A stretch of DNA of 64,000 nucleotides from Candidatus Sulfotelmatobacter sp. (GTDB taxonomy: Bacteria > Vulcanimicrobiota > Vulcanimicrobiia > Vulcanimicrobiales > Vulcanimicrobiaceae): positions 1-64,000 of the forward strand of contig DATJRY010000020.1 in NCBI GenBank assembly GCA_035504415.1, read 5' to 3'. A program made the translations under genes and the position numbers. Each line of letters opens with the position of its first letter. Positions within the stretch are counted from its first letter, which is position 1. Positions 1 to 64,000 of this stretch are shown piece after piece. A model generated the notes under the pieces. The model worked only from the letters and a program-made list of their open reading frames with translations, made no database searches and was not told the DNA's origin.

Positions 1-1
1 G

Positions 2-145
2 GAGGTGGTGCGCGCCGCCGACCACGCGCTGCTCCAGCCGATGTTCGTGGCCAAGCTCGAGCCGGCCGGGACCGGCTTCGAGCCCAAGCTGCTGCGCACG
101 ATCCCGCGCGAGGCGGTCGCACCGCCGGTGCGTCCCTTCAAGTAG
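2..145 (+). CDS. C-terminal fragment, probable ABC transporter solute-binding protein
   Basis: Only the last 47 codons are in the window; the frame is open from the left edge to TAG at 143-145. The residues (RAADHALLQPMFVAKL, then GFEPKLL, then IPREAVAPPVRPF) resemble the extreme C-terminus of periplasmic type I binding proteins for branched-chain amino acids, which commonly end with a stretch about bound ligand partners followed by a proline-containing tail. This is a match by eye to a short tail, so the family call is tentative. It would suit the two full-length binding proteins further right, but it is not adjacent to them. Confidence 0.5.
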   Translation, partial: EVVRAADHALLQPMFVAKLEPAGTGFEPKLLRTIPREAVAPPVRPFK

Positions 146-198
146 CGAAACCGCTAGTCGAACCGGAGTGCTCGCACGGACCCACGAAGCGAGCGCGT

Positions 199-846
199 AT
201 GGTGAAGGCGTTGGTATTCGCGGCGTTGGCCGCGGTCGTTCCGGCCGCGGCCGTTGCGCAGGCTCGGCTGCCGATCTCGCAGCATCCGCCGGCCGGGATC
301 ACCGTCACCGGTCACGGCACGGTGACCGTGAGGGTGCAGCAGCTCTGGTTCGTCGCGTTGGTGCGCGGGACCGCCGACGAGCAGTCGATTCGCGCCGCGC
401 TCGAGGCCGCCGGCATCGATAACGTCTCGATCGGCAGCGAAGGTTCGGCCGTCTTTCCGAACGCGCCGACGGCGGTGCGCGGGATGATCCACGACGTCTC
501 GCCGCTGCGGCTCGATCAGGTGCGGGCGGCCGCGGCCGACTTCGTGCGCACGCACCCGGGGACGACCATCGACAACATCCGCTTCACCCCGCCGCTGGTC
601 GGGTGTGCGACGAACTTCGAACAGCCCGCTCGCGAGAACGCGATGGCGGACGCGCGCCGCAAAGCCGAGGCACTCGCCGCCGCGAGCCAGGTCAGCCTCG
701 GCGCCATCGTCGCCGTCGACGAGAGCGGCGGCTGTCCGACCATCGACCCCGGGAGCGTGATGAGCGCCGGCCAGACGAACTTCAACCTAACCACGCTCAC
801 GGCCGCGGTCAACGTCACCGAGACGGTGACCTACGCGATCCGCTGA
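199..846 (+). CDS. SIMPL-domain (DUF541) secreted protein
   Basis: A 215-residue protein with a signal peptide at about residues 1-20 (hydrophobic run ending AVAQA). It then shows the pattern of the SIMPL family: ITVTGHGTVTV near residue 34, and a C-terminal segment around residues 145-165 (ARENAMADARRKAEALA) that is the family's most conserved stretch. SIMPL proteins are envelope or periplasmic proteins of poorly defined role. The ATG at 199 lacks an obvious ribosome binding site, but the signal peptide starts right after it. It converges on the acetyltransferase gene on the other strand. Confidence 0.8.
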   Translation: MVKALVFAALAAVVPAAAVAQARLPISQHPPAGITVTGHGTVTVRVQQLWFVALVRGTADEQSIRAALEAAGIDNVSIGSEGSAVFPNAPTAVRGMIHDVSPLRLDQVRAAAADFVRTHPGTTIDNIRFTPPLVGCATNFEQPARENAMADARRKAEALAAASQVSLGAIVAVDESGGCPTIDPGSVMSAGQTNFNLTTLTAAVNVTETVTYAIR

Positions 847-855
847 CGGCGCGGG

Positions 856-1560
856 CTAGGGCTTCGGCGCGCGGCTCGCGGTGAAGTAGTAGTCGGCCAG
901 CCGGAAGCCCGCGCTCTCGAGCGCCGCTCGCTCGCGGCCGGCGACGGTCTCGATCGCGGCGCAGACGCGCTTGCCGGTCGCCTCGGCGCGGTCGGCCGCG
1001 GCGGCCAACACCACCGACGCATAGCCGTGGCCGCGGTGCGGCGGATAGACGACCAGGCGCAGCTCGGTCCAGTGCGCGTCGAGCGCCTCGCTCAGGACCA
1101 GCGCGACGCTCTCGCCGCCGATCTCGGCGACCTCGATCAGCGGCGCGCGGAAGGCCGGCGCGTGGTCGCGCTGCAGGTCGGGCAGCGTCAAGCGATCGCG
1201 TTGCGAGGGCGGCCGGAACCCGACCTGTGCGACGCGCGCGGCGTCCATGCGGCGCACGAACGTCGCCCCGACCGGGCGGAGCACCAGGTCCATCGCGCTC
1301 ACCGCACGGCGCGTCACCTCGTCGCCGCCGTAGAACCAGACGGTGCGCGCGGCGGTCGCGGCCAGCGCGTCGGCGAGCCGCCGTGGCGGATCCTCGCCCT
1401 GGGTGACGTCGAAGCGCACCAGGGTGTCGGCCGGCAGCAGCGAGCCGTCGGCGACGAAGGCGACGGCAACGGCGCGGGCACCGTCGCGGATCGCGACGCC
1501 GCGCGCGTGGGCGCGCACGAGCTTGGCGCGGGAGAGATCGGGCAGCTGATCCAGGTACAT
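856..1560 (-). CDS. GNAT-family N-acetyltransferase
   Basis: A 234-residue protein whose C-terminal half has the GNAT acetyl-CoA binding pattern: LRLVVYPPHRGHGYASVVLAA (R/Q-x-x-G-x-G/A loop, residues about 167-187), followed by a helix and a last strand containing AGFRLADYYF. The N-terminal 120 residues are not recognisable and may be a degenerate second GNAT fold. The substrate cannot be told. The ATG at 1560 lies just downstream of a strong hairpin that probably ends the H1-like gene, so this gene likely has its own promoter. Confidence 0.7.
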   Translation of the reverse strand: MYLDQLPDLSRAKLVRAHARGVAIRDGARAVAVAFVADGSLLPADTLVRFDVTQGEDPPRRLADALAATAARTVWFYGGDEVTRRAVSAMDLVLRPVGATFVRRMDAARVAQVGFRPPSQRDRLTLPDLQRDHAPAFRAPLIEVAEIGGESVALVLSEALDAHWTELRLVVYPPHRGHGYASVVLAAAADRAEATGKRVCAAIETVAGRERAALESAGFRLADYYFTASRAPKP

Positions 1561-1575
1561 CGCAACCTCGGAAAC

Positions 1576-1615
1576 GACGGAGCGCGCCGCGAGCTTCCTC
1601 GCGACGCGCTCCGTC
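1576..1615 (-). terminator. Strong bipartite hairpin after the H1-like gene
   Basis: Arms GACGGAGCGCG (1576-1586) and CGCGCTCCGTC (1605-1615) pair perfectly over 11 bp. After a single mismatch an inner CGCGAG/CTCGCG stem closes a CTTC tetraloop (1594-1597). It sits 18 bases past the H1-like stop and before the acetyltransferase start on the same strand. A short TTT follows on the minus strand but there is no long U-tract, so an intrinsic terminator is likely rather than proven. Confidence 0.65.
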
Positions 1616-1633
1616 TCCGTGATGATCAGGGAC

Positions 1634-1984
1634 TCAGGCGGCCTTTTTGCGGCGCGTCGTCTTGCGGCGCGTGGCCTTCCGGCGCGTGGCCTTGCGCACG
1701 ACCTTCTTGGCGCCCTTGCGGGACGCGCTCTTCTTGCTCGTGCTCTTGCGGGTCGACGACTTCTTGCGAGGAGCCGCCTTACGCGTGGACTTCTTGCGGG
1801 TGGTCTTCTTGCGGCTCGTGCTCTTGCGAGCCGAGGTCTTGCGGGCCGCCTTCTTCCGGGTGGTCTTCTTGCGCGCGGTCGCCTTACGCGGAGCCGCCTT
1901 GCGGGCAGCCTTCTTGCGCGGCGCAGCTTTGCGCGTTGATTTCTTGCGCGTTTTCTTCTTCGGCGCAGCCGTGGTATCGGCCAT
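1634..1984 (-). CDS. Histone H1-like lysine-rich DNA-binding protein
   Basis: A 116-residue protein built almost entirely of Lys, Arg, Ala, Thr and Ser in short repeats of the types KKTRKKS, RKAAPRKK and TRRKATRRK. This is the composition of bacterial H1-like proteins (Hc1/AlgP/BphH1 type), which bind DNA without sequence specificity and compact the nucleoid. There is no globular domain and no signal peptide. Start ATG at 1984 gives MADTTAAPKKK. A good sigma-70-type promoter lies 89 bases upstream and a strong hairpin follows the stop, so it looks monocistronic and well expressed. Low-complexity sequence makes exact homology hard to judge. Confidence 0.8.
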   Translation of the reverse strand: MADTTAAPKKKTRKKSTRKAAPRKKAARKAAPRKATARKKTTRKKAARKTSARKSTSRKKTTRKKSTRKAAPRKKSSTRKSTSKKSASRKGAKKVVRKATRRKATRRKTTRRKKAA

Positions 1985-2072
1985 TGATCGTGACCGTGTC
2001 CTTTCTTGCGCCCGCGGTCACCCGACGGGCGCGCGGAGACCGGCGGATACGCCGCCGGCGGGAGTTGCCTAC

Positions 2073-2101
2073 CTTATACCATTCATCGGCGATTCGTGCA
2101 A
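2073..2101 (-). promoter_or_regulatory. Probable sigma-70-type promoter of the H1-like gene
   Basis: Read on the minus strand, TTGCAC (2101-2096) is followed by exactly 17 bases and then TATAAG (2078-2073). Both hexamers are one or two bases off the consensus and the spacing is ideal. The site is an AT-rich patch in an otherwise GC-rich gap, and would give a leader of roughly 80 bases before ATG 1984. Confidence 0.6.
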
Positions 2102-2217
2102 CTTTTAGCAGGAGCTCCGCCCGGTGACGTCGTTGCGGCCGTGTGCCGCGCAACGTCGCCGGACGCCGTCGCGCGGGGTACAGGAACCTTGCTGCGGATG
2201 TCGCAACGGCCGGGTTC

Positions 2218-3357
2218 ATGAAAAGACGTATGTCGGCGCTCGGGTGCGCCCTCGCGTGCGTCGCCGTCGCTCTAGCGCCGCTTTCGGCGCGCGCCGACAC
2301 GACGGAGGCCGCCGCCCTCAACGCCGGATTACTCGAATCCGCCAACGCCGCGCTGGAACGCGCGATGCTCGACGAGCACCCGACGGTCGCGCAAGCGAAC
2401 CCCGTCGGCAGCCCGCAGCAACCACTGCGCAAGCCGTCTCTGCCGCAAGGCCTTACCTATAACGTCGACGTTTCAGCGGCGTTCCCGGAAGGCCGGCTCG
2501 GCTACAACGCCGGCGACCCGGGCGGGATGGACGCGGGCATCGGCTACGCGTTCTCGCGGACCAATCGCCTGCAGCTGGGCTACTACGAGATCCAGCAAGT
2601 CCCGGTCGGCTTCAGCAACGTCAACGTGCCGCTGTACCTCCAAGGCTACACCGGCCCGGGCACCAATCTGCCCGGCGCGTCGCTCGGCAACGCCAACACC
2701 GGACTGGTCGACGTCACGACGAAAGACAAGATATTCACCGCCGTCGATCAGAACTTGATCATGGCCGGACCGCTCCCGATTGTGATCTCGCCCACGTACC
2801 TGGCGCACTGGGCGTCGATCGGCGGGCTCGGTCAGAGCGACGTCGAGACCGTCGAATACGACGGCTACCCGACCACGCTGCACCTGCGCACCGAGCAAGA
2901 GTGGCTGTTGCCGCTCACCATCCCGTTCCTCTCCACGCCGCGCATGTTCGGGACGATCACCGGCGCGGCGCAGTGGCTGGTCCACCCGGCGGGCGTGAAC
3001 CAGACGAACCATCCGCAATTCTTCGGATTGCTCTATCTCGAGTACCGCGCCAGCCCCAAGACGACGATCTTCTTCCAGCCCTCGCGGCTGGTGCAGTACG
3101 ACCCCGTCGATCCGTATCCGCAGTACACGCCGACCTTCGTGTTCGGCCTCTCGCACCGGTTCACGCCGTGGCTCTACACGCAGTGGACGTGGCTCGAAGG
3201 CGGCGCGTCGAACACCGGGCAGTGGGGCATCACCAGCCTGACCTGCCAACGGTTGCCCTGTACGCCGAGCCTCGTCGCGCCGACGATCGCCGGCCTCCAC
3301 GCCGCCGAGATCCAGCTCCAGCTGGGCATCGGCTCTCCCACGGTAATTCCGCTGTGA
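2218..3357 (+). CDS. Secreted outer-membrane beta-barrel-like protein, unknown function
   Basis: A 379-residue protein. ATG 2218 is chosen over an in-frame ATG at 2143 because a clean signal peptide (MKRRMSALGCALACVAVALAPLSARA) follows it. The mature part, after a polar linker, is rich in alternating aromatic and polar strands (YAFSRTNRLQLGYYEI, LLYLEYRASPKTTIFFQPSRL, YTPTFVFGLSHRFTPWLYTQW), as in outer-membrane barrels, and it ends in a strand with many hydrophobic residues. I recognise no named family. Its stop overlaps the start of the next gene (TGATG), so the two are translationally coupled. Confidence 0.6.
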   Translation: MKRRMSALGCALACVAVALAPLSARADTTEAAALNAGLLESANAALERAMLDEHPTVAQANPVGSPQQPLRKPSLPQGLTYNVDVSAAFPEGRLGYNAGDPGGMDAGIGYAFSRTNRLQLGYYEIQQVPVGFSNVNVPLYLQGYTGPGTNLPGASLGNANTGLVDVTTKDKIFTAVDQNLIMAGPLPIVISPTYLAHWASIGGLGQSDVETVEYDGYPTTLHLRTEQEWLLPLTIPFLSTPRMFGTITGAAQWLVHPAGVNQTNHPQFFGLLYLEYRASPKTTIFFQPSRLVQYDPVDPYPQYTPTFVFGLSHRFTPWLYTQWTWLEGGASNTGQWGITSLTCQRLPCTPSLVAPTIAGLHAAEIQLQLGIGSPTVIPL

Positions 3358-4925
3358 TGCATCATCTCCGTGTCGCCGCCGTGCTCGCGGCCGTGGCCGT
3401 CCTCGCCGCCTGTTCCGGCGGCGGCGGCGGCAAGAGCACCACCAACGCGCTGCTGCCGCCGGCCCACGTCGGCTCGACGGCCAGCGGCACCGTGACCATC
3501 GCCGGCGTCGGCGACAGTTTGACCGCCGGCGAACAGTCGGACGGTACGATGGGCGCCGATCTCCCGATCATCGAGGCGACCTCGCCGCTCGGCCAGATCG
3601 GTCCGGTGCAGCGCACGCAGGAGCACGGCTTCTTCGCGCTGCTCTGGGAACAGGCCAACGGCGTCGACATCACGACGATGAGCAACCCGGCGACCTCGCC
3701 GTTGCCGCTGCTCACGCCGCCGGGACTGGGCTCGATCCTCGCGCCGACGGCGGCGGGATTCCCCTACAGCGGCATCACCACGCCGTGCGACGCGCACCAG
3801 ATCGCGGCCAACACGTTCAGCACCGCGCTCTCGCTGCGCGAGAACCCCGCGCTCAACCCGTGGGACGTCGGGATCCCGGGCCAGACGACGCACGAAGCGC
3901 TCTACATGGTCGGCCCGACCGGAAACTGCAGCGTCAACGCGTCGAACTCGCCGGCGTCGTTCGTCGACCTCAACGCGCTGGTCAACGGTGAGAGCCAGAT
4001 CTTCTGGCCGATCCTCGCCGGCTTCGGCCAGGGCGTCACCCAGGTCGAGGCGGCGGCCTCGCTGCACGCGCAGCTGGCCACCGTGTGGCTGGGCAGCAAC
4101 GACCTGCTCAAGTTCGCGCTCTCGGACGGCGCGGCCCCGGTCACCGCGCCGGCGTCGATCCAGGCCGACATCACCGCGATCATCAAGCAGCTCCAAGCCG
4201 CGGGCTCGAAGGTCGCCGTCGCCAACCTGGTCGACGTGATGGGCGCGGCGACGTTCATCCCGGTGACGCCCAGCAATCCCTCGCAGCTGAGCTATCAGAA
4301 CGAGCTCGCGCTGTTCATCCTGCGCGGGATCGAAGAAGAGAACCCGACCATCCCGGCCTCCGTCGCGCAAGGGATCGCGAACCAGTACGCGACCGCGTAC
4401 GCGCAGCAAGAGATCGCGCAGACCGGCTTGGGCAACGCGGGCTACTTCACCATCAACGCGTTGTTCGCGACGCTGCAGACGGCGCTGACCCAGATCCAAA
4501 CCCAGGCGACGCCGGTCGCGCCGACGATTCCCGCCGGCGACGTCGTTCCCGACGCGGTGGCGACCGAGGTGGAGACCCTCAACACGGCCTACAACGCGTC
4601 GATCGCCGCCGCCGCCTCGGCGACGGACGCCGCACTGGTCGACATGCACACCGCGTTCGTCCAGATCGAGCAGGCCGGCGGCCTGCCGGTCAATCCGCCG
4701 GCCTGCTGCTCGCTGATCTACGGCGGCGGATTCTTCAGTCTGGACGGCTTGCATCCGTCGAACACGGGCTACGCCGTGCTGGCGAACCTGTTCATCGACA
4801 AGATCGACTCGGCGTACGGGATGTCGATCCCCGAGGTCAACGTCTCGACCATCTACGCCACCGACCCGTACGCGCCGGGCAACGGCGTGTCGGGTTCCGC
4901 GCACCTCCGAAAGACGGTGAAATGA
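3357..4925 (+). CDS. SGNH/GDSL-family hydrolase lipoprotein
   Basis: A 522-residue protein that begins with a lipoprotein signal peptide (VLAACSG, Cys at about residue 20). The SGNH block I motif GDSLTAGE follows near residue 50, a GSND block (VWLGSNDLLKFAL) lies near residue 245, and a C-terminal block (SLDGLHPSNTGYAVLANLFID) supplies the Asp and His of the catalytic triad. It is probably an extracytoplasmic esterase or lipase. The family is usually 200-400 residues, so this member carries long insertions. It overlaps the genes on both sides (TGATG upstream, ATGA downstream), placing it in a four-gene operon from 2218 to 6387. Confidence 0.85.
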   Translation: MHHLRVAAVLAAVAVLAACSGGGGGKSTTNALLPPAHVGSTASGTVTIAGVGDSLTAGEQSDGTMGADLPIIEATSPLGQIGPVQRTQEHGFFALLWEQANGVDITTMSNPATSPLPLLTPPGLGSILAPTAAGFPYSGITTPCDAHQIAANTFSTALSLRENPALNPWDVGIPGQTTHEALYMVGPTGNCSVNASNSPASFVDLNALVNGESQIFWPILAGFGQGVTQVEAAASLHAQLATVWLGSNDLLKFALSDGAAPVTAPASIQADITAIIKQLQAAGSKVAVANLVDVMGAATFIPVTPSNPSQLSYQNELALFILRGIEEENPTIPASVAQGIANQYATAYAQQEIAQTGLGNAGYFTINALFATLQTALTQIQTQATPVAPTIPAGDVVPDAVATEVETLNTAYNASIAAAASATDAALVDMHTAFVQIEQAGGLPVNPPACCSLIYGGGFFSLDGLHPSNTGYAVLANLFIDKIDSAYGMSIPEVNVSTIYATDPYAPGNGVSGSAHLRKTVK

Positions 4926-5557
4926 CGATAGCACGTACGCAGCTGATCGCTGCTGCTTGCGCCGCCGGCGTCGCGCTCTTGGGCGCGGCGCCGACCAGCG
5001 GGCCGGCGGCGGCGTTCCTCGACGCGTGGGGCAAGATCCAGAGCTACACGTGCAACTTCAAGGTCCACGAGACGAAGGGCACGGACACTCAGGACCGCAC
5101 CTATCACTACGCGTATCTCAAGCCGCACTACGCGCGCATCGACATCACCGGCGGTCCGGGCCGCGGCGGCGGCGCCGTCTGGACCGGCGGCGACACGGTC
5201 AGCGGGCATCAGGGCGGTTTTCTCAGCGGCATCCACTTGACGGTCGGCATCCACGACGGCCGCGCGGTCGATCTGCGCGGCGGCACGATCACCGACGGCT
5301 CGTTTCAGAACATGGCCGACGACGTCACCGCGGCCAGCTCGCTCACGCTCGGCACGGCGAGCTACCAAGGTGCGACCGTCGACACGGTGACGTTCCCGTA
5401 CACCGATGCGAACGGCGCGACGAAGCGCACGATCTTCCTCTCGCAGACGACGCACCTGCCGGTGCGCCGGCTGACCTACTGCGGCGAGGCGGTCTGCATC
5501 GACGAGGCCTTCACCGACGTCAATCCCGACGCCAAGCTGACCCCGCAGAACTTCTGA
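4922..5557 (+). CDS. LolA-like/outer-membrane lipoprotein-sorting family secreted protein
   Basis: A 211-residue protein with an N-terminal signal segment (about residues 1-20). A body beginning FLDAWGKIQSYTCNFKVHETKG is typical of the LolA/LppX/DUF1571 superfamily, where a helix is followed by a half-barrel that holds a lipid acyl chain. Later strands include YAYLKPHYARIDI and TTHLPVRRLTYCGEAVCIDEAFTDV, the usual 'substrate then final strand' end. Two cysteines near the end could form a disulfide. It starts in the stop of the SGNH gene and ends in the start of the hydrolase gene. A second LolA-like protein is at 42851-43489. Confidence 0.6.
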   Translation: MTIARTQLIAAACAAGVALLGAAPTSGPAAAFLDAWGKIQSYTCNFKVHETKGTDTQDRTYHYAYLKPHYARIDITGGPGRGGGAVWTGGDTVSGHQGGFLSGIHLTVGIHDGRAVDLRGGTITDGSFQNMADDVTAASSLTLGTASYQGATVDTVTFPYTDANGATKRTIFLSQTTHLPVRRLTYCGEAVCIDEAFTDVNPDAKLTPQNF

Positions 5558-6387
5558 TGCAGGCCACCGTGGACGGCCGCCGGATCGGCTACGACGATTC
5601 CGGCGGTCGCGGCACGCCGCTGGTGCTGCTGCACGGCTTCCCGCTCGATCGCACCGTCTGGGACGACGTCGCCGGCGCGCTGGCCGGCACGCGCGTCGTG
5701 CGGATCGACGTGCGCGGCTGCGGCGAATCGGAGCCCAGCGAGGGTCCGGCGCTGATGGAACAACTGGCGGGCGACGTCGCCGCGCTGCTCGACCGGCTCG
5801 ACGTCGAGCGCGCGGCGCTGGTCGGCCACTCGATCGGCGGCTACGTCATGATGGCGTTCTTCCGCATGTACGCCGAACGCGTGGCGGGGCTCTCGCTGGT
5901 CGCCAGCCACGTCGCCGCCGACGCCGCCGGCAGCGCGGCCGCCACGTCGAGCGCCGAGCAGCGCACGCTCGCGAGCGGACGCGATGCGCTCGCGCGCGAG
6001 CTCGAGACGGGCGGCACGATGGAGCCCGCGATCGCGAGCTATCTGCCGCGCTATCTCGCGCCGCCGCGCTACGAGCGGCAGCCGGAGCTGGTCGAACGGC
6101 TACGCGCCCTGATGGCGCGCCAGAACCCGGCCGGCTGCGCGCAGCTCGTGCGCGGTATGCAGGCGCGGGTGAGCGGCGAGGATCTGCTCGCCGACGTCGA
6201 CGTTCCCGCGCTGGTCATCGCGGGCGCGCAGGACTACTACCTGACCACGGCCACGCTGCGGGGCCTGGCCGACGCGATGGGTGCCGACTACGTCGAGCTC
6301 GACGGCGTCGGGCACGTCCCGATGATGGAGGCGCCGGCACCGACGGGGGACGCGCTGGCGGCGTTCGCGCAGCGCGTCCGCGGCTGA
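5557..6387 (+). CDS. Alpha/beta-fold hydrolase
   Basis: A 276-residue cytoplasmic protein with the standard alpha/beta-hydrolase pattern: oxyanion segment LLHGFPLDRTVWD (residues about 24-36), nucleophile elbow GHSIGG (about 89-94), acid region IAGAQDYYL and catalytic His in DGVGHVPMMEAP. It is related to 3-oxoadipate enol-lactonase and haloperoxidase-type enzymes, but the substrate cannot be assigned. ATG 5557 overlaps the preceding stop, so it is the last gene of the operon that starts at 2218. Confidence 0.85.
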   Translation: MQATVDGRRIGYDDSGGRGTPLVLLHGFPLDRTVWDDVAGALAGTRVVRIDVRGCGESEPSEGPALMEQLAGDVAALLDRLDVERAALVGHSIGGYVMMAFFRMYAERVAGLSLVASHVAADAAGSAAATSSAEQRTLASGRDALARELETGGTMEPAIASYLPRYLAPPRYERQPELVERLRALMARQNPAGCAQLVRGMQARVSGEDLLADVDVPALVIAGAQDYYLTTATLRGLADAMGADYVELDGVGHVPMMEAPAPTGDALAAFAQRVRG

Positions 6388-6388
6388 G

Positions 6389-6853
6389 CTATGACGAGCC
6401 GGTCTTGAAGCTCGCGAACGACTTGTTCTCGCACGTCGACGCCGTGTTGTAGAGCGAGACGTCGTACTCGGTGTTCGCGGTGAGCGTCACGGAGAGCGTT
6501 CCCATCAGGTACGTCGTGTTCGCCGGCGCTCCGGAAGGCGGCGAGGTCGCCGCGAGCGTGACGGCCGCGACCTCGGCCCCGGTGCTGGCGTTCTCGATGA
6601 TCAACTGGTATCCCGACGGCGTCTCGGCGGGTCCGCTGGTGCTCGGCGAGACCGACATCTCGACCGAGCTGATCGTGGTCGAGACGGTCTGGTCGCCGCT
6701 CGCCGGCGAGACGAGCGCCGGCGTGAAGCCTTGGCATGCGGTGGTGCTGATCGACTGCGTCCCGTAGTCGAGGCCCGCGCCGCCGCAGCCGGCCAGGGCC
6801 AGCGCGGCACCGACCAGGACGGCACTGCGCGTGAAAACTGAGCTGATACGCAA
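6389..6853 (-). CDS. Putative lipoprotein with an Ig/fibronectin-like domain
   Basis: A 154-residue protein starting at TTG 6853, with GGAGA nine bases upstream on the minus strand. The signal peptide ends in the lipobox LAGC (Cys about residue 23). The mature part, with TPALVSPASGDQTVSTTISSVEM then NTEYDVSLYNTASTCENKSF, reads as one Ig-like beta sandwich of the kind seen in bacterial surface proteins. It abuts the convergent hydrolase gene with one base between the stops. Function unknown. Confidence 0.65.
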   Translation of the reverse strand: MRISSVFTRSAVLVGAALALAGCGGAGLDYGTQSISTTACQGFTPALVSPASGDQTVSTTISSVEMSVSPSTSGPAETPSGYQLIIENASTGAEVAAVTLAATSPPSGAPANTTYLMGTLSVTLTANTEYDVSLYNTASTCENKSFASFKTGSS

Positions 6854-6969
6854 GCGGGCGTTCTCCGGGAAAAGTGGTGGTAGCGTCCGTACCCGCTACG
6901 TCACCGGAGCCCCTTTCGGTTCCGCAGGCCGGAGAGACGGAACGCTCGCCGTCCCTCCGGCCGCGGCCA

Positions 6970-9000
6970 CTACACGCCGGTCGGGTTGCGCTCGGGGACG
7001 AACTCGAAGCGCTCGTGCTTCGCGGTGAAGGTCCCCAAGCCGACGGTCGCCGTCCGCAGCTCGGTGGCATACCGCCCGAGCTCCGCTTGCGGGACCAGCG
7101 CCAGCACGCGGTCCCAGCCCGGTTTCTCGCCCGGCTCGAAGCCGAGGATCTGGCCGCGCTTGGCCGTCAGCTGCGCGACCGCACCGGACAGCGACGCGGA
7201 GGGAACCTGCGTTTCGACGCGGGCGAGCGGTTCGAGCACCTGCGTGCCGAGCTTCTCGAGCGCATCGCGCACGGCCATCCCCGCCGCGATCTTGAACGAG
7301 GCTTCGCTCGAATCGACGCTGTGGAAGGAGCCGTCGAACAGCGTGACGTGCAGGTCGGTGACGGGATACCCGTGCGGGCCGCCGCTCGCGAGCGCTTCGC
7401 GCACGCCTTTCTCGACCGCGGGGAAGAACTGCCGCGGCACCACGCCGCCGACGATCTTCTCCTCGAAGGTCACGCCGCTGCCGCGCGCGCGCGGCTCGAA
7501 GCGCAGCTTGACGTCGGCGAACTGGCCGTGGCCGCCGGTTTGGTGCTTGTAGCGCGCGTGCACCTCGGTGCCGCCGCGAATCGTCTCGCGATAGGCGACC
7601 GCCGGCGGGTTGGTCTTGACGTCGACGTTGTACTTGCGCGCCAGCCGCTCCGTCGCGGTCGCGACGTGCACTTCCCCGTTGCCCAGCAGTTGCAGCTCGT
7701 TGGTGAACTCGGCGCGCCCCACGCGCAGCGCCGGGTCCTCGTCGATGAGCCGCGCCAGCGCTTGCGAGAGCTTCGCTTCGTCGAGCCGCTGCGCCGGCGC
7801 GATCGCGACCGCGAACGACGGCTCGGCGAGGGGGACGGTCGGCATCAGCACGCCGGCGTTGGGCGAGCTCAGCGTGTCGCCGGTGCCGACGTTCTCCAGC
7901 CGCGCCAACGCGACGATCGAGCCCGGGCCGGCCGCGGTGACCGGCTCTTGCCGCTTGCCGAACAGCCGCACGATCCCGCTCAAGCGGACCGTCGCGTTGC
8001 CGCGCGAGGCGTCGACCAGCGCGCTCTGCGCGGTGATCGTGCCGCTGAACACGCGCACGACGGAGAGCTTTCCCTGCTGCGGGTGGTTGATGGTCTTGCA
8101 CACCTGCGCGACGACGGGCGCGTCGGCGCGCGGCTCGACCACGCGGCCGTCGACGTCGTGGCGCGGCTCGGTCTGCGGCGAGGGAAACAGGCGCGCGACG
8201 GCGTCGACCAGCGGTGCGACGCCGACGTTCTCCTGCGCGCTGCCGACCAGCACCGGAACGATCTGATCGTGCGAGCAGTCCTCGCACAGGTCGCGATCGA
8301 TCTCGTCCTGCGGCGGTTCTTTCCCGTCGAGCAGCTCTTCCATCAGCGCGTCGTCGAAATCGGCCAGCGCTTCGAGCAGCGTCGTGCGCTGCGCTTCGAC
8401 CAGGTCGTGCATTTGCGCCGGGACGTCGATCTCCGAGACGCGCGCGTCGCCGTCGAGATAGGCTTTGCGGGTGGCGAGATCGACGTAGCCGCCGAACTTC
8501 TCGCCGCCGCCCAGCGGCAGGTGGGTCGCGACGACGTGCGGTCCGTACGCGGCGCGCAGCGCCGCCAGCGTGCCCGCGAAGTCGGCGCCCGGCCGATCGG
8601 CCTTGTTGACGAAAAAGAGATGCGGCATCTTCCGCATCTCCAAGTAGTCTACGATCGCGGCGGTCTGCGCCACGCGGTCGGGGTCGGCATCGAGCACGAC
8701 CACCGCCGCGTCGACCGCGGCCAGCACGGTCTTCGTCTCCCCGAAGAAGTCGACGAAGCCGGGCGTGTCGACCAGCGTCAGGTCGACGGGTCCGCATGCG
8801 GCGTGCGCGAAGCCGCAGCACACGGATTGGAGGTGGTCGATCGCTTCGGGCTCGCAGTCGGTGATCGTCGTCCCGTCGCGGACGGATCCCCTGCGGGGAA
8901 TCGCCCCGCAATGTGCGAGCAGCGCTTCGACCAGCGTCGTCTTGCCCGCATGGTGCGGTCCGACGATGGCGATGTTCCTGAGGCGCGCGATGTCATCCAT
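6970..9000 (-). CDS. Elongation factor G-like translational GTPase (EF-G2 type)
   Basis: A 676-residue protein with the GTPase motifs of translation factors: P-loop GPHHAGKTTL near residue 15, DTPGF (G3), NKADRPG (G4) and a GSA-type G5, then EF-Tu domain II, and EF-G domains III-V (GGHGQFADV, YPVTDLHVTLFDGSFHSVDSSEASF). It departs from canonical FusA in the effector region (DCEPEAIDHLQSVCCGFAHA), which marks the EF-G-like paralogue group of unclear role. ATG 9000 is preferred over GTG 9021 because GGAGGG lies six bases before it. The upstream MFS gene ends 36 bases away on the same strand. Confidence 0.85.
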   Translation of the reverse strand: MDDIARLRNIAIVGPHHAGKTTLVEALLAHCGAIPRRGSVRDGTTITDCEPEAIDHLQSVCCGFAHAACGPVDLTLVDTPGFVDFFGETKTVLAAVDAAVVVLDADPDRVAQTAAIVDYLEMRKMPHLFFVNKADRPGADFAGTLAALRAAYGPHVVATHLPLGGGEKFGGYVDLATRKAYLDGDARVSEIDVPAQMHDLVEAQRTTLLEALADFDDALMEELLDGKEPPQDEIDRDLCEDCSHDQIVPVLVGSAQENVGVAPLVDAVARLFPSPQTEPRHDVDGRVVEPRADAPVVAQVCKTINHPQQGKLSVVRVFSGTITAQSALVDASRGNATVRLSGIVRLFGKRQEPVTAAGPGSIVALARLENVGTGDTLSSPNAGVLMPTVPLAEPSFAVAIAPAQRLDEAKLSQALARLIDEDPALRVGRAEFTNELQLLGNGEVHVATATERLARKYNVDVKTNPPAVAYRETIRGGTEVHARYKHQTGGHGQFADVKLRFEPRARGSGVTFEEKIVGGVVPRQFFPAVEKGVREALASGGPHGYPVTDLHVTLFDGSFHSVDSSEASFKIAAGMAVRDALEKLGTQVLEPLARVETQVPSASLSGAVAQLTAKRGQILGFEPGEKPGWDRVLALVPQAELGRYATELRTATVGLGTFTAKHERFEFVPERNPTGV

Positions 9001-9036
9001 CGGCTGCCCTCCTGCACTCACAAAAGGTCCGCGGGG

Positions 9037-10230
9037 CTACGCGTCCCGGCGAGGTTCCTCCTGCGGGGAGCGTGGCCGCAGGACCAGATAGGCCAGCGCC
9101 GCGGGCAGCGGCGCCAGGGCGGCCAGGGTGAGCGCCGCGTCGGCGCCGGCGCGGGTGACCACGACCCCGATCAGGGCGACCCCCAGCGAGCCGATCCCGA
9201 AGGCCACCCCGTTCATCAGACCGAGCGCCGTCCCCAGGTGCCGGGGCAGCAGCTCCTGGGCCAGGGTGACCCCGGGCGCGTTCTGGACGGCCAGCAGCGC
9301 CGAGCCGATCAGCAGGGCCACCACCGCCGGCGCACCGTGGAGGGCCAGGCCGGCCAGCAACGGGGGCACCGAGAGGAGCAGCCCGAGCACCGCCACGCGG
9401 CGCGCGCCGAAGCGGTCGGCGCCGGCGCCGCCGGCGTAGAGCCCGAGCGCCGCCGCGATCAGGAAGGCGGTGACGATCGCGCCGCTGGCCGTCAGCGGCA
9501 GGCCGCGCGCGCTGAGCAAGTTCGGCAAGTAGAACGCGAACGCGGCGGCCGTCAGGTAGCGCAGCGCCGTGCTGGCGACCAGGAAGCCGATGGCGACGTG
9601 GTCGACCTGCCCGAACGAGAAGCGGGCGGTGTGGCGCGGCGCGACCGCGTCGGCGTCGCGGGCGAAGGCCGGCATCAGCGCCGCCACGCCGAGCGCGGCG
9701 AGCACGCCCGGCACCGCCATCGCGACCGCCGCGCCGCCGCCGGCGTGCGCCAGCAGCACGGCCGCGACGATCGGGCCGATCCCGTAGCCGACCTGGCCGC
9801 CGATCTGGTAGATCGAGATCGCCGAGGCCCGCCGCGTCCCGCCCAGCAGCGCCGAATAGCGGCCCGCCTCGGGGTGCATGACGGCCGAGCCGAGGCCGCC
9901 CAGCACGACGCACGCCACCAGCACCGCCATCGACGCCGTCGCCGCGGCGGCCGAGACGGCGACCGCCGTCAGCGCGACCGACGCCGGCAAGAACCACCAC
10001 CGCCCGCGACGGTCGCTGTACGCGCCGACCAGCGGCTGGGCGACGGAGCTGGTCAGATACCAGGCGAAGGCGAGCGCGCCCTGACACCACGCCGGTAAGC
10101 CGGCGCGCGCGACGTCGTAGAAGAGCACGAACGGCAACACGCCCGAGTACAGGTCGCTCGCGCCGTGGGCGAACGCCATCAACGAGACGCCGCGCAGGTC
10201 CCAGCGGCGGGTCAGCGAGGCGGTTGACAT
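9037..10230 (-). CDS. MFS transporter, fosmidomycin-resistance (Fsr)-like
   Basis: A 397-residue integral membrane protein with about twelve hydrophobic segments. The opening (HGASDLYSGVLPFVL), the loop VQPLVGAYSDRRGRWW and the segment GLGSAVMHPEAGRYSAL match the Fsr-type major facilitator group, whose members export small drugs such as fosmidomycin; the real substrate here is unknown. ATG 10230 follows an AAAGG at about six bases and is preferred over the in-frame start at 10281, which would add a polar N-terminus. It is divergent from livM and lies upstream of the EF-G-like gene. Confidence 0.8.
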   Translation of the reverse strand: MSTASLTRRWDLRGVSLMAFAHGASDLYSGVLPFVLFYDVARAGLPAWCQGALAFAWYLTSSVAQPLVGAYSDRRGRWWFLPASVALTAVAVSAAAATASMAVLVACVVLGGLGSAVMHPEAGRYSALLGGTRRASAISIYQIGGQVGYGIGPIVAAVLLAHAGGGAAVAMAVPGVLAALGVAALMPAFARDADAVAPRHTARFSFGQVDHVAIGFLVASTALRYLTAAAFAFYLPNLLSARGLPLTASGAIVTAFLIAAALGLYAGGAGADRFGARRVAVLGLLLSVPPLLAGLALHGAPAVVALLIGSALLAVQNAPGVTLAQELLPRHLGTALGLMNGVAFGIGSLGVALIGVVVTRAGADAALTLAALAPLPAALAYLVLRPRSPQEEPRRDA

Positions 10231-10340
10231 TGCGTTGCCTTTCGGCAGGGCCGATTCGCGGCCTTCGGACCATTCGGCCACGCACGCGGCGCGCGTGACA
10301 AGGAGTTGCGTGCCTGCCCGCTGAGAATCGAGGCGCAGGA

Positions 10341-11294
10341 ATGTTGTTGCGCTCGACCGCTTACGGTCGCATCGGTGTGCTCCTGCTGCTCGTCGTCGCC
10401 GTGGCGGCGTGGCTGTTGCCGCCGTACTACACGGGGCTGATCGCGCTGGTCGGGCTCTACAGCCTGGTGACGATCGGGCTCAACCTGTTCATGGGCTACG
10501 CCGGACAGGTCTCGCTCGGACAGGCCGCGTTCTTCGGCATCGGCGCGTACGGCTCGGCGGTGCTGGCCACGCGCTACGGCGTCTCGCCGTGGATCGGCAC
10601 CATCGTCGGGGCGATCCTCGCGGCGGTCGTCGCCTACGCGCTCAGCTTCGTCGCGTTGCGCCTGCGCGAAAACTTGCTGGCGCTCGCGACGCTCGCGCTG
10701 GGGATCGTCATCGGCGTCGTCTTCAGTCAGTGGGACTATCTCGGGGGCACCTCGGGGATCAAAGGCATCCCCGGCTTCGCGCTCGGCCCGCACCTCTTCG
10801 GACTGCGCGACTATGCGGTGCTGGCGTTCGCGGTGCTCGCGATCGGCGTCTGGTTCGCCGGCAATCTCGTGCGTTCGAGCTTCGGGCGCGCGCTGATCGC
10901 GGTCTCCGCGGGCGAGCTGGGCGCGCAAGCGCTGGGCGTGGACGCGGAACGGCTGCGCCGCCAGACGTTCGTGCTCTCCGCCGTCTACGCCGGCGTCGCC
11001 GGCGGCATCTACGCCTCGTACCAGTCGTACATCGATCCGACGCAGTTCGGCTTTCTGCTCTCGGTACAGTTCGTGCTGATGTCGGTGATCGGCGGGATCC
11101 GCTCGCTGTGGGGCGCGGTGATCGGCGCCGCCGTCGTCGTCGCGCTCGGCCAAGTGCTGCAGGCCGTCGTCCCGCTGGTGCTGCCCAGCGCGCGCGGCGA
11201 CTTCCAGCAGTTCTTCCTCGGAATCATCTTGGTCGCGATGCTGATCCTTTTGCCGCGCGGTATCGCCGGCCGCCTCGCGGAAGGCCGGGCCTGA
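10341..11294 (+). CDS. livM: Branched-chain amino-acid ABC transporter permease LivM
   Basis: A 317-residue permease with about nine membrane segments and the LivM signature GLNLFMGYAGQVSLGQAAFFGIGAY near residues 50-74, plus a C-terminal block (FLLSVQFVLMSVIGGIRSLWGAVIGAA). LivM pairs with LivH to form the membrane channel for Leu/Ile/Val or related solutes. It is the first gene of an eleven-gene plus-strand run; its stop TGA directly touches the GTG of livH. The order M-H-G-F followed by the binding protein differs from the E. coli order but is common elsewhere. Confidence 0.9.
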   Translation: MLLRSTAYGRIGVLLLLVVAVAAWLLPPYYTGLIALVGLYSLVTIGLNLFMGYAGQVSLGQAAFFGIGAYGSAVLATRYGVSPWIGTIVGAILAAVVAYALSFVALRLRENLLALATLALGIVIGVVFSQWDYLGGTSGIKGIPGFALGPHLFGLRDYAVLAFAVLAIGVWFAGNLVRSSFGRALIAVSAGELGAQALGVDAERLRRQTFVLSAVYAGVAGGIYASYQSYIDPTQFGFLLSVQFVLMSVIGGIRSLWGAVIGAAVVVALGQVLQAVVPLVLPSARGDFQQFFLGIILVAMLILLPRGIAGRLAEGRA

Positions 11295-12170
11295 GTGCTG
11301 CTGTCCTCGATCTGGCAATACGTGCTGGCCGGCGTCGTCGTCGGCGCGATCTACGCGCTGGTCGCGGCCGGCTTCGTGCTGATCTATCAGGTGACCGGGA
11401 TCATCAATTTCGCGCAGGGCGAGTTCACCATGATCGGCGCGATGACGGCGGCCTCGCTGGCCGCGGCCGGGATGCCGTTGCCGCTGGCCGCGCTGCTGGC
11501 CGTGCTGGCCGCCGCCGTGGTCGGCGCGCTCTGCTATCTGCTGGCGATTCGACCGGCGGCGAAGGCGACCGGGGTGACGCTGATCTTCATCACGCTCGGT
11601 CTCGACGTCGCGATACGCGGTGCCGGCCTGTTCGTCTGGGGCACCAACCCGCTCAGCTTGAACGCGTTCAGCAGCGGGACGGCGATCACCATCTTCGGCG
11701 GCGTGTTGCCGCCGCAAGCGCCGTGGGTGCTCGCGACCGACCTCGTCGTGTTCGCGGGGCTGTACCTGTTCTTCCGGCACACCTACGCGGGGACGGCGGT
11801 GCGCGCGGCGGTCGCGAACCCGCCGATCGCTTCGACCTTCGGCATCCCGCTGCGCGCGTTCGCGTTCTGGAGCTTCGTCGTCGCGGCGGCGATCGGCGGA
11901 CTGGGCGGCGTGGTCATCGCGCCGATCCAGAGCCCGACCTTCGACATGGGACTCAACCTGGGCTTGGCCGGCTTCGTCGCCGCGGTGCTGGGCGGACTGG
12001 ACAGCCTGCCGGGCGCGTTGCTGGGCGGTTTCGTGCTCGGCATCGTCGAGAACGTCGCCGGCGGTTTGCTCTCGACCGGATGGGAAGAAGGCATCGGCTT
12101 TCTGATCCTGGTGATCGTGCTCGTGCTGCGACCGCAGGGGCTGCTCGGACGAGCGGCGCGCCGCGCGTGA
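11295..12170 (+). CDS. livH: Branched-chain amino-acid ABC transporter permease LivH
   Basis: A 291-residue permease starting at GTG 11295 with no gap after livM. It has the LivH family opening GAIYALVAAGFVLIYQVTGIINFAQGEF (written here in two parts: GAIYALVAAGFVLIYQ then INFAQGEF), eight or so membrane segments, and the ending GGLLSTGWEEGIGFLILVIVLVLRPQGLLG in the same style. The last bases encode both its stop and the GTG start of livG (GTGA), so translation is coupled. Confidence 0.9.
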   Translation: MLLSSIWQYVLAGVVVGAIYALVAAGFVLIYQVTGIINFAQGEFTMIGAMTAASLAAAGMPLPLAALLAVLAAAVVGALCYLLAIRPAAKATGVTLIFITLGLDVAIRGAGLFVWGTNPLSLNAFSSGTAITIFGGVLPPQAPWVLATDLVVFAGLYLFFRHTYAGTAVRAAVANPPIASTFGIPLRAFAFWSFVVAAAIGGLGGVVIAPIQSPTFDMGLNLGLAGFVAAVLGGLDSLPGALLGGFVLGIVENVAGGLLSTGWEEGIGFLILVIVLVLRPQGLLGRAARRA

Positions 12171-12982
12171 CGGCCGGCGCGCCCGCGTCGACCGCGACGC
12201 TCGCGGTGCGCGGCGTGACGATGCGCTTCGGCGGCGTCGTCGCGGTCGACGACGTCGCCTTTACCGCGCGCGGCGGCGAAGTGCTGGGCGTCATGGGGCC
12301 CAACGGCGCCGGCAAGACGACGCTCTTCAACGTCATCAGCGGCGTGCAGCGCCCGACCGCCGGCAGCGTGGAGCTCGACGGCACGGTGCTGACGGGGATG
12401 AGCGTCGACCGCGTCGCCGGCCACGGCGTGACGCGTACGTTCCAAACGCCGGTGATGTTCTGGGGGCTGACGGTGCGCGAGAGCGTCGCCGTCGCGCTGG
12501 CCGCGCGCGAGACGGGCCGCGTCTATCCGCCGCCGCCGGTGCACGGGCTGGTGCCCAGCGGGCTGGGTTTGCCCGGACGGCGCGCGCGCGACGAAGCGTT
12601 GCGCGAACAGGCCGATGCGCTGCTGGCCGCGGCCGGGATCGCACACATGGGCGATCGCGTCACCGAGTCGCTGGCGTTCGGCGAAGAGCGGCTGCTGGAG
12701 ATGACGCGCGCGCTGGCGATGGGCCCGCGCGTGCTGCTGCTCGACGAGCCGCTCTCCGGGCTCAACCCCGACGAGATCGCCGACGTCATCCGCGCCGTGC
12801 GTGCCGCGCGGGCCGACGGCATCGCGGTGCTGCTGGTCGAGCACGCGGTGGGCGAGCTGCTCGGCGTGGCCGACCGCGTCGTCGTGCTCGACCACGGGCG
12901 CACGATCGCGCAGGGCGACCCCAAGGCGATCGCGGCCGATCCGGTGGTGATCGACGCCTACCTCGGAGACGAGCTCGAATGA
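12167..12982 (+). CDS. livG: Branched-chain amino-acid ABC transporter ATP-binding protein LivG
   Basis: A 271-residue ATPase: Walker A GPNGAGKTT (residues 43-51), Q-loop region TRTFQTPVMFWGLTVRE, signature LAFGEERLLEMTRAL in place of the usual LSGGQ (as is normal for LivG), and Walker B VLLLDEPLSGLNP. The H-loop is LLVEHAV. The long insert between Q-loop and signature (residues about 110-150) is typical of LivG. GTG 12167 overlaps the livH stop and the gene's stop overlaps ATG of livF. Confidence 0.9.
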   Translation: MTAGAPASTATLAVRGVTMRFGGVVAVDDVAFTARGGEVLGVMGPNGAGKTTLFNVISGVQRPTAGSVELDGTVLTGMSVDRVAGHGVTRTFQTPVMFWGLTVRESVAVALAARETGRVYPPPPVHGLVPSGLGLPGRRARDEALREQADALLAAAGIAHMGDRVTESLAFGEERLLEMTRALAMGPRVLLLDEPLSGLNPDEIADVIRAVRAARADGIAVLLVEHAVGELLGVADRVVVLDHGRTIAQGDPKAIAADPVVIDAYLGDELE

Positions 12983-13698
12983 ACGACGACGCGCCGGTCC
13001 TGCAGGTCGAGAACGTCTCGACGACGCGCGGGCGCGTGCAGGTGCTGTGGGACGTCAGCCTGCAGGTCGGCCGCGGCGAGACGGTCGCGCTGGTCGGTCC
13101 CAACGGCGCCGGCAAGACGACGCTGGTCGGCTCGATCACCGGCTTGATCCCGCCGTTCGCCGGCAGCGTGCGCGTGCGCGGCGAGGACGTCACGGGCAAC
13201 GCGCCGCGGGCGATGGCGAAACGGCGCGTCGCCCTGGTGCCGGAGCGGCGCGGAATCTTCGCGCCGCTGACGGTGCGCGAGAACCTGATGCTAGGCGCGT
13301 ATTCGCGGCGCGCGTCGCGGGCGGAGCTGGCGGCCGACGTGGCCGACGTGCTCGAGCTGTTTCCCGCGCTGCGGCGCTACATCGACGCGCTGGCCGGTTC
13401 GCTCTCGGGCGGCGAGCAGCAGATGGTCGCGATCGGCCGCGCGCTGATGGCGAAGCCGGAGCTGCTGCTGCTCGACGAGCCGAGCCTCGGTCTCGCGCCC
13501 AAAGTGCGCGCGGAGAACTTCGGCGCGCTCGCGCGACTCGCCGAGCGCGGCGTCACGATCCTGCTCGTCGAGCAGAATTTGCGACTGGCCGCCAAGATCT
13601 GTTCGCGCGCGTACATGATGCAGCGTGGCCGCGTCGTCGGCACCGAATCGTCGGACGAGCTGGCGCGCTCGGCCCGGCGCGTCTACCTGGAGTTGTAG
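12979..13698 (+). CDS. livF: Branched-chain amino-acid ABC transporter ATP-binding protein LivF
   Basis: A 239-residue ATPase with Walker A GPNGAGKTT (about 40-48), a signature LSGGEQQMVAIGRALM, Walker B LLLLDEPSLGLAP and switch His-replacement loop LLVEQN typical of LivF. It forms the nucleotide-binding pair with LivG. ATG 12979 overlaps the livG stop (ATGA). An AGGAGG straddles its stop and serves the next gene. Confidence 0.9.
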   Translation: MNDDAPVLQVENVSTTRGRVQVLWDVSLQVGRGETVALVGPNGAGKTTLVGSITGLIPPFAGSVRVRGEDVTGNAPRAMAKRRVALVPERRGIFAPLTVRENLMLGAYSRRASRAELAADVADVLELFPALRRYIDALAGSLSGGEQQMVAIGRALMAKPELLLLDEPSLGLAPKVRAENFGALARLAERGVTILLVEQNLRLAAKICSRAYMMQRGRVVGTESSDELARSARRVYLEL

Positions 13699-13709
13699 GA
13701 GGAAATAGC

Positions 13710-14882
13710 ATGCGTTCGTCCCTTCGTCTCGCCGCGGGCGCACTCGGTCTCGCGCTGATCTGCTCGGTCGCACCGAGCCGGCCCGTCGCCGCGGCCGGTG
13801 AACCGTACGTCATCGGCGCCATCCTCTCCGAGAGCGGGCCGGGTGCGACGCTCGGGCGCCCCGAGGCGGACAGCATGCAGCTGGCCGTCGACGACATCAA
13901 CAAGGCGGGCGGGATCGCGGGCCGCCAGATCAAGCTGACGATCCTCGACGATCAGTCCGACGCGACGACGGCGGTCAACGACTTCCGCAAGCTCGAGGAC
14001 GATCACCCGATCGCGATCTTCGGTACGCCGCTCACGCCCACGTCGCTCGCGCTCGTCGACGAGGCGCAAAAGGCGCAGATCCCGCTGGTGTCGTTCGCAT
14101 CGAGCGCGAGCGTCGTCACGCCGGTCGACCAGCACAAGTGGATCTTCAAGATCCCGATCAACGACACCGAAGTCGCCAAAGCGATGCAGGCCTACATGAA
14201 GAAGCACGGCCAGACCAAGGTCTCGTTCATCTACCGCAACGACGACTACGGCAAGACCGGGCGCGCGCACTTCCTGGAGGCCGGGAAGGCCGAGGGCTTC
14301 ACCGAGGTCTCGAGCGACGCGATCGACGCGACCGCCGGCGACGCGACGACGCAGCTCACGCACGTCAAGGCCGCCAACCCGCAGGCGCTGATCTGCTGGA
14401 CGACGCTGCCGTCGGCCAACGTCATCCTGCGCGGCTTCCGCGAGCTGGGCTTGACGATGCCGCTCTACTACTCCGACGGCGCCGCGACGGGCGTGTTCCC
14501 CAAGCAGGCGGGGCCGGCGATCGACGGGACGTACATCGCGACGATGAAGGTCAACGTCGCCGACCAGCTGCCCGAGGGCGACCCCACGAAGAGGCCGCTC
14601 GACCACTACATCGCCGCGTTCGACGCCGGGTATCCGAAGGACGCGCCGGTCAGCATCTTCGGCACCTGGGGCTACGACGGCGTCGGCTTCCTCAAGGCCG
14701 CGCTCGAGAAGCTGAACGGCAAGAACGTCACGGCGGCGACGCTGCGCGACCAGTTCGAGCACACGACCTTCGTCGGCGTCTCGGGGACGTTCCGCTTCTC
14801 GCCCAGCCAGCACTACGGACTCTCCGAGAGCGACGTGCTCGTCTCGCAGATCCAGCACGGCAAGTTCACCATCGTTCATTAG
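13710..14882 (+). CDS. Branched-chain amino-acid ABC transporter solute-binding protein (copy 1)
   Basis: A 390-residue exported protein: signal peptide about residues 1-28 (ending VAAAG), then a type I periplasmic-binding fold (YVIGAILSESGPGATLGRPE, DDINKAGGIAGR, TILDDQSDATTAVNDFRKL, FIYRNDDYGKTG). The start ATG 13710 is preceded by AGGAGG. It should deliver the ligand to LivHMGF. It is closely similar to the protein at 18230-19399, and both keep the unusual SESGPG at the binding loop, suggesting duplicate ligand receptors. Its stop TAG is the first part of a two-hairpin element. Confidence 0.88.
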   Translation: MRSSLRLAAGALGLALICSVAPSRPVAAAGEPYVIGAILSESGPGATLGRPEADSMQLAVDDINKAGGIAGRQIKLTILDDQSDATTAVNDFRKLEDDHPIAIFGTPLTPTSLALVDEAQKAQIPLVSFASSASVVTPVDQHKWIFKIPINDTEVAKAMQAYMKKHGQTKVSFIYRNDDYGKTGRAHFLEAGKAEGFTEVSSDAIDATAGDATTQLTHVKAANPQALICWTTLPSANVILRGFRELGLTMPLYYSDGAATGVFPKQAGPAIDGTYIATMKVNVADQLPEGDPTKRPLDHYIAAFDAGYPKDAPVSIFGTWGYDGVGFLKAALEKLNGKNVTAATLRDQFEHTTFVGVSGTFRFSPSQHYGLSESDVLVSQIQHGKFTIVH

Positions 14883-14933
14883 TGGGTTCGCCTTTCGGCG
14901 AACCCGTCGCGTTCGGGCTTCGCCCGAGCCGCC
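14883..14933 (+). repeat. Two-hairpin intergenic element, copy A
   Basis: Directly after the binding-protein stop (TAG at 14880-14882) comes hairpin 1, a perfect 9-bp stem GGGTTCGCC/GGCGAACCC (14884-14892 with 14897-14905). It is followed by a core at 14907-14933 that contains hairpin 2, TCGGGC-TTC-GCCCGA (14913-14927). The 27-base core is repeated exactly, in inverse orientation, at 54934-54960. In both copies the element spans stop codon to ribosome binding site of two co-directional genes. Confidence 0.85.
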
Positions 14934-14944
14934 GGAGGTACGGT

Positions 14945-15889
14945 ATGACCCAAGCCGAGCGGGAGCGTGCGTACCGCGCGTTCTCCCTCGCGCGGGCACT
15001 CGACGAACGGATGTGGCGGCTCGCGCGCGCGGGCCGTGCCCACTTCGCCGTGCCGTGCAGCGGCCACGAAGCGATCGGCATCGGCTACGCGCTGGCGCTG
15101 CAGCCGGGGCTGGATTGGCTCTCGCCGCACTACCGCGACCTGGCCGCGCTGCTCGTGCTCGGCATGCAGCCGCGCGAGGTGATGCTGTGCTTTTTCTCGC
15201 GCCCGTCCGATCCGAACGCGCGCGGGCGCCAGCCGTACGCGCACTTCGGCTCGCGGCGGCTGCACGTGCTCTCGCAGCAAGGACCGCAGCCCAACCACTG
15301 CACGCACGGCGTCGGCTGCGCCTGGGCCTCAAAGCTGCTGGGCGACGGCAGCGTTTCGGTGGTGGCGTTCGGTGACGGCGGGGCGCAGAAAGGCGAGGTC
15401 CACGAGTCGATGAACCTGGCCGTCGTCCACCGCTTGCCGGTCGTGTTCGTGATCCATCGCAACGGCTGGACGCAGTCGGTCAAGCGCGCCGACGAGTACG
15501 CGACCGAGACGCTGGTCGAGCGCGCCGCCGGCTACGGGATGCCGGGGCACGCGGTGGACGGCATGGACCTCGAGGCGATGTTCGCCGCGGCCGGCACCGC
15601 CGTCGCGCGCGCCCGCGCCGGCGAAGGCCCCTCGCTGATCGACGCCGCCTGCGTGCGTTTTCTTCCCAACACCTCGAACGACGACGACACGCGCTACCGC
15701 GATCCGGCCGAGGTCAGCGCCGCGCGCGCCACGCTCGACCCGCTCGTGCGCGCACGCGCGCTGGTCGACCCCGCGTTCGCCGACCGTGCCGACGCCGAGG
15801 CCGCGGCGGCGGCCGACGACGCCGCCGAGTGGGCGGAGGCCCAGCCGCTCGGCGATCCGGCCACCGTCGCGGAGCACGCCTATGCGTGA
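14945..15889 (+). CDS. 2-oxoacid dehydrogenase E1 component, alpha subunit
   Basis: A 314-residue thiamine-diphosphate enzyme subunit of the branched-chain/pyruvate dehydrogenase type. The cofactor motif runs from GDGGAQKGEVHES (residues 143-155) to NLAVVHRLPVVFVIHRNGW, the GDG-x(n)-N pattern that binds Mg-ThDP; the H-x-x-H-P region SPHYRDLAALL and a phosphorylation-loop-like NTSNDDDTRYRD are also present. It pairs with the next gene to decarboxylate a 2-oxoacid. ATG 14945 follows GGAGG, and the position right behind a branched-chain importer favours branched-chain 2-oxoacids as substrate (inference). Confidence 0.88.
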   Translation: MTQAERERAYRAFSLARALDERMWRLARAGRAHFAVPCSGHEAIGIGYALALQPGLDWLSPHYRDLAALLVLGMQPREVMLCFFSRPSDPNARGRQPYAHFGSRRLHVLSQQGPQPNHCTHGVGCAWASKLLGDGSVSVVAFGDGGAQKGEVHESMNLAVVHRLPVVFVIHRNGWTQSVKRADEYATETLVERAAGYGMPGHAVDGMDLEAMFAAAGTAVARARAGEGPSLIDAACVRFLPNTSNDDDTRYRDPAEVSAARATLDPLVRARALVDPAFADRADAEAAAAADDAAEWAEAQPLGDPATVAEHAYA

Positions 15890-17324
15890 GCTGACGATCA
15901 TCGAGGCCGTGCGCGAAGCGCTCGGCGAGGAGATGGCGCGCGACGAGCGCGTGGTCGTGTTCGGCGAGGACGTGGGCAAGCTGGGCGGCGTCTTCCGCGC
16001 CACCGACGGGCTGTACGAGCGTTTCGGTGCCGAGCGCGTCATCGACATGCCGATGTCGGAGACCGCCATCGCGGGCATCGCGGTCGGCATGGCGATGCGC
16101 GGGCTGCGTCCGGTCGCCGAGATCCAATTCGCCGACTTCATCCACGCGTGCATGGACCATCTGGTCGGCGAAGCGGCGAAGATCCGGTGGCGTACCGGCG
16201 GCGACTGGTCGGTGCCGATGGTGATGCGCACCGCCTACGGCGGCGGCTTCCGCGGCGGGCCGTACCACTCGCAGAGCGTGGAGGCGTACTACGCGCACGC
16301 GCCGGGGCTCAAGGTCGTCGCGCCCGCGACGCCGGCCGACGCCAAGGGACTGCTGCTGGCGGCGATCCGCGATCCCGACCCGGTGCTGGTGCTCGAGCAC
16401 AAGCGCACGTACCGCGCCATCCGCGGCCCGGTGCCCGACGGCGATTACGTCGTGCCGATCGGCGTCGCGCACGTCGCGCGCGAAGGGCGCGACGCGACGA
16501 TCTTGGCCTACGGGATGATGCTGCACGAATCGCTGGCCGCGGCGGAGACGCTGGCCGCCGAAGGGATCGACGTCGAGGTCGTCGACTTGCGCACGCTGCT
16601 TCCGCTCGACCGCGAGACGATTCTCACCTCGCTGCGCAAGACGCGGCGGCTGTGCGTCGTCCACGAGGACACGCTCACGATGGGGTTGGGCGCGGAGCTG
16701 TGCGCGATCGCGGCCGAGGCCGACGTGCTCGACGTCCCGCCGGTGCGGGTCGCGATGCCCGACATCCCCGGCATCCCGGTCGACGACGTCCTCGAGGACG
16801 CGGTGCTGCCCAACCGGCAGACGGTCCACGCGGCGGTGGTGCGGCTGATGGACGCGCGGCCGTCGCGCGCGAGCGCGCGCGCCGCCTACGATCCCGGCAT
16901 TCCGCAAGCGTCCAGCACGATCGAAGTCGCGCTCCCCGAGGAGCATCTGCGCCGCGCCGTCGACGCGTTGGTCGACGCCTGCCGCGCGTTCCCGCGCCTC
17001 AACGCGACGTTCTCGTGGACCGGGATCGTCGAGCACGACGAGGTGATCGTCGACCTCGATCTGGGGCCGACGGCGCCGGCGCGCGGCGGCGGCACGATCA
17101 CGCTGATCGACTACGGAGCGTCCGGGGCCGATCTCGCGGTGCCGTTCGTTCGCCCCGGCCAAACCGCCGCGGTTCGGATCGGCGCGGTGCGCGGCGGACG
17201 GGCTTTCGTGACGTGCGCGGTCGATCACCGCGCGGTCGACGGCGCGCTCGTCGGCCGATTCCTCGCTGCGTTCAAGGCGGCGCTCGAGCGCCGTCGATCT
17301 CCGGAGGCCGTTCGTGCAGGTTGA
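15882..17324 (+). CDS. E1 beta subunit fused to a partial E2 acyltransferase domain
   Basis: A 480-residue protein. Residues 1-322 are a complete E1 beta (FGEDVGKLGGVFRATDG, MSETAIAGIAVGMAMRGLRPV, EIQFADF, ending VLPNRQTVHAAVVRLM). Normal E1 beta stops there. The extra residues 323-480 resemble the C-terminal half of the E2 catalytic core: FPRLNATFSWTGIVEHDEV, GTITLIDYG, PFVRPGQTAAVRIGAV and the active-site block AVDHRAVDGALVGRFL with His449 and Asp453. The central LVVPV-type segment of E2 is missing. It overlaps E1 alpha by 8 bases and the separate E2 gene by 11. The fused half-domain may join the E2 core; see findings. Confidence 0.85.
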   Translation: MRELTIIEAVREALGEEMARDERVVVFGEDVGKLGGVFRATDGLYERFGAERVIDMPMSETAIAGIAVGMAMRGLRPVAEIQFADFIHACMDHLVGEAAKIRWRTGGDWSVPMVMRTAYGGGFRGGPYHSQSVEAYYAHAPGLKVVAPATPADAKGLLLAAIRDPDPVLVLEHKRTYRAIRGPVPDGDYVVPIGVAHVAREGRDATILAYGMMLHESLAAAETLAAEGIDVEVVDLRTLLPLDRETILTSLRKTRRLCVVHEDTLTMGLGAELCAIAAEADVLDVPPVRVAMPDIPGIPVDDVLEDAVLPNRQTVHAAVVRLMDARPSRASARAAYDPGIPQASSTIEVALPEEHLRRAVDALVDACRAFPRLNATFSWTGIVEHDEVIVDLDLGPTAPARGGGTITLIDYGASGADLAVPFVRPGQTAAVRIGAVRGGRAFVTCAVDHRAVDGALVGRFLAAFKAALERRRSPEAVRAG

Positions 17325-18156
17325 GTTCCCGCGTCTCGCCGACACGCTCGTCGAGGGCGTCGTCTCCGCGTGGTACAAGCGGCCGGGCGAGAACGTGCGC
17401 AAGGGCGAGCCGTTGTTCGCGGTCGAGACGGACAAGGTCAACACCGACGTCGAGTCGCCGTATACCGGCGTGCTGGCCGAGATCCTGGTCGCCGAAGGCG
17501 AACATGCCGAGGTCGGTCAGGTGCTGGCGCGCGTCACCGCGCCGGGCGAGTCGGCCGCGAGCGGGGCAACGAGCGCGCCGATGACGCCCGCGACGCCCCC
17601 CTCGGCGCCGCCGGTCGCGAGCGCGAACGGGCTCTCGCCGATCCGCCGCCGCATCGCCGAGCGGATGACCGAAGCGCGCGCGACGATCGCGCAGGGCTCG
17701 TGCGCGCGACTGGTCGACCTGCGCGGCATCGACCGGCACGGCGTCACCTGGACGGCGTTCTTCGTGCGCGCCCTGGCGCGCGCGCTGGACGCCGACCGCA
17801 TCGGGGTCGCGATCGAGATCCCGGACGGTCTGGTCGTGCCGGTGGTTCCCGATGCGCGGGACGCCTCGCTGCACGATCTGGGCGTGCGCATCGCCGATCT
17901 GGGCCAGCGCGCGCGCAGCGGAACGCTGACGGCGCTCGACGTCGGCGGCGCGGCGGCCAGCGTGACCAACGTCGGCGCGACCGGGACGCTGCTGGCGTTT
18001 CCGCTGGTCGCGCCCGGCGAGCCGCTGATCCTGGCGCCCGGCGCAATCGTCGAGGGATCGTGTTGGTTGGCCCTGTGCTACGACCGGGCGAAGCTGGACG
18101 AGTACGAAGCCGACCGGCTCCTGGGCCGCGTCGTCGCGGAGTTGACCGGCGCGTAG
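17314..18156 (+). CDS. 2-oxoacid dehydrogenase E2 component, lipoyl domain plus degenerate catalytic domain
   Basis: A 280-residue protein from GTG 17314, with GGAGG seven bases upstream. Residues 1-78 are a lipoyl domain with the lipoylated Lys in ETDKVNTD (Lys41). A Pro/Ala/Ser linker follows, and then a short acyltransferase domain (LSPIRRRIAERMTEAR, IPDGLVVPVVPDARDASL, SVTNVGATGTLLAFP). Two things are unusual: there is no peripheral subunit-binding domain between linker and core, and the catalytic DHRxxDG box reads YDRAKLDEYE (Asp257-Arg258), so the active histidine is absent. The missing motif is found on the E1 beta fusion just upstream. No E3 gene is in the window. Confidence 0.82.
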   Translation: MQVEFPRLADTLVEGVVSAWYKRPGENVRKGEPLFAVETDKVNTDVESPYTGVLAEILVAEGEHAEVGQVLARVTAPGESAASGATSAPMTPATPPSAPPVASANGLSPIRRRIAERMTEARATIAQGSCARLVDLRGIDRHGVTWTAFFVRALARALDADRIGVAIEIPDGLVVPVVPDARDASLHDLGVRIADLGQRARSGTLTALDVGGAAASVTNVGATGTLLAFPLVAPGEPLILAPGAIVEGSCWLALCYDRAKLDEYEADRLLGRVVAELTGA

Positions 18157-18229
18157 ATTTCTTCCGAGGCCTCCGGCGCCGCTTGCAGAAGAACGCCGCC
18201 ACATCATCCGTCCCGGAGGTCTTTTTGCG

Positions 18230-19399
18230 ATGCGTATGACCGACGCGCGTCTTGGCGCGCTAACGCTGGGTGTGGGCCTGCTGTTCACGGCGGCGGCGCC
18301 GCCCCGCGTGGTGGCCGCGGCCGGAACGCCGTACCTGATCGGCGCGGCGGTCTCAGAGAGCGGTCCGGGCGCGTCGCTCGGGCGGCCCGAGGCCGACAGC
18401 ATCCAAATGGCGGTCGACGAGATCAACGCCGCCGGCGGCGTCGACGGCCATCCGCTCAAGGTCACCATCCTCGACGACCAGTCGGATCCGACCACGGCCG
18501 TCAACGAGGTGCGCCAGCTGCTCGGGCAGCACGTGATCGCGATCATCGGCTCGTCGCTGACGCAGACCTCGATGGCGATGGTCAAGGACGTGCAGGACGC
18601 CGGGATTCCGATGATCTCGCTGGCGTCGAGCGCGCAGATCATCGAGCCGGTCGCCGACCACAAGTGGGTCTTCAAGATGCCGATCACCGACACGATCGTC
18701 GCCAAGATGATGCAGAGCTACATGAAGCGCCACAACGAGACGAAGGTCGGCTTCGTCTACCGCAACGACGACTACGGCAAGACCGGGCTGCAGCACTTCG
18801 AGGACGCGGCCGGCTCGTCGATGACGGTCCTCGATCCGCAGGCGATCGACGCCAGAGCCAGCGACGCGACCACGCAGCTCACCCACGTCAAGGCCGCGAA
18901 CCCGCAAGCCACCGTCGTGTGGAGCACGCTGCCCTCGGTGACCGTGATCATGAAGGGCTACCGCGAGCTGGGGCTGACGCCGCCGATCTACTTCTCCGAC
19001 GGCGCCGCGAACGGTGCGTTCTTGCAGCAAGCGGGACCGGGGATCGACGGCGCGTTCATCGCCAGCACCAAGGTCAACGTCGCCGAGCTGCTGCCGGCGA
19101 GCGATCCGCAAAAGAAGATCCTCGATCACTACATCGCCGCGTTCTCGAAAGCGTATCCGAAGGATCTGCCGATCAGCATCTTCGGCGGCTTCGGGTACGA
19201 CGCGGTCGAGATCCTCAAGTCGGCGCTCGAGCGCGCTCATACGAGCGACCCGGCCAAGCTGCGCGACGCGATCGAGCACACCACCTACGACGGCGTCTCG
19301 GGGCTCTACCGCATCACGCCCACCGATCACAACGGGCTGGCGGAGGACTCGCTGGTGCTCACGCAGGTGAAGGGCCAGAAGTTCACGCTCGTCAAGTAA
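18230..19399 (+). CDS. Branched-chain amino-acid ABC transporter solute-binding protein (copy 2)
   Basis: A 389-residue exported protein with a signal peptide ending near VVAAAG (about residue 30) and a type I binding fold. Nearly every block of the protein at 13710-14882 recurs with conservative changes (SESGPGASLGRPEADS, LDDQSDPTTAV, VYRNDDYGKTG, QLTHVKAANPQA), so the two are recent paralogues. ATG 18230 has GGAGG ten bases before it; a second ATG two codons later is an alternative. It follows the E2 gene by 73 bases and is probably in the same transcript, offering the transporter a second ligand range. Confidence 0.87.
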   Translation: MRMTDARLGALTLGVGLLFTAAAPPRVVAAAGTPYLIGAAVSESGPGASLGRPEADSIQMAVDEINAAGGVDGHPLKVTILDDQSDPTTAVNEVRQLLGQHVIAIIGSSLTQTSMAMVKDVQDAGIPMISLASSAQIIEPVADHKWVFKMPITDTIVAKMMQSYMKRHNETKVGFVYRNDDYGKTGLQHFEDAAGSSMTVLDPQAIDARASDATTQLTHVKAANPQATVVWSTLPSVTVIMKGYRELGLTPPIYFSDGAANGAFLQQAGPGIDGAFIASTKVNVAELLPASDPQKKILDHYIAAFSKAYPKDLPISIFGGFGYDAVEILKSALERAHTSDPAKLRDAIEHTTYDGVSGLYRITPTDHNGLAEDSLVLTQVKGQKFTLVK

Positions 19400-19406
19400 C
19401 GCCGGG

Positions 19407-20513
19407 ATGATCGGCGAGGAACCTTCCAAGATCCGCACGCACGAGGCGGCCGAGCACGCGTTCATCCGCGCGTCGCTCGCCGCCGTCGGCGTCTCGGAGA
19501 GCGACGCGCGCGACGTCGCCGACGTGCTGGTCGCCGCCGACGTGCGCGGCGTCGAATCGCACGGCATCGCGCGGCTCGATTTGTTCTACGTCAAGCGCAT
19601 CGAGGCGGGCGTCGTCCGGGCGCGGCCGGAGTACACGGTGCTGTGCGACCGGCCGGCGCAGTTCGCGATGGACGCCGGCAACGGTCTCGGGCATCCGGCC
19701 GGCAAGCACGCGATGCGCGCCGCGCTGCGCAAGGCCAAGGAGAACGGCATCGCGTTCGCGACCGTCAGCCACTCCAACCACTACGGCATCGCGGCGTACT
19801 ACGCGATGATGGCGCTCGAGGAAGAGGGCCTGATCGGCCTCTCGATGACGAACTCGACGCACCTCGCGGTGCCGACCTACGGCCGCGACAAGACGACCGG
19901 CACCAATCCGATCGCGGTCGCGATCCCGGCCGGCAACCATCCGCCGTACGTGCTCGACATGGCGACCACCGGCATCACGTACGGCCGGCTCGAGGTCAGC
20001 GAGCGCAAGGGCAAGCAGCTCAAGCCCGGCTGGGCGGTCGGTCCCGACGGCACCGAGACGCTCGATCCGACGCTGGCGAAGACGCGCGGCGCGATCCTGC
20101 CGCTGGGCGGCTTCGGCGTCGATCACGGCGGCCATAAAGGCTATGGGCTGGGCGCGCTGGTCGAGATCCTGTGCGGCGTGCTCTCGGGCGGCGTGTTCGG
20201 CAACGCGCTCAACACGCCGGAAGACGGGCTGCACGGCGGTCACACCGGCCACTTCTTCGGCGCGTTCCGCATCGACGCGGTGCGCGACCCGCTCGCGTTC
20301 GCGCGCGACATGGAGCGCGAGCTGGCGACGTTCGAGAACAGCACGCCGGTCGCCGGCGTCGAACGGGTGCAGACGGCCGGCGAGCCGGAACGCGTGTTCA
20401 CCGAGCGCTACCGCCGCGAGGGCGTACCGATCGATCCCAAGGTGTGGGAAGGCATCGACGCGATGGCCGACCGGCTGGGAATCGCCAGGCTGGAGCGCTT
20501 CGAGGTCGCCTGA
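19407..20513 (+). CDS. Malate/L-lactate dehydrogenase family (Ldh2/YbiC type) oxidoreductase
   Basis: A 368-residue NAD(P)-dependent dehydrogenase of the LDH2/MDG2 family, which has its own fold and no classical Rossmann motif. Visible landmarks are AADVRGVESHGIARL (residues about 45-59), catalytic-region VSHSNHYGIAAYYAMMALEEGLIG-like stretch, NSTHLAVPTYG, GTNPIAVAIP and DHGGHKGYGLGALVEIL. Members reduce 2-oxoacids such as oxaloacetate, pyruvate, ureidoglycolate or 2,3-diketogulonate; the substrate here is not evident. It begins seven bases after the binding-protein stop, and the operon link suggests a 2-oxoacid or 2-hydroxyacid role. Confidence 0.85.
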   Translation: MIGEEPSKIRTHEAAEHAFIRASLAAVGVSESDARDVADVLVAADVRGVESHGIARLDLFYVKRIEAGVVRARPEYTVLCDRPAQFAMDAGNGLGHPAGKHAMRAALRKAKENGIAFATVSHSNHYGIAAYYAMMALEEEGLIGLSMTNSTHLAVPTYGRDKTTGTNPIAVAIPAGNHPPYVLDMATTGITYGRLEVSERKGKQLKPGWAVGPDGTETLDPTLAKTRGAILPLGGFGVDHGGHKGYGLGALVEILCGVLSGGVFGNALNTPEDGLHGGHTGHFFGAFRIDAVRDPLAFARDMERELATFENSTPVAGVERVQTAGEPERVFTERYRREGVPIDPKVWEGIDAMADRLGIARLERFEVA

Positions 20514-20528
20514 TCCGCGAGATGAACG

Positions 20529-20544
20529 GCCCGTGAAAACGGGC
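20529..20544 (+). terminator. Short GNRA-capped hairpin after the Ldh2 gene
   Basis: GCCCGT (20529-20534) pairs with ACGGGC (20539-20544) around a GAAA tetraloop, 15 bases past the stop at 20513. It is followed by a GCGC-rich run and not by a U-tract, so it may stop or pause transcription only weakly. It is the first plausible end of the long run that begins at livM. Confidence 0.4.
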
Positions 20545-20637
20545 GCGCTCGCGCGACGACGACGCATAGCGGAGCCGTTTTCGGGATATCGTTCTCCTGT
20601 CTGCTCTCTTTACCACTTCGGAGGTATCGATATCACG

Positions 20638-20940
20638 ATGATGATTGCACATGGCCGGCGCATGCTTGCCGCGCTCCTGCTCTCCGCGACGGCGGTGGCG
20701 GCGAGTGCCGGCGCTGCGTCGGCGCAGTGGTGGCACGGCAACCCGCCACCGCCGCGGTACGAAGCACATCCATACCGTCACGGTTACGTCTGGGAAGGCG
20801 GCCACTACGCCTGGCGCGGCGGCGCGTGGGTGTGGATCGGCGGCAACTATATCGTCGCCCGCCCGGGCGCGCACTGGGTCCCGGGCCACTGGCGCTACAG
20901 CCAGTACGGCCGCCAGTGGGTCCCCGGCCACTGGGTCTAA
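20638..20940 (+). CDS. Small secreted YXWGXW/WXPGHW-repeat protein
   Basis: A 100-residue protein with a signal peptide to about residue 33 (AASAGAASA). The tail is dominated by aromatic repeats: HGYVWEGGHYAWRGGAWVW and two copies of WVPGHW. This is the look of the BcpO-related WXXGXW/YXWGXW repeat proteins, small envelope proteins of unknown role. GGAGG lies 13 bases before ATG 20638, a long spacing; a second ATG follows immediately. It stands alone between the Ldh2 and thiolase genes. Confidence 0.75.
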   Translation: MMIAHGRRMLAALLLSATAVAASAGAASAQWWHGNPPPPRYEAHPYRHGYVWEGGHYAWRGGAWVWIGGNYIVARPGAHWVPGHWRYSQYGRQWVPGHWV

Positions 20941-20978
20941 CGTAGGCCGGTGCGCGGCGCGCGACGTAACGAAAGCGG

Positions 20979-22172
20979 GTGAGTGAAGCTTTCGTCGTCG
21001 ACGCGCTGCGCACGCCCATGGGGCGGTACGCGGGCGCGCTCGCCTCTGTCCGTCCCGACGATCTGAGCGCGCGGGCGATCCGCGCGCTCGTCGAGCGCAC
21101 CGGCGTCGACCCGTCGGTGATCGACGACGTCTTCTGGGGCGCCGCGAACCAAGCCGGTGAGGATTGCCGCAACGTCGGCCGCATGGCGACGCTGCTGGCG
21201 GGGCTGCCGACGACCGTCCCCGGAACGACCCTCAACCGCTTGTGCGGGAGCGGATTACAAGCGCTCAACAGCGCCTACCATGCGATCGCCGCCGGCGTCG
21301 TCGACGTCGCCATCGCCGGCGGCGCCGAGTCGATGTCGCGCGCGCCCTTCGTCATCCTCAAGGCCGAGAAGGCGTACGACCGTGCGCCCGAGATCCACGA
21401 CTCGACGCTCGGCAACCGCATGATCAACCCGCGGCTGGCGGCGATGTACCCGCCGATCGCGCTGGGCGAGACGGCCGAGAACGTCGCGGTGCAGTTCAAC
21501 GTGTCGCGCGACGATCAGGACCGTTTCGCCTACGCCAGCCAGATGCGCTATCAGGCCGCCAACGCCGCCGGCAAGTTCGCCGACGAGATGGTCCCGGTCA
21601 CCGTCGAGCAAGGGAAGAAGAGCTACGAGGTCAGCGCCGACGAACCGCCGCGCGCCGACACGACGCTCGAAGGACTGGCCAAGCTGCGGCCCGCGTTCCG
21701 CGAGGGTGGGACGGTGACGGCCGGCAATTCCTCGCCGCTCAACGACGGCGCGTCGGCGCTGCTGGTGTGCAGCGTGGAAGCGCTGCAGAAGTACGGTTGG
21801 ACGCCGATGGCGCGCTTCGTGACCTCGGCGACGTTCGGCGTCGACCCGAGCATCATGGGGATCGGCCCGATCGGCGCGACGAAGAAGGCGCTCGCGCGGG
21901 CGAAGCTCACCGCAGACGATCTCGACCTGGCCGAGCTGAACGAGGCGTTCGCGGCGCAGAGCGTCGCCTGCGTGCGCGAGCTGAAGCTCGATCCGGAGAA
22001 AGTCAACGTCAACGGCGGCGCGATCGCGCTCGGCCACCCGCTGGGGTGCAGCGGCGCGCGCATCACGACGACGCTGCTGCACGAGCTGCGTCGCCGCGGC
22101 GGCCGCTACGGCTTGGCTACCATGTGCATCGGCATGGGCCAAGGCATCGCCACCATCTTCGAGCGCGTGTAA
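20979..22172 (+). CDS. Acetyl-CoA acetyltransferase / 3-oxoadipyl-CoA thiolase family
   Basis: A 397-residue thiolase from GTG 20979. The acylated Cys is in NRLCGSGLQA (Cys89), the catalytic His in GGAIALGHPLGCSGAR, and the second Cys in ATMCIGMGQG. Length and motifs suit biosynthetic or degradative thiolases, including PcaF/PaaJ 3-oxoadipyl-CoA thiolase. The phenylacetate genes on the opposite strand 4-9 kb downstream make the PaaJ role attractive, but sequence alone does not separate it from acetoacetyl-CoA thiolase. Confidence 0.88.
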   Translation: MSEAFVVDALRTPMGRYAGALASVRPDDLSARAIRALVERTGVDPSVIDDVFWGAANQAGEDCRNVGRMATLLAGLPTTVPGTTLNRLCGSGLQALNSAYHAIAAGVVDVAIAGGAESMSRAPFVILKAEKAYDRAPEIHDSTLGNRMINPRLAAMYPPIALGETAENVAVQFNVSRDDQDRFAYASQMRYQAANAAGKFADEMVPVTVEQGKKSYEVSADEPPRADTTLEGLAKLRPAFREGGTVTAGNSSPLNDGASALLVCSVEALQKYGWTPMARFVTSATFGVDPSIMGIGPIGATKKALARAKLTADDLDLAELNEAFAAQSVACVRELKLDPEKVNVNGGAIALGHPLGCSGARITTTLLHELRRRGGRYGLATMCIGMGQGIATIFERV

Positions 22173-22179
22173 CCGCCGC

Positions 22180-23718
22180 ATGCGATCGTTCGTCGCGCCG
22201 CTTCTCGCGGTGTCGGTTTTCTCGTGTGCCGTGCCCGCGGCGGCCGCGCCGGAGCGACCGGCGCACGTCACCGTGCGCTTCGCCCCCGGGCTCGGCGAGC
22301 TGCACGGGCGTCTGTTGCTGTTCGCGGCGCGCACCGCGCCGCCGCGGGGCGAGCTCGAGCCGTCCTACCTGCACCCGCGTGCGGTCGAGATCCTCGGCGT
22401 CGAGGTCCACGGCGCACCGGCCGGTTCGTCGATCGAGCTGCCCGTCGACGGTGACGCGTACCCGACGCCGTGGCGCGCGCTCGCGCCCGGCCGCTACGTG
22501 GTGCGGGCGGAGCTGGACGTACGCCACCGGTACACCTACGACGGCGGTCAGCCCGGCGATCCCGACAGCGGCAACCTCACGGTCACGCTGGCGCCCGGCG
22601 CCGACGTCACCGTCAACGTGCGCGCGCGGCGGGGCCCGGAGCCGGTCCCGCCGCGCTTCCGCGCGCCCGAGCCCCAAGGTGCGCGCATGGAGACCTTCGT
22701 CTCGCCCGCGCTGAGCGCGTTCTTCGGCCGCCCAATCGTCATGCGCGCCTACGTCGTGCCGCCGCCCGGCTACGACGTCACCGCGTCGAAACGCTACGCG
22801 ACCGCGTACGTGATCGGCGGCTACGGCACGTCGGATCGCGTGCTGCCCTTCGCCGCCGCGGCGCGCGCGCGGCTGCTCGCCAAACACGGCGGCACGCAGC
22901 TGTTCTACGTCTACCTCGATCCGCACGTCCCGCTCGGGCACAGCGTGTTCGCGGACTCGGTCAACAACGGCCCGTGGGGCCGCGCGCTGACGACCGAGCT
23001 GATCCCGTACCTCGAGTCACGCTGGCCGCTGCGGGCGCAGTCCGGCGCGCGCTTTCTGACCGGTCACTCGTCGGGCGGCTGGACGACGATGTGGCTGCAG
23101 ACCACGTATCCCGAGGTGTTCGGCGGCACGTGGTCGACCTCGCCCGATCCGCTCGACTTCCACGACTTCACCGGGCCGAATCTCGTCGATCGTCCGAACG
23201 GAAACATGTACGTCGACGCGCACGGCAAGCCGTACATGCTCGTGCGCATCGCCGGCAAGGACGCCGTGCCGCTGAAGGACTACATCCTGCAAGAGCGCGC
23301 GCTGGGCGAGTACGGCGGCCAGTTCGGCTCGTTCGACGCGGTCTTCGGCCCACGCGGGGCCGACGGCCGGCCGCAACCGTTGTTCGATCGCACCAGCGGA
23401 CAGATCGACGCCGCCGTCGCGCGTGCGTGGGAAGCGCACTACGACATCGTCCACAACCTCGTGACGCACTGGGCGACGCTGGGGCCCGAGCTGCGCGGCA
23501 AGCTGCACGTGTACGTCGGCACCTGGGACACGTTTCATCTGGAAGCCGGTGTCCACCGGCTGCACGACGCGCTCGCGAAACTGCCCGGCAGCGACGCGCA
23601 GACGACGTTCGTCCCGCACCGCACGCACTTCGATCTCTACCAAGGGCCGAACGGCGGCCTGACGGTGAAGATCGACCGCGCGATGACGGCCGCCGCGAAA
23701 GCGTCGGCGAACCCCTAA
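22180..23718 (+). CDS. Secreted esterase of the esterase D/PHB depolymerase-like family
   Basis: A 512-residue protein with a signal peptide (about residues 1-23, ending AAAA). An N-terminal beta domain (residues about 25-150) precedes an alpha/beta-hydrolase domain: YATAYVIGGYG, YVYLDPHVPLGHSVFADS, and the nucleophile elbow FLTGHSSGGWTTMW (GHSSG near residue 290). A catalytic His is plausible in VPHRTHFDLYQG. It belongs with the putative esterase family (esterase D/IroE/Fes-like) acting in the periplasm or outside the cell. It starts seven bases after the thiolase stop and ends at the GTG of the ATP-grasp gene. Confidence 0.78.
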   Translation: MRSFVAPLLAVSVFSCAVPAAAAPERPAHVTVRFAPGLGELHGRLLLFAARTAPPRGELEPSYLHPRAVEILGVEVHGAPAGSSIELPVDGDAYPTPWRALAPGRYVVRAELDVRHRYTYDGGQPGDPDSGNLTVTLAPGADVTVNVRARRGPEPVPPRFRAPEPQGARMETFVSPALSAFFGRPIVMRAYVVPPPGYDVTASKRYATAYVIGGYGTSDRVLPFAAAARARLLAKHGGTQLFYVYLDPHVPLGHSVFADSVNNGPWGRALTTELIPYLESRWPLRAQSGARFLTGHSSGGWTTMWLQTTYPEVFGGTWSTSPDPLDFHDFTGPNLVDRPNGNMYVDAHGKPYMLVRIAGKDAVPLKDYILQERALGEYGGQFGSFDAVFGPRGADGRPQPLFDRTSGQIDAAVARAWEAHYDIVHNLVTHWATLGPELRGKLHVYVGTWDTFHLEAGVHRLHDALAKLPGSDAQTTFVPHRTHFDLYQGPNGGLTVKIDRAMTAAAKASANP

Positions 23719-24576
23719 GTGTCGCGAGGCGCCGACGTCACCGTCGTCACCTACCGGAAATACCCGGACCTGCCGCCCGACGATCAGCTGTTCCGCCGCG
23801 CGCTCGACGCGCGCGGCGTGCGCGTGCGCGCCGCGGTCTGGACGGATCCGACCGTCGACTGGTCCGCCTCCCCACTGACCGTCATCCGCGCGACCTGGGA
23901 CTACCCGCAGCGTTTCGCGGCGTTCCAGGCCTGGCTCGACCAGGTCGAGCACGCGACTCGGCTGGTCAACGACGCCGCGACCGTGCGCTGGAACGTGCAC
24001 AAGCGTTACCTCGCGGAGCTGGCGTCGCGCGGGATCGCGATCGCGCCGACGGCCTTCGTCGGCGTGGACGAGGCGGTCGAGCTAGCAGCCCTCTGCCGCG
24101 CGCGCGGCTGGGACGACGTCGTGCTCAAGCCGAGCGTCGGCGGCAGCTCATTCGGCGCGCGGCGCTTTCGCGGCAAGGAGCTCGCATCGACCGGCGCGGC
24201 GCATCTGCGCATGCTGCGGCTTCGGGGCACGGTGCTGGTCCAAGCGTACGTCCCCGAGGTCGAGACGGCCGGCGAGCGCGCCCATGTCTTCGTCGGCGGC
24301 GCGTGGTCGCACGCGGTGCGCAAGGTTCCCTTCAACGACGCGACCGAGACCACGGCGGAAACGCTGCACCAGCCCGATGACGCCGAGCTGACGTTCGTCC
24401 ACGGCGTGCTCGCCGCCCTCGACGGGCCGCCGCTCGCCTACGCACGCGTCGACGTGCTCCCGACCGCGCACGGCCTCGTGCTCATGGAGCTGGAGCTGAT
24501 CGAACCCAGCCTGTACTTCGAGCTCGCGCCGCCGTCGGCCGACCGGCTGGCGGAAGCGGTGCTTCAGACCCGGTAG
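23719..24576 (+). CDS. ATP-grasp ligase-like protein (DcsG/RimK-related)
   Basis: A 285-residue protein from GTG 23719, immediately after the esterase stop. It follows the pattern of stand-alone ATP-grasp proteins related to the cycloserine-pathway ligase DcsG: VVTYRKYPDLPPDDQL at the start, VIRATWDYPQR, NDAATVRWNVHKRYLAELASRGI, VLKPSVGGSSFGARR (ATP-binding loop), VLVQAYVPEV, and MELELIEPSLYFELAP (metal-binding Glu/Asn-type end). Such enzymes join a carboxylate to an amine or thiol with ATP; the substrate is unknown. Its last 13 bases overlap the 3' end of panB on the other strand. Confidence 0.75.
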   Translation: MSRGADVTVVTYRKYPDLPPDDQLFRRALDARGVRVRAAVWTDPTVDWSASPLTVIRATWDYPQRFAAFQAWLDQVEHATRLVNDAATVRWNVHKRYLAELASRGIAIAPTAFVGVDEAVELAALCRARGWDDVVLKPSVGGSSFGARRFRGKELASTGAAHLRMLRLRGTVLVQAYVPEVETAGERAHVFVGGAWSHAVRKVPFNDATETTAETLHQPDDAELTFVHGVLAALDGPPLAYARVDVLPTAHGLVLMELELIEPSLYFELAPPSADRLAEAVLQTR

Positions 24577-25385
24577 CCGTTGGTTTCCCGCACGGCGGCG
24601 AGCTTGGCGGGGGGATAGACCTGTTCACGGACTTCGTTCGCGTAGGCGCGCAGGGCGCTCGTGGCCGCCTCGGCGAGGTGGGCGTACTGCTTGGCGAACG
24701 GCGGCGATTCGGGATAGAGGCCGAGCACGTCGTGCAGGACGAGCACTTGGCCGTCGCAGTGCGGGCCGGCGCCGATGCCGATGGTCGGGATCGGAACCGC
24801 GGCGGTGATCGCCTCGGCGATGCTCTCGTCGATCATCTCGAGCACGACGGCGAACGCGCCCGCCTCGGCGATCGCTTCCGCGTCGCGCAGCAGCTGATCG
24901 CGTTCGCGCTTGCGCTTGAAGCCGCTGCCGAGCGCGGCGGTCTGCGGGAGCACGCCGATGTGCGCGCAGACGGGGATGCCGGCTTCGACGATCGCGCGAA
25001 TGCGCGGCGCGGCGGCGGCGCCGCCCTCGAGCTTCACCGACGAGGCGCCGGAGCGTTTGATCAGGTCCGAGGCGCTGGTGACGGCGAGGTCGTCCGAGGC
25101 GGCATACGTCCCGAACGGCAGGTCGACGATGACGTGCGCCTTCTCGGTGCCGCGAACGACGGCGGCGCCGTGGCGGACCATGTCGTTCAGCTCGACGGGG
25201 ATCGTCGAGGTGTAGCCGAGGACGACTTGGCCGAGGGAGTCACCGCAGAGGAGGACGTCGATGCCGGCCGCCTCGGCGCAGCGAGCGAACGGCGTGTCGT
25301 AGGCGGTGACCATCGGGAACGAGGCGCCCTTGCGGGCGGCGATTTGGCTGGCACCGAGCCGGGTCATGGATGAGCGCTTCGCCAT
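24564..25385 (-). CDS. panB: 3-methyl-2-oxobutanoate hydroxymethyltransferase PanB
   Basis: A 273-residue cytoplasmic enzyme that adds a hydroxymethyl group from methylene-tetrahydrofolate to 2-oxoisovalerate, the first step of pantothenate synthesis. Motifs: VTAYDTPFARCAEAAGIDVLL, metal ligand GDSLGQVVLGY, VIVDLPFGTY, SVKLEGG, CAHIGVLPQ, VLEMID (catalytic Glu) and TIGIGAGPHCDGQVLVLHD. ATG 25385 gives the family length; the longer upstream frame has no conserved residues. It follows panE by 23 bases. Its substrate is also the keto acid of valine, which links it logically to the importer and keto-acid dehydrogenase nearby. Confidence 0.93.
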   Translation of the reverse strand: MAKRSSMTRLGASQIAARKGASFPMVTAYDTPFARCAEAAGIDVLLCGDSLGQVVLGYTSTIPVELNDMVRHGAAVVRGTEKAHVIVDLPFGTYAASDDLAVTSASDLIKRSGASSVKLEGGAAAAPRIRAIVEAGIPVCAHIGVLPQTAALGSGFKRKRERDQLLRDAEAIAEAGAFAVVLEMIDESIAEAITAAVPIPTIGIGAGPHCDGQVLVLHDVLGLYPESPPFAKQYAHLAEAATSALRAYANEVREQVYPPAKLAAVRETNGYRV

Positions 25386-25408
25386 CGCCGGCTGGGCCCC
25401 GCCCGAGG

Positions 25409-26305
25409 TCAGCGACCGGAGCGCGCCCGGACCAGCCGCAGGACCGTTCGCGTGGCCGGCACCGGGATGCCGTGGGTGGCGGCGCGTCGGACGATCGCGC
25501 CGCTGATCGCGTCGATCTCGGTGCGGCGGCCGGCGTCGAGGTCTTGGAGCATCGAGTTGCGGTTGGCGGCGGTGGCGCGCGCCGTGGCCTCGACCAGCGG
25601 CCACGCGTCGCGGACGGCAGAGCCTTCGGCTGCCGCGACGCTCGCGGCCTCGTCGGCGAGGGCCGTGCCGAGCGCGCGCAGGTCCGGGTCGTCGGCGATC
25701 GCGCCGTTCGGGCGGCCGGTCAGCGCGCCGAGCGGATTGATCGCCGCGTTGACGACGAGCTTCTTCCAGAGGACGGCCTGCACGTCGTCGACGACTCGCG
25801 CCGCCAGCCCGGCGCCGGTGAACGCGTCGACCAGCGCGCCCGCCGAGGTCCCCGGCGGATCGACGCGGCCGAACAGCGTTTCGCCGCGTCCGACCGGGCG
25901 CACGCGGTTGGCGCCGCGGCCGATCGCGCCTTGCGTCGTCGAGCCGGCCGCAAGACGCGCCCGCCCGCCGAGCGCTACGGTCGCGTCGGCCATGAAATCG
26001 ATGCCGTTCTGCACCGAGGCGACCAGCAGATCAGGCGTCAGCGCCGCGCGCAAGGTCGTCAACGCGTCGCGGGTCGCGTACGCTTTGACGGCGACGATCC
26101 ACGCCGCGCGGTCGCCGAGCTCGCACGGATCGACGGTGGCGCGCACGGGGACGGCGTGTCCGCCCGCGTCGGTCTCGACGATGACGCCGTCGCGATTGAC
26201 GGCGTCCGCGACGTCCGACCGGCGAGCGAGGACGATGACGTCGTGTACCGGCGCGAGGGCTGCGGCGAACGTGAGGCCGAGCGCGCCCGCGCCGATGATA
26301 CCGAT
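25409..26305 (-). CDS. panE: 2-dehydropantoate 2-reductase PanE, no canonical start codon
   Basis: The enzyme reduces ketopantoate to pantoate with NADPH. The N-terminal dinucleotide motif GIIGAGALGLTF is encoded at 26302-26267, and the catalytic segment WKKLVVNAAINPLGALTG and a conserved VKAYAT are present, giving about 298 residues as expected. However, between the in-frame TGA upstream (about 26338) and this motif there is no ATG, GTG, TTG or CTG. The first usable codon is ATC at 26305, with GAGGAG about 14 bases upstream. The next ordinary start (GTG 26146) would delete the nucleotide-binding site. Either a rare ATC start or a sequence error is needed. Confidence 0.85.
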   Translation of the reverse strand: MGIIGAGALGLTFAAALAPVHDVIVLARRSDVADAVNRDGVIVETDAGGHAVPVRATVDPCELGDRAAWIVAVKAYATRDALTTLRAALTPDLLVASVQNGIDFMADATVALGGRARLAAGSTTQGAIGRGANRVRPVGRGETLFGRVDPPGTSAGALVDAFTGAGLAARVVDDVQAVLWKKLVVNAAINPLGALTGRPNGAIADDPDLRALGTALADEAASVAAAEGSAVRDAWPLVEATARATAANRNSMLQDLDAGRRTEIDAISGAIVRRAATHGIPVPATRTVLRLVRARSGR

Positions 26306-26315
26306 GCGCGCGGCC

Positions 26316-26777
26316 CTACTCCTCGAAGTAGAGCTTCATCTCGTCGAGCGGCGTGAAACCCATCGACACGTAGAGCGGCTTCGCGTCGTCGGACGAGTGC
26401 AGCGTGAGCCGGCGCAGCGGGTAGGCGCGCGCGTGCTCCACCATGACGTCCATCAGCGCGCGGGCGATGCCGCGGCGGCGCCAGCTCGGCTCGACCCACA
26501 CGCTGTGCACGCGCCCGTCGTGCTCGGCGGCCGAGTCGGGGCCCGGCACGGCCGGCGCGATCAGCAGCCACGCGCTGGCGACCGGTGCGGTGTCCTCTTC
26601 GGCGATCCACGCCACGAGTCGCCCGTCGGTCAGGGCTCCGACGAGCCAACGCCGCCAGACCCCGACGTGCGGATGGTCCTCGGTGTCGAACTCGCCGACC
26701 TCGACCCACACCCGCGCGCGATGGCGCGCGAGCAGCGCCGCGTCGGACGGCGTCGCGCGACGGATCGTGGACGTCAC
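26316..26777 (-). CDS. GNAT-family N-acetyltransferase
   Basis: A 153-residue acetyltransferase. It opens TSTIRRATPSDAALLARHRARVW, a standard GNAT first strand and helix, and has the acetyl-CoA loop VEPSWRRRGIARALMDVMVEHA (residues about 90-111), LTLHSSDDAKPLYVSMGF and an acidic C-terminus. GTG 26777 overlaps the stop of the enoyl-CoA hydratase gene (GTGA), so it is translationally coupled within the phenylacetate-pantothenate operon. The acceptor substrate is unknown. Confidence 0.82.
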   Translation of the reverse strand: MTSTIRRATPSDAALLARHRARVWVEVGEFDTEDHPHVGVWRRWLVGALTDGRLVAWIAEEDTAPVASAWLLIAPAVPGPDSAAEHDGRVHSVWVEPSWRRRGIARALMDVMVEHARAYPLRRLTLHSSDDAKPLYVSMGFTPLDEMKLYFEE

Positions 26778-27565
26778 CTGCCGGTGTAGACCGGCGCGCG
26801 CTTTTCGCGGAACGCCGCGACGCCTTCGACGGCGTCCTGCGATGCGCCGGCGACGGCCTGCATCTCGGCCTCGTACGCGAGCGCCGCGGCGACCTCGCCG
26901 AGTCCGTTGCGCACCAGCTCGCGCTTGGCCAGACCGAGCCCGCGCGGTCCGCGCGCGAGCGCGACGGCCAGCGCGTGCGCTTCCGCGACGCAACGCTCGG
27001 CCGGGACGACCTTCGTGCACAGGCCGAGCGCATCGGCCTGCGCGGCGTCGATCTTCTCGGAGAGCAAGCACAGCTCGACCGCTTTGCCGTAGCCGATCAT
27101 GCGCGGCAAGAGGTACGAGACGCTGCTGTCGGGGACCAGGCCGATCTTCACGAAGGCGGTCGTGAACGACGCCGTCTCGGCGACGATACGGAAGTCGCAG
27201 GCCAGCGCGATGCCGAATCCGGCGCCGGCGGCGACCCCGTTGACGGCGGCGACGACCGGCTTCTCGATCCCCAGCAGGCCCAGGATGAGCGGATTGTAGC
27301 GCTCGCGCACGGCCGTCGCGACGTCCATGGTGCCGTCGGGGCCGGCGAGCGCCGGATCGTCGAGCGCCTGGCCCGCGCAGAACGCCTTGCCCGCGCCGGT
27401 CAGCACCAGCGCGCGCACGGCTGGGTCGCGGTCGAGGCCGCGCAGTGTGCCGTGCAGCGAGCGCACCAGCGCGCCGGTCAGCGCGTTGTACGCTTGCGGG
27501 CGCGCGAACGTGACCGTCGCGACGCCGTCGTCGATGGTGACCGTATGCTCGACCGCCTCGCTCAT
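26774..27565 (-). CDS. paaG: Enoyl-CoA hydratase/isomerase, PaaG-like
   Basis: A 263-residue crotonase-fold protein. The oxyanion-hole elements are AFCAGQAL (residues about 63-70) and GVAAGAGFGIALACDFRI (about 105-122), then VKIGLVPDSSVSYLLPRMIG. A Pro-Asp-Ser-Ser motif in place of the hydratase Glu pair, with Asp retained, suits PaaG, the 1,2-epoxyphenylacetyl-CoA isomerase, better than a plain hydratase. ATG 27565 forms an ATGA overlap with the preceding gene; an ATG at 27577 is also possible. The gene name rests on context and this motif. Confidence 0.75.
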   Translation of the reverse strand: MSEAVEHTVTIDDGVATVTFARPQAYNALTGALVRSLHGTLRGLDRDPAVRALVLTGAGKAFCAGQALDDPALAGPDGTMDVATAVRERYNPLILGLLGIEKPVVAAVNGVAAGAGFGIALACDFRIVAETASFTTAFVKIGLVPDSSVSYLLPRMIGYGKAVELCLLSEKIDAAQADALGLCTKVVPAERCVAEAHALAVALARGPRGLGLAKRELVRNGLGEVAAALAYEAEMQAVAGASQDAVEGVAAFREKRAPVYTGR

Positions 27566-28314
27566 CGTCCCTGCCATGTCGGCCTCCGCTTGTTGAGGAA
27601 CGCGTCGATCCCTTCGTGCGCGTCCTCGGATTTCAAGAGCTCGTAAAAGGCACGCCGCTCGTCGAGCAGCGCGGTGTGGAGCGGGTCTTCGAACGCGCGC
27701 GAGACGGCGCGCTTGGCGACCCGCACCGCGTGCGGCGCTTGGCGCGCGAGCGCACCGGCCAGCTCGAGCGCGACCGGCAGCACCCGTTCGGTCGGCACGC
27801 AGCGGTTCGCCAGACCGTGCAGCTCGGCGGTGCGCCCGTCGATCTCGCGGCCGAGCAGCACCATCTCGGTGGCCAGCGCCTTGCCGACCGCGCGCGTCAG
27901 CCGCTGCGTTCCCCCCGCGCCCGGCATGACGCCGAGCAGAATCTCCGGCTGCCCGAGGCGCGCGTCCTCCGCGACGACGAGCAGATCGCACGACATCGCC
28001 AGCTCGAGCCCGCCGCCGAACGCGACGCCGCGCACGGCGCCGACGATCGGGAGCTGCGTCGCCCACAGCCGGTCCCACGTTTCGAGCTCGGGGCCCGCGG
28101 TGAGGAACTCGGCGACGTCGCCGCCGGCGGCGAACGCGCGCTCGTCGCCGGTCAGCACGATCGCGCGCGTCGTGCCGTCGGCGTCGCAGGCCTCGAACAC
28201 CTCGGCCAGCTCCGCGAGCAGCGCGTTCGAGAGCGCGTTGAGCACGCGCGGACGCGCCAAGCGCACGAGGGCGACGCCCGCTTGCGGTCGCTCGACGATC
28301 AGGTTCTCGCTCAC
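27562..28314 (-). CDS. paaF: Enoyl-CoA hydratase, PaaF-like
   Basis: A 250-residue crotonase-fold hydratase with both catalytic-site segments: ERAFAAGGDVAEF (residues about 58-70), VRGVAFGGGLELAMSCDLLV and LGVMPGAGGTQRLTRAVG, where the hydratase glutamates fall at GGLELA and PEILLG. It should hydrate an unsaturated acyl-CoA, plausibly 2,3-dehydroadipyl-CoA in phenylacetate breakdown. GTG 28314 overlaps the paaK stop (GTGA), with GGAGGAG just upstream. The next gene starts in its stop codon. Confidence 0.8.
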   Translation of the reverse strand: MSENLIVERPQAGVALVRLARPRVLNALSNALLAELAEVFEACDADGTTRAIVLTGDERAFAAGGDVAEFLTAGPELETWDRLWATQLPIVGAVRGVAFGGGLELAMSCDLLVVAEDARLGQPEILLGVMPGAGGTQRLTRAVGKALATEMVLLGREIDGRTAELHGLANRCVPTERVLPVALELAGALARQAPHAVRVAKRAVSRAFEDPLHTALLDERRAFYELLKSEDAHEGIDAFLNKRRPTWQGR

Positions 28315-29585
28315 AAGCTCCTCCGGTCGTACACGCGTTTTGCTTTGCCGGCCTCGATCCGCTCGATCGTTCCCGGAACGAGGACGGACGTCTGCAGCGA
28401 GACCAGCAGCGTCTCCGCGAGCCGATCGTTCACCGCGCGCGCGAGCGCGGCGACGTCGACGCCCGCGTCGGGCTGATGCTCGACCTCGATGGTCAGCTGG
28501 TCGAGTCCGCCGGCCGGCCGGTCGACGAGGATACGATAGTTGGCCGACAGCTCCGGGAAGCGCAGCAGCACTTCTTCGATCGCCGAGGGAAAGACGTTGA
28601 CACCGCGGATGATCAGCATGTCGTCCACCCGTCCGGTGAACCAGTCGATGCGTGCCGTCGTGCGCCCGCAGCTGCAGCGTTCGCGCACCATCGACGTCAG
28701 GTCGCGCGTCCGGTACCGCAGCACCGGCATCGCTTGGCGCGTCAGCGTCGTCAGCACCAGCTCGCCGCGCTCGCCGTCCGGCAGCGGCCGGCCGGTTTCC
28801 GGATCGACGATCTCGGCGAGGAAGTGATCCTCTTGGACGTGCATGCCGTTCTTGGCGGTGCACTCCTGCGCGACGCCGGGCCCGATGATCTCGGTCAGGC
28901 CGTAGATGTTGGTGCAGGTGACGCCGAGCAGCTCTTCGAGCTCCGCGCGCATCTCGCGCGTCCACGTCTCGGCGCCGCAGATCGCGTAGCGCAGCGAGCG
29001 CGGACGTTTGCCGTCGGCGCGCAGCCGTTCGCCGATCACCATCGCGTACGACGGCGTCGCGCCGAATCCGACCACCGGCAGATCGCACAGCAGTTGCAGC
29101 TGGCGCGCGGTGTTGCCGCTCGAAGCCGGGATGACGCACGCGCCGAGCGTCTCGCACCCGCCGTGCGCGCCCAGACCGCCGGTGAAGAGCCCGTAACCCC
29201 ACATGACCTGGAACATGTCGCCCGGCTCGATCCCGCCGGCGGCCAAACTGCGCGCGACGACCTCGCGGAAGATGCGCTCGTCCTCACGCGTGTAGGCGCC
29301 CACGGTCGGATTCCCGGTCGTTCCGCTGGAGGCGTGGATGCGCGTCAGCTCGCGCTCGGGGACGGCGAGCAGCCCCAGCGGATAGGCGTCGCGCATGTCG
29401 GCCTTGGTGCTGAACGGCAGTGACGGCAGGTCGCCCAGCCCGGCCGGGTCGGGAACGCCACGCAACCGCGGCCGGTAGACGTCGTTCGCGTCGCGCAGCC
29501 GGCCGACCAGGTCGCGCAGTCGTTCGGCCTGCAGCGCCTCGAGCGCATGCCGCTCCAGCGTCTCGTACTCCGGCTGAAAGATCAT
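28311..29585 (-). CDS. paaK: Phenylacetate-CoA ligase PaaK
   Basis: A 424-residue adenylate-forming ligase: ATP motif HASSGTTGNPTVGAYT (residues about 84-99), MFQVMWGYGLFTGGLGAHGG, ICGAETWTREMR, NIYGLTEIIGPG, RYRTRDLTSM, and the C-terminal hinge and lysine region GRVDDMLIIRGVNVFPSAIEE and AGKAKRVYDRR. These are diagnostic of phenylacetate-CoA ligases. It activates phenylacetate to its CoA ester in the cytoplasm and is the first gene of a six-gene minus-strand operon (paaK, paaF, paaG, GNAT, panE, panB). The oxygenase genes paaABCE are not in the window. Confidence 0.92.
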   Translation of the reverse strand: MIFQPEYETLERHALEALQAERLRDLVGRLRDANDVYRPRLRGVPDPAGLGDLPSLPFSTKADMRDAYPLGLLAVPERELTRIHASSGTTGNPTVGAYTREDERIFREVVARSLAAGGIEPGDMFQVMWGYGLFTGGLGAHGGCETLGACVIPASSGNTARQLQLLCDLPVVGFGATPSYAMVIGERLRADGKRPRSLRYAICGAETWTREMRAELEELLGVTCTNIYGLTEIIGPGVAQECTAKNGMHVQEDHFLAEIVDPETGRPLPDGERGELVLTTLTRQAMPVLRYRTRDLTSMVRERCSCGRTTARIDWFTGRVDDMLIIRGVNVFPSAIEEVLLRFPELSANYRILVDRPAGGLDQLTIEVEHQPDAGVDVAALARAVNDRLAETLLVSLQTSVLVPGTIERIEAGKAKRVYDRRSL

Positions 29586-29600
29586 CGGCAGGGTCTACGC

Positions 29601-29628
29601 GGCGAGACCCGGCGGACCCCGTCTCGCC
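29601..29628. promoter_or_regulatory. Inverted repeat upstream of paaK, possible operator
   Basis: GGCGAGAC (29601-29608) and GTCTCGCC (29621-29628) are perfect inverted copies separated by 12 bases, 16 bases before the paaK ATG and 80 bases before the divergent receptor-like gene. The placement suits a dimeric repressor site or a leader hairpin. No regulator gene for it can be named from the window. Confidence 0.4.
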
Positions 29629-29707
29629 ATCAGGCCAACGGGACCCCGGTGGCGGCCGCGAAGGGCGGCTCGAACACGCCCCGCTCCAAAGGACGGGCCA
29701 CTTTCGC

Positions 29708-30745
29708 ATGGCTGACCCCGAACGCATCGTCACGCTCTCGAAGTCCGTCTCGTCGCTGGCGGGCCGCAAGATCGCGCAAATCGCCAACATCACCGCCGAG
29801 ACCAACGTGCTCGCGCTCAACGCCTCGATCGAGGCGGCGCGCGCGGGGGCCGCGGGCCGTGGCTTCAGCGTCGTCGCCCGCGCGGTCCGCACGCTGTCCG
29901 ACCGAATCACCGACATTTCGCGCGACCTCAACAGCGAGCTGGCCGGCGCGATCGCGGAGCTGACCGATTTGGGCGAAGTGATCGTGCGCGAGATGCGCGG
30001 CGAACGGCTGGCCGATCTGGCCGGCACCATGATCGATCTGATCGACCGTAACCTCTACGAGCGCTCGTGCGACGTCCGCTGGTGGGCAACGGACGCGGCC
30101 GTCGTCGACGTGCTCGAACACGCGTCCGATGAGAGCGTGCGTCACGCGGCGCACCGGCTGGGGGTGATCCTGGCGAGTTACACCGTCTACCTGGATCTGT
30201 GGGTCGCCGACGCGAACGGGCGCGTCGTCGCCAACGGGCGGCCGGACCGCTACCCGAACGTGCGCGGCACCGACGTCTCGCGCGAGCGCTGGTTCCAGGA
30301 CGCGATGGCAACCGTCGACGGGACGCAGTTCGCGGCACACGACGTCGCGGTGAAGCCGCAGCTCGGGAACGCGCAGGTCGCCACCTACGCGACCGCCGTG
30401 CGCGCGGGCGGCGCCACGCACGGCGCCGCGATCGGGGCGCTCGGGATCTTCTTCGACTGGCAGCCGCAGGCGGCCGCGATCGTGCGCGGCGTGCGCTTCG
30501 AGGACGACGACCGGCGACGTACGCGCTGCCTGCTCGTCGACGCGTCGCATCGCGTCATCGCCGCGTCGGACGACGTCGGCCTGCTGAGCGAGCGCGTCGC
30601 GCTCGAAACCGGCGGCGAGGAGCGCGGCTACTACACGACCAGCGGCGGCGATCAGATCGGCTTCGCGCGCACGCAGGGGTACGAGACGTATCGCGGCTTG
30701 GGCTGGTACGGCGTGGTCGTGCAGCGCACGCCGGGCAGCGCCTAG
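29708..30745 (+). CDS. Soluble receptor-like protein: MCP signalling hairpin followed by Cache-like domain
   Basis: A 345-residue protein with no membrane segment or signal peptide. Residues about 20-70 are the hairpin tip of methyl-accepting chemotaxis proteins (ANITAETNVLALNASIEA, then ARAGAAGRGFSVVARAVRTL), the region that contacts CheA and CheW. Residues about 105-335 look like a Cache sensor domain (LDLWVADANGRVVANG, GTDVSRERWFQDAM, GIFFDWQPQAAAIV, RCLLVDASHRVIAAS). In ordinary receptors the sensor comes first and the hairpin last, so the order is reversed and the coiled coil is very short. ATG 29708 is the only good start. Divergent from paaK. Confidence 0.75.
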   Translation: MADPERIVTLSKSVSSLAGRKIAQIANITAETNVLALNASIEAARAGAAGRGFSVVARAVRTLSDRITDISRDLNSELAGAIAELTDLGEVIVREMRGERLADLAGTMIDLIDRNLYERSCDVRWWATDAAVVDVLEHASDESVRHAAHRLGVILASYTVYLDLWVADANGRVVANGRPDRYPNVRGTDVSRERWFQDAMATVDGTQFAAHDVAVKPQLGNAQVATYATAVRAGGATHGAAIGALGIFFDWQPQAAAIVRGVRFEDDDRRRTRCLLVDASHRVIAASDDVGLLSERVALETGGEERGYYTTSGGDQIGFARTQGYETYRGLGWYGVVVQRTPGSA

Positions 30746-30746
30746 C

Positions 30747-31592
30747 TCAGCCGCAGAGGTCGGCGATGACGGGCTTGTAGGCGTGCGCGCTGGCGAGGAA
30801 GGCGACCAGGGCCGGGCTCTTCGCGGCGCGGCGTGAGACCAGGCCGAAGCGCTGGCGCACGGCCGGCACGTCGAACGGGACGGCCTCGAGTGAGCCGGCG
30901 TCGAGCTCGGGCTTGACGGCCCAGCGGGGAAGGAACGCGGTGCCGGCGCCGTCGGCCACCAGGCGCTTGAGCAGCGCGACGTCGTTGCTGGTCACCGCGA
31001 TCGGGACGGCGGCCTGCGCGAGCGCGCGCTGCAGCTCGGGCGAGCCGTCCCAGACGAGAACGCGATCGCCGCGCGCGCCGGGCAGCGCCACCGCGATCAG
31101 CTCGGTGTGGCCGAGCTGGTCGACGTCGAGATCGTCGGCGTCGGCCGGCAGCGTGACGAACGCGGCGTCGGCGGCGTCATCGCGCACGGCGGCGAGCGCG
31201 GCGGCGCGCCCGATCCCCGAGCGCATCGCCAGCTCGACGTCGGGATAGCTGCGGGCGAAGCGTTCGTACAAGCCGACGTACAGGAACGAGGAGGCGACGG
31301 TCTCGGCCACGATGCGCAGCCGGCCCGCCAGCGTGCGCGGCGCGTCGAGCAGGTCGCGCACGCCGTCGACCAGCGAGACGACCTCGCGAGCGCGCGGCAG
31401 CAGCGTCGTGCCGGCTTCGGTCAGCTCGACCGCGCCGCGCTCGCGCACGAACAGCGCCGTGCCGAGCAGCGTCTCGAGCGACCGGATCTGTTGGCTGACT
31501 GCCGATTGCGTGAGGAACAGCTCGTCGGCCGCCAGGGTGAAGCTGCGATGCTTGGCGACCGCGAGGAACGCGCGCAGGGTGCGCAGCTCCAC
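30747..31592 (-). CDS. LysR-family transcriptional regulator
   Basis: A 281-residue regulator: winged helix-turn-helix at residues 1-60 (LRAFLAVAKHRSFTLAADEL, LTQSAVSQQIRSLETLLGTALFVR) and a LysR substrate-binding domain from about residue 90. GTG 31592 begins nine bases after the stop of the polyprenyl synthase, so it could be the last gene of the hopanoid operon and might regulate isoprenoid or nearby catabolic genes. It converges on the receptor-like gene with one base between. Confidence 0.9.
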   Translation of the reverse strand: MELRTLRAFLAVAKHRSFTLAADELFLTQSAVSQQIRSLETLLGTALFVRERGAVELTEAGTTLLPRAREVVSLVDGVRDLLDAPRTLAGRLRIVAETVASSFLYVGLYERFARSYPDVELAMRSGIGRAAALAAVRDDAADAAFVTLPADADDLDVDQLGHTELIAVALPGARGDRVLVWDGSPELQRALAQAAVPIAVTSNDVALLKRLVADGAGTAFLPRWAVKPELDAGSLEAVPFDVPAVRQRFGLVSRRAAKSPALVAFLASAHAYKPVIADLCG

Positions 31593-31601
31593 GTGTCGCG
31601 A

Positions 31602-32600
31602 TCAGACGCTGCGGCGGGCGGTGGCGTCGAAGATCGCGGCGAGCTTGCCGTCGCGGTCGAGGTCGTGACGCGCGGCGAGCGCGTTCGCCTCGTCGATCGC
31701 TTTCGCGCACGCCTCGTCGGCCGCGCGCTGCGCGCCCAGTCGTTCGAGCGCGGCGATGACGCGTTCGGCGGTCGCGTCGTCGAGCGGCGCGTTCGACGCG
31801 TACGCATCGGCGACGGTCGCGCGGTCGGGCGACGCCGAACCGTCGAGCGCCCAGGCGACCGGGAACGACCATTTGCGGCGGCGGATGTCGGCCCCGCTGG
31901 GCTTCCCGGTCTCCGCCGTCGCGCCCCAGGTGCCCAGGATGTCGTCGCGGATCTGGAACGCCAGGCCGTAGGCGCGGCCGACGTTACCGTAGGCCGCCGC
32001 CCGTTCCGCGTCGCAGCGGGCCGCCAAGGCGCCCAGCTCGCACGACGCGCCGAACAGCGCCGCGGTCTTGCCTTCGATCATGCGCTGGTACTCGTCGAAC
32101 GAGACCGTCGCGGCGCGCTCGAAGCTGATGTCGTACGCCTGTCCCTGGCACATGCGAAAGTGCGCGCGGTACAAGCAGCGCGCCATCGCGACGACGCTCT
32201 CCGCCGGCAGTCGCGCCGAACCGTCGATCAGCGTCAGGTAGCTGAGCGCGCAGAGCGCGTTGCCGGCTTCGAGCGCGGCCGGAATCCCGTACCGCGACCA
32301 CAGTGTCGGCCGTCCGTGCCGCAGCTCGTCGCGGTCCTCGATGTCGTCGTGGACCAGCGAGAAGTTGTGCAGCAGCTCCAGCGCCGCGGCCGCGCCGAAC
32401 GCGTCCTCCGCCGGCGCGCCCTCCGTCTGCGCGACGGCGACCAGGATGCGCGGGCGCAACCGCTTGCCGCGCTTGGCGCTCGGGTCATCGAGGGCGAAGT
32501 GCTCGCGGATCAGGGCCCGGTTCGGCGAGCTGGCGTCCAGACGGTCCAGTGCGCCTTCGAGGTAGCCCTCGAAGGCGTCGAAAGGAGCTTCGGCCAGCAC
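31602..32600 (-). CDS. Polyprenyl (trans-isoprenyl) diphosphate synthase
   Basis: A 332-residue head-to-tail prenyltransferase. The first Asp-rich motif is LVHDDIEDRDELRHGRPT (DDxxD plus the RxGxPT extension), the second is FQIRDDILGTWG, a DDxxG variant also seen in some actinobacterial GGPP/FPP synthases. It makes a C15-C20 or longer prenyl diphosphate, and in this operon farnesyl diphosphate for squalene is the obvious candidate. GTG 32600 shares one base with the hpnH stop (TAGTG). Product chain length cannot be read from sequence by eye. Confidence 0.85.
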   Translation of the reverse strand: MLAEAPFDAFEGYLEGALDRLDASSPNRALIREHFALDDPSAKRGKRLRPRILVAVAQTEGAPAEDAFGAAAALELLHNFSLVHDDIEDRDELRHGRPTLWSRYGIPAALEAGNALCALSYLTLIDGSARLPAESVVAMARCLYRAHFRMCQGQAYDISFERAATVSFDEYQRMIEGKTAALFGASCELGALAARCDAERAAAYGNVGRAYGLAFQIRDDILGTWGATAETGKPSGADIRRRKWSFPVAWALDGSASPDRATVADAYASNAPLDDATAERVIAALERLGAQRAADEACAKAIDEANALAARHDLDRDGKLAAIFDATARRSV

Positions 32601-33619
32601 TACCGCGCGACGAAGCTCTTGACCGACGCGATGATGCTCGCCGGACGCATGTGATCGGCGGCGGCGGTCGCCTCGAAGCCGGAATGGACCATGCAGTCCT
32701 CGCACTTCGGGTTGCCGCTGCCGTGGCCGTACTTGTCCCACTCGGTCTCCTCGAGCAGCTCCTTGTACGACTTGGCGTAGCCCTCGCCGAGCAGATAGCA
32801 CGGCTTCTGCCAGCCGAAGAGACTGTACGAGGGCATGCCCCACGGCGTGCAGTCGTAGTCTTTCTCGCCGGTCAGGAAGTCGAGGAAGAACGGGCTGGCG
32901 TTGAATTGCCATTTCTTCTCGCCGCGCTTCATCGGCGCGAAGATCTCGCGGAACAGCGAGCGCGTCTGCTCTTTGGCCAGGAAGTGATCCTGGTCGGGCG
33001 CCTTCTCGTAGCGATAGCCGGGCGAGATCATCATGCCGTCGACCTTGAGGTCGTCGGTGAGGAAGTCGAAGAAATCCTGGAACGTCTTCGGATCGGCGCC
33101 GTCGAAGATCGTCGTGTTGGTCGTGACGCGGAAGCCGCGCGCTTTCGCCGCGCGGATCGCCTTGACGGCGACCTCGTAGATCCCTTCGCGCGCGACGGCG
33201 TGGTCGTGCACGTCCTTGGGACCGTCGAGATGGACGCTGAACGAGAAGTAGGGCGAGGGCGTGAACTTGTCCAGGCTCTGCTCGAGGCGAATCGCGTTGG
33301 TGCAGAGATAGACGAACTTCTTGCGCTCGATCAGCCCCTTGACGATGACGTCGATCTGCGGGTGCAGCAGCGGCTCGCCGCCGGGGATCGAGACGACCGG
33401 CGCGCCGCACTCGTCGACCGCCGCGAAGCAGTCTTCGGGGGAGAGGTGCCGGCGCAGGACCTCGACCGGGTGCTGAATCTTGCCGCAGCCGCTGCACGCC
33501 AGGTTGCACCGGAAGAGCGGTTCGAGCATCAGGACCAGCGGGTAGCGTTTGCGCCCCGCGAGCCGCTGGCGCAGCACGTACGTGCCGACCGACACCGCTT
33601 GCTTGACCGAGATCGCCAT
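32600..33619 (-). CDS. hpnH: Adenosyl-hopene transferase HpnH (radical SAM)
   Basis: A 339-residue radical SAM enzyme. The Fe-S cluster motif is C-x3-C-x2-C in [16 protein letters not shown] (residues about 36-50), followed by [11 protein letters not shown] and [15 protein letters not shown], and a C-terminal cysteine region [14 protein letters not shown]. HpnH joins a 5'-deoxyadenosyl group to diploptene, the first step of hopanoid side-chain extension. ATG 33619 overlaps the hpnA stop (ATGA), with GGAGA five bases upstream. The next gene, the polyprenyl synthase, begins in its stop. Confidence 0.93.
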
Positions 33620-34623
33620 CAATTCTCCACAGGGCGGCTGCCGGGATCGGCGTAGCCGTAGGTACGGAACCACGTGACCGCAGCCGCGAGCGCTTCGGTT
33701 ACGCTGCCGGGCCGAAACCCGAGCTCACGCTCTGCTTTCGCGGCGACGTACCACATCCGCTGCTTGGCCATCCGTACGCTCTCGACCGAAACGTCCGGCC
33801 GCACGCCCAGCGGCGCCAGCAGGGTCTCGCCGACCGCCGCGTAGGCCAGCGGAATCCAGCGCGGCAGCCGCACCCGCGGGGCCGGCCGGCCCGCCAGCGG
33901 CGCCAGGCGCTCGAGCAGCGCGCGTAAGGTCAGGTTCTCGCCGCCCAGGATGTAGCGCTCGCCGGTCCGGCCCTGCCGATAGGCGGCGATGTGGCCGGCG
34001 GCGACGGCGCGCACGTCGACGACGTTCAGTCCGGTGTCGACGTAGGCCGGCATCTGGCCGCGCAGGAAGCGCACGACGATCTCGCCGGTCGGGGTCGGCT
34101 TGGCGTCCCAGGGACCGATCGGCGTCGTCGGGTTGACCAAGACGACGTCCTGGCCGCCGGCAACCGCCCGATCGACCTCCTCTTCGGCCAGCCGCTTGGA
34201 CTTCTTGTAGGCGCCGATCAGCGCGGCGGTCGGGCTGCGGTAGGTCTCGTCGGCCGGCCGCCCGTCCGCTCGCACGCCCAGTGCCGCGACCGAGCTGGTG
34301 TGGACGACCCGCGGGACGCCGGCGGCGCGGGCCGCGGCCAGGACGTTGCGCGTCCCCTCGACGTTGGCCCGCAGCAGCGCCGCGCGGTCGCGGCGCCACA
34401 GGCTGTACAGCGCGGCGACGTGGAAGACCGCGTCGCTGCCGCGCATCGCCGCGACGAGGTCGGGCGCGAACAGGTCGCCGGGAACGCGCGCGACCTCCAA
34501 GCCGTCGAGCGAGGGTGCGGCCCCGCGCACGAGCGCCCGGACCTGCCAGCCGTCGTCGAGCAGCGCGCGCACCAGGTTCGCCCCGACGAAGCCGGAGCCG
34601 CCGGTGACGAAGGCCGTCGGCAC
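33619..34623 (-). CDS. hpnA: Hopanoid-associated NAD-dependent sugar epimerase/reductase HpnA
   Basis: A 334-residue extended short-chain dehydrogenase. The nucleotide motif is [16 protein letters not shown] (residues about 7-22) and the catalytic pair is in [11 protein letters not shown] (YxxxK), with [18 protein letters not shown] following. This last block and the hopanoid context mark HpnA. GTG 34623; four bases separate it from the squalene synthase stop, and its own stop overlaps the start of hpnH. The exact reaction of HpnA is not settled in the literature I know. Confidence 0.9.
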
Positions 34624-34627
34624 GCGC

Positions 34628-35668
34628 TCAGGCGCCGAAGGTGAAGGGACGTTTGCGAACGCGGTCGGCGAGCCAGCGCAGCGTCGGGTTCGTCAACGTC
34701 GAGGTCGTCGCGGCCAGCACGACCGCGCGCACTTCGGCGCGCCCGATCTTCACCGCGCCGCCGGGGACCAGCATCTCATCGGTCCGCTCGAGCTCCCGCA
34801 TCGTCGCGATCGCGAACAGGATCGGCAGCACGCAGAACAGGCGAATCCGCATCGCGGCCGCCGGGATCGCCTCGATGTAGCGCAGCGCGCGTTCGATGTC
34901 GTCTTGCGCCAGGGTCATCAGCGGCGCCAGCGCGGTTCGGTTGGCCGCGCGCAGCGCGGGTTCCAGCAGCCGGTCGTGGGCGCTGCCGGCGGCGGCCAGC
35001 GCGTCAGCCGGGACGTAGATCGCGTTCTCGTGCTCGGCGTCCCACGCGATGTCTTTGAGGATGTTGACCGTCTGGAGCGCCTCGCCGAACGCTTCGCAAT
35101 CGTCGAGCAGCCGCGCGTAGGTCCGTTCGCCGATCAGGATCGAGTGCTCGTGCCACAGCTCGGTGAGCAGATGCCCGACCGTGCCCGCCACGTAGTAGCA
35201 GTACTCCTGGAACTCGGCCGTCGTGCGGATGCGGATGCCGTTCGGCTGCGCGATCACGAACGAGCGCATCCCGCGCACCATCTCGCCGACCCAGCGGTGC
35301 AGGATCGCGCGGGTCGGCGGGTCGAGCGCGCGGTAGAGCATGAAGACGCGTCCGGTGGCGGCGACCAGGTCGAGGTACTCGGCGTTCGAGGTCAGCTCGG
35401 GGACGACGTTGCCGAACGAATCGGCGGCCTCGACCTCGTCGAAGCACGTCAGGAAGGTGGCGAGCAGCTCCGCCTTGCGGGTCGCGCTCAGGGCCAGGTC
35501 GTCCTCGATCGTATCGGCGATCCGGCACAGCAAATAGCCCAAACGCACCGGTGCCTCGAGCCGGGCCGGCAGCAGCTTGATGCCCAGCGCGAAGGTCCGC
35601 GAGACCCGCGGCAGCAGCAGGCGCGATTCCCGAACAGCCTCGTCGACCGACGTCTCCTGCGCCACCAT
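34628..35668 (-). CDS. Squalene synthase, eukaryote-like (SQS/FDFT) type
   Basis: A 346-residue head-to-head prenyltransferase. The aspartate motifs are CRIADTIEDD (residues about 51-60) and VNILKDIAWDAEHENAIYVP. The later segment RLFCVLPILFAIATMREL followed by GGAVKIGRAEV matches the hallmark FCxxPxxxAIATL and KIRKGQ blocks of eukaryotic squalene synthase, which reduce presqualene diphosphate to squalene in one enzyme. HpnC, HpnD and HpnE are not in the window, which agrees. ATG 35668 is preferred; a GGGGAGG sits 13 bases upstream. First gene of the operon leading to hpnA, hpnH and the prenyl synthase. Confidence 0.85.
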   Translation of the reverse strand: MVAQETSVDEAVRESRLLLPRVSRTFALGIKLLPARLEAPVRLGYLLCRIADTIEDDLALSATRKAELLATFLTCFDEVEAADSFGNVVPELTSNAEYLDLVAATGRVFMLYRALDPPTRAILHRWVGEMVRGMRSFVIAQPNGIRIRTTAEFQEYCYYVAGTVGHLLTELWHEHSILIGERTYARLLDDCEAFGEALQTVNILKDIAWDAEHENAIYVPADALAAAGSAHDRLLEPALRAANRTALAPLMTLAQDDIERALRYIEAIPAAAMRIRLFCVLPILFAIATMRELERTDEMLVPGGAVKIGRAEVRAVVLAATTSTLTNPTLRWLADRVRKRPFTFGA

Positions 35669-35693
35669 GGGCGTGCCAACACCTCCCCAGCTC

Positions 35694-35717
35694 ATGCCGT
35701 ATGGGTCCACACGGCAT
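35694..35717. promoter_or_regulatory. Inverted repeat in the divergent gap between squalene synthase and the di-iron gene
   Basis: ATGCCGT (35694-35700) and ACGGCAT (35711-35717) form a 7-bp inverted repeat with ten bases between. The 146-base gap separates the squalene synthase start (minus) from the di-iron protein start (plus), so a shared operator is possible. No clear -10/-35 pair was seen. Confidence 0.3.
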
Positions 35718-35814
35718 CGTATGTCCGATGGATACCCGCTCCGGGTTCCATCGCCGGGAGCCGCGTCCTTCGAAAAGGCAGGAACCACCTCGTCCCCGTG
35801 GCGGAAAATATGGC

Positions 35815-36690
35815 ATGCGACCCGGAACGCTTGCCCACCGCGATCTCTTCTGCCGCACGTTCGTCGAGACGCACGTCGCCTTCGAACCCGCCGAATTGCC
35901 CTGGCCGGTCCTCGATCCCACGCTGCTCGCGCGCGTCCGATCGTTCCCGTTCTGGAACATCGCGCGTTCGATCGAACAGCGCGCCGGCCGAATGGTCAGC
36001 GCTTTCGCGCAAACGCTCGACGACCCCGTCATCGCCGACGCAGTCGCCTTGCAGGGCGTCGAGGAGACACGGCACGGCCGGTTGATGGACCACGTCTGCG
36101 AGCGCTACGGCATCGACGCGCCGGTATTGGCGATCCCCGACGCCCCGGCGACGCGGGACGACTTCTGTGAGTTCGGTTTCGGCGAATGTCGGGATTCGTT
36201 CATTGGCTTCGGCGCGCTCGCGATCGCGCGCGAGCGCCAGCTCTTCCCCACCCCGTTGCTGGCGATCTTCGATCAAGTGCTGTGGGAAGAGGCGCGCCAC
36301 ATCATGTTCTTCGTGAACTGGTGGGGCTACGAAGAAGCGCGCGCCGGCCGCGGCGGTTGGATTCCCCGGACGCTCGCCGCGCTGGGTCACCACGCCGCCG
36401 CGCTCGCCGGGACCGTCAAGAGCGCGTCCGAACAGCCGACCGGCGAGCTCGACCTGAGCGCCGCCGGCGACATGCTCGACGGCGTGACGCCGGTGACGTT
36501 CCTCGAAGCGGCGTTGGCCGAGAACCGCCGCCACATGAGCAAGTTCGATCCGCACCTGCTGCGCCCGCGGCTGGTGCCCGTGCTGGCCACGGCCGCGCTG
36601 ACGGCGATCCGGTTGTTGCCGCCGCGCAGCGACGCAGCCGTGAGCGTCGATCACCCCGCGCTCGCGCTGCGCGCGCGCAACGCGGCGTAG
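35815..36690 (+). CDS. Di-iron ferritin-like protein of unknown function in the hopanoid locus
   Basis: A 291-residue soluble protein. Two ExxH iron motifs are plain: LQGVEETRHGRLMDHVC (residues about 78-94) and VLWEEARHIMFFVNWWGYEE (about 155-174), and additional acidic helix residues occur between them (FGFGECRDSFIGFGALAIARE), giving the four-helix di-iron pattern of the ferritin/R2-like superfamily. I cannot name the family. It is divergent from squalene synthase, and its last 40 bases overlap the 3' end of squalene-hopene cyclase, so it is physically locked into the locus. ATG 35815 is chosen; the 38 in-frame residues upstream look non-coding. Confidence 0.75.
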   Translation: MRPGTLAHRDLFCRTFVETHVAFEPAELPWPVLDPTLLARVRSFPFWNIARSIEQRAGRMVSAFAQTLDDPVIADAVALQGVEETRHGRLMDHVCERYGIDAPVLAIPDAPATRDDFCEFGFGECRDSFIGFGALAIARERQLFPTPLLAIFDQVLWEEARHIMFFVNWWGYEEARAGRGGWIPRTLAALGHHAAALAGTVKSASEQPTGELDLSAAGDMLDGVTPVTFLEAALAENRRHMSKFDPHLLRPRLVPVLATAALTAIRLLPPRSDAAVSVDHPALALRARNAA

Positions 36691-38618
36691 CGGCCCAGCG
36701 CCGTGAGCGGGAAGTGCAGCCGGTAGTAGTGGTAGTTGAGGTAGAAGTGAACCGGGAAACCGGTGCCGGTGAACTCGGGCTCGTCCCAATTTCCGTCGGC
36801 GCGCTGCGTCGCTAGCAGATACGCGACGCCGCGCTCGACGGCCGGCATGAACGCGTCGGCGATGGTGGGCAAGCGTTCGACGCAGGCCAGCAGCGCGATC
36901 AGTGCCCAGCCGGTCTGGCTGGCCGTGCTCGGCCCGATCCCGCGCAGCGCGGGCTGCTTATAGGAATCGGTCGTCTCGCCCCATCCGCCGTCGGCGTTCT
37001 GCACGCTCTTGAGCCAGACCGCACCGCGCACGACCGCCGCGTCGACGCGGGGATCGCCGACGTTGGTGCGCTCGAGCGCGGCCAACGCGTTGCTGGTGCC
37101 GTAGACGTAGTTGACGCCCCAGCGGCCGAACCACGCGCCGTCGCGTTCCTGCTCGGCCAACAGATACGCGAGCGCGCGCGGCGCGCGATCGTCGCGCAAC
37201 CGCAGGTCGCCGCGCCAGAGCATCTCGAGCACGCGCGCCGTCACGTCGGCCGTCGGCGGATCGATCGATGCTTTGAGGTCGCTGTAGGCGACGCGGTTGA
37301 GCCACGCCTTGTCGTTGTCGACGTCGAACGCGCCCCAGCCGCCGCCGCGGCACTGCATCCCGGCGATCCATGCGGTCGCCTTCTCCATCGCGCCGCGCAC
37401 GCGCGCCGCGTCGGGGTGTTCGGCGGCGGCCAGCGCCATCACGACGACGGCGGTGTCGTCGACGTCGGGATACCAGGCGTTCTCGAACTCGAACGCCCAG
37501 CCGCCCGGCTTCCCGTCGCGGTTCTTGACCGCCCAATCGCCGTAGCGCGCGACGATCTGCTTCTCGAGCAGCCATTCGACGGCGCGCACCAAGCGCGGAT
37601 CGTCGCGCCGCACGCCGGCGTCGACGAGCGCGCGCACCGCCAGGCCCGTGTCCCATACCGGCGAGATGCACGGCTGCACGCGGTACGCGCCGTTCTCGGT
37701 GACGGTGAAGCCGTCGATCGCGGCCCAGCCGCGCTGCACGACGGGGTCGTGCAGGTCGTACCCGATGGCGCGCAGTCCGAGCATCGCGTTGAGCATGGCG
37801 GGAATGATCCCGCCCCAGTCGCCGGTGTGCTCTTGGCGTTCGACCGTCCAGCGCTCGGCGCGGCGCAGCCCTTCCGCGCGAAACGGAATCGCGTCGAGCC
37901 GCTCGCACTGCTTGAAGAGCGCGTCGATCCGGTTGAAGAAGCGCTCCCAGTCGTCCTTCGGCGGCGGCAGCGCGAAGCGCGCGTTCTCGTAGCCTTCGGC
38001 GTAGAGCTCGTCCACGCGCAGCACCGGGCCGTAGACGGGTTTGCGGTCGAACAGCAGGATCAGCGGCACCGTGCTGCCGCGCGCCCAGCTCGAGAGATCG
38101 TAGATCGAGAACGGGCCGCGCTCGGGCAGCATCATCAGCCACGGGGGCAGCGCCGGCAGGCCGGCCCAGTCGTACGCGCCGATGAGGGCGAGGTGCATCT
38201 TGGTGAAGATGCGTGTCTGGGTGACGCCGCCGCGCGCGAGGATGTACGCCCGCGCGCGCACGAGCGCCGGATCGTCGACCGGCACGTCCAGCATGCGCAG
38301 CGCGAGATACGCCTCGACGGTGACGCTCAGCTCGCCGCCGTCACCGTAGGCCAGCTCCCAGCCGCCGTGCTCGCGCTGCTCGCCGCGGAAATACGCTTCG
38401 GCGCGCGCGCGCGGCACCCGATCGAAGGTGCCCCAGACGTGGTGCAGCAGCAGCACTTCCGCCGTGATGGTGACGTTGGACTGCAGCTCGGCCCACCAGT
38501 AGCCGTCGGCGTGTTGCAAACGGAACAACGCGCCAACCGCGCGTGCGATCGCGTCGTCGAGTGGAGGGGCGGGTTCGTCCTCGCGCGGCTGCGAAAGGGC
38601 GGTGTGAATGCTGCTCAA
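36651..38618 (-). CDS. shc: Squalene-hopene cyclase
   Basis: A 655-residue terpene cyclase with repeated QW-type motifs (ADGYWWAEL, EQERDGAWFGRWGVNYVYGTS, NADGGWGET, RADGNWDEPEFTGTGFP) and the protonating DxDD motif DVDDTAVV at residues 385-388. It folds squalene to hopene/hopanol at the membrane surface. The start is uncertain: TTG 38618 gives the normal length, but no ribosome binding site is seen and it overlaps the ATG of divergent hpnB by 11 bases. A later TTG near 38540 would cut into the first conserved helix. The 3' end overlaps the di-iron gene by 40 bases. Confidence 0.93.
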   Translation of the reverse strand: MSSIHTALSQPREDEPAPPLDDAIARAVGALFRLQHADGYWWAELQSNVTITAEVLLLHHVWGTFDRVPRARAEAYFRGEQREHGGWELAYGDGGELSVTVEAYLALRMLDVPVDDPALVRARAYILARGGVTQTRIFTKMHLALIGAYDWAGLPALPPWLMMLPERGPFSIYDLSSWARGSTVPLILLFDRKPVYGPVLRVDELYAEGYENARFALPPPKDDWERFFNRIDALFKQCERLDAIPFRAEGLRRAERWTVERQEHTGDWGGIIPAMLNAMLGLRAIGYDLHDPVVQRGWAAIDGFTVTENGAYRVQPCISPVWDTGLAVRALVDAGVRRDDPRLVRAVEWLLEKQIVARYGDWAVKNRDGKPGGWAFEFENAWYPDVDDTAVVVMALAAAEHPDAARVRGAMEKATAWIAGMQCRGGGWGAFDVDNDKAWLNRVAYSDLKASIDPPTADVTARVLEMLWRGDLRLRDDRAPRALAYLLAEQERDGAWFGRWGVNYVYGTSNALAALERTNVGDPRVDAAVVRGAVWLKSVQNADGGWGETTDSYKQPALRGIGPSTASQTGWALIALLACVERLPTIADAFMPAVERGVAYLLATQRADGNWDEPEFTGTGFPVHFYLNYHYYRLHFPLTALGRYAALRARSASAG

Positions 38619-39786
38619 CGGTGTACGAATCTGTGCTTGGGTTGCTGCTGCGGTGTGGGTCGGACTGATCGCCGGACGGGGCCGGTTTTGGGACGCGAGT
38701 GCCGACGGCCTTCGTGACCCCGCGCCGGGCGAGCCCGCGCCGGACGTGCACGCGGTCGTTCCGGCCCGCGACGAGGCGGACGTCGTCGCGCGCACGCTCT
38801 CCTCGCTCTTGACCCAAGACTATCCCGGACGGCTGCACGTCACGCTCGTCGACGATCGTTCGAGCGATGGGACCGCGGCGATCGCGCGCGAGACGATCGC
38901 GTCGGCGGGCGCAGCGGGGCGCGCCGCCGTGGTGACGGGACGGCCGCGGCCGGAAGGCTGGACCGGCAAGGTGTGGGCGCTGAGCGAAGGCGTCGCCGCC
39001 GCGCGCGCGGACGGTACGCCGCCGGCCTACTGGTGGTTCTCGGACGCCGACGTCGAGCACGATCCGCGGACGCTCGGGCGACTGGTCGCGACCGCGCGCG
39101 CCGAGCAGCGCGCGCTGGTATCCCAGATGGTCGCGCTGCACTGCCGCTCCGGCTGGGAGCGCCTGCTGATCCCCGCTTTCGTGTTCTGGTTTCGCATGCT
39201 CTACCCGTTCGCGTGGGTCGCCGACGACCGGCGCGCGACCGCGGGTGCCGCCGGCGGCTGCGTGTTGCTCGCCGACGAAGCGCTGCGCGCGATCGGCGGC
39301 GTCGAACGCATTCGCGGCGAGCTGATCGACGACTGTTCGCTGGCGCGTGCGGTGAAGGACGCCGGTTTCGGGCTGCACCTCGAGCTGACGACGCGCTCGC
39401 GCAGCGTGCGCCCCTACGCCGGCCTCGAGACGATCTGGAAGATGGTCGCGCGCACCGCGTACACGCAACTCGGCTACTCGCCCCTGCGGCTCGCGGGCAC
39501 GCTGGCCGGGATGGCGTTGCTCTATGGTATACCAGTCGCCGCGACCGTCGCCGGAGCGGTCACGCGCCGCGCCGACATCGCCCTTCCCGGCGCGTTCGGC
39601 TGGGCCTTGCTGGCGGGCGCGTACGTTCCCACCCTGCGGTTGTATCGCGTTCCCGCGCTCGCCGCGCTCGCGCTGCCGGCCGCCGCGGCGCTCTACACCG
39701 CGATGACGGTCGACTCCGCGCGCCGGCACCACGCCGGCCGCGGCGGCAGCTGGAAAGGCCGCGACTTCACGCCCGCGCGGAGCTGA
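38608..39786 (+). CDS. hpnB: Hopene-associated glycosyltransferase HpnB
   Basis: A 392-residue family 2 glycosyltransferase with an N-terminal membrane anchor and C-terminal membrane helices. GT-A motifs: VHAVVPARDEADVVARTL, VTLVDDRSSDGTA, FSDADVEHDP (DxD) and IDDCSLARAVKDAG, and the C-terminal GRGGSWKGRDF typical of HpnB. Its exact acceptor is unproven in the family. It reads away from shc, and the two start codons overlap, so each promoter must lie inside or very near the other gene. Confidence 0.88.
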   Translation: MLLNGVRICAWVAAAVWVGLIAGRGRFWDASADGLRDPAPGEPAPDVHAVVPARDEADVVARTLSSLLTQDYPGRLHVTLVDDRSSDGTAAIARETIASAGAAGRAAVVTGRPRPEGWTGKVWALSEGVAAARADGTPPAYWWFSDADVEHDPRTLGRLVATARAEQRALVSQMVALHCRSGWERLLIPAFVFWFRMLYPFAWVADDRRATAGAAGGCVLLADEALRAIGGVERIRGELIDDCSLARAVKDAGFGLHLELTTRSRSVRPYAGLETIWKMVARTAYTQLGYSPLRLAGTLAGMALLYGIPVAATVAGAVTRRADIALPGAFGWALLAGAYVPTLRLYRVPALAALALPAAAALYTAMTVDSARRHHAGRGGSWKGRDFTPARS

Positions 39787-39795
39787 CGCGCCGCG

Positions 39796-40230
39796 TCACG
39801 CTCGCAAGAACAGCGCTTTTTCGGCGGCGCGGCGCCGGACCAGCCCCGGCATGACCTGACCGTTGGCGTACACCCACCTGCCGAACTGATCGGCCGCCGC
39901 CGCGAACTGCTGCTGGTTCAGCAGCGCCAGCAGCGTCGAGCCGTCCAGGGCGCCGGTGTTGTACTGAAACGACACCAACGCCGAGAACTGGTTCGGCGTC
40001 AGCACGACCTGCACGAGCGCGGCCACTTGCTGCTCGAACATTCGCAGGTCGGAGATGAGGAACGCGTCGGCTTGTGCTTGGGTGACCGTTTGCCCGGGCT
40101 CGACGCCGGCGGTGTGCCCGTACCCGATGGTCCAGGGATCGCCGCCGGTGGCGGGATCCGGATACGCCTGGAGGCGACACCCTTCGAACTCTTTGATCAG
40201 CGCGATCCCGGCCGCGTTGGTTGTTGGCAC
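39796..40230 (-). CDS. Phage-type (T4-like, GH24) lysozyme
   Basis: A 144-residue glycoside hydrolase 24 protein: catalytic Glu in ALIKEFEGCRLQAYPDP (residues about 10-26), then DPWTIGYGHTAGV with the catalytic Asp/Thr region, QADAFLISDLRMFEQQV, LTPNQFSALVSFQYNTGAL and a C-terminal GLVRRRAAEKALFL. It hydrolyses peptidoglycan. There is no signal peptide from GTG 40230, so export would need a holin-like or other route. It is out of place, sitting between hpnB and hpnG on the hpnG strand, 30 bases after the hpnG stop side. No other phage gene is nearby. Confidence 0.88.
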   Translation of the reverse strand: MPTTNAAGIALIKEFEGCRLQAYPDPATGGDPWTIGYGHTAGVEPGQTVTQAQADAFLISDLRMFEQQVAALVQVVLTPNQFSALVSFQYNTGALDGSTLLALLNQQQFAAAADQFGRWVYANGQVMPGLVRRRAAEKALFLRA

Positions 40231-40260
40231 CGTACGCGGCCCTTCAGGGGTGGCGCTCGC

Positions 40261-40872
40261 TTACCCTTGGGCGACGGCGCGCGCGACGGATTCGAGCGCC
40301 GCCAGCGCCCGGCGCACGTCGCGCACGAAGGAGTACGCGGCCCGCGGTGCGCGCGCGAACGCCAGCGCGATGCGCAGCCCGTCGACGCGACCGTCGACGA
40401 TCGCGCGCTCGAGCGCCGGCAAATCGCGGGTCGCATCGTCGCTGACGACGCGCACCATGGCAGCCGTCCGGCCGCGCGCGGCGAGCGCGGCGGCCAGGTG
40501 CGTCCCTTCCATGTCCACGACGTCGGCGCGATACCGCTCGGCCAGCGCGGCGCGTTCGCGCCGCGTCGTCACGACGTGATCGGTCGTGCAGCCGGCGACG
40601 AGCCGCGCGCCGAGCGCGCTCGCGAGGGCCGTCTCGCACGCGAACGTGCCTCGTTCGCCGGTGACGCTGCGATAGACGACGACGTCGCCGACCCGCAGCG
40701 CGCCGAGCGCGCCGCACAGGCCGAGCACGACGATCGGCGCGTCGGCGGAGAGGGACGGCAGCTCACCGCCGCGGGAGCCGGGTGCGATCTCGACCAGCTC
40801 GGCGCGCGAGGCTGCGCGCCGCACCGCGGCGGCTTCGGCGCCGCGCGGAACGAGCAGCGTCGGCGGCGTCAC
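40261..40872 (-). CDS. hpnG: Adenosylhopane nucleoside phosphorylase HpnG
   Basis: A 203-residue phosphorylase of the nucleosidase (MTA/SAH) family. It has VVLGLCGALGALRVGDVVVY (glycine-rich phosphate and nucleoside site), GCTTDHVVTTRRERAAL, and VVDMEGTHLAAAL (the MEG motif that holds the ribose). HpnG removes adenine from adenosylhopane to give ribosylhopane, the step after HpnH. GTG 40872 overlaps the hpnI stop (GTGA). Shorter than MTA/SAH nucleosidases, as is usual for HpnG. Confidence 0.85.
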   Translation of the reverse strand: MTPPTLLVPRGAEAAAVRRAASRAELVEIAPGSRGGELPSLSADAPIVVLGLCGALGALRVGDVVVYRSVTGERGTFACETALASALGARLVAGCTTDHVVTTRRERAALAERYRADVVDMEGTHLAAALAARGRTAAMVRVVSDDATRDLPALERAIVDGRVDGLRIALAFARAPRAAYSFVRDVRRALAALESVARAVAQG

Positions 40873-41990
40873 GTGGTGTGCTGTTCGCCGCGCCAGCGCA
40901 CGTCGCGCCCGGCGTAGGCGGCGGCCCACACCGCCAGCCCGAACGCGTCGCGCAGCGGGACGAGCCACGGCGCCGCCGGCGCGGGCGGCTCGAACGCCGA
41001 ACGCGCCGCGCGCGCCAGCGCGAAACGCGCCGCCAGTGCGGTCGCCGTCAGCGCCAGCGCGCGCCCGCGATGCCGGCTGAGCGCGAGATACGCTAGCGCG
41101 AGCGGGACCGGATAGGTGACGAACAACCCCGCGTAGCCGCCGGGACGCAGGAAGCGGTGGGTGCGTGCCCAGCGCAGCTCGTGGTGCCACAGGTCGCGCA
41201 GGCTCGGCTCGTCGACGACGTTGCCGACGACGTAGGTCGAGAGCTCGACCCGCAGCCCGGCGTCGGCGACCAGCTCGCCCAGCTTCGCGTCGTCGGCCAA
41301 ATGCGTCCCGATCGCGTCGAGGCCGCCGATCTGCTCGAAGAGCGCACGGCGCACGGCCATCGTCGAACCGAACGTGTAGCGCAGCGGGCCCAGCGCCTGC
41401 GCGACCAGCACCGAGGGCGCGAAGTGCTCGTGGTTGGCCATCGCGCCGAGCGCCGACGCGAAGCCCGGCAGCGGTTCGCCGCGGTACAGGCACGTCACCG
41501 CGCCGACCTGCGCGTCCTCGAACGGCGCGACGATCGCCAGCAGCCAGTCGGGACCGACGCGCATGTCGCTGTCGGCGATCACCAACAGCTCGCCGTGCGC
41601 GTGCGGGACCATCGCCGCCAGCGTGTTCGCCTTCGGATTGCGGTGCCGCGCCTCGACGCCCGCGCCGTCGACGACGCGCACCCGGTCGGGAAACTCGGCG
41701 GCCAGCGCGCGCGCGACCGCCAGCGCCGGGTCGCGCGGATCGCGCGCGCCGAGGATCACCTCGAGGTCGGGATAGTCCTGATCGCAGAACGAGCGCAGGT
41801 TCTGCAGGAGCAGCGTCTCCTCGCCGTGCAGCGGTTTGAGCACGCTGACCCGCGGCGCGCGCGCGGCGGGACGGCGGGGCCGGCGCGCGAACGCGCGCAC
41901 GCGGCCGAGCGCGAAGAGCGTGTAGCCGACGCCGGCCAGCGTCGCGCCGAGCGCCGCCGCGGCCGCGATGCCGCGCAGGTCAGCTCGCAC
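40869..41990 (-). CDS. hpnI: Hopanoid N-acetylglucosaminyltransferase HpnI
   Basis: A 373-residue membrane glycosyltransferase of the ceramide-glucosyltransferase-like family 21/2. Features: N-terminal membrane segment, VSVLKPLHGEETLLLQNL, VIADSDMRVGPDWL (D1/D2 aspartates), GSTMAVRRALFEQIGG, and HHELRWARTHRFLRPGGYAGL (D3 and QxxRW-like box), with two C-terminal helices. HpnI adds N-acetylglucosamine to bacteriohopanetetrol; HpnK then deacetylates it. GTG 41990 overlaps the hpnK 3' end by 11 bases. Confidence 0.9.
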   Translation of the reverse strand: MRADLRGIAAAAALGATLAGVGYTLFALGRVRAFARRPRRPAARAPRVSVLKPLHGEETLLLQNLRSFCDQDYPDLEVILGARDPRDPALAVARALAAEFPDRVRVVDGAGVEARHRNPKANTLAAMVPHAHGELLVIADSDMRVGPDWLLAIVAPFEDAQVGAVTCLYRGEPLPGFASALGAMANHEHFAPSVLVAQALGPLRYTFGSTMAVRRALFEQIGGLDAIGTHLADDAKLGELVADAGLRVELSTYVVGNVVDEPSLRDLWHHELRWARTHRFLRPGGYAGLFVTYPVPLALAYLALSRHRGRALALTATALAARFALARAARSAFEPPAPAAPWLVPLRDAFGLAVWAAAYAGRDVRWRGEQHTT

Positions 41991-42867
41991 GGCGCAGCGC
42001 GGCGAACGGGATGCGCTCGACGCCCGGGGCGTCGAGCAGCGCGGCGACGTCGGGGCTGGTGAGCGCCGTCAGCTCGTCTTCGAGGTGATAGCCGGCCAGC
42101 GCCGGATCGATGCCCGGCCAGCGTTCCGTCGCGCAGTGGAAGAAGATCTCGGTCACGCCGGGCTCGAGTTGATCCAGCAGCGCGACGACCCGCGCGGGCG
42201 TCATGCGGCCGACGTCGGAGAGCCCGAACACACGGTCGTTGTGCGGGACGCCGCGCGCGCGCAAGCGCGCCCGCATCAGCGCAAGCCACGGCGCGAGCAG
42301 GTACGCGTTGGCGAAGCGCAGCCCGCGCAGGTCGCCGTTCGCACGCCACGACGGCCCGAACGGCTCGTACGGAATCCGGATCGGGGGGCTGCCGTACTCG
42401 CGCGCGATCGTCAGCATCAGTCCGAAGACGGTCGGGTGCAGATGGAAGTGCGACTGTGCGTTGACGTGGTCGAACGGCAGCCCGCTGGCCGCGAACGCGG
42501 CGAACTGCGCGCGCATCTCGGCTTCGAGCTGCCGCCGCGCGCGCGGGTGGAAGAAGTAGCGTACGCCGGCGCGCGCCAGGTCCGCGCTGAACGTCCCGTC
42601 GCGACCGACCAGGTCGGGAATCCGTTCGGGCGGCAGCAGCGGGCGGCCGGCGACGACGACGACGTGCAGGCCGACGCCCAGCGCGGGCAGCGCGCGCGCG
42701 CGGCGGATCGCGTCGGCGGCGGCCGGTTCGGCGACCATCAAGCTGGTCGCGGTCAGCACGCCCTCGCGGTGCGCGCGCTCGACGGCCTCGTTCACGGGCA
42801 CCGACAGACCGAAGTCGTCGGCGGTGACGATCACGCGGCGCGCGGCGCCGCTATTGGCCGACGCCAC
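41980..42867 (-). CDS. hpnK: Hopanoid GlcNAc deacetylase HpnK (YdjC/ChbG family)
   Basis: A 295-residue YdjC-fold deacetylase: VIVTADDFGLSVPVNEAVERA (metal-binding Asp pair, residues about 12-32), LGVGLHVVVVAGRPLLP (metal His), FDHVNAQSHFHLHPTVF (further metal His) and TEIFFHCATERWP. It converts BHT-N-acetylglucosamine to BHT-glucosamine. GTG 42867 overlaps the preceding LolA-like gene by 17 bases, and its end overlaps hpnI, so hpnK, hpnI and hpnG form one coupled unit. Confidence 0.9.
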   Translation of the reverse strand: MASANSGAARRVIVTADDFGLSVPVNEAVERAHREGVLTATSLMVAEPAAADAIRRARALPALGVGLHVVVVAGRPLLPPERIPDLVGRDGTFSADLARAGVRYFFHPRARRQLEAEMRAQFAAFAASGLPFDHVNAQSHFHLHPTVFGLMLTIAREYGSPPIRIPYEPFGPSWRANGDLRGLRFANAYLLAPWLALMRARLRARGVPHNDRVFGLSDVGRMTPARVVALLDQLEPGVTEIFFHCATERWPGIDPALAGYHLEDELTALTSPDVAALLDAPGVERIPFAALRRAS

Positions 42868-43489
42868 CGCCGGTCGTGCCGGCGTCCGTCACGATCGCAT
42901 AGTCGCTGAACGTCGCGTGGGCGACGACGTGATAGGCGGGCAGCACGATCTCGGCGTCTTCGCTGGCCGGCACCGGAACGCCCTGGACCGCGGTCGGATT
43001 GACCCGGACCTCGATGCGGCCGCCGTTGGTGTAGTGCCACACGATGCGGCGCAAGCCGTCGGGGTCGAGCTCGGCGTGCACGTCGCGGATGTTGCCGGCG
43101 ATCTTGTCGTGCATGTCGACCAGGGTGCGATCGCCCGCGCGAGCCAGTTGCGTCACCTCGTAGTGCGCCGGCCACGTCGCGGGGACCAGCGGGTCCATCT
43201 TCATGTTCTCGAAGCCCTTCCCGAACCACGGCACGTGCTCGAAGTGGACCGAGAACAAGTTGGGCTTCTGGTAGCGGATCTCGCCTTCGAGGTGCAGCTT
43301 GAGGTACGGGAACGAGCGCAGCGCCACGTCGACGTGCAGCTTCGAGGTGTACGATTGGACCGCGGCGGTGCGCTGGCCGCTGAGCGCGAACAGGCGCGCC
43401 GCCTCCGCCGTGTCGAGCGGGGCGGGCGCCTCGGCCAGCAGCGCGACCGCCGCCGTGAGAACGGCGAGGCGAGCGGGTAGCGAGGGCAT
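42851..43489 (-). CDS. LolA-like/outer-membrane lipoprotein-sorting family secreted protein at the head of the hpnKIG operon
   Basis: A 212-residue protein from ATG 43489 with a signal peptide (LAVLTAAVALLAEA, residues about 7-20). The body (TAAVQSYTSKLHVDVALRSF, EGEIRYQKPNLFSVHFEHVP, YTNGGRIEVRV) is the half-barrel pattern of LolA/LppX-type periplasmic lipid carriers. It is the first gene of a run into hpnK, hpnI and hpnG and overlaps hpnK by 17 bases. Binding or moving hopanoids through the periplasm is a reasonable guess from context only. Confidence 0.6.
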   Translation of the reverse strand: MPSLPARLAVLTAAVALLAEAPAPLDTAEAARLFALSGQRTAAVQSYTSKLHVDVALRSFPYLKLHLEGEIRYQKPNLFSVHFEHVPWFGKGFENMKMDPLVPATWPAHYEVTQLARAGDRTLVDMHDKIAGNIRDVHAELDPDGLRRIVWHYTNGGRIEVRVNPTAVQGVPVPASEDAEIVLPAYHVVAHATFSDYAIVTDAGTTGGGVGQ

Positions 43490-43577
43490 CAACGCCGACT
43501 CAACCACACCGAGCGTACACCGAGCTACCACCTTGGTCGTTTCGCTTGGTGACCTGCCGGGAACGTTCGGAGGCGCG

Positions 43578-43739
43578 ATGTACGCCGAATACCAGGTTCC
43601 CGGCCCCATCCCAGAAGTGCCCGCCATGCCGGACTCGCCGCCCAACATCCCCGAGATCCCGGTCGACCCGACCGAGCCGGGCGGCGATCCGGAGCCGATG
43701 GACACGGAGCGCGCGTACGCGAAGGAGGACAACGAATGA
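43578..43739 (+). CDS. Small proline-rich protein (53 aa)
   Basis: A 53-residue reading frame with GGAGG four to five bases before ATG 43578 and a stop that overlaps the next ATG (ATGA). Composition is proline- and acid-rich with a repeating P-x-x-P spacing (PGPIPEVPAMPDSP, then PEIPVDPTEPGGDP), and no signal peptide or membrane segment. The strong ribosome site and coupling argue that it is real. Function unknown. Confidence 0.6.
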   Translation: MYAEYQVPGPIPEVPAMPDSPPNIPEIPVDPTEPGGDPEPMDTERAYAKEDNE

Positions 43740-44056
43740 CGCGAACCTTGGCCCGCGTTGCAACGGGCGTACTCGCGCTGTTTCTCGTGGTTGCGCCGGC
43801 CACCGGCTGGGCGCAGACCACGGGAGCCGGCGGCACCACGAGCGGCAGCACCTCGTCGACGACCACGACGACGGTCGGCGGACAGCCGGCCACGAGCTCG
43901 ACCACGACGACGTCGCCGAGCGGAACCAACACCACGACGACGCTGAACTGGACGTGGGTCGTCGTCGGCGCGGTCGTGCTGGTCGTGATCGTCGGTCTGG
44001 TCGCGATGGCCGGGGGACGTTCCTCGACCACCACCACCGAGATTCGACGCGAATAG
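43736..44056 (+). CDS. Small threonine-rich exported protein with C-terminal membrane helix
   Basis: A 106-residue protein. It has a signal peptide (residues 1-26, ending GWAQ), a Thr/Ser/Gly low-complexity stretch (residues about 27-70) and one membrane helix (TWVVVGAVVLVVIVGLVAMA), ending in a short charged tail. GGAGG precedes ATG 43736, which overlaps the stop of the 53-residue gene. It resembles, in layout, the larger Gly/Asn/Thr-rich protein at 52441-53178. Likely surface or periplasmic, function unknown. Confidence 0.65.
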   Translation: MTRTLARVATGVLALFLVVAPATGWAQTTGAGGTTSGSTSSTTTTTVGGQPATSSTTTTSPSGTNTTTTLNWTWVVVGAVVLVVIVGLVAMAGGRSSTTTTEIRRE

Positions 44057-44086
44057 CGGCGGAACGGCGAGCGCGTAGGGCGTAGA

Positions 44087-45154
44087 GTGGAAGCGGTGAG
44101 CGACCGCGTCTACCCCTACGTGCTCGAGCCCAAAGAAGCACCCGCGATTTGGGGCGGCGACGCGCTCGTGCGCGTCTACGGCAAGCCGCCCGATCCGGGC
44201 GTCCTGCTCGGCGAGTCGTGGGAGTGCTGGGACGCCAACCGGATCGCGAACGGCCCGCTCGCGCAGCACACGGTCGCCGACCTGCGGGCCGAGCTGGGCG
44301 CGACGCTGTGCGGCCCGATCGACGCGCACGGCATCTTTCCGGTGCTGACCAAGATCATCGACGCGCACGAGGCGCTTTCGGTGCAGGTGCACCCCGACGA
44401 CGCCTACGCGCGGCGCGTCGAGCACCAGGCCAACGGTAAGACGGAGTGCTGGTACATCTTGGCCTGCGAGCCGGGTGCGGAACTGGTGCTCGGGTGGACC
44501 CGCGACACGACGCGCGCTGAGTACGAACGGCGCGTCGCGGACGGGACGCTCGGCGACATCTTGCGCCGCGTGCCGGTCGCGCCGGGCGAGGCGTACTATC
44601 TGCCGGCCGGCACGCTGCACGCGATCGGTGCCGGCATCCAGCTGTTCGAGACGCAGCAGGCCAGCGATTTGACCTACCGCATCTTCGATTGGAACCGCCT
44701 CGGCACCGACGGCAAGCCCCGCCAGCTGCACGTCTCGAAGGCGGGCGACGTGCTCGATTTCCGCGCGACCTTCCCCGGCGCGGTCGAACAGCTGACGTTC
44801 ACCACCGACGGGCTCGATCGGACGCTGCTGATCGCCGACTCGCGCTTCGTGGTCGAGCGCGTGCGGCTCGGCGCGGCGACCGGCCTGGCGCTCGAGGGCC
44901 GGCCCGTCACGCTGACCGCGTGCGCCGAACCGTTGCGCGTGCAGGTCGACAACACCAGCGTGCGGCTCGCGCCGTGGCAAAGCGTGCTGATCCCGGCCGC
45001 GAGCGCCGAGGCGCTGCTCGTTCCCGACGGCCGCACGACGGCGAGCGCGCTGGTCGTGCGCCCGCAGCCCGATCTCGAGGCGCTGCGCGACGCGGTCGCG
45101 GCGGACGGCGTCCCGCACGACGTCTCGGAGCGGTTCTTCGCGCAATTCGGCTGA
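44087..45154 (+). CDS. manA: Mannose-6-phosphate isomerase (class I, ManA-like)
   Basis: A 355-residue cupin-type metal isomerase. The Zn site is in ALSVQVHPDDAYARRVE (residues about 95-111) with a Glu in NGKTECWYILA, and PAGTLHAIGAGIQLFETQQASD supplies a further His and the active-site end. It interconverts mannose-6-phosphate and fructose-6-phosphate for GDP-mannose and glycan synthesis. Start GTG 44087; an in-frame GTG at 44096 is equally possible. Two bases separate it from the permease gene. Confidence 0.88.
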   Translation: MEAVSDRVYPYVLEPKEAPAIWGGDALVRVYGKPPDPGVLLGESWECWDANRIANGPLAQHTVADLRAELGATLCGPIDAHGIFPVLTKIIDAHEALSVQVHPDDAYARRVEHQANGKTECWYILACEPGAELVLGWTRDTTRAEYERRVADGTLGDILRRVPVAPGEAYYLPAGTLHAIGAGIQLFETQQASDLTYRIFDWNRLGTDGKPRQLHVSKAGDVLDFRATFPGAVEQLTFTTDGLDRTLLIADSRFVVERVRLGAATGLALEGRPVTLTACAEPLRVQVDNTSVRLAPWQSVLIPAASAEALLVPDGRTTASALVVRPQPDLEALRDAVAADGVPHDVSERFFAQFG

Positions 45155-45155
45155 C

Positions 45156-46490
45156 GTGACGACGCTGGTCCGCGGGGTCGGGCTCCGCGGCGCCACCGCG
45201 ATCAACGTCATCACGATGGTCGGCATCGGACCGCTCATCACGATCCCGCTCGTGCTGGCCGCGCTGCACGGTCCGCTCTCGCTGGTCGCCTGGATCGCCG
45301 GCGCGCTGATCGCGCTGTGCGACGGACTGGTGTGGGCGGAGCTGGGCTCGCTCTTCCCGGGCTCGGGCGGCACGTACGGGTTCCTGCGCGCGACGTTCGG
45401 CGCGCAGGGCGTGCGCGCGCTGCCGGCGTTCCTATTCGCCTGGCAGACGATCTTCGCCGCGCCGCTGCTGTTGGCGTCGGGCTACATCGGCTTCGCCGAC
45501 TACGCGGCGTATCTGGTTCCCGGCGGTCTGGGTCCGTGGCCGACGAAGTTGCTGGCCGTCGCGATCGGCGTCGTCACGCTGCTGGCGCTGGCGCGTGGGA
45601 TCGGCGCGATCGCGCGGACGGGCATCGTGCTCGGCGCCGGGGTCGTCGTCACGCTGCTGTGCGTGATCGTGGCGGCGTACGCTCACCCCACCGTCGCCCA
45701 GCCGTTCGCGCTGGGCGCGGGCGACTCGCTCTGGGGCGGCCTGCGCACCGGCTTGGGCGCCGCGCTGATCCTCACGATGTACGACTACCTCGGCTACGGC
45801 CAGGCGGCGTGCATCGGCGACGAGCTGGTCGAACCGCGCCGCACGCTGCCGCGCGCGACCGTGTTGGCGGTGCTGCTGGTCGCGGTGCTGTACGTCGCGC
45901 TGCAGATCGGCGTCTTGCGCGCGCTGCCGTGGGCGGCCGTCGTCGCCGACCCGAGCGGGCTGGGCCAGCACGTCGGCTCGACGATCGTCGAGCACGCGGC
46001 CGGCGTCGGCGCGGCGATCGTGGTGACGGTGCTGATCCTGGTGACGACCTTCGCCTCCGTCTACGGCAACCTGCTGGGCTTCTCGCGCATCCCGTTCGCG
46101 GCGGCGCGCGACGGCCTGTTCCCGCGCGTCTTCGCCCACGTGCAGCGGCGCCACCGCTTCCCCGACGTCTCGCTGGTCACGATCGGCGTGCTGGCGCTGC
46201 CGGCGTGCTTGTTTCCGCTCGATCAGGTCATCGCGGCGCTGACGACCGCGATCGTGCTGGTCCAAGCGATCGCGCAGATCGTCGCGCTGGCCGTGCTGCG
46301 CGCGCGCGGCGAGCGCGCGCCGTACAGCATGCCGCTCTATCCGCTGCCCGCGCTGGTCGCGCTGGCCGGCTGGCTCTACGCCTTCGCCAGCGCCGGCGGC
46401 GCCGCGATCGGCTACGGGTTGGTCAGCATTGCCGCCGGCGTCGCGGTCTTCTGGTGGAGAGGGAATCATACGCGACCCGAGTGGCTTTGA
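45156..46490 (+). CDS. APC-family amino-acid/polyamine permease
   Basis: A 444-residue integral membrane protein with about twelve hydrophobic segments. The first helix holds TMVGIGPLITIPLVLAAL, and PGSGGTYGFLRATFGAQGVRAL is the conserved loop of the APC superfamily after helix 2; LTMYDYLGYGQAACIGDELVEPRR is its helix-6 region. Substrate not determinable, probably an amino acid or amine. GTG 45156 follows manA by one base. Its 3' end borders the AT-richer island. Confidence 0.88.
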   Translation: MTTLVRGVGLRGATAINVITMVGIGPLITIPLVLAALHGPLSLVAWIAGALIALCDGLVWAELGSLFPGSGGTYGFLRATFGAQGVRALPAFLFAWQTIFAAPLLLASGYIGFADYAAYLVPGGLGPWPTKLLAVAIGVVTLLALARGIGAIARTGIVLGAGVVVTLLCVIVAAYAHPTVAQPFALGAGDSLWGGLRTGLGAALILTMYDYLGYGQAACIGDELVEPRRTLPRATVLAVLLVAVLYVALQIGVLRALPWAAVVADPSGLGQHVGSTIVEHAAGVGAAIVVTVLILVTTFASVYGNLLGFSRIPFAAARDGLFPRVFAHVQRRHRFPDVSLVTIGVLALPACLFPLDQVIAALTTAIVLVQAIAQIVALAVLRARGERAPYSMPLYPLPALVALAGWLYAFASAGGAAIGYGLVSIAAGVAVFWWRGNHTRPEWL

Positions 46491-46621
46491 GCGCCTTCGC
46501 AAGTGTCTGAGGGTGGGGTCGATCGCTACGGGTCGGCGAAAGGATTAGCGGAGGCTGGCCGCCCGCTTTCGCATTTAGCCGAAGATGGCGGCGTTGCTAC
46601 CTTTTCGAGGGTGGAGTATGG

Positions 46622-47539
46622 GTGGTCGGTAGCATGGCTGGTAAAACGCACCTTCCTTTTGATGTTGTCGAGGCAGCAATCCAAGTTGCGGGCCAGGCAT
46701 TTCACTATAAGAGCGGCTTGAAAAGGCTGTTCTTACGGGCGGGAGTACCACCCGCGATGTACGAGCGCTATGAGCAAGAAATGAAATATGTCATCGCGAG
46801 GAATGTTTTTGCTGATCTCGATGAACGCAGCACCGCAGGATACGAAATCGCGGTGCGGATTGTTCAAGAGATGTGCTCAATTAGGCGCATTGCTGATCCG
46901 AGCGTTGATGCAGCGGCTGCCAAGAAGGCCATTGAGCGGCTTAAGCAGCTTGCGAATGCTACCCTTATTTCCGAGGCAGAAGACGAGGTCGAACGAAAAC
47001 GCCGGGAGCGACTCGAAAGCGAAAGGCTTTCGCAACTAAACTTCCGCCAAAAGACGCTCGGCGAGTTGCTACTGAAATACGGAGAACTGCTAAGAGAGGC
47101 GAATAGGCAAAAGGCCGGCTACGCCCTCGAAGAATTGCTTGAGGACCTTTTCCGAGCATATGAATTGGAATATAGACCATCTTATCGAGCGGCAGCGCAG
47201 CAGATCGATGGCGCTTTCAAGTTTGAAAAATTTGACTATCTGCTGGAAGTCAAGTGGACACAAGACGAAGCCGGACTTGAGCAGTTAGTAGCATTTAAGG
47301 GGAAGGTAGATAGCAAGATTCAGAGCACCCGCGGATTGTTCTTGTCAATGAATGGCTTTCGGGCCGACGTCGTCGAGGTTTTTCACCGCGGTACGAGCAC
47401 AAACGTCATTTTGATGGACGGGCATGACTTGGTACTGATTCTCGAGGGACGGATCGAGCTACCTGATGCACTCGAATTAAAAACTTCGAAAGCCGCTCAC
47501 GAGGGCACGCTATATGTGCCCCTCAGGCTCCACTGCTAG
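46622..47539 (+). CDS. Mrr-like restriction endonuclease-fold protein (probable defence gene)
   Basis: A 305-residue protein. Its G+C is visibly near 50%, against about 70% around it, with AT-rich codons (AAA, TTT, GAT), so it was probably acquired. The first 150 residues are helical and charged (coiled-coil-like, EDEVERKRRERLESERLSQL). The C-terminal domain has the PD-(D/E)xK pattern of Mrr-type nucleases: QIDGAFKFEKFDYLLEVKW (Asp, then ExK), ESQ-like AGLEQLVAFKGKVDSK and TRGLFLSMNGF. These cleave modified DNA or act in multi-domain defence. GTG 46622 has GGAG six bases upstream. No methylase partner is adjacent. Confidence 0.75.
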   Translation: MVGSMAGKTHLPFDVVEAAIQVAGQAFHYKSGLKRLFLRAGVPPAMYERYEQEMKYVIARNVFADLDERSTAGYEIAVRIVQEMCSIRRIADPSVDAAAAKKAIERLKQLANATLISEAEDEVERKRRERLESERLSQLNFRQKTLGELLLKYGELLREANRQKAGYALEELLEDLFRAYELEYRPSYRAAAQQIDGAFKFEKFDYLLEVKWTQDEAGLEQLVAFKGKVDSKIQSTRGLFLSMNGFRADVVEVFHRGTSTNVILMDGHDLVLILEGRIELPDALELKTSKAAHEGTLYVPLRLHC

Positions 47540-47572
47540 TGTTGAAGATTTCGGGGCTGGGGCATCTCAGCG

Positions 47573-47980
47573 CTAGCGGAGCTGCAGATCGTCCATGCGG
47601 CGCAGGCGCGCCGCCATCGTGCGCATCACGTCGAGTGCGAAGAAGGGTGTATTCTGGACGAGATAGAGGAACCGCTTCTGATCCACCTCGACGATCTTTG
47701 TCGGGGAGAACGCGGTCGCGGTGGCCGTGCGCGGCATCTGCTCGATGAGCGCCATCTCACCGAACATCGCGCCTGCCCCGAGGCGTTCGACGACCATGTC
47801 GCCGACCGTGAGGACCACCTCGCCGTCGAGCACTACAAACATCGTGTTGCCGGGGTCGCCGCGGTGAAAGAGCGTCTCGCCGGCGATCAACGTCCGGATA
47901 TTGGGGTCGTTCTCGAAAATGTTCACGAGACCACTCCGAAGCGGGGGCGGGAGGTGCACACTATTTTTCGCCAAGCTCAA
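47573..47980 (-). CDS. Single-domain cyclic nucleotide-binding protein (Crp-like sensor domain)
   Basis: A 135-residue protein that is one cNMP-binding domain: LIAGETLFHRGDPGNTMFVVLDGEV (residues about 30-54), then GAGAMFGEMALIEQMPRTATATA, the phosphate-binding cassette with the FGE-(x)-A-L and PRTATATA positions. There is no DNA-binding domain, so it is not a complete CRP; it may sense cAMP/cGMP and act on a partner. It converges on the Mrr-like gene. Confidence 0.85.
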   Translation of the reverse strand: MSLAKNSVHLPPPLRSGLVNIFENDPNIRTLIAGETLFHRGDPGNTMFVVLDGEVVLTVGDMVVERLGAGAMFGEMALIEQMPRTATATAFSPTKIVEVDQKRFLYLVQNTPFFALDVMRTMAARLRRMDDLQLR

Positions 47981-48007
47981 TGCCGTACCCCGCGTAGAAA
48001 ACCCGCT

Positions 48008-48460
48008 TCAGTACGGTAGGTCGTCGTGCTCGAGGCCGAAGTAGTGACCGAGCTCGTGCATGACGGTCTCGCGGACCTCGCGGAGCGCTTCTCGCCGCGA
48101 GCGGGCGATGCGGTTGATCGGGCCGCGGAACACCGCGATCTCGTCCGGCAGCAGGGGGTCGTCCGGGCCGCGGTCCGGCAACGCGACGCCGCGGTAGATG
48201 CCGAGGATCTCACCGCCGTCCTCGTCGTCGTGCCCCACCACCGACTCGACGTCGTCGGCGTTCGGCTCTTCCTCGACCGCGATCACGACGTTGTCGAGCA
48301 TGGCGGCGAACCGTTCCGGCAGCGACGCCAGCGCCTCTTCGACGACGGCCTCGAACTCCGCGACCGTCAAGTTCGCGCCGGTATGCCGCGCCAGCCGCCG
48401 TTGGTATCGCGAACGCGGTGACGGATCCTGGCTTTCCATCGCGCCGATCGCCTTCCGCAC
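48008..48460 (-). CDS. Minimal metalloprotease-like protein (zincin_1/DUF1025 family)
   Basis: A 150-residue protein with the zincin motif HELGHYFGLEHDDL (HExxH...H, residues about 135-147) and upstream MLDNVVIAVEEEPN and LLPDEIAVFRGPINR, typical of the small family with a minimal metallopeptidase-like fold. Whether it is proteolytic is not known for the family. GTG 48460 or ATG 48439 could be the start. It stands 27 bases from the cyclic-nucleotide gene on the same strand. Confidence 0.85.
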   Translation of the reverse strand: MRKAIGAMESQDPSPRSRYQRRLARHTGANLTVAEFEAVVEEALASLPERFAAMLDNVVIAVEEEPNADDVESVVGHDDEDGGEILGIYRGVALPDRGPDDPLLPDEIAVFRGPINRIARSRREALREVRETVMHELGHYFGLEHDDLPY

Positions 48461-48608
48461 CCTTGCGCGAAAGCACTGCTGAATGAGAGCCGGGTGACAA
48501 GCGGGCGCGTGTCGTGAGGGAAAGCGACGGAGTCTGGTAGTGCGCTGAGAACCATTCTCATCTTACGTTCAACACGTTCGGCAGTCTGGGAGCGTCGTAC
48601 AGAGTGCC

Positions 48609-50300
48609 ATGAATATCGCAGAGCGGCCGGCGACGAACGACCGCATTCATACCGTCATCTTGGAGCCTCCGCGCCGTCGCCCGCGGATCTGGCTCGCTGC
48701 CGCGGCGGTGCTCTGCATCGTCGCGATCATCGCTACACTGTTCGTCGTGCGTTCGCGTGCGTCGGCGGTGAGCTACACGACCGTTCCGGCGCAGACGGGA
48801 TCTCTCGCGCAGACCGTCACCGCGACCGGCACGCTCAACCCGCAGAACACGATCAACGTCGGCACGCAGGTGTCCGGCACGATCAACACGATCCAAGCCG
48901 ACTACAACTCCCACGTGAAGAAGGGCCAAGTCCTGGCCACGATCGATCCGACGACCTTCAACGCGGCGTTGGCGCAGGCGCAAGCACAGCTGGCGCAGGC
49001 GCAAGCGAACGCGCAGGCCGCCGCGGCCACCGCCACCGGCGGCCCCTCGAGCGTCGCCGAGGCGTCGGCGCAGGCCGCCGCCGCGGCCGCGGCCAGCAAA
49101 GCCGCGCTCGCGACCGCCCAATCGGCCCAGGCCGGCATCGCCACCGCGCAGTCGACGGTGACCAAGGACCAGAGCGCGCTCACCCTCGCGCAGCAGACGT
49201 TGTCTCGCGACCGGCAGCTGCTGGCTCAGGGCTACGTCGCGCAGAACCAGGTCGACACCGATCAGACCAACTTCGTCGCCGCCCAGCAGACGCTCGACGC
49301 GGCCAAGCTCGCCGTGACGCAAGCGCAAGCTCAGACCGCCGCTGCACAAGCGCAGGCGGTTCAGGCCGGCGCGACGCAGCAGGCGCAGACGGCACAGACG
49401 GGCGTGAGCAGCGCGCAGGCGGCGAATCAGGCCGCCACCGCGCAGGCCGACATCGCGGCGATCGGGATCGATCGCGCGCAGGTGACGACCGCCGAGCAGA
49501 ACGTCAAGAACACGATCATCACCTCGCCGGTCGACGGCACGGTGATCGCGCGTGACGTCACGGTCGGGCAGACCGTCGCGGCCAGCCTGCAGACGCCAAC
49601 GCTGTTCTCGATCGCGCAGGACCTCTCGAAGATGGAGCTGGACCTCGCGGTCGGCGAGCCCGATATCGGGCACGTCGCGGCCGGGGACCCGGTCAGCTTC
49701 AGCGTCCTGGCGTTCCCCAACCGCACCTTCACCGGGACCGTCGAGCAGGTGCGTCAAGCGCCGACGACCGTCAACAACGTCGTGACCTACACCGTCGTGG
49801 TGCTGGTCGGCAACACGGACGGCTCGCTGCTCCCGGGCATGACGGCCAACGCGACGATCCAAGTCGCGCACGTCGACAACGCCACCATCGTCCCGCTGGC
49901 CGCACTCAGCTTCCAGCCGCCGAGCGGCGCGTTCGGCAGCCATCACGCACGTCGTCCGCAGGGTGCGAGCGCACCGGCCGGTGCCGCCAAGTCGACGGCG
50001 CATGCGTCGAGCAGCTCTCCGTGGGGCGCGACGCAGACGGTGAGCAGCGGCGCGGTGACGCCGGGCTCGACCGGACGCGTGTTCGTCCTGAGCGGCAAGA
50101 CGCTGCGGCCGGTTCCGGTCCACGTCGGACTCGTCAGCGCGACGCAGGCGACGGTTACGCCGCTGCGCGGGACCCTCGCGGCCGGTGACGCGATCGTCAC
50201 CGCCGACACCGGCGGCGCGCGGGCGACGCACGCCGCAGCCGGCAATCCGCTGGCCGGTGGTCAGGGCGGCGGTGGCCGGATGCTCGGAGGTGTGCGATGA
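48609..50300 (+). CDS. macA: MacA-like HlyD-family periplasmic adaptor
   Basis: A 563-residue membrane-fusion protein: short cytoplasmic N-terminus, one membrane segment (IWLAAAAVLCIVAIIATLFVV, residues about 28-48), lipoyl half (VTATGTLNPQNTINVGTQVSG), a very long Ala/Gln-rich alpha-hairpin (residues about 105-290; AQAQLAQAQANAQAA-type heptads), second lipoyl half (TIITSPVDGTVIARDVTVGQTV) and beta-barrel. A Gly/Ser/Ala-rich insert (residues about 440-490) interrupts the membrane-proximal domain. It should link the MacB pump to an outer-membrane channel, again supporting a diderm cell. Its stop overlaps macB-ATPase start. Confidence 0.88.
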   Translation: MNIAERPATNDRIHTVILEPPRRRPRIWLAAAAVLCIVAIIATLFVVRSRASAVSYTTVPAQTGSLAQTVTATGTLNPQNTINVGTQVSGTINTIQADYNSHVKKGQVLATIDPTTFNAALAQAQAQLAQAQANAQAAAATATGGPSSVAEASAQAAAAAAASKAALATAQSAQAGIATAQSTVTKDQSALTLAQQTLSRDRQLLAQGYVAQNQVDTDQTNFVAAQQTLDAAKLAVTQAQAQTAAAQAQAVQAGATQQAQTAQTGVSSAQAANQAATAQADIAAIGIDRAQVTTAEQNVKNTIITSPVDGTVIARDVTVGQTVAASLQTPTLFSIAQDLSKMELDLAVGEPDIGHVAAGDPVSFSVLAFPNRTFTGTVEQVRQAPTTVNNVVTYTVVVLVGNTDGSLLPGMTANATIQVAHVDNATIVPLAALSFQPPSGAFGSHHARRPQGASAPAGAAKSTAHASSSSPWGATQTVSSGAVTPGSTGRVFVLSGKTLRPVPVHVGLVSATQATVTPLRGTLAAGDAIVTADTGGARATHAAAGNPLAGGQGGGGRMLGGVR

Positions 50301-51003
50301 CACCGGTCGTCCAAGTGCGCGCTCTGCGCAAGGTCTATCCGCTCGACGGCGGCGACGACGTCGTCGCCCTGCGCGGGGTGGACCTCGACATCCATGACGG
50401 CGAGTTCCTCGCCGTCATGGGGCCCTCGGGCTCGGGCAAGTCGACGTTCATGCACATCGTCGGCCTGCTCGACCAGCCGACGTCCGGTTCGTACACCTTC
50501 GCCGGTCACGAGCTGACCTCGCTGGGCAAGGACCAGCTCGCCGACCTGCGCTCGCGGGCGCTGGGGTTCGTCTTCCAGGCGTACAATCTGCTGCCGCGCA
50601 CGACGGCGGTCGAGAACGTCGAGCTGCCGATGATCTACGCCGGCGTCTCGGCGAGCGAACGCCGCGAGAAGGCGATGGCGGCGCTCGACGCGGTCGGGCT
50701 CGCCAAGTACGCGCATCATCAGCCCAATCAGCTCTCCGGCGGTCAGCAGCAGCGCGTCGCCATCGCGCGCTCGATCGTCAACCAACCACAATTGATCCTG
50801 GCCGACGAGCCGACCGGCGCGCTCGACACCGCGTCCTCCGAGGACGTGATGGCGCTCTTCCGGCGGCTCAACGAGGAACGCGGCATCACCGTCATGCTCG
50901 TCACGCACGAGCCCGACGTCGCCGCGCACGCGCGCCGGCTGGTCACGTTTCGCGACGGCGTCATCGTCTCCGATGCGCCGACCGCGAAGGAGGTCGTGCT
51001 GGC

Positions 51004-51007
<4 letters not shown>
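50297..51007 (+). CDS. MacB-type ABC transporter ATP-binding protein
   Basis: A 236-residue ATPase of the LolD/MacB group: Walker A GPSGSGKST (residues about 39-47), VFQAYNLLPRTTAVENVELP, signature LSGGQQQRVAIARSIV, Walker B LILADEPTGALDT and MLVTHEPDVAAHARR. ATG 50297 overlaps the adaptor stop; its own stop overlaps the permease ATG. It powers mechanotransmission in the MacB permease. Confidence 0.92.
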
Positions 51008-52224
<1,217 letters not shown>

Positions 52225-52234
52225 CGCGCGAAGA

Positions 52235-52266
52235 GGGAGCGCGTCGCCTGACGGCGGCGCGCTCCC
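52235..52266 (+). terminator. Hairpin terminator after macB
   Basis: GGGAGCGCG (52235-52243) pairs perfectly with CGCGCTCCC (52258-52266). After one T-G wobble a CGCC/GGCG stem closes a TGAC loop (52249-52252). It begins 11 bases after the macB stop. No U-tract follows, so rho-independent function is likely but not certain. The rest of the 216-base gap to 52441 shows no further feature I can support. Confidence 0.6.
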
Positions 52267-52440
52267 CAGACGCTAGCGTCCCTTACCACTGCATCGGTGC
52301 GCGGTCGCAGGGACTTGAGAGCTCGATTGTGCGCTGCGAAGCGGGTCACAGATCGAGCTGCCGCCACCCGTGCCGGCAGGTGCCAGGCAAGGGCCTTCAT
52401 CGTTATCCGGCGCCGTCGAATGGGGACGTTGCCGGACACG

Positions 52441-53178
52441 ATGAGCAGGACGAGTACGCAGAAGACGGCAGCCGGCGCCCTCTTGGCGCTGGCGCTGGGG
52501 GTCCTCCCGGCGCTCGCGATCGCGCAGGGAACGGGCGCCGGCGGGGGCACGAGCGGCGGTGCAGGCACGAGCGGCGGCACGAGCGCCGGTGCCAACGGAA
52601 CCGGGGGCGCCAACGGCAGCGCGGCCGGCACGAACGGCGGCACGACCGGGACGACGAGCACGACCAACGGGTCGACGGGGACGAACGGCGTCTCGACCGA
52701 CACGACCGGCTCGACCAACGCGACCGGCAACAACGGCACGACGAACGCCAACGGCACGTCGACCGACACCACGACCAACGCGAACGGCACCAACGCCAAC
52801 GGGACCGGCGGCACGACCAATGCGGCGGGTGGCGGGAACGACAACGGCACCGGCACGGGCTCGACCAACGCCAACGGCGGTACCGGCGGCGGCAACGGCA
52901 GCGCGAACGGCGGCAGCGCCGGTCAGGACACGAAGACGACCGACAACACCTCGTCGAGCGGCGAAGGCGGCGGCTGGGGCCTGATCGGTCTGCTCGGCCT
53001 ACTGGGCCTGATCGGGCTGCGCCCGAAGCGCGCGACGACCACGACCGTCGCGACCAAGCCGCCGGTGACGGCCGCGCCGATGACCGATCCGCTGACCGGC
53101 AAGACGATCGCCGTCGTCAAGGAAGAGACGGTCGTCGAGCCGGTCGTCAGCGAAGTCGGCGTGGGCGACGAAGGTTAA
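52441..53178 (+). CDS. Low-complexity exported protein with WGxxG-type membrane segment
   Basis: A 245-residue protein. It has a signal peptide (residues about 8-29, ending AIAQG), a 130-residue tract of Gly, Thr, Asn, Ser and Ala (GTNGGTTGTTSTTNGS-like) and then GGWGLIGLLGLLGLIGLRPKR, which closely matches the WGxxGxxG C-terminal membrane-anchoring segment. In typical examples the protein ends there; here a further 50 residues follow (PPVTAAPMTDPLTGKTIAVV). ATG 52441 is the likely start; ATG 52420 is possible. Convergent, 4-base overlap with the dioxygenase gene. Probably surface-anchored, role unknown. Confidence 0.65.
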   Translation: MSRTSTQKTAAGALLALALGVLPALAIAQGTGAGGGTSGGAGTSGGTSAGANGTGGANGSAAGTNGGTTGTTSTTNGSTGTNGVSTDTTGSTNATGNNGTTNANGTSTDTTTNANGTNANGTGGTTNAAGGGNDNGTGTGSTNANGGTGGGNGSANGGSAGQDTKTTDNTSSSGEGGGWGLIGLLGLLGLIGLRPKRATTTTVATKPPVTAAPMTDPLTGKTIAVVKEETVVEPVVSEVGVGDEG

Positions 53179-54035
53179 CGGAACCAGAAGTTCGACTGAC
53201 CGGTTCCGATCGCGGCCTCGTAGCGGCCGAACTGCTGGCCCGGCGTGTTCCACGCCGGGCCGCCGTGCGCTCCGGCCAGCACGAGATAGTGCGCGAAGCG
53301 CCCCTCGGGCGAGCACGTCCGGCGGAACTCGTCGGCGTGCGCCAGCACGGCGGCGTGATCGCCGGCGCGCCACCAATCCATGATCCGCTCGTCCCATGCG
53401 CGCAGCGCCGGGTCGCTGATGTCGCGCGGATCGGCGCTGGCGCGCTCGCGGATCGTGGCCAGCGGCCAGAACCGGTGCGACATCCCGCCCGAGGCGATCA
53501 GCAGCACGCGCCGTCCGGTCCGCGTGGCGGCGGCCGCGATCGCCTCACCCAAACGCAGGTTCGGCTCGACCTCGGCGGTGTCGCAGACGGAGATCGGCAG
53601 GACGCGCTGCTTGGCCGGGCCCGGGTTGTAGTAGTGCATCGGGTTGAGCGTCCCGTAGTGCACCGGCAGGCCGCGGTGCGCGGCCGCCTCGGCCGGCACG
53701 CCGCGCTCGCGCGCCTCCGCCGCGATCGCGGCGGCCAGCTCGGGATCGCCCGGATAGTCGTAGGCGTACTCGTGGATCATCCACGGGATCTCGTCCGAGG
53801 TGTAGATGCCCGCGTGCCGTTCGTGCGCGTTGAGGACGAACTCGAGCGTCGTGTGCCAGTGGGTGTCGATCAGCACGAACGTGTCGAACTCGAGCGCCGC
53901 GATGCGCTCGCGGTGAATCTGCGCGAGCGCGTCGTAGAACGTCGTGATGTTGTCGCGCATATACTCGCGCCGCGCCTGCTGGTCGAGGATCATCAGGCGC
54001 GGGACGTGCGTCGAGAACAGGCCGGCGGCGATCAC
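53175..54035 (-). CDS. hpaD: Class III extradiol ring-cleavage dioxygenase, HpaD-like
   Basis: A 286-residue LigB-superfamily enzyme closely following HpaD (3,4-dihydroxyphenylacetate 2,3-dioxygenase): metal His in FSTHVPRL (His10), second His in LIDTHWHTTLEFVL (about 59-61), GIYTSDEIPWMIHEYAYDYPG, VHYGTLNPMHYYNPG, active-site SGGMSHRFWPL, and the ending GTGQSNFWFR. It would cleave a catechol ring with Fe(II) or Mn(II). GTG 54035 overlaps the di-iron gene stop. It is last in a four-gene operon; the substrate is inferred from the family. Confidence 0.88.
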   Translation of the reverse strand: MIAAGLFSTHVPRLMILDQQARREYMRDNITTFYDALAQIHRERIAALEFDTFVLIDTHWHTTLEFVLNAHERHAGIYTSDEIPWMIHEYAYDYPGDPELAAAIAAEARERGVPAEAAAHRGLPVHYGTLNPMHYYNPGPAKQRVLPISVCDTAEVEPNLRLGEAIAAAATRTGRRVLLIASGGMSHRFWPLATIRERASADPRDISDPALRAWDERIMDWWRAGDHAAVLAHADEFRRTCSPEGRFAHYLVLAGAHGGPAWNTPGQQFGRYEAAIGTGQSNFWFR

Positions 54036-54919
54036 GCGACGATGGCGGCTCGGCTGTCCTCCGGCGTCCAGCCGTCGGGGCCGGCGTAGCGCATCGGCGG
54101 CAGGTTGGGGATCTTCGAGCGGAAGATCAGGTACTGGCGAAAACCATCGAGCTCGAACTGCCGCTTGTCGGCGATCATGCCGGCCTCGTAGAGTGAGTTG
54201 GCGATGGCGGAGTCGCGGCCGAGCTTGCGGATCGTGATCGGCAGCAGCTTCTCTTCGAGGTCGAGGATGCGGAAGGCGGCCTCTTCGGGGTCGGGCGACG
54301 CGTCGATCGCCTCTTTGACGATCTTCAGCCCGGTCCCGATGTGCCGCACCTCGTCGTGCATGACGTACTCGTAGGTCACCGCGGTCGCCAGGTCGCCGTA
54401 GCGTTTGGCCAGGTCGATGATCGAGTTGAAGAGCACGTGCGCCGAGTACGACTCGAGCGTGCAGACCTGGCCGTAGACGATCTCGACGAAGGTCGGCAGC
54501 CCGTTGACGAAGCGGAACAGCTCGGTCTGCTCGTAGGGAACGTCGAGCGAGTCGGCCAGATCGAGGTCGCGCACGCGACGCCACTCGATCTGGGTGTGCC
54601 GCACCTCGTCGAGCGCGTGCGTCGCGTAGAAGTACTGGATCGTCGGCCGGTTGGTCTTGGTGATGATCTGCGCGACTTGGCTGGTCGTCTGCGCCTCGCC
54701 CCAGCAGGTCGTCAGCATGATCGGCTTCATCGCCGCCTTGTACTCGCGGGAGAGCTCCGGATCGTGCGTCTTGTGCGTGCGATACTTTTCGAGCAGCGCC
54801 TTGGTGTCGCGGTACTGGTGCTCGATGTATTCTTCGTACGACTCGAGCGTGCCGAAGGTCTGCAGCTCCGCGTCGGGGACGTGCTTGGGGATGACGCTGA
54901 CGGAGTTCACGAATGACAT
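54032..54919 (-). CDS. Short di-iron oxygenase-like protein (bacterial multicomponent monooxygenase hydroxylase superfamily)
   Basis: A 295-residue helical protein with four Glu and two His at di-iron positions: Glu in MLTTCWGEAQTTSQ (residues about 69-82), DEVRHTQIEW (about 104-113), Glu in LPTFVEIVYGQVCTLESY, and YVMHDEVRHIGTGL (about 188-201). The two D-E-x-R-H boxes match the alpha-subunit of toluene, phenol and methane monooxygenases, but those have about 500 residues, and no beta subunit or reductase is adjacent. It may hydroxylate an aromatic ring before HpaD acts (inference). A two-hairpin element lies between it and the upstream dehydrogenase gene. Confidence 0.72.
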   Translation of the reverse strand: MSFVNSVSVIPKHVPDAELQTFGTLESYEEYIEHQYRDTKALLEKYRTHKTHDPELSREYKAAMKPIMLTTCWGEAQTTSQVAQIITKTNRPTIQYFYATHALDEVRHTQIEWRRVRDLDLADSLDVPYEQTELFRFVNGLPTFVEIVYGQVCTLESYSAHVLFNSIIDLAKRYGDLATAVTYEYVMHDEVRHIGTGLKIVKEAIDASPDPEEAAFRILDLEEKLLPITIRKLGRDSAIANSLYEAGMIADKRQFELDGFRQYLIFRSKIPNLPPMRYAGPDGWTPEDSRAAIVA

Positions 54920-54933
54920 GACGTTCCTCTTCA

Positions 54934-54983
54934 GGCGGCTCGGGCGAAGCCCGAACGCGAAGGCTTCCGCGAAGCGGAAGCCA
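54934..54983 (-). repeat. Two-hairpin intergenic element, copy B
   Basis: Read on the minus strand, after the dehydrogenase stop (TAG, 54986-54984) comes hairpin 1, GGCTTCCGC/GCGGAAGCC with a TTC loop (54982-54962), then a core at 54960-54934 identical over 27 bases to 14907-14933 and containing the same TCGGGC-TTC-GCCCGA hairpin. It ends just before the di-iron gene's ribosome binding site. Hairpin 1 differs in sequence from copy A at several positions, but each change is paired by a matching change on the other arm. Confidence 0.85.
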
Positions 54984-56465
54984 CTAGTAGGCGATGCACA
55001 CGAGCTTGGGCTCGGTGAAGAAGTCCAGCGACCAGCGGCCGCCCTCGCGGCCCAGGCCGCTCATCCCGACGCCGCCGAACGGCTGGCGCAAGTCGCGCAA
55101 GAAGTAGCCGTTGACCCAGCACATCCCGGCGCGCACGCGCTCGGCGAAGCGCAGGCCGCTCCCGACGTCGCGCGTCCAGATGTAGGAGGAGAGGCCGAAG
55201 CGCGTCGCGTTCGCGCGCTCGACCACCTCGTCGAGCGATGCGAACCGGAAGATCGACTGGACGGGACCGAAGACCTCTTCGCGCGCGATCGTCTGCGTCT
55301 CGTCGCGCGGCGCGTAGATCGTCGGCGAGTAGTAGTTGCCGGCCGCGAGCGCGGCGCTGCCCGGCCGCGCGCCGCGCAGCAGTGCCTCGACGCCCTCGGC
55401 GTCGGCCTGCGCGCAGAAGGCCTCGACCCGTTCGCGGTGCTGCGGCGTGATCAGCGGCCCCAAGTCGCTCTCGCGCGACTGCGGATCGCCGACGCGCAGC
55501 GCGCGCACCGCCGCCAGATAGCGCTCGACGAAGCGGTCGTAGATCCCGCTCTGCACGTAGAGGCGCGTGCCGGCCAAACAGACCTGCCCGCTGTGGCGGA
55601 ACATCGCCAGCACGCTGCCCTCGACCGCCAGCTCGAGGTCGGCGTCGTCGCAGACGACGTTGGCCGACTTGCCGCCCAGCTCCAACGTCACTTTCTTGAG
55701 CGTCGCGGCGGCGGCCAGGTTGATCGCCTTGCCGGTCGGCTCGCTGCCGGTGAACGCGACCGCGTCGACGCGCGAATCGGCGACCAGCGGCGCGCCGGCA
55801 CCCGGCCCGAAGCCGGTCACCACGTTGACGACGCCGTCGGGGACGCCGGCCCGCGAGCACAGCTCGGCCAGCTTGAGCGTCGAGAGCGGAGTGAGCTCCG
55901 AGGGCTTGAGCACGCAGGTGTTGCCGGCTGCGATCGCCGGCGCGATCTTCCACGTCGCCTGCATCAGCGGCGAGTTCCACGGCGTGAGCAGCGCGCAGAC
56001 GCCGACCGGCTCTTCGCGCACGATCGAGGCGATCTCGCGCTGCGCGCCCAGGAACGGCTTGCGGTCGAAGAACGCCGCTTGTTCGCGGTGCTCGATCGCG
56101 CCGGCGAAGAACGCGCAGTTGTCGGCCGCGCGCGGGACGTCGCGGTCGGCGGTCTCGCGGAACGGTTTGCCCGCGTCGCGCGATTCCAGCCGCGCCAGCT
56201 CCTCGCGCTGCTCGATCAGCAGCTCCGCCAGCCGGCGCAGCACCGTGGCGCGCTGCGCGATCGTCGTGCGCGGCCACGGTCCGTCGTCGAACGCGCGGCG
56301 CGCCGCGGCGACGGCGCGCTCGACGTCGGCGGCACCGCCGCTCGCGATGCGCGCGACGATCTCGCCGCTGGCCGGATCGCGATCGTCGTAGGTCGCGCCG
56401 TCGGCGGCGTCGACCGCGCGCCCGTCGATCCAGAGCTGCGCCGTCGGCACGTCGCTCGCGATCAT
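54984..56465 (-). CDS. hpaE: Aldehyde dehydrogenase, HpaE-like (hydroxymuconic semialdehyde dehydrogenase group)
   Basis: A 493-residue NAD-dependent aldehyde dehydrogenase: LTPWNSPLMQATWKIAPAI (N of the active site), FTGSEPTGKAI (cofactor loop), catalytic Glu in LELGGKSANVV and nucleophile Cys in FRHSGQVCLAGTRLYV, and EEVFGPVQSIFRF. The FRHSGQVC box and the neighbouring HpaD-type dioxygenase point to 5-carboxymethyl-2-hydroxymuconic semialdehyde or a related substrate. ATG 56465 overlaps the preceding lyase gene (ATGA). The specific substrate is inferred from context. Confidence 0.82.
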   Translation of the reverse strand: MIASDVPTAQLWIDGRAVDAADGATYDDRDPASGEIVARIASGGAADVERAVAAARRAFDDGPWPRTTIAQRATVLRRLAELLIEQREELARLESRDAGKPFRETADRDVPRAADNCAFFAGAIEHREQAAFFDRKPFLGAQREIASIVREEPVGVCALLTPWNSPLMQATWKIAPAIAAGNTCVLKPSELTPLSTLKLAELCSRAGVPDGVVNVVTGFGPGAGAPLVADSRVDAVAFTGSEPTGKAINLAAAATLKKVTLELGGKSANVVCDDADLELAVEGSVLAMFRHSGQVCLAGTRLYVQSGIYDRFVERYLAAVRALRVGDPQSRESDLGPLITPQHRERVEAFCAQADAEGVEALLRGARPGSAALAAGNYYSPTIYAPRDETQTIAREEVFGPVQSIFRFASLDEVVERANATRFGLSSYIWTRDVGSGLRFAERVRAGMCWVNGYFLRDLRQPFGGVGMSGLGREGGRWSLDFFTEPKLVCIAY

Positions 56466-57415
56466 GACGTCGCGTGCACCGCGACGCGCTTCTCGGGCCG
56501 CATCGCGGGCACGACTTCGAGCAGCTCGGGCAGCCGCTTCGTGATGCGTTCCTCGGCGTCGTCGGGCGCGAGGTAGGGCGGGCGGGCCGGCCCCATCTCG
56601 ATCCCCGTCACCACGCTGGCCGTCACCTTGGTCATCCCCAGCGCGCCCAGCGCCGCTTCGCCGCCGCGCGGGAAGACGCGGTTGAGCCGGCGCTGGATCT
56701 CTTCGGCGAGCCGGACGTCGCCGTTGCGCCAGGCCTCGTCGATCGCGACGCAGGCCGGTACCGCGAAGACGTTGATCTGCCCGCCGTTCGAGCCCAACAG
56801 CCGGCCCGTCAGGTACGCGCGGAAGGTCTGCAGGTACAATGCGCGCCCGCTGAGCGCGTCGGCGACCGCTTCGAGGTGCTGCAACTCCGTCTCGACCTCT
56901 TTGACCGCGACGACGTTGTGCAGCTCGGCGACCTTTTGGAAGAAGGCCGGCGACATGTGGAACTTCGAGAGCGCCGGGTTGTGATACACCGTGACCGGGA
57001 TCAGCTCGGCCTCGGCGACGGCGCGGAAGTGCTCGTACGCCTCGCGCTCGCCGACCTTCCAGTAATACGGCGCGATCACCACGGCGCTGTCGTAGCCGAG
57101 CTCGGCGGCGAGCTTCGTCCACTTCATCGCTTGCAGCGTCGTCGCGCCCGAGGTCATCGCCGAGGCGCTCTTGCCCGGGTGCTTGCGCGCCTGGTCCACG
57201 ACGATCTCCAGCACCCGGCGGCGCTCGTCGTCCTCGAGGTGGAGGAACTCGCCGATCGAGCCGCTGGCGACGACGCCGGTCGCGCCGTGGGCGAAGCACC
57301 AGTCGATCTGCGCGCGCAGCGCGCCCTCGTCGAGGGCGTAGTTCGTGCGGTTCATCGGGGTGACGACCAGCCCGATGACGTCCTTGAGGGTGTCGCGGAA
57401 GCGTTCGACCTGCAT
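56462..57415 (-). CDS. Dihydrodipicolinate synthase/N-acetylneuraminate lyase family protein
   Basis: A 317-residue class I aldolase-fold enzyme: IGLVVTPMNRTNYALDEGAL, GVVASGSIGEFLHLEDDERRRVLE, catalytic Tyr in VTVYHNPALSKF and Schiff-base Lys in NVVAVKEVETE. The true DapA enzymes are about 290 residues and have GTTGE; here GSIGE is seen. Within an aromatic-degradation operon it may act as a hydratase-aldolase on a ring-cleavage product (as NahE does in the same superfamily), not in lysine synthesis. First gene of the operon; ATG 57415 follows a short GGGTG-CTA-CACCC hairpin. Confidence 0.82.
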   Translation of the reverse strand: MQVERFRDTLKDVIGLVVTPMNRTNYALDEGALRAQIDWCFAHGATGVVASGSIGEFLHLEDDERRRVLEIVVDQARKHPGKSASAMTSGATTLQAMKWTKLAAELGYDSAVVIAPYYWKVGEREAYEHFRAVAEAELIPVTVYHNPALSKFHMSPAFFQKVAELHNVVAVKEVETELQHLEAVADALSGRALYLQTFRAYLTGRLLGSNGGQINVFAVPACVAIDEAWRNGDVRLAEEIQRRLNRVFPRGGEAALGALGMTKVTASVVTGIEMGPARPPYLAPDDAEERITKRLPELLEVVPAMRPEKRVAVHATS

Positions 57416-57434
57416 GGCGGGTGCTACACCCCCA

Positions 57435-57461
57435 TGCGGCCCGGCTACCTGCCGGGCCGCA
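57435..57461 (-). terminator. Perfect 11-bp hairpin between the BNR gene and the lyase gene
   Basis: TGCGGCCCGGC (57435-57445) pairs with GCCGGGCCGCA (57451-57461) around a TACCT loop. It lies directly after the BNR-repeat gene's stop and before the lyase gene on the same strand. On the plus strand it is followed by ACGTTTT; on the minus strand there is no U-tract. It probably separates the two transcripts. Confidence 0.55.
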
Positions 57462-57469
57462 CGACGTTT

Positions 57470-60400
57470 TCAGTCGCCGTCATCAGCGGCGCTACTGGCG
57501 CCCTCGGCGTCCGGGGCCGCGGGGCCGCCCACGACGTCGGCCCGCTTGGCGCCGCTGGTGGCGAGGGCCGGCTTTCCCGCCGCCTTCAGGTCGGCGTCGG
57601 CCTTGGCGACCTCGCCGGCGACGAACGCCGCGACCTGCGCCATGGCGGCCGCGTATGCCCGGTCGACGCGCGCGGCGTAGTCCGCCACCGCCGGCGTGAT
57701 CACGCCGCCGCCGACGTAGGTCATGCGCTGCAGATCCTCGCGCACGCGGCCGGGCCGCTGGATCGAGTCCTCGTCGTTCTCGTAGTCCGCCGTCAGCAAG
57801 CCGCGCAGCGCGAGCGCGCGCTCCCGCGCGGCGGCCAGCTCCGCCGCCAGCGGCGGCGCCGCGCCGGCGGCGCGCTGCGGCGCCGATGCGGCGATCGCGT
57901 CGAGCCGGTTGAGCGCGGCGTCGACCGCGCCCAGCTCGGTCAGGTGCCGCTTCGCGAACGCGTGACCGGTCAACAGGTCGGACCGGCTCAGGTGCGCGCG
58001 CGGGTCCGCTTCGACCACGATCGATTGTTTCAGCGTTTGCCCCGCCAGCACGATCTGCGCGACGTACACGCCCGGCGGCACCTGCGCACCGGTTTGCGGT
58101 CCCTGGTACTCGCGGCGCGCCGCGCCCGTCCACGGTGTCGGCGCGTCTTCGCGCAGATCCCACGTCACCCGGTTGATCCCGACGAAGTTGGTGACCCACG
58201 GAACGTCGCGGTCGCTGACGCGATGCGTCCCCGCCAGCCGGCGAATGCGCGCACCGCCGGCGTCGAGGATGTCGATCTCCGGCGCGCTCGCGCCCGGCGT
58301 CTTCTGGTAGAACGAGATGATCGCGCCGCTGGGCGGGTTGGTCCCGGCGAAGCCGGTGTACAGCCCTTCGTCGTCGGCGTGCGTGGAGAACAGGTACGTC
58401 GTGCGGATGGGGAACAGCGCGACGCCGGCCGCCTCGGCGGCCGGCAGCTGCTGAATCGGCGCGAGGTCGTCGAGGACGTAGACGTCGCGGCCGTGCGTCG
58501 CGACCAGCAGATCGTTCCAGCGCGGCTGCACGCGCAGGTCGAAGACCGCCGCCGGCGGCAGGCCGAGCGCGGGTCGCTCCCAGTGCCGGCCGTCGTCGTA
58601 CGAGAGCCACAGGCCGCGCTCCGTGCCCAAATAGACCAGGTGCGGGTTGCGCGTGTCGGGCCGGATCGCGCGCGTCTCTTGGTCGGCCGGCAGACCCGCG
58701 ACGATCGCGCTCCAATGCGCGCCCCAGTCGTGGGTCACGAACGCGTACGGGCGCGGGTCGCCCAGATAGTGCTGGTCGAGCACCGCGTAGGCGGTGCCGG
58801 CGACCAGCGGCGACGGCGCGACCATCTCGAAGCGGCCGTATTGGGGAATCCCGGCCGGCGTGACGTTCGTCCAGTGCGCGCCGCCGTCGCGGGTGAGCTG
58901 CACGAGCCCGTCGTCGGTGCCGACCCAGATCTCGCCGCGCGTTTTGACCGAGCCCTCGACGTCGAGGATGGTGTCGGTGTTCTCCGCGCTCGACACGTCG
59001 AGCGCCAGCGGGCCGCCCGAGGGCTGCTGGTGGGCCTTGACGTCGGCCGTCAGGTCGGGCGAGATCGCGCGCCAGTGCACGCCGCGATCGTGCGTGGCGA
59101 AGACGACGTTGGCGCCGAGCCAAGTCGCCGTCGGGTCGAACGGGTCGAAGCCGATCGGCGCGTCCCAGTTGAAGCGATAGGGGGCGTCGGCGATGCGGAA
59201 GTCGGTCGCCGACGTGCCGATGTACGGCTGCACGAAGAAGCTGCGCTGCGCGGTGCGGTCGTAGACGCTGACGCGGCCGGTCTGCAGATCGGTCCAGACC
59301 AAATTCGGATCGCGCGGATCCGGCCACGCCCACTGCCCGTCGCCACCGACGATGCGCTCCCAGGCCGCGTTGGGAATCCCTTCGGGATCGAGCGCGTTGG
59401 TCGGGCCGCAGAAGCCGTTGTTGTCTTGCAGGCCCACGCACACGCGATACGGTGTCTGGTCGTCGTAGCCCAGGTGGTAGATCTGCCCGATCGGGACGTT
59501 CTCCGAGAACGACCAATGCGTGCCGCCGTCGAGCGAGATCGCGTAGCCGCCGTCCTCACCCGAGATCAGGCGCTTGGGGTCGTCGGGCGCGATCCACAAG
59601 TCGTGGTAGTCGACGTGCACCTCGTCGGCGATCTCTTTGAACGTCTTGCCGCCGTCCTTCGACTCCGAGAGCTGCTCGGAGACGCCGTAGAGGTGATCGG
59701 GGTTCGACGGGTCGACGCGCAGGTGCGAGAAATAGAACGGCCGCTGATCGACCAGCGTGTTCTTGGTCATCAGCTTCCAGCTCGCGCCCGCGTCGTCGGA
59801 GCGCCACAAGATGCCGTCCTTCGACTCGATCAGCGCGTAGACGCGGTTCGGATCGGACGGCGCCACCGCGAGACCGATGCGGCCGGTGATCCCCTCCGGC
59901 AGCCCGTGACCGGTCAGCCGCGTCCAGGTCGTGCCGCCGTCGGTGGACTTGTAGAGGCCGTCCTCGGGACCGCCCGAGGTGAACGTCCAGGGCATGCGCC
60001 GGAACTGCCAGATGCCGGCGTACACGACGTTCGGATTTTTCGGATCGGCGACCATCTCGCTCACGCCGCTCGAGGGTCCGACGAAGAGCGTCTTGGTCCA
60101 GGTCTTGCCGCCGTCGGTGGTGCGGAAGACGCCGCGCTCCGGCGAGTCGGCGAAGACGTCGCCCAGCGCGCCGACCAGCACGACGTTCGGGTCGCGGGGA
60201 TCGATCACGATCGAGGCGATCGAGCGGGTTCCGGTCAGCCCGACGTTCGCCCAGGTCTTGCCGCCGTCGGTGCTCTTGTAGACGCCCGCGCCGGCGATGA
60301 CGTCGTTGCGCGGATTGGCCTCACCGGTGCCGACCCAGACCACCTGGTGATCGCGTGGATCGATCGCGACCGCGCCGATCGACGCGACTCCGGTGGCGTC

Positions 60401-60661
60401 GAAGACCGGCGACCAGGTCGCGCCGCCGTTGTCCGTCTTCCAAACGCCGCCGCCGCCCGATCCGAGGTAGTACAAGCGCGGATCGCCGGCAACGCCGGCG
60501 ACCGCGGAGACGCGTCCACCGGCCAGGGCCGGCCCGATCAGCCGCAGCGCGAGCCGGTTATAGGGCGGGGTGGGCGTCGGGGTCGGATGGGGCGTCGGCG
60601 ACGCCGGCGCGTCTTGCCCCAGCGCGACGGCCGGCAGCATGGCGAACAGCAGGGTCGCCAA
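57470..60661 (-). CDS. Large secreted BNR/sortilin-type repeat protein (glycosyl hydrolase-like beta-propeller)
   Basis: A 1063-residue protein with a signal peptide (about residues 1-15), a Pro/Thr linker (ASPTPHPTPTPTPPY) and a long beta-propeller region with repeated Asp-box/BNR motifs (KSTDGGKTW, RTTDGGKTW, KSTDGGTTW, RSDDAGASW, LSYDDGRHW), together with VPS10-like blocks. The last 350 residues hold a domain like those C-terminal in this family (TYLFSTHADDEGLYTGFAG, INRVTWDLREDAPTPW) and a helical tail. Members are annotated as exo-alpha-sialidase or glycosyl hydrolase-like, but no catalytic set is evident. TTG 60661 is the only start that keeps the signal peptide. Confidence 0.8.
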   Translation of the reverse strand: MATLLFAMLPAVALGQDAPASPTPHPTPTPTPPYNRLALRLIGPALAGGRVSAVAGVAGDPRLYYLGSGGGGVWKTDNGGATWSPVFDATGVASIGAVAIDPRDHQVVWVGTGEANPRNDVIAGAGVYKSTDGGKTWANVGLTGTRSIASIVIDPRDPNVVLVGALGDVFADSPERGVFRTTDGGKTWTKTLFVGPSSGVSEMVADPKNPNVVYAGIWQFRRMPWTFTSGGPEDGLYKSTDGGTTWTRLTGHGLPEGITGRIGLAVAPSDPNRVYALIESKDGILWRSDDAGASWKLMTKNTLVDQRPFYFSHLRVDPSNPDHLYGVSEQLSESKDGGKTFKEIADEVHVDYHDLWIAPDDPKRLISGEDGGYAISLDGGTHWSFSENVPIGQIYHLGYDDQTPYRVCVGLQDNNGFCGPTNALDPEGIPNAAWERIVGGDGQWAWPDPRDPNLVWTDLQTGRVSVYDRTAQRSFFVQPYIGTSATDFRIADAPYRFNWDAPIGFDPFDPTATWLGANVVFATHDRGVHWRAISPDLTADVKAHQQPSGGPLALDVSSAENTDTILDVEGSVKTRGEIWVGTDDGLVQLTRDGGAHWTNVTPAGIPQYGRFEMVAPSPLVAGTAYAVLDQHYLGDPRPYAFVTHDWGAHWSAIVAGLPADQETRAIRPDTRNPHLVYLGTERGLWLSYDDGRHWERPALGLPPAAVFDLRVQPRWNDLLVATHGRDVYVLDDLAPIQQLPAAEAAGVALFPIRTTYLFSTHADDEGLYTGFAGTNPPSGAIISFYQKTPGASAPEIDILDAGGARIRRLAGTHRVSDRDVPWVTNFVGINRVTWDLREDAPTPWTGAARREYQGPQTGAQVPPGVYVAQIVLAGQTLKQSIVVEADPRAHLSRSDLLTGHAFAKRHLTELGAVDAALNRLDAIAASAPQRAAGAAPPLAAELAAARERALALRGLLTADYENDEDSIQRPGRVREDLQRMTYVGGGVITPAVADYAARVDRAYAAAMAQVAAFVAGEVAKADADLKAAGKPALATSGAKRADVVGGPAAPDAEGASSAADDGD

Positions 60662-60698
60662 AGCGACACGGACCGGTGAGTAAGACGTGACACACCCT

Positions 60699-60758
60699 CC
60701 CGACGGGACGACGCGAGATAGCTCGTCCTACGAGAGAATGCGAACGCGTCCTGTCGGG
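60699..60758. other. Long-range inverted repeat in the gap before the BNR gene
   Basis: CCCGACGGGACG (60699-60710) is matched by CGTCCTGTCGGG (60747-60758) with one G-T wobble, enclosing 36 bases that themselves contain a GGACGA/TCGTCC-type pairing. It fills the gap between the small membrane-protein stop (60763) and the BNR start (60661). It may be the terminator of the former or a leader structure of the latter. Confidence 0.4.
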
Positions 60759-60762
60759 GCCC

Positions 60763-60951
60763 TCAGCGGCGGTAGGTGATCGTCGGGACGCGGGTCTTGC
60801 GGCGGGTCAGCAGGTTGCGCAGCGTGAGGAACGCCACGACCAGCGCCGCGATGATGGCGGCGATGAACACGATCTTGAGCACGAAGGCCAGGAGCACCAG
60901 CAGCACGATGCCGAGCGCGACGATCCCGGTCACCTGGAGAAAGAAACGCAT
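60763..60951 (-). CDS. Small two-helix membrane protein
   Basis: A 62-residue protein. Hydrophobic residues run from about 5 to 45 with a break (VTGIVALGIVLLVLLAFVLKI and AAIIAALVVAFLTLRNLL), followed by a basic tail (TRRKTRVPTITYRR). This is a typical small inner-membrane protein with positive residues inside. GGAGG lies five bases before ATG 60951, which supports the start. Family not recognised. Confidence 0.65.
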   Translation of the reverse strand: MRFFLQVTGIVALGIVLLVLLAFVLKIVFIAAIIAALVVAFLTLRNLLTRRKTRVPTITYRR

Positions 60952-61045
60952 CACGACCTCCGCCCCCAGCTACCCTGCGAACCAAAGCCAAGTTTCAGCC
61001 GGGTGGTTGCGGGCACCCGGCTGCTGATGGCATACTGACCGTACC

Positions 61046-61210
61046 ATGGACGGCGTTTCCGCAGCCAGTTCCACGATGGACATCGCCGCCGGCGGCACCT
61101 CCGCGGTCGCGGTCGACGTGCTGCGCGATACCGAGCAGCTGGCGGCCGTGCAGGTCGACGAGCTCTTCGCCTCGCTCGGCCTGGGCACCGCGATCAGCGC
61201 CCTCGTCTAA
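61046..61210 (+). CDS. Small hypothetical protein, weakly YjfB-like
   Basis: A 54-residue reading frame with no clear ribosome site. The stretch MDIAAGGTSAVAVDVLRDTE and the following AAVQVDELFASLG recall the YjfB putative motility family, which opens with MDIA and has an amphipathic helix. The likeness is short and may be chance. It ends four bases into the NUDIX gene on the other strand. Confidence 0.35.
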   Translation: MDGVSAASSTMDIAAGGTSAVAVDVLRDTEQLAAVQVDELFASLGLGTAISALV

Positions 61211-61761
61211 CGGCCCAGGTACTCCAACGCGACCAGCGCCGCCGCGACCTGCGAGCCGGCGTTGATGCGGCCGTCGAGCGCCATCGCGCGCAGCTCGCCG
61301 GCCGGTGCCAGCACGACCTCGATCTCTTCGGTCAGGTCCGGATCGGGCGCCACCGTCGCGCGCGCGTCGCGCACGACGAAGAGGTGAAAGCGGCCGGTCG
61401 AGTTGGTCGGATCGGCGAGGAACGTGCGCACGAACTCCGGCTCCGCGCCGGTGTAGCCGGTCTCTTCGGCCAGCTCGCGCGCCGCGCACGCCGCCGGCGC
61501 TTCGTCCGGCTCGAGCATGCCGGCCGGCAGTTCGAGTACGAACTCGCCGATGCCGTGCTTGTACTGGCGCACGAGGAGAACGTCGTCATCCGGCGTCAGG
61601 GCGAGGACGACGCAAAACCCGCGCGATTCGCGCACGAAGTACTCTTCGACGACCGTTCCGCTGGGCAGCTCGATGCGGTCCGCGCGCAGTCGCAAGAACG
61701 GCGTCTCGATCGGATAGGCCGACGAGAGGATACGCCAAGTTTTCATCCGCCGCTCACTCAT
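61207..61761 (-). CDS. NUDIX hydrolase (ADP-ribose pyrophosphatase-like)
   Basis: A 184-residue NUDIX enzyme. The box GMLEPDEAPAACAARELAEETGY (split here as G-x5-E, then AARELAEETGY) holds the catalytic REx2EExG core, with the Arg-x-tyr-lys RQYKHGIGEFVLELPAGM strand before it and FLADPTNSTGRFHLFVV after. This layout suits ADP-ribose/NDP-sugar pyrophosphatases. ATG 61761 or ATG 61746 may be the start. Divergent from the acidic protein, with a likely shared promoter (TATACC-like) in the gap. Confidence 0.88.
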   Translation of the reverse strand: MSERRMKTWRILSSAYPIETPFLRLRADRIELPSGTVVEEYFVRESRGFCVVLALTPDDDVLLVRQYKHGIGEFVLELPAGMLEPDEAPAACAARELAEETGYTGAEPEFVRTFLADPTNSTGRFHLFVVRDARATVAPDPDLTEEIEVVLAPAGELRAMALDGRINAGSQVAAALVALEYLGR

Positions 61762-61778
61762 CGTGACGGGTATAGCAC

Positions 61779-62162
61779 ATGGCCGCACCGAATCGGAAGG
61801 GCCACCCCACCGGTTTGAACCTTTTCCTTGCGGGGAGACGAACGATCGAAAAGATCGAAATCGGTCGGCACTACGATACGGCGTACGGCACGCTCTGGAA
61901 AGACGGGACGTACTTCCCGCGCGGCACGCGCGTGTTGGTGTCCGGGCTACACATCGAGCAAGGCTTCTGCGTACGGTTTCCTACCGAGGTCGAGGGCGAG
62001 CCGCTCGAGACGTGGGAGGACTGGGACGAGATCGAGTTCCTCGCCGAGGAAGGCTCGGTCGAAGAGGGCGAGGATCTGCCGTCCAACGTCCTCTCCGAAG
62101 CCCGTGAAGTGCTCGACAACGCCGAGGACGGCTGCCACCTGCACCTGCACGAAGGCGACTAG
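61779..62162 (+). CDS. Hypothetical acidic protein
   Basis: A 127-residue protein with no signal peptide or membrane segment. The first half is basic and mixed (TIEKIEIGRHYDTAYGTLW), the second half strongly acidic (ETWEDWDEIEFLAEEGSVEE, then GEDLPSN). I recognise no family. No ribosome binding site precedes ATG 61779; the message may be near-leaderless. Coding is supported by its clean frame, neighbour spacing and absence of a better frame in the region. Confidence 0.55.
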   Translation: MAAPNRKGHPTGLNLFLAGRRTIEKIEIGRHYDTAYGTLWKDGTYFPRGTRVLVSGLHIEQGFCVRFPTEVEGEPLETWEDWDEIEFLAEEGSVEEGEDLPSNVLSEAREVLDNAEDGCHLHLHEGD

Positions 62163-62195
62163 CGCGCGCGGCGGCGCGCTCGTCGCACCGTTGCG

Positions 62196-63284
62196 CTACG
62201 GATCGTCGGTGCAGTAGCTGTTGCACACGAAGTTGACCCAGCCCGTGGTTTGTTGCGCGGTCGAAATGATCGGAGTGGCCTGCGTGTAGTAGGGCAAGCC
62301 CGTGTATCCCGGCGCATAGGGGCCGTCGGTCGGGAACGGGCCGACCGTGGTCGAGAACTCCGCCTCCACCGCGTTGGAGCCGTCGTAGTAGAGCACCCAC
62401 GCACCACTCGCGACTTGACCGATCCGGCTCGTCCCGCTCGACGTCTGTTGGACGAGCGCGATCGTGGGCATCCCGCCGGCACCGACGGGATCCGTGCCGA
62501 AGTAGCAGCTGTCGATCGACTGCGCGAGATCTCCCGCGACCGCGTATCCGTAAGCCCATCCATCCGACGTCGGGGCGTACGTGTAGTTGTCGAGCGAGAA
62601 GGTCGACGGGGAGTCGGAATCCGTTCCGTCCGGCGTGCCGGCGGCGTCCCCCAGGGTGGGCGCGAACGCCATGCCGAGCTGGTACGGCGCGATCGACATC
62701 GTCACCGTGACGCCAACGGTCGTACCCGCCGACGTCGCACTGGGTATGGTTCCCTCGCCGTAGGCCAGCAGATCGCCGCCGCTATCCGCCTCGACGTTGG
62801 TGTACGTCGGGAACGTGGTCGGCGGTGATTGATCGCCCTCGTTGACTTCGTAGACGTACACGTTCGTCGAACAGCCGTCGGCGACGATCGGCACGGACGC
62901 GACTTGCGATCCATCCGGCTGATTCGGCGCTACCGGCACGATCGTAACGGTGTTGAAGTTGAAGATGCCCATCGTGTACTGTTGGCACGAGCCCCAGGAC
63001 GCGATCTCGAGGTAGCTCCCAACCGCGGGATCGACGAACTTCGGCGTGCGTCGTGGACCGCCGGCGCCTTTTCGCGCGCTCGCGCTCAGGTGTTCCTTGA
63101 TGTGCGAGAACTTGATGTGCAGCGTGCCGGTCGCCTTGGCGATGTTCTGTGTCGTCGGAGTCGGCGTCGCGGTGGGCGCCTTCGGCGTTGCCGACGGCGC
63201 CGCCGCGCCGCCGCTGCACGCAGCGAGGAGCGGAGCGCACCCGAGACCGAGTGCGAGGAAGAACAACCGAGGGGAGGCGGTCAC
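62196..63284 (-). CDS. Secreted lipoprotein, unknown function
   Basis: A 362-residue protein from GTG 63284 that overlaps the previous stop (GTGA). It has a lipoprotein signal peptide with LAACS (Cys about residue 23), then a Pro/Thr/Ala linker and a beta-rich mature domain (YLEIASWGSCQQYTMGIFNF, SIDSCYFGTDPVGAGG) with several Cys pairs, suggesting disulfides outside the cytoplasm. No family recognised. It forms a translationally coupled pair with the partial gene at the window edge. Confidence 0.65.
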   Translation of the reverse strand: MTASPRLFFLALGLGCAPLLAACSGGAAAPSATPKAPTATPTPTTQNIAKATGTLHIKFSHIKEHLSASARKGAGGPRRTPKFVDPAVGSYLEIASWGSCQQYTMGIFNFNTVTIVPVAPNQPDGSQVASVPIVADGCSTNVYVYEVNEGDQSPPTTFPTYTNVEADSGGDLLAYGEGTIPSATSAGTTVGVTVTMSIAPYQLGMAFAPTLGDAAGTPDGTDSDSPSTFSLDNYTYAPTSDGWAYGYAVAGDLAQSIDSCYFGTDPVGAGGMPTIALVQQTSSGTSRIGQVASGAWVLYYDGSNAVEAEFSTTVGPFPTDGPYAPGYTGLPYYTQATPIISTAQQTTGWVNFVCNSYCTDDP

Positions 63285-64000
63285 GGGTGGACCCTCTTGA
63301 GCTGCAGCTTGCGGCCGTGGTTCTCCACGGTCAACGAGCCCTGGGTGAACTGGAACATCAGTGTCGAGACGTCGGCGTTGGTGTCCGTTGCCGTGACGGC
63401 GCACCCGGACGTCGGCGGCGCGTTGGGCTGCACGAAGAACGCGAACTGCGGGCTCGGGGTCGCGCTGGTCGTCTGGAGACTGCTCGGACTCGTCGTCGGC
63501 GGCGCGGTCCCGGCCGGCAACGGCGAGGGGCTCGCGGTGCCGACGATGCCGACCAGCCCGATGTCCGCGGCGCAGTTCGTCGCGTCGAGCGAGATCGTCT
63601 GGCCGGAGACGAGCGCGCTCGTATCGACCTGGAAGTCGTACTCGGTCCACGGGAGCAGCGGATTCCAGCCGGCCTGGAACGTCGCGTCGCCGTTCGCCTC
63701 GTACGAAGGTTGGAAACCCTCGTAGTCCTGATAGTCGTCCCACACCATCGGGATCGGGGTGGGCGACGCCGTCGGCGTCGGCGTCGGCGCCGGCGTCACG
63801 TTCGGCCAGATGACGTACACGATGGTGCCGGTCTGCGGCGTCTCGCCGATCGACGCGGTCACCTGGATATCGGCCTCGTTCGCCGTGTTGCCGATCGGCG
63901 CGGCGACGACCACGTCCGCCGGTGACTCGACGTTGACCGTCGGGCTCCCCAGCGAGCTCGAAGCCGAGGTCACGCCGCCCTGCGGAAACGCGTAGGTCGC
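63281..64000 (-). CDS. Partial secreted protein, unknown function (5' end outside window)
   Basis: At least 239 residues; the frame is open to the right edge, so the true start and any signal peptide lie beyond 64000. Visible parts are beta-rich (ADIQVTASIGETPQTGTIVYV) with a Thr/Pro linker (TPAPTPTPTASPTPIP) and a domain ending in FTQGSLTVENHGRKLQLKRVHP. It resembles its downstream partner in composition. Function unknown. Confidence 0.6.
   Translation of the reverse strand, partial: ATYAFPQGGVTSASSSLGSPTVNVESPADVVVAAPIGNTANEADIQVTASIGETPQTGTIVYVIWPNVTPAPTPTPTASPTPIPMVWDDYQDYEGFQPSYEANGDATFQAGWNPLLPWTEYDFQVDTSALVSGQTISLDATNCAADIGLVGIVGTASPSPLPAGTAPPTTSPSSLQTTSATPSPQFAFFVQPNAPPTSGCAVTATDTNADVSTLMFQFTQGSLTVENHGRKLQLKRVHP

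Follow-up and report, generated by a model that had tools for sequence, protein, structure and literature searches.

The question raised by this locus is what a ferritin-like protein that no family database claims might be doing among the genes of hopanoid biosynthesis. The window, meaning the whole stretch of 64,000 nucleotides that was analyzed, comes from a 4.17 Mb genome of the Eremiobacterota, in which the gene has no paralogue. DIFE is the name used here for this hopanoid-associated ferritin-like di-iron protein family. The gene order of the locus is polyprenyl synthase, HpnH, HpnA, squalene synthase, DIFE, squalene-hopene cyclase (SHC), HpnB, HpnG-like, HpnI and HpnK, with the following features:

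31602..32570, minus strand: polyprenyl diphosphate synthase, start approximate (PF00348, E 1.3e-55)
32600..33622, minus strand: HpnH, adenosyl-hopene transferase (TIGR03470, over cut-off)
33619..34623, minus strand: HpnA (TIGR03466, over cut-off)
34628..35665, minus strand: squalene synthase, SQS_PSY (PF00494, E 7e-50)
35666..35814, no strand: intergenic region of about 150 bp between the divergent squalene synthase and DIFE
35815..36690, plus strand: DIFE gene, 291 aa (open ORF; no Pfam, NCBIfam or PDB family)
35974..35976, plus strand: codon of predicted ligand E54, helix 47-65 (alignment; helix from AlphaFold model)
36064..36075, plus strand: E84xxH87 motif (EETRH), predicted ligands, helix 71-97 (invariant in alignments A1 and A2)
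36184..36186, plus strand: codon of predicted ligand E124, helix 114-140 (alignment; helix from AlphaFold model)
36289..36300, plus strand: E159xxH162 motif (EEARH), predicted ligands, helix 146-176 (invariant in A1 and A2)
36651..36690, no strand: convergent 40-bp overlap of DIFE with the 3' end of shc (ORF coordinates)
36651..38600, minus strand: squalene-hopene cyclase, start approximate (TIGR01507, 841 bits, over cut-off)
38608..39786, plus strand: HpnB glycosyltransferase (TIGR03469, over cut-off)
40261..40872, minus strand: HpnG-like nucleosidase/phosphorylase (TIGR03468, E 8e-18, below cut-off)
40869..41990, minus strand: HpnI glycosyltransferase (TIGR03472, over cut-off)
41980..42867, minus strand: HpnK deacetylase (TIGR03473, over cut-off)

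That the ORF is more than a chance one is clear from its homologues, found in 44 genomes of the phylum, from its conserved ligands and from the high confidence of its predicted fold. Its start at 35815 is backed by the homologues, and a longer in-frame ATG is present at 35701. A sequence-only reading of this DNA had described the gene as divergent from squalene synthase and as overlapping the cyclase gene by 40 bases, and both statements are exact; DIFE in the window is in an operon with neither of them. The idea that the overlap is a functional lock was dropped: in congeners it ranges from +64 bp to a gap of 34 bp, so that its length carries no information and it is probably not functional. 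No sigma-70-like site was found between squalene synthase and DIFE, a result that is uninformative for this phylum.

Several features of the surroundings should be noted in their own right. The squalene synthase is closest to the eukaryote-type Sqs model (TIGR01559, 113 bits, below the equivalog cut-off of 287). In the window's genus this single gene replaces the hpnC, hpnD and hpnE of sister genera (L052, L055, L062; L numbers denote the surveyed loci), and two routes to squalene are thus found inside one family. HpnJ is absent from the genus. Two enoyl-CoA hydratase-like ORFs and a phenylacetate-CoA ligase-like ORF, named by the look of their sequences, adjoin the hopanoid locus at 26774-29585 and recur across the genus (c10, c12). 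Several automatic ORF clusters, c9 among them, were disregarded because they are antisense artefacts of the high GC content.

As to the protein itself, the two ExxH motifs pointed out by the earlier reading are present (E84-TR-H87 and E159-AR-H162), and E54 and E124 complete the ligand set. All six residues are invariant in alignment A1 (43 homologues), and their spacing, E-x29-ExxH and E-x34-ExxH, is the pattern of ferritin-like di-iron carboxylate proteins. In alignment A2, which adds betaproteobacterial and further cyanobacterial members to A1 and spans three phyla, both ExxH pairs are invariant, with E54 and E124 conserved to 90% or more. In a long-branch cyanobacterial member (L119:7655-8515) E54, the first of the glutamate ligands, is missing, and this protein may differ in function. 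The AlphaFold model (mean pLDDT 92.1) is all-helical and ferritin-like, with the six predicted ligands on the four long helices listed above. The best 50 Foldseek matches listed are all of the ferritin-like di-iron superfamily, and the best PDB structures were ribonucleotide reductase R2, stearoyl-ACP desaturase, aldehyde deformylating oxygenase and R2lox, with probabilities up to 1.00; no E-value was better than 0.007, TM-scores did not exceed about 0.5, and identities were 10–18%. As judged from the model, the fold class is clear and there is no solved close relative. Ligands, model and Foldseek matches together support the earlier assignment of DIFE to the ferritin-like di-iron carboxylate superfamily, with the metal site being a predicted one. 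It should be considered that fold and ligands are also compatible with non-oxygenase ferritin-like proteins.

Sequence profiles are less specific. No Pfam family claims the window protein, which had no match to AurF (PF11583) at E<=1 and none to any NCBIfam family at E<=1, hence to no Hpn model and not to AcsF; the claim that it is not one of the named Hpn proteins thus held. Profile searches against PDB sequences gave chance-level matches only, and a PHROGs search gave no match. Its relatives have weak profile matches to AurF, COQ7, rubrerythrin, AcsF and encapsulated ferritin.

To which pathway the family belongs can be learned from its distribution. The systematic search covered Eremiobacterota and cyanobacteria, plus plasmids; Alphaproteobacteria, Acidobacteria and methanotrophs were reached by one contig pattern scan and the plasmids. 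DIFE was found in 44 of 149 Eremiobacterota genomes, in 19 of 386 cyanobacterial genomes and on 13 plasmid or megaplasmid records, all from Burkholderiaceae. Cupriavidus metallidurans CH34 is a carrier (megaplasmid record NC_007974.2). HpnH, present in 89 and 85 genomes of the same two sets, occurs in 43/44 Eremiobacterota carriers of DIFE as opposed to 46/105 non-carriers (Fisher p=4e-11), and in 19/19 cyanobacterial carriers as opposed to 66/367 non-carriers (Fisher p=6e-14). Inside the window's own family the association has p = 1e-9, and SHC is present in 41 of the 44 Eremiobacterota carriers (p = 1e-8). These p-values ignore shared ancestry, although the result repeats in two phyla and inside the family. 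The sole carrier without HpnH (G078) is a 77% complete genome that has hpnI, hpnK and shc beside DIFE. Conversely, DIFE is found in about half of the HpnH genomes in Eremiobacterota and a fifth of those in cyanobacteria. HpnJ is missing from 31/44 Eremiobacterota and 11/19 cyanobacterial carriers, and a specific tie between DIFE and HpnJ, suggested by their adjacency in three phyla, was rejected (co-occurrence p=0.07 in Eremiobacterota, 0.35 within the family). The family tree gives good support to two groups, the Burkholderiaceae members and the sub-family of the window, while its deepest branches are weak.

The gene neighbourhoods of the homologues point to the same pathway. A hopanoid or isoprenoid marker lies within 5 kb of DIFE in 42 of 64 loci (28/41 in Eremiobacterota, 11/16 in cyanobacteria and 3/7 in Burkholderiaceae), where three of the 42 are linked through type-2 IPP isomerase alone (L064, L069, L074) and nine belong to the window's genus. 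Linkage by chance was estimated, not computed, at one to two per cent, considering few hopanoid clusters of 10–20 kb in genomes of 3–4 Mb. The remaining 22 loci have no hopanoid gene within 5 kb, and such unlinked loci are found in all three phyla, including 4 of the 7 in Burkholderiaceae. The survey of homologues that had been suggested from the sequence alone was thus strongly positive, for linkage as well as for HpnH: the gene is locked into the hopanoid locus well beyond the window, in three phyla, and its homologues are not scattered away from isoprenoid genes.

The arrangement in the window, between squalene synthase and SHC, is found in its genus and in L049. Outside the genus, the close same-strand neighbours of DIFE are the side-chain genes hpnG, hpnI, hpnJ, hpnK and hpnB, with distances given as gaps between tblastn matches. 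HpnJ precedes DIFE by 27–33 bp in three loci (L045, L047, L048) and by 45 bp in cyanobacterial L108, where HpnK follows. DIFE is followed by HpnK within 60 bp in five loci, this arrangement being that of L050, L057, L062 and L063, and HpnI precedes DIFE by 56–91 bp in three others (L061, L073, L075). In seven cyanobacterial loci an HpnG-like gene follows at 0–176 bp, adjoining HpnA/HpnH in L106, L113, L115, L116 and L117 and without these in reach in L109 and L118. In Cupriavidus (L079, L122), DIFE leads a run of HpnB, HpnA, IspH, HpnH and HpnN, at 10–42 bp from HpnB, and in Caballeronia (L121) the order is hpnK-hpnI-hpnL-DIFE-hpnJ. Arrangements beside hpnCDE/fni/shc are found in L052, L055, L056, L065 and L068. 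As these arrangements vary from one lineage to the next, simple inheritance of a single cluster does not account for the linkage. With DIFE confined almost entirely to hopanoid producers in two phyla and hpn-linked in three, its association with hopanoid biosynthesis is strong, and very probably it acts on hopanoids themselves.

Individual loci show further features. In cyanobacterial L034 (Nostocales) two tandem DIFE paralogues (L034:6001-7811) lie after hpnJ and before hpnK and hpnI, and one reading of them is two successive hydroxylations (pentol, hexol). On plasmid p3 of Caballeronia zhejiangensis (L121:11992-12821) DIFE carries a frameshift and has no annotation, and IS elements lie downstream of hpnJ. 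A short-chain dehydrogenase gene follows DIFE at -1 to +2 bp in two genera (L051:1875-4362, L054:10053-12511), as if an oxygenated product were oxidized further. An EamA-family transporter gene, possibly for hopanoids, follows in two loci (L110:8963-9859, L112:8363-9172), in one of them with hpnI next. One sub-clade (L058, L059, L060, L070, L071, L072) has no hopanoid neighbours and is often found near a PMT_2-type glycosyltransferase and a FAD_oxidored protein, and most of its genomes keep SHC and HpnH elsewhere. No gene for an electron-transfer partner of DIFE was identified, which is a point against an oxygenase role.

What, then, might DIFE do in this pathway? HpnH starts the side-chain extension that yields the C35 hopanoids, and ferritin-like di-iron enzymes such as soluble methane monooxygenase and AcsF hydroxylate aliphatic carbons. 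We propose that DIFE would be a ferritin-like di-iron oxygenase with the C35 bacteriohopanepolyol (BHP) side chain as its substrate, which it would tailor once HpnH has put the chain in place. The predicted di-iron site would activate O2 and oxidize an unactivated C-H bond, and the most likely reaction would be hydroxylation of the CH2 adjoining the tetrol, at C-31 or, for the cyanobacterial pentol, at C-30, by which bacteriohopanetetrol or a precursor may be converted to bacteriohopanepentol. The side chain is favoured over squalene or the rings because of the HpnH dependence and the operon-like pairs with hpnG, hpnI, hpnJ, hpnK and hpnB. As many carriers are without HpnJ, cyclitol is not needed and a purely cyclitol head-group role is disfavoured. 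The patchy presence of DIFE in genomes with HpnH speaks for optional tailoring and not for a core step such as BHT formation.

The choice of the pentol draws on lipid reports. BHpentol is among the common cyanobacterial BHPs, and the 30,32,33,34,35-pentol has been called cyanobacterial (PMC5642901). In Burkholderia cenocepacia, compounds annotated as BHpentol cyclitol ether and its unsaturated forms were described from K56-2 and two other clinical strains (PMC8560942). The overlap of pentol and DIFE should be read at the level of species or phylum and is not strain-matched: the B. cenocepacia homologue is from another strain, CMCC(B)23006, and has no hpn genes within 12 kb. According to a 2025 survey, it is not known which genes make BHpentols and hexols, nor which make unsaturated BHPs, and for the pentols and hexols no candidates were found near the hpn clusters of Alphaproteobacteria (PMC12583986), which suggests another enzyme or a distant gene in those that make pentols. 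The HpnH and side-chain linkage, the patchiness, the pentol reports and the known aliphatic hydroxylation by di-iron enzymes thus led us to commit to side-chain oxygenation, with the pentol as its most likely product. That DIFE is an oxygenase acting on the BHP side chain is probable, with activity and substrate predicted. For this explanation as a whole, a di-iron oxygenase of the C35 side chain that most likely forms the pentol, where metal, activity, substrate and product are all predicted, we consider the balance to be even. Pentol formation specifically, a product suggested by correlation, is put forward tentatively. Equally tentative, and somewhat doubtful, is the view that DIFE, being common to Eremiobacterota, cyanobacteria and Burkholderiaceae, could be the missing hydroxylase from bacteriohopanetetrol to bacteriohopanepentol and related biomarker lipids.

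The main catalytic rival of hydroxylation is desaturation, in which DIFE, working like a soluble acyl-ACP desaturase, would form the ring double bond (delta-6 or delta-11) found in unsaturated BHPs. The top structural matches include stearoyl-ACP desaturase, the genes for such BHPs are by the same survey unknown as well (PMC12583986), and B. cenocepacia has species annotated as bacteriohop-6-enes (PMC8560942); however, the close same-strand partners of DIFE are side-chain and not ring-modifying genes, no acyl-ACP desaturase model was matched in any Pfam or NCBIfam scan, and the closest relatives in these databases are AurF and AcsF, making desaturation unlikely. A modification of squalene or of the C30 hopane skeleton (diploptene, diplopterol) would fit the position between squalene synthase and cyclase in the window's genus and the divergence from hpnCDE/fni/shc in several other genera. 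Such arrangements are, however, divergent or convergent rather than operons, and the HpnH dependence and operon-like side-chain pairs point downstream, so we consider it very unlikely; from the earlier suggestion of a hopanoid or squalene modification, the hopanoid association stands and the squalene or ring substrate is not favoured.

Quite improbable, too, is an oxidation of the glucosamine or cyclitol head group of composite hopanoids, e.g., by AurF-like N-oxygenation. The weak AurF similarity of 24/43 members and the frequency of hpnI, hpnJ and hpnK as neighbours would agree with it, but this similarity does not reach the curated cut-off and does not exceed that to AcsF, HpnJ is missing from many carriers, and the partner is HpnG-like in seven cyanobacterial loci and hpnB in the two of Cupriavidus. 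DIFE could also be an auxiliary protein that handles iron, regulates, or protects HpnH and HpnJ from peroxide or O2, since both belong to the radical SAM enzymes, which are generally sensitive to O2. The rubrerythrin/ferritin fold permits such a role, and the weak rubrerythrin, encapsulated-ferritin and COQ7 matches agree with it. Nonetheless, about half of the Eremiobacterota and most cyanobacterial HpnH genomes are without DIFE, protectors are usually not tied to one pathway, and the conserved DIFE segments outside the ligand helices (N-terminal 1-45, and 226-267) are absent from simple ferritins. We therefore regard an auxiliary role as unlikely.

Side-chain oxygenation by DIFE is thus the reading we prefer, and it is of interest as pentol BHPs serve as cyanobacterial markers. 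As a candidate, DIFE is concrete, a gene family whose genomic linkage is strong in three phyla. If its proposed role is true, it would provide a genetic test of possible biomarker makers, and an O2-dependent step of side-chain tailoring; if DIFE is a desaturase instead, the neighbouring question of the unsaturated BHP genes would be answered.

In comparison with known systems, no description of the DIFE family was found among the open-access papers listed for hopanoids with ferritin-like or di-iron proteins. AurF resembles DIFE in its ferritin-like di-iron site with two ExxH motifs. The best E-value of the weak AurF similarity is 0.0021, below the Pfam gathering cut-off, and hhalign of DIFE against an AurF-type set gave E 1.4e-4 over 103 columns, the set being four genomic PF11583 matches, one of them over the Pfam cut-off. 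AurF, however, oxidizes aromatic amines, and the hopanoid context of DIFE is new. AcsF, an O2-dependent ferritin-like di-iron enzyme that oxidizes an aliphatic CH2, also shows weak profile similarity: 14–18 of 40 DIFE members match its models (best E 3.9e-5 for NF010172 and 6e-4 for TIGR02029), far below the curated TIGR02029 cut-off of 192.5 bits. With hhalign (E 1.5e-4), the 53 aligned columns span one E plus ExxH, so that just half of the di-iron site aligns, and the cyanobacterial DIFE carriers possess separate AcsF genes. A specific kinship with AcsF was rejected, as the AurF-type proteins align equally well, and neither of the two is preferred. Stearoyl-ACP desaturase and R2 / R2lox are the best structural matches to the DIFE model, yet they gave no profile match above cut-off. 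The cyclitol-ether genes HpnJ, HpnI and HpnK, together with HpnG, are neighbours of DIFE in the same pathway but belong to unrelated families (radical SAM, glycosyltransferase, deacetylase and nucleosidase), and DIFE occurs without HpnJ. Finally, the membrane proteins of the 'sterol desaturase family' are histidine-box di-iron enzymes, unlike DIFE, which is a carboxylate-type ferritin-like protein by its predicted ligands. These proteins, including HpnX, have been discussed for unsaturated BHPs (PMC12583986) and are, like DIFE, proposed hopanoid-oxidizing enzymes.
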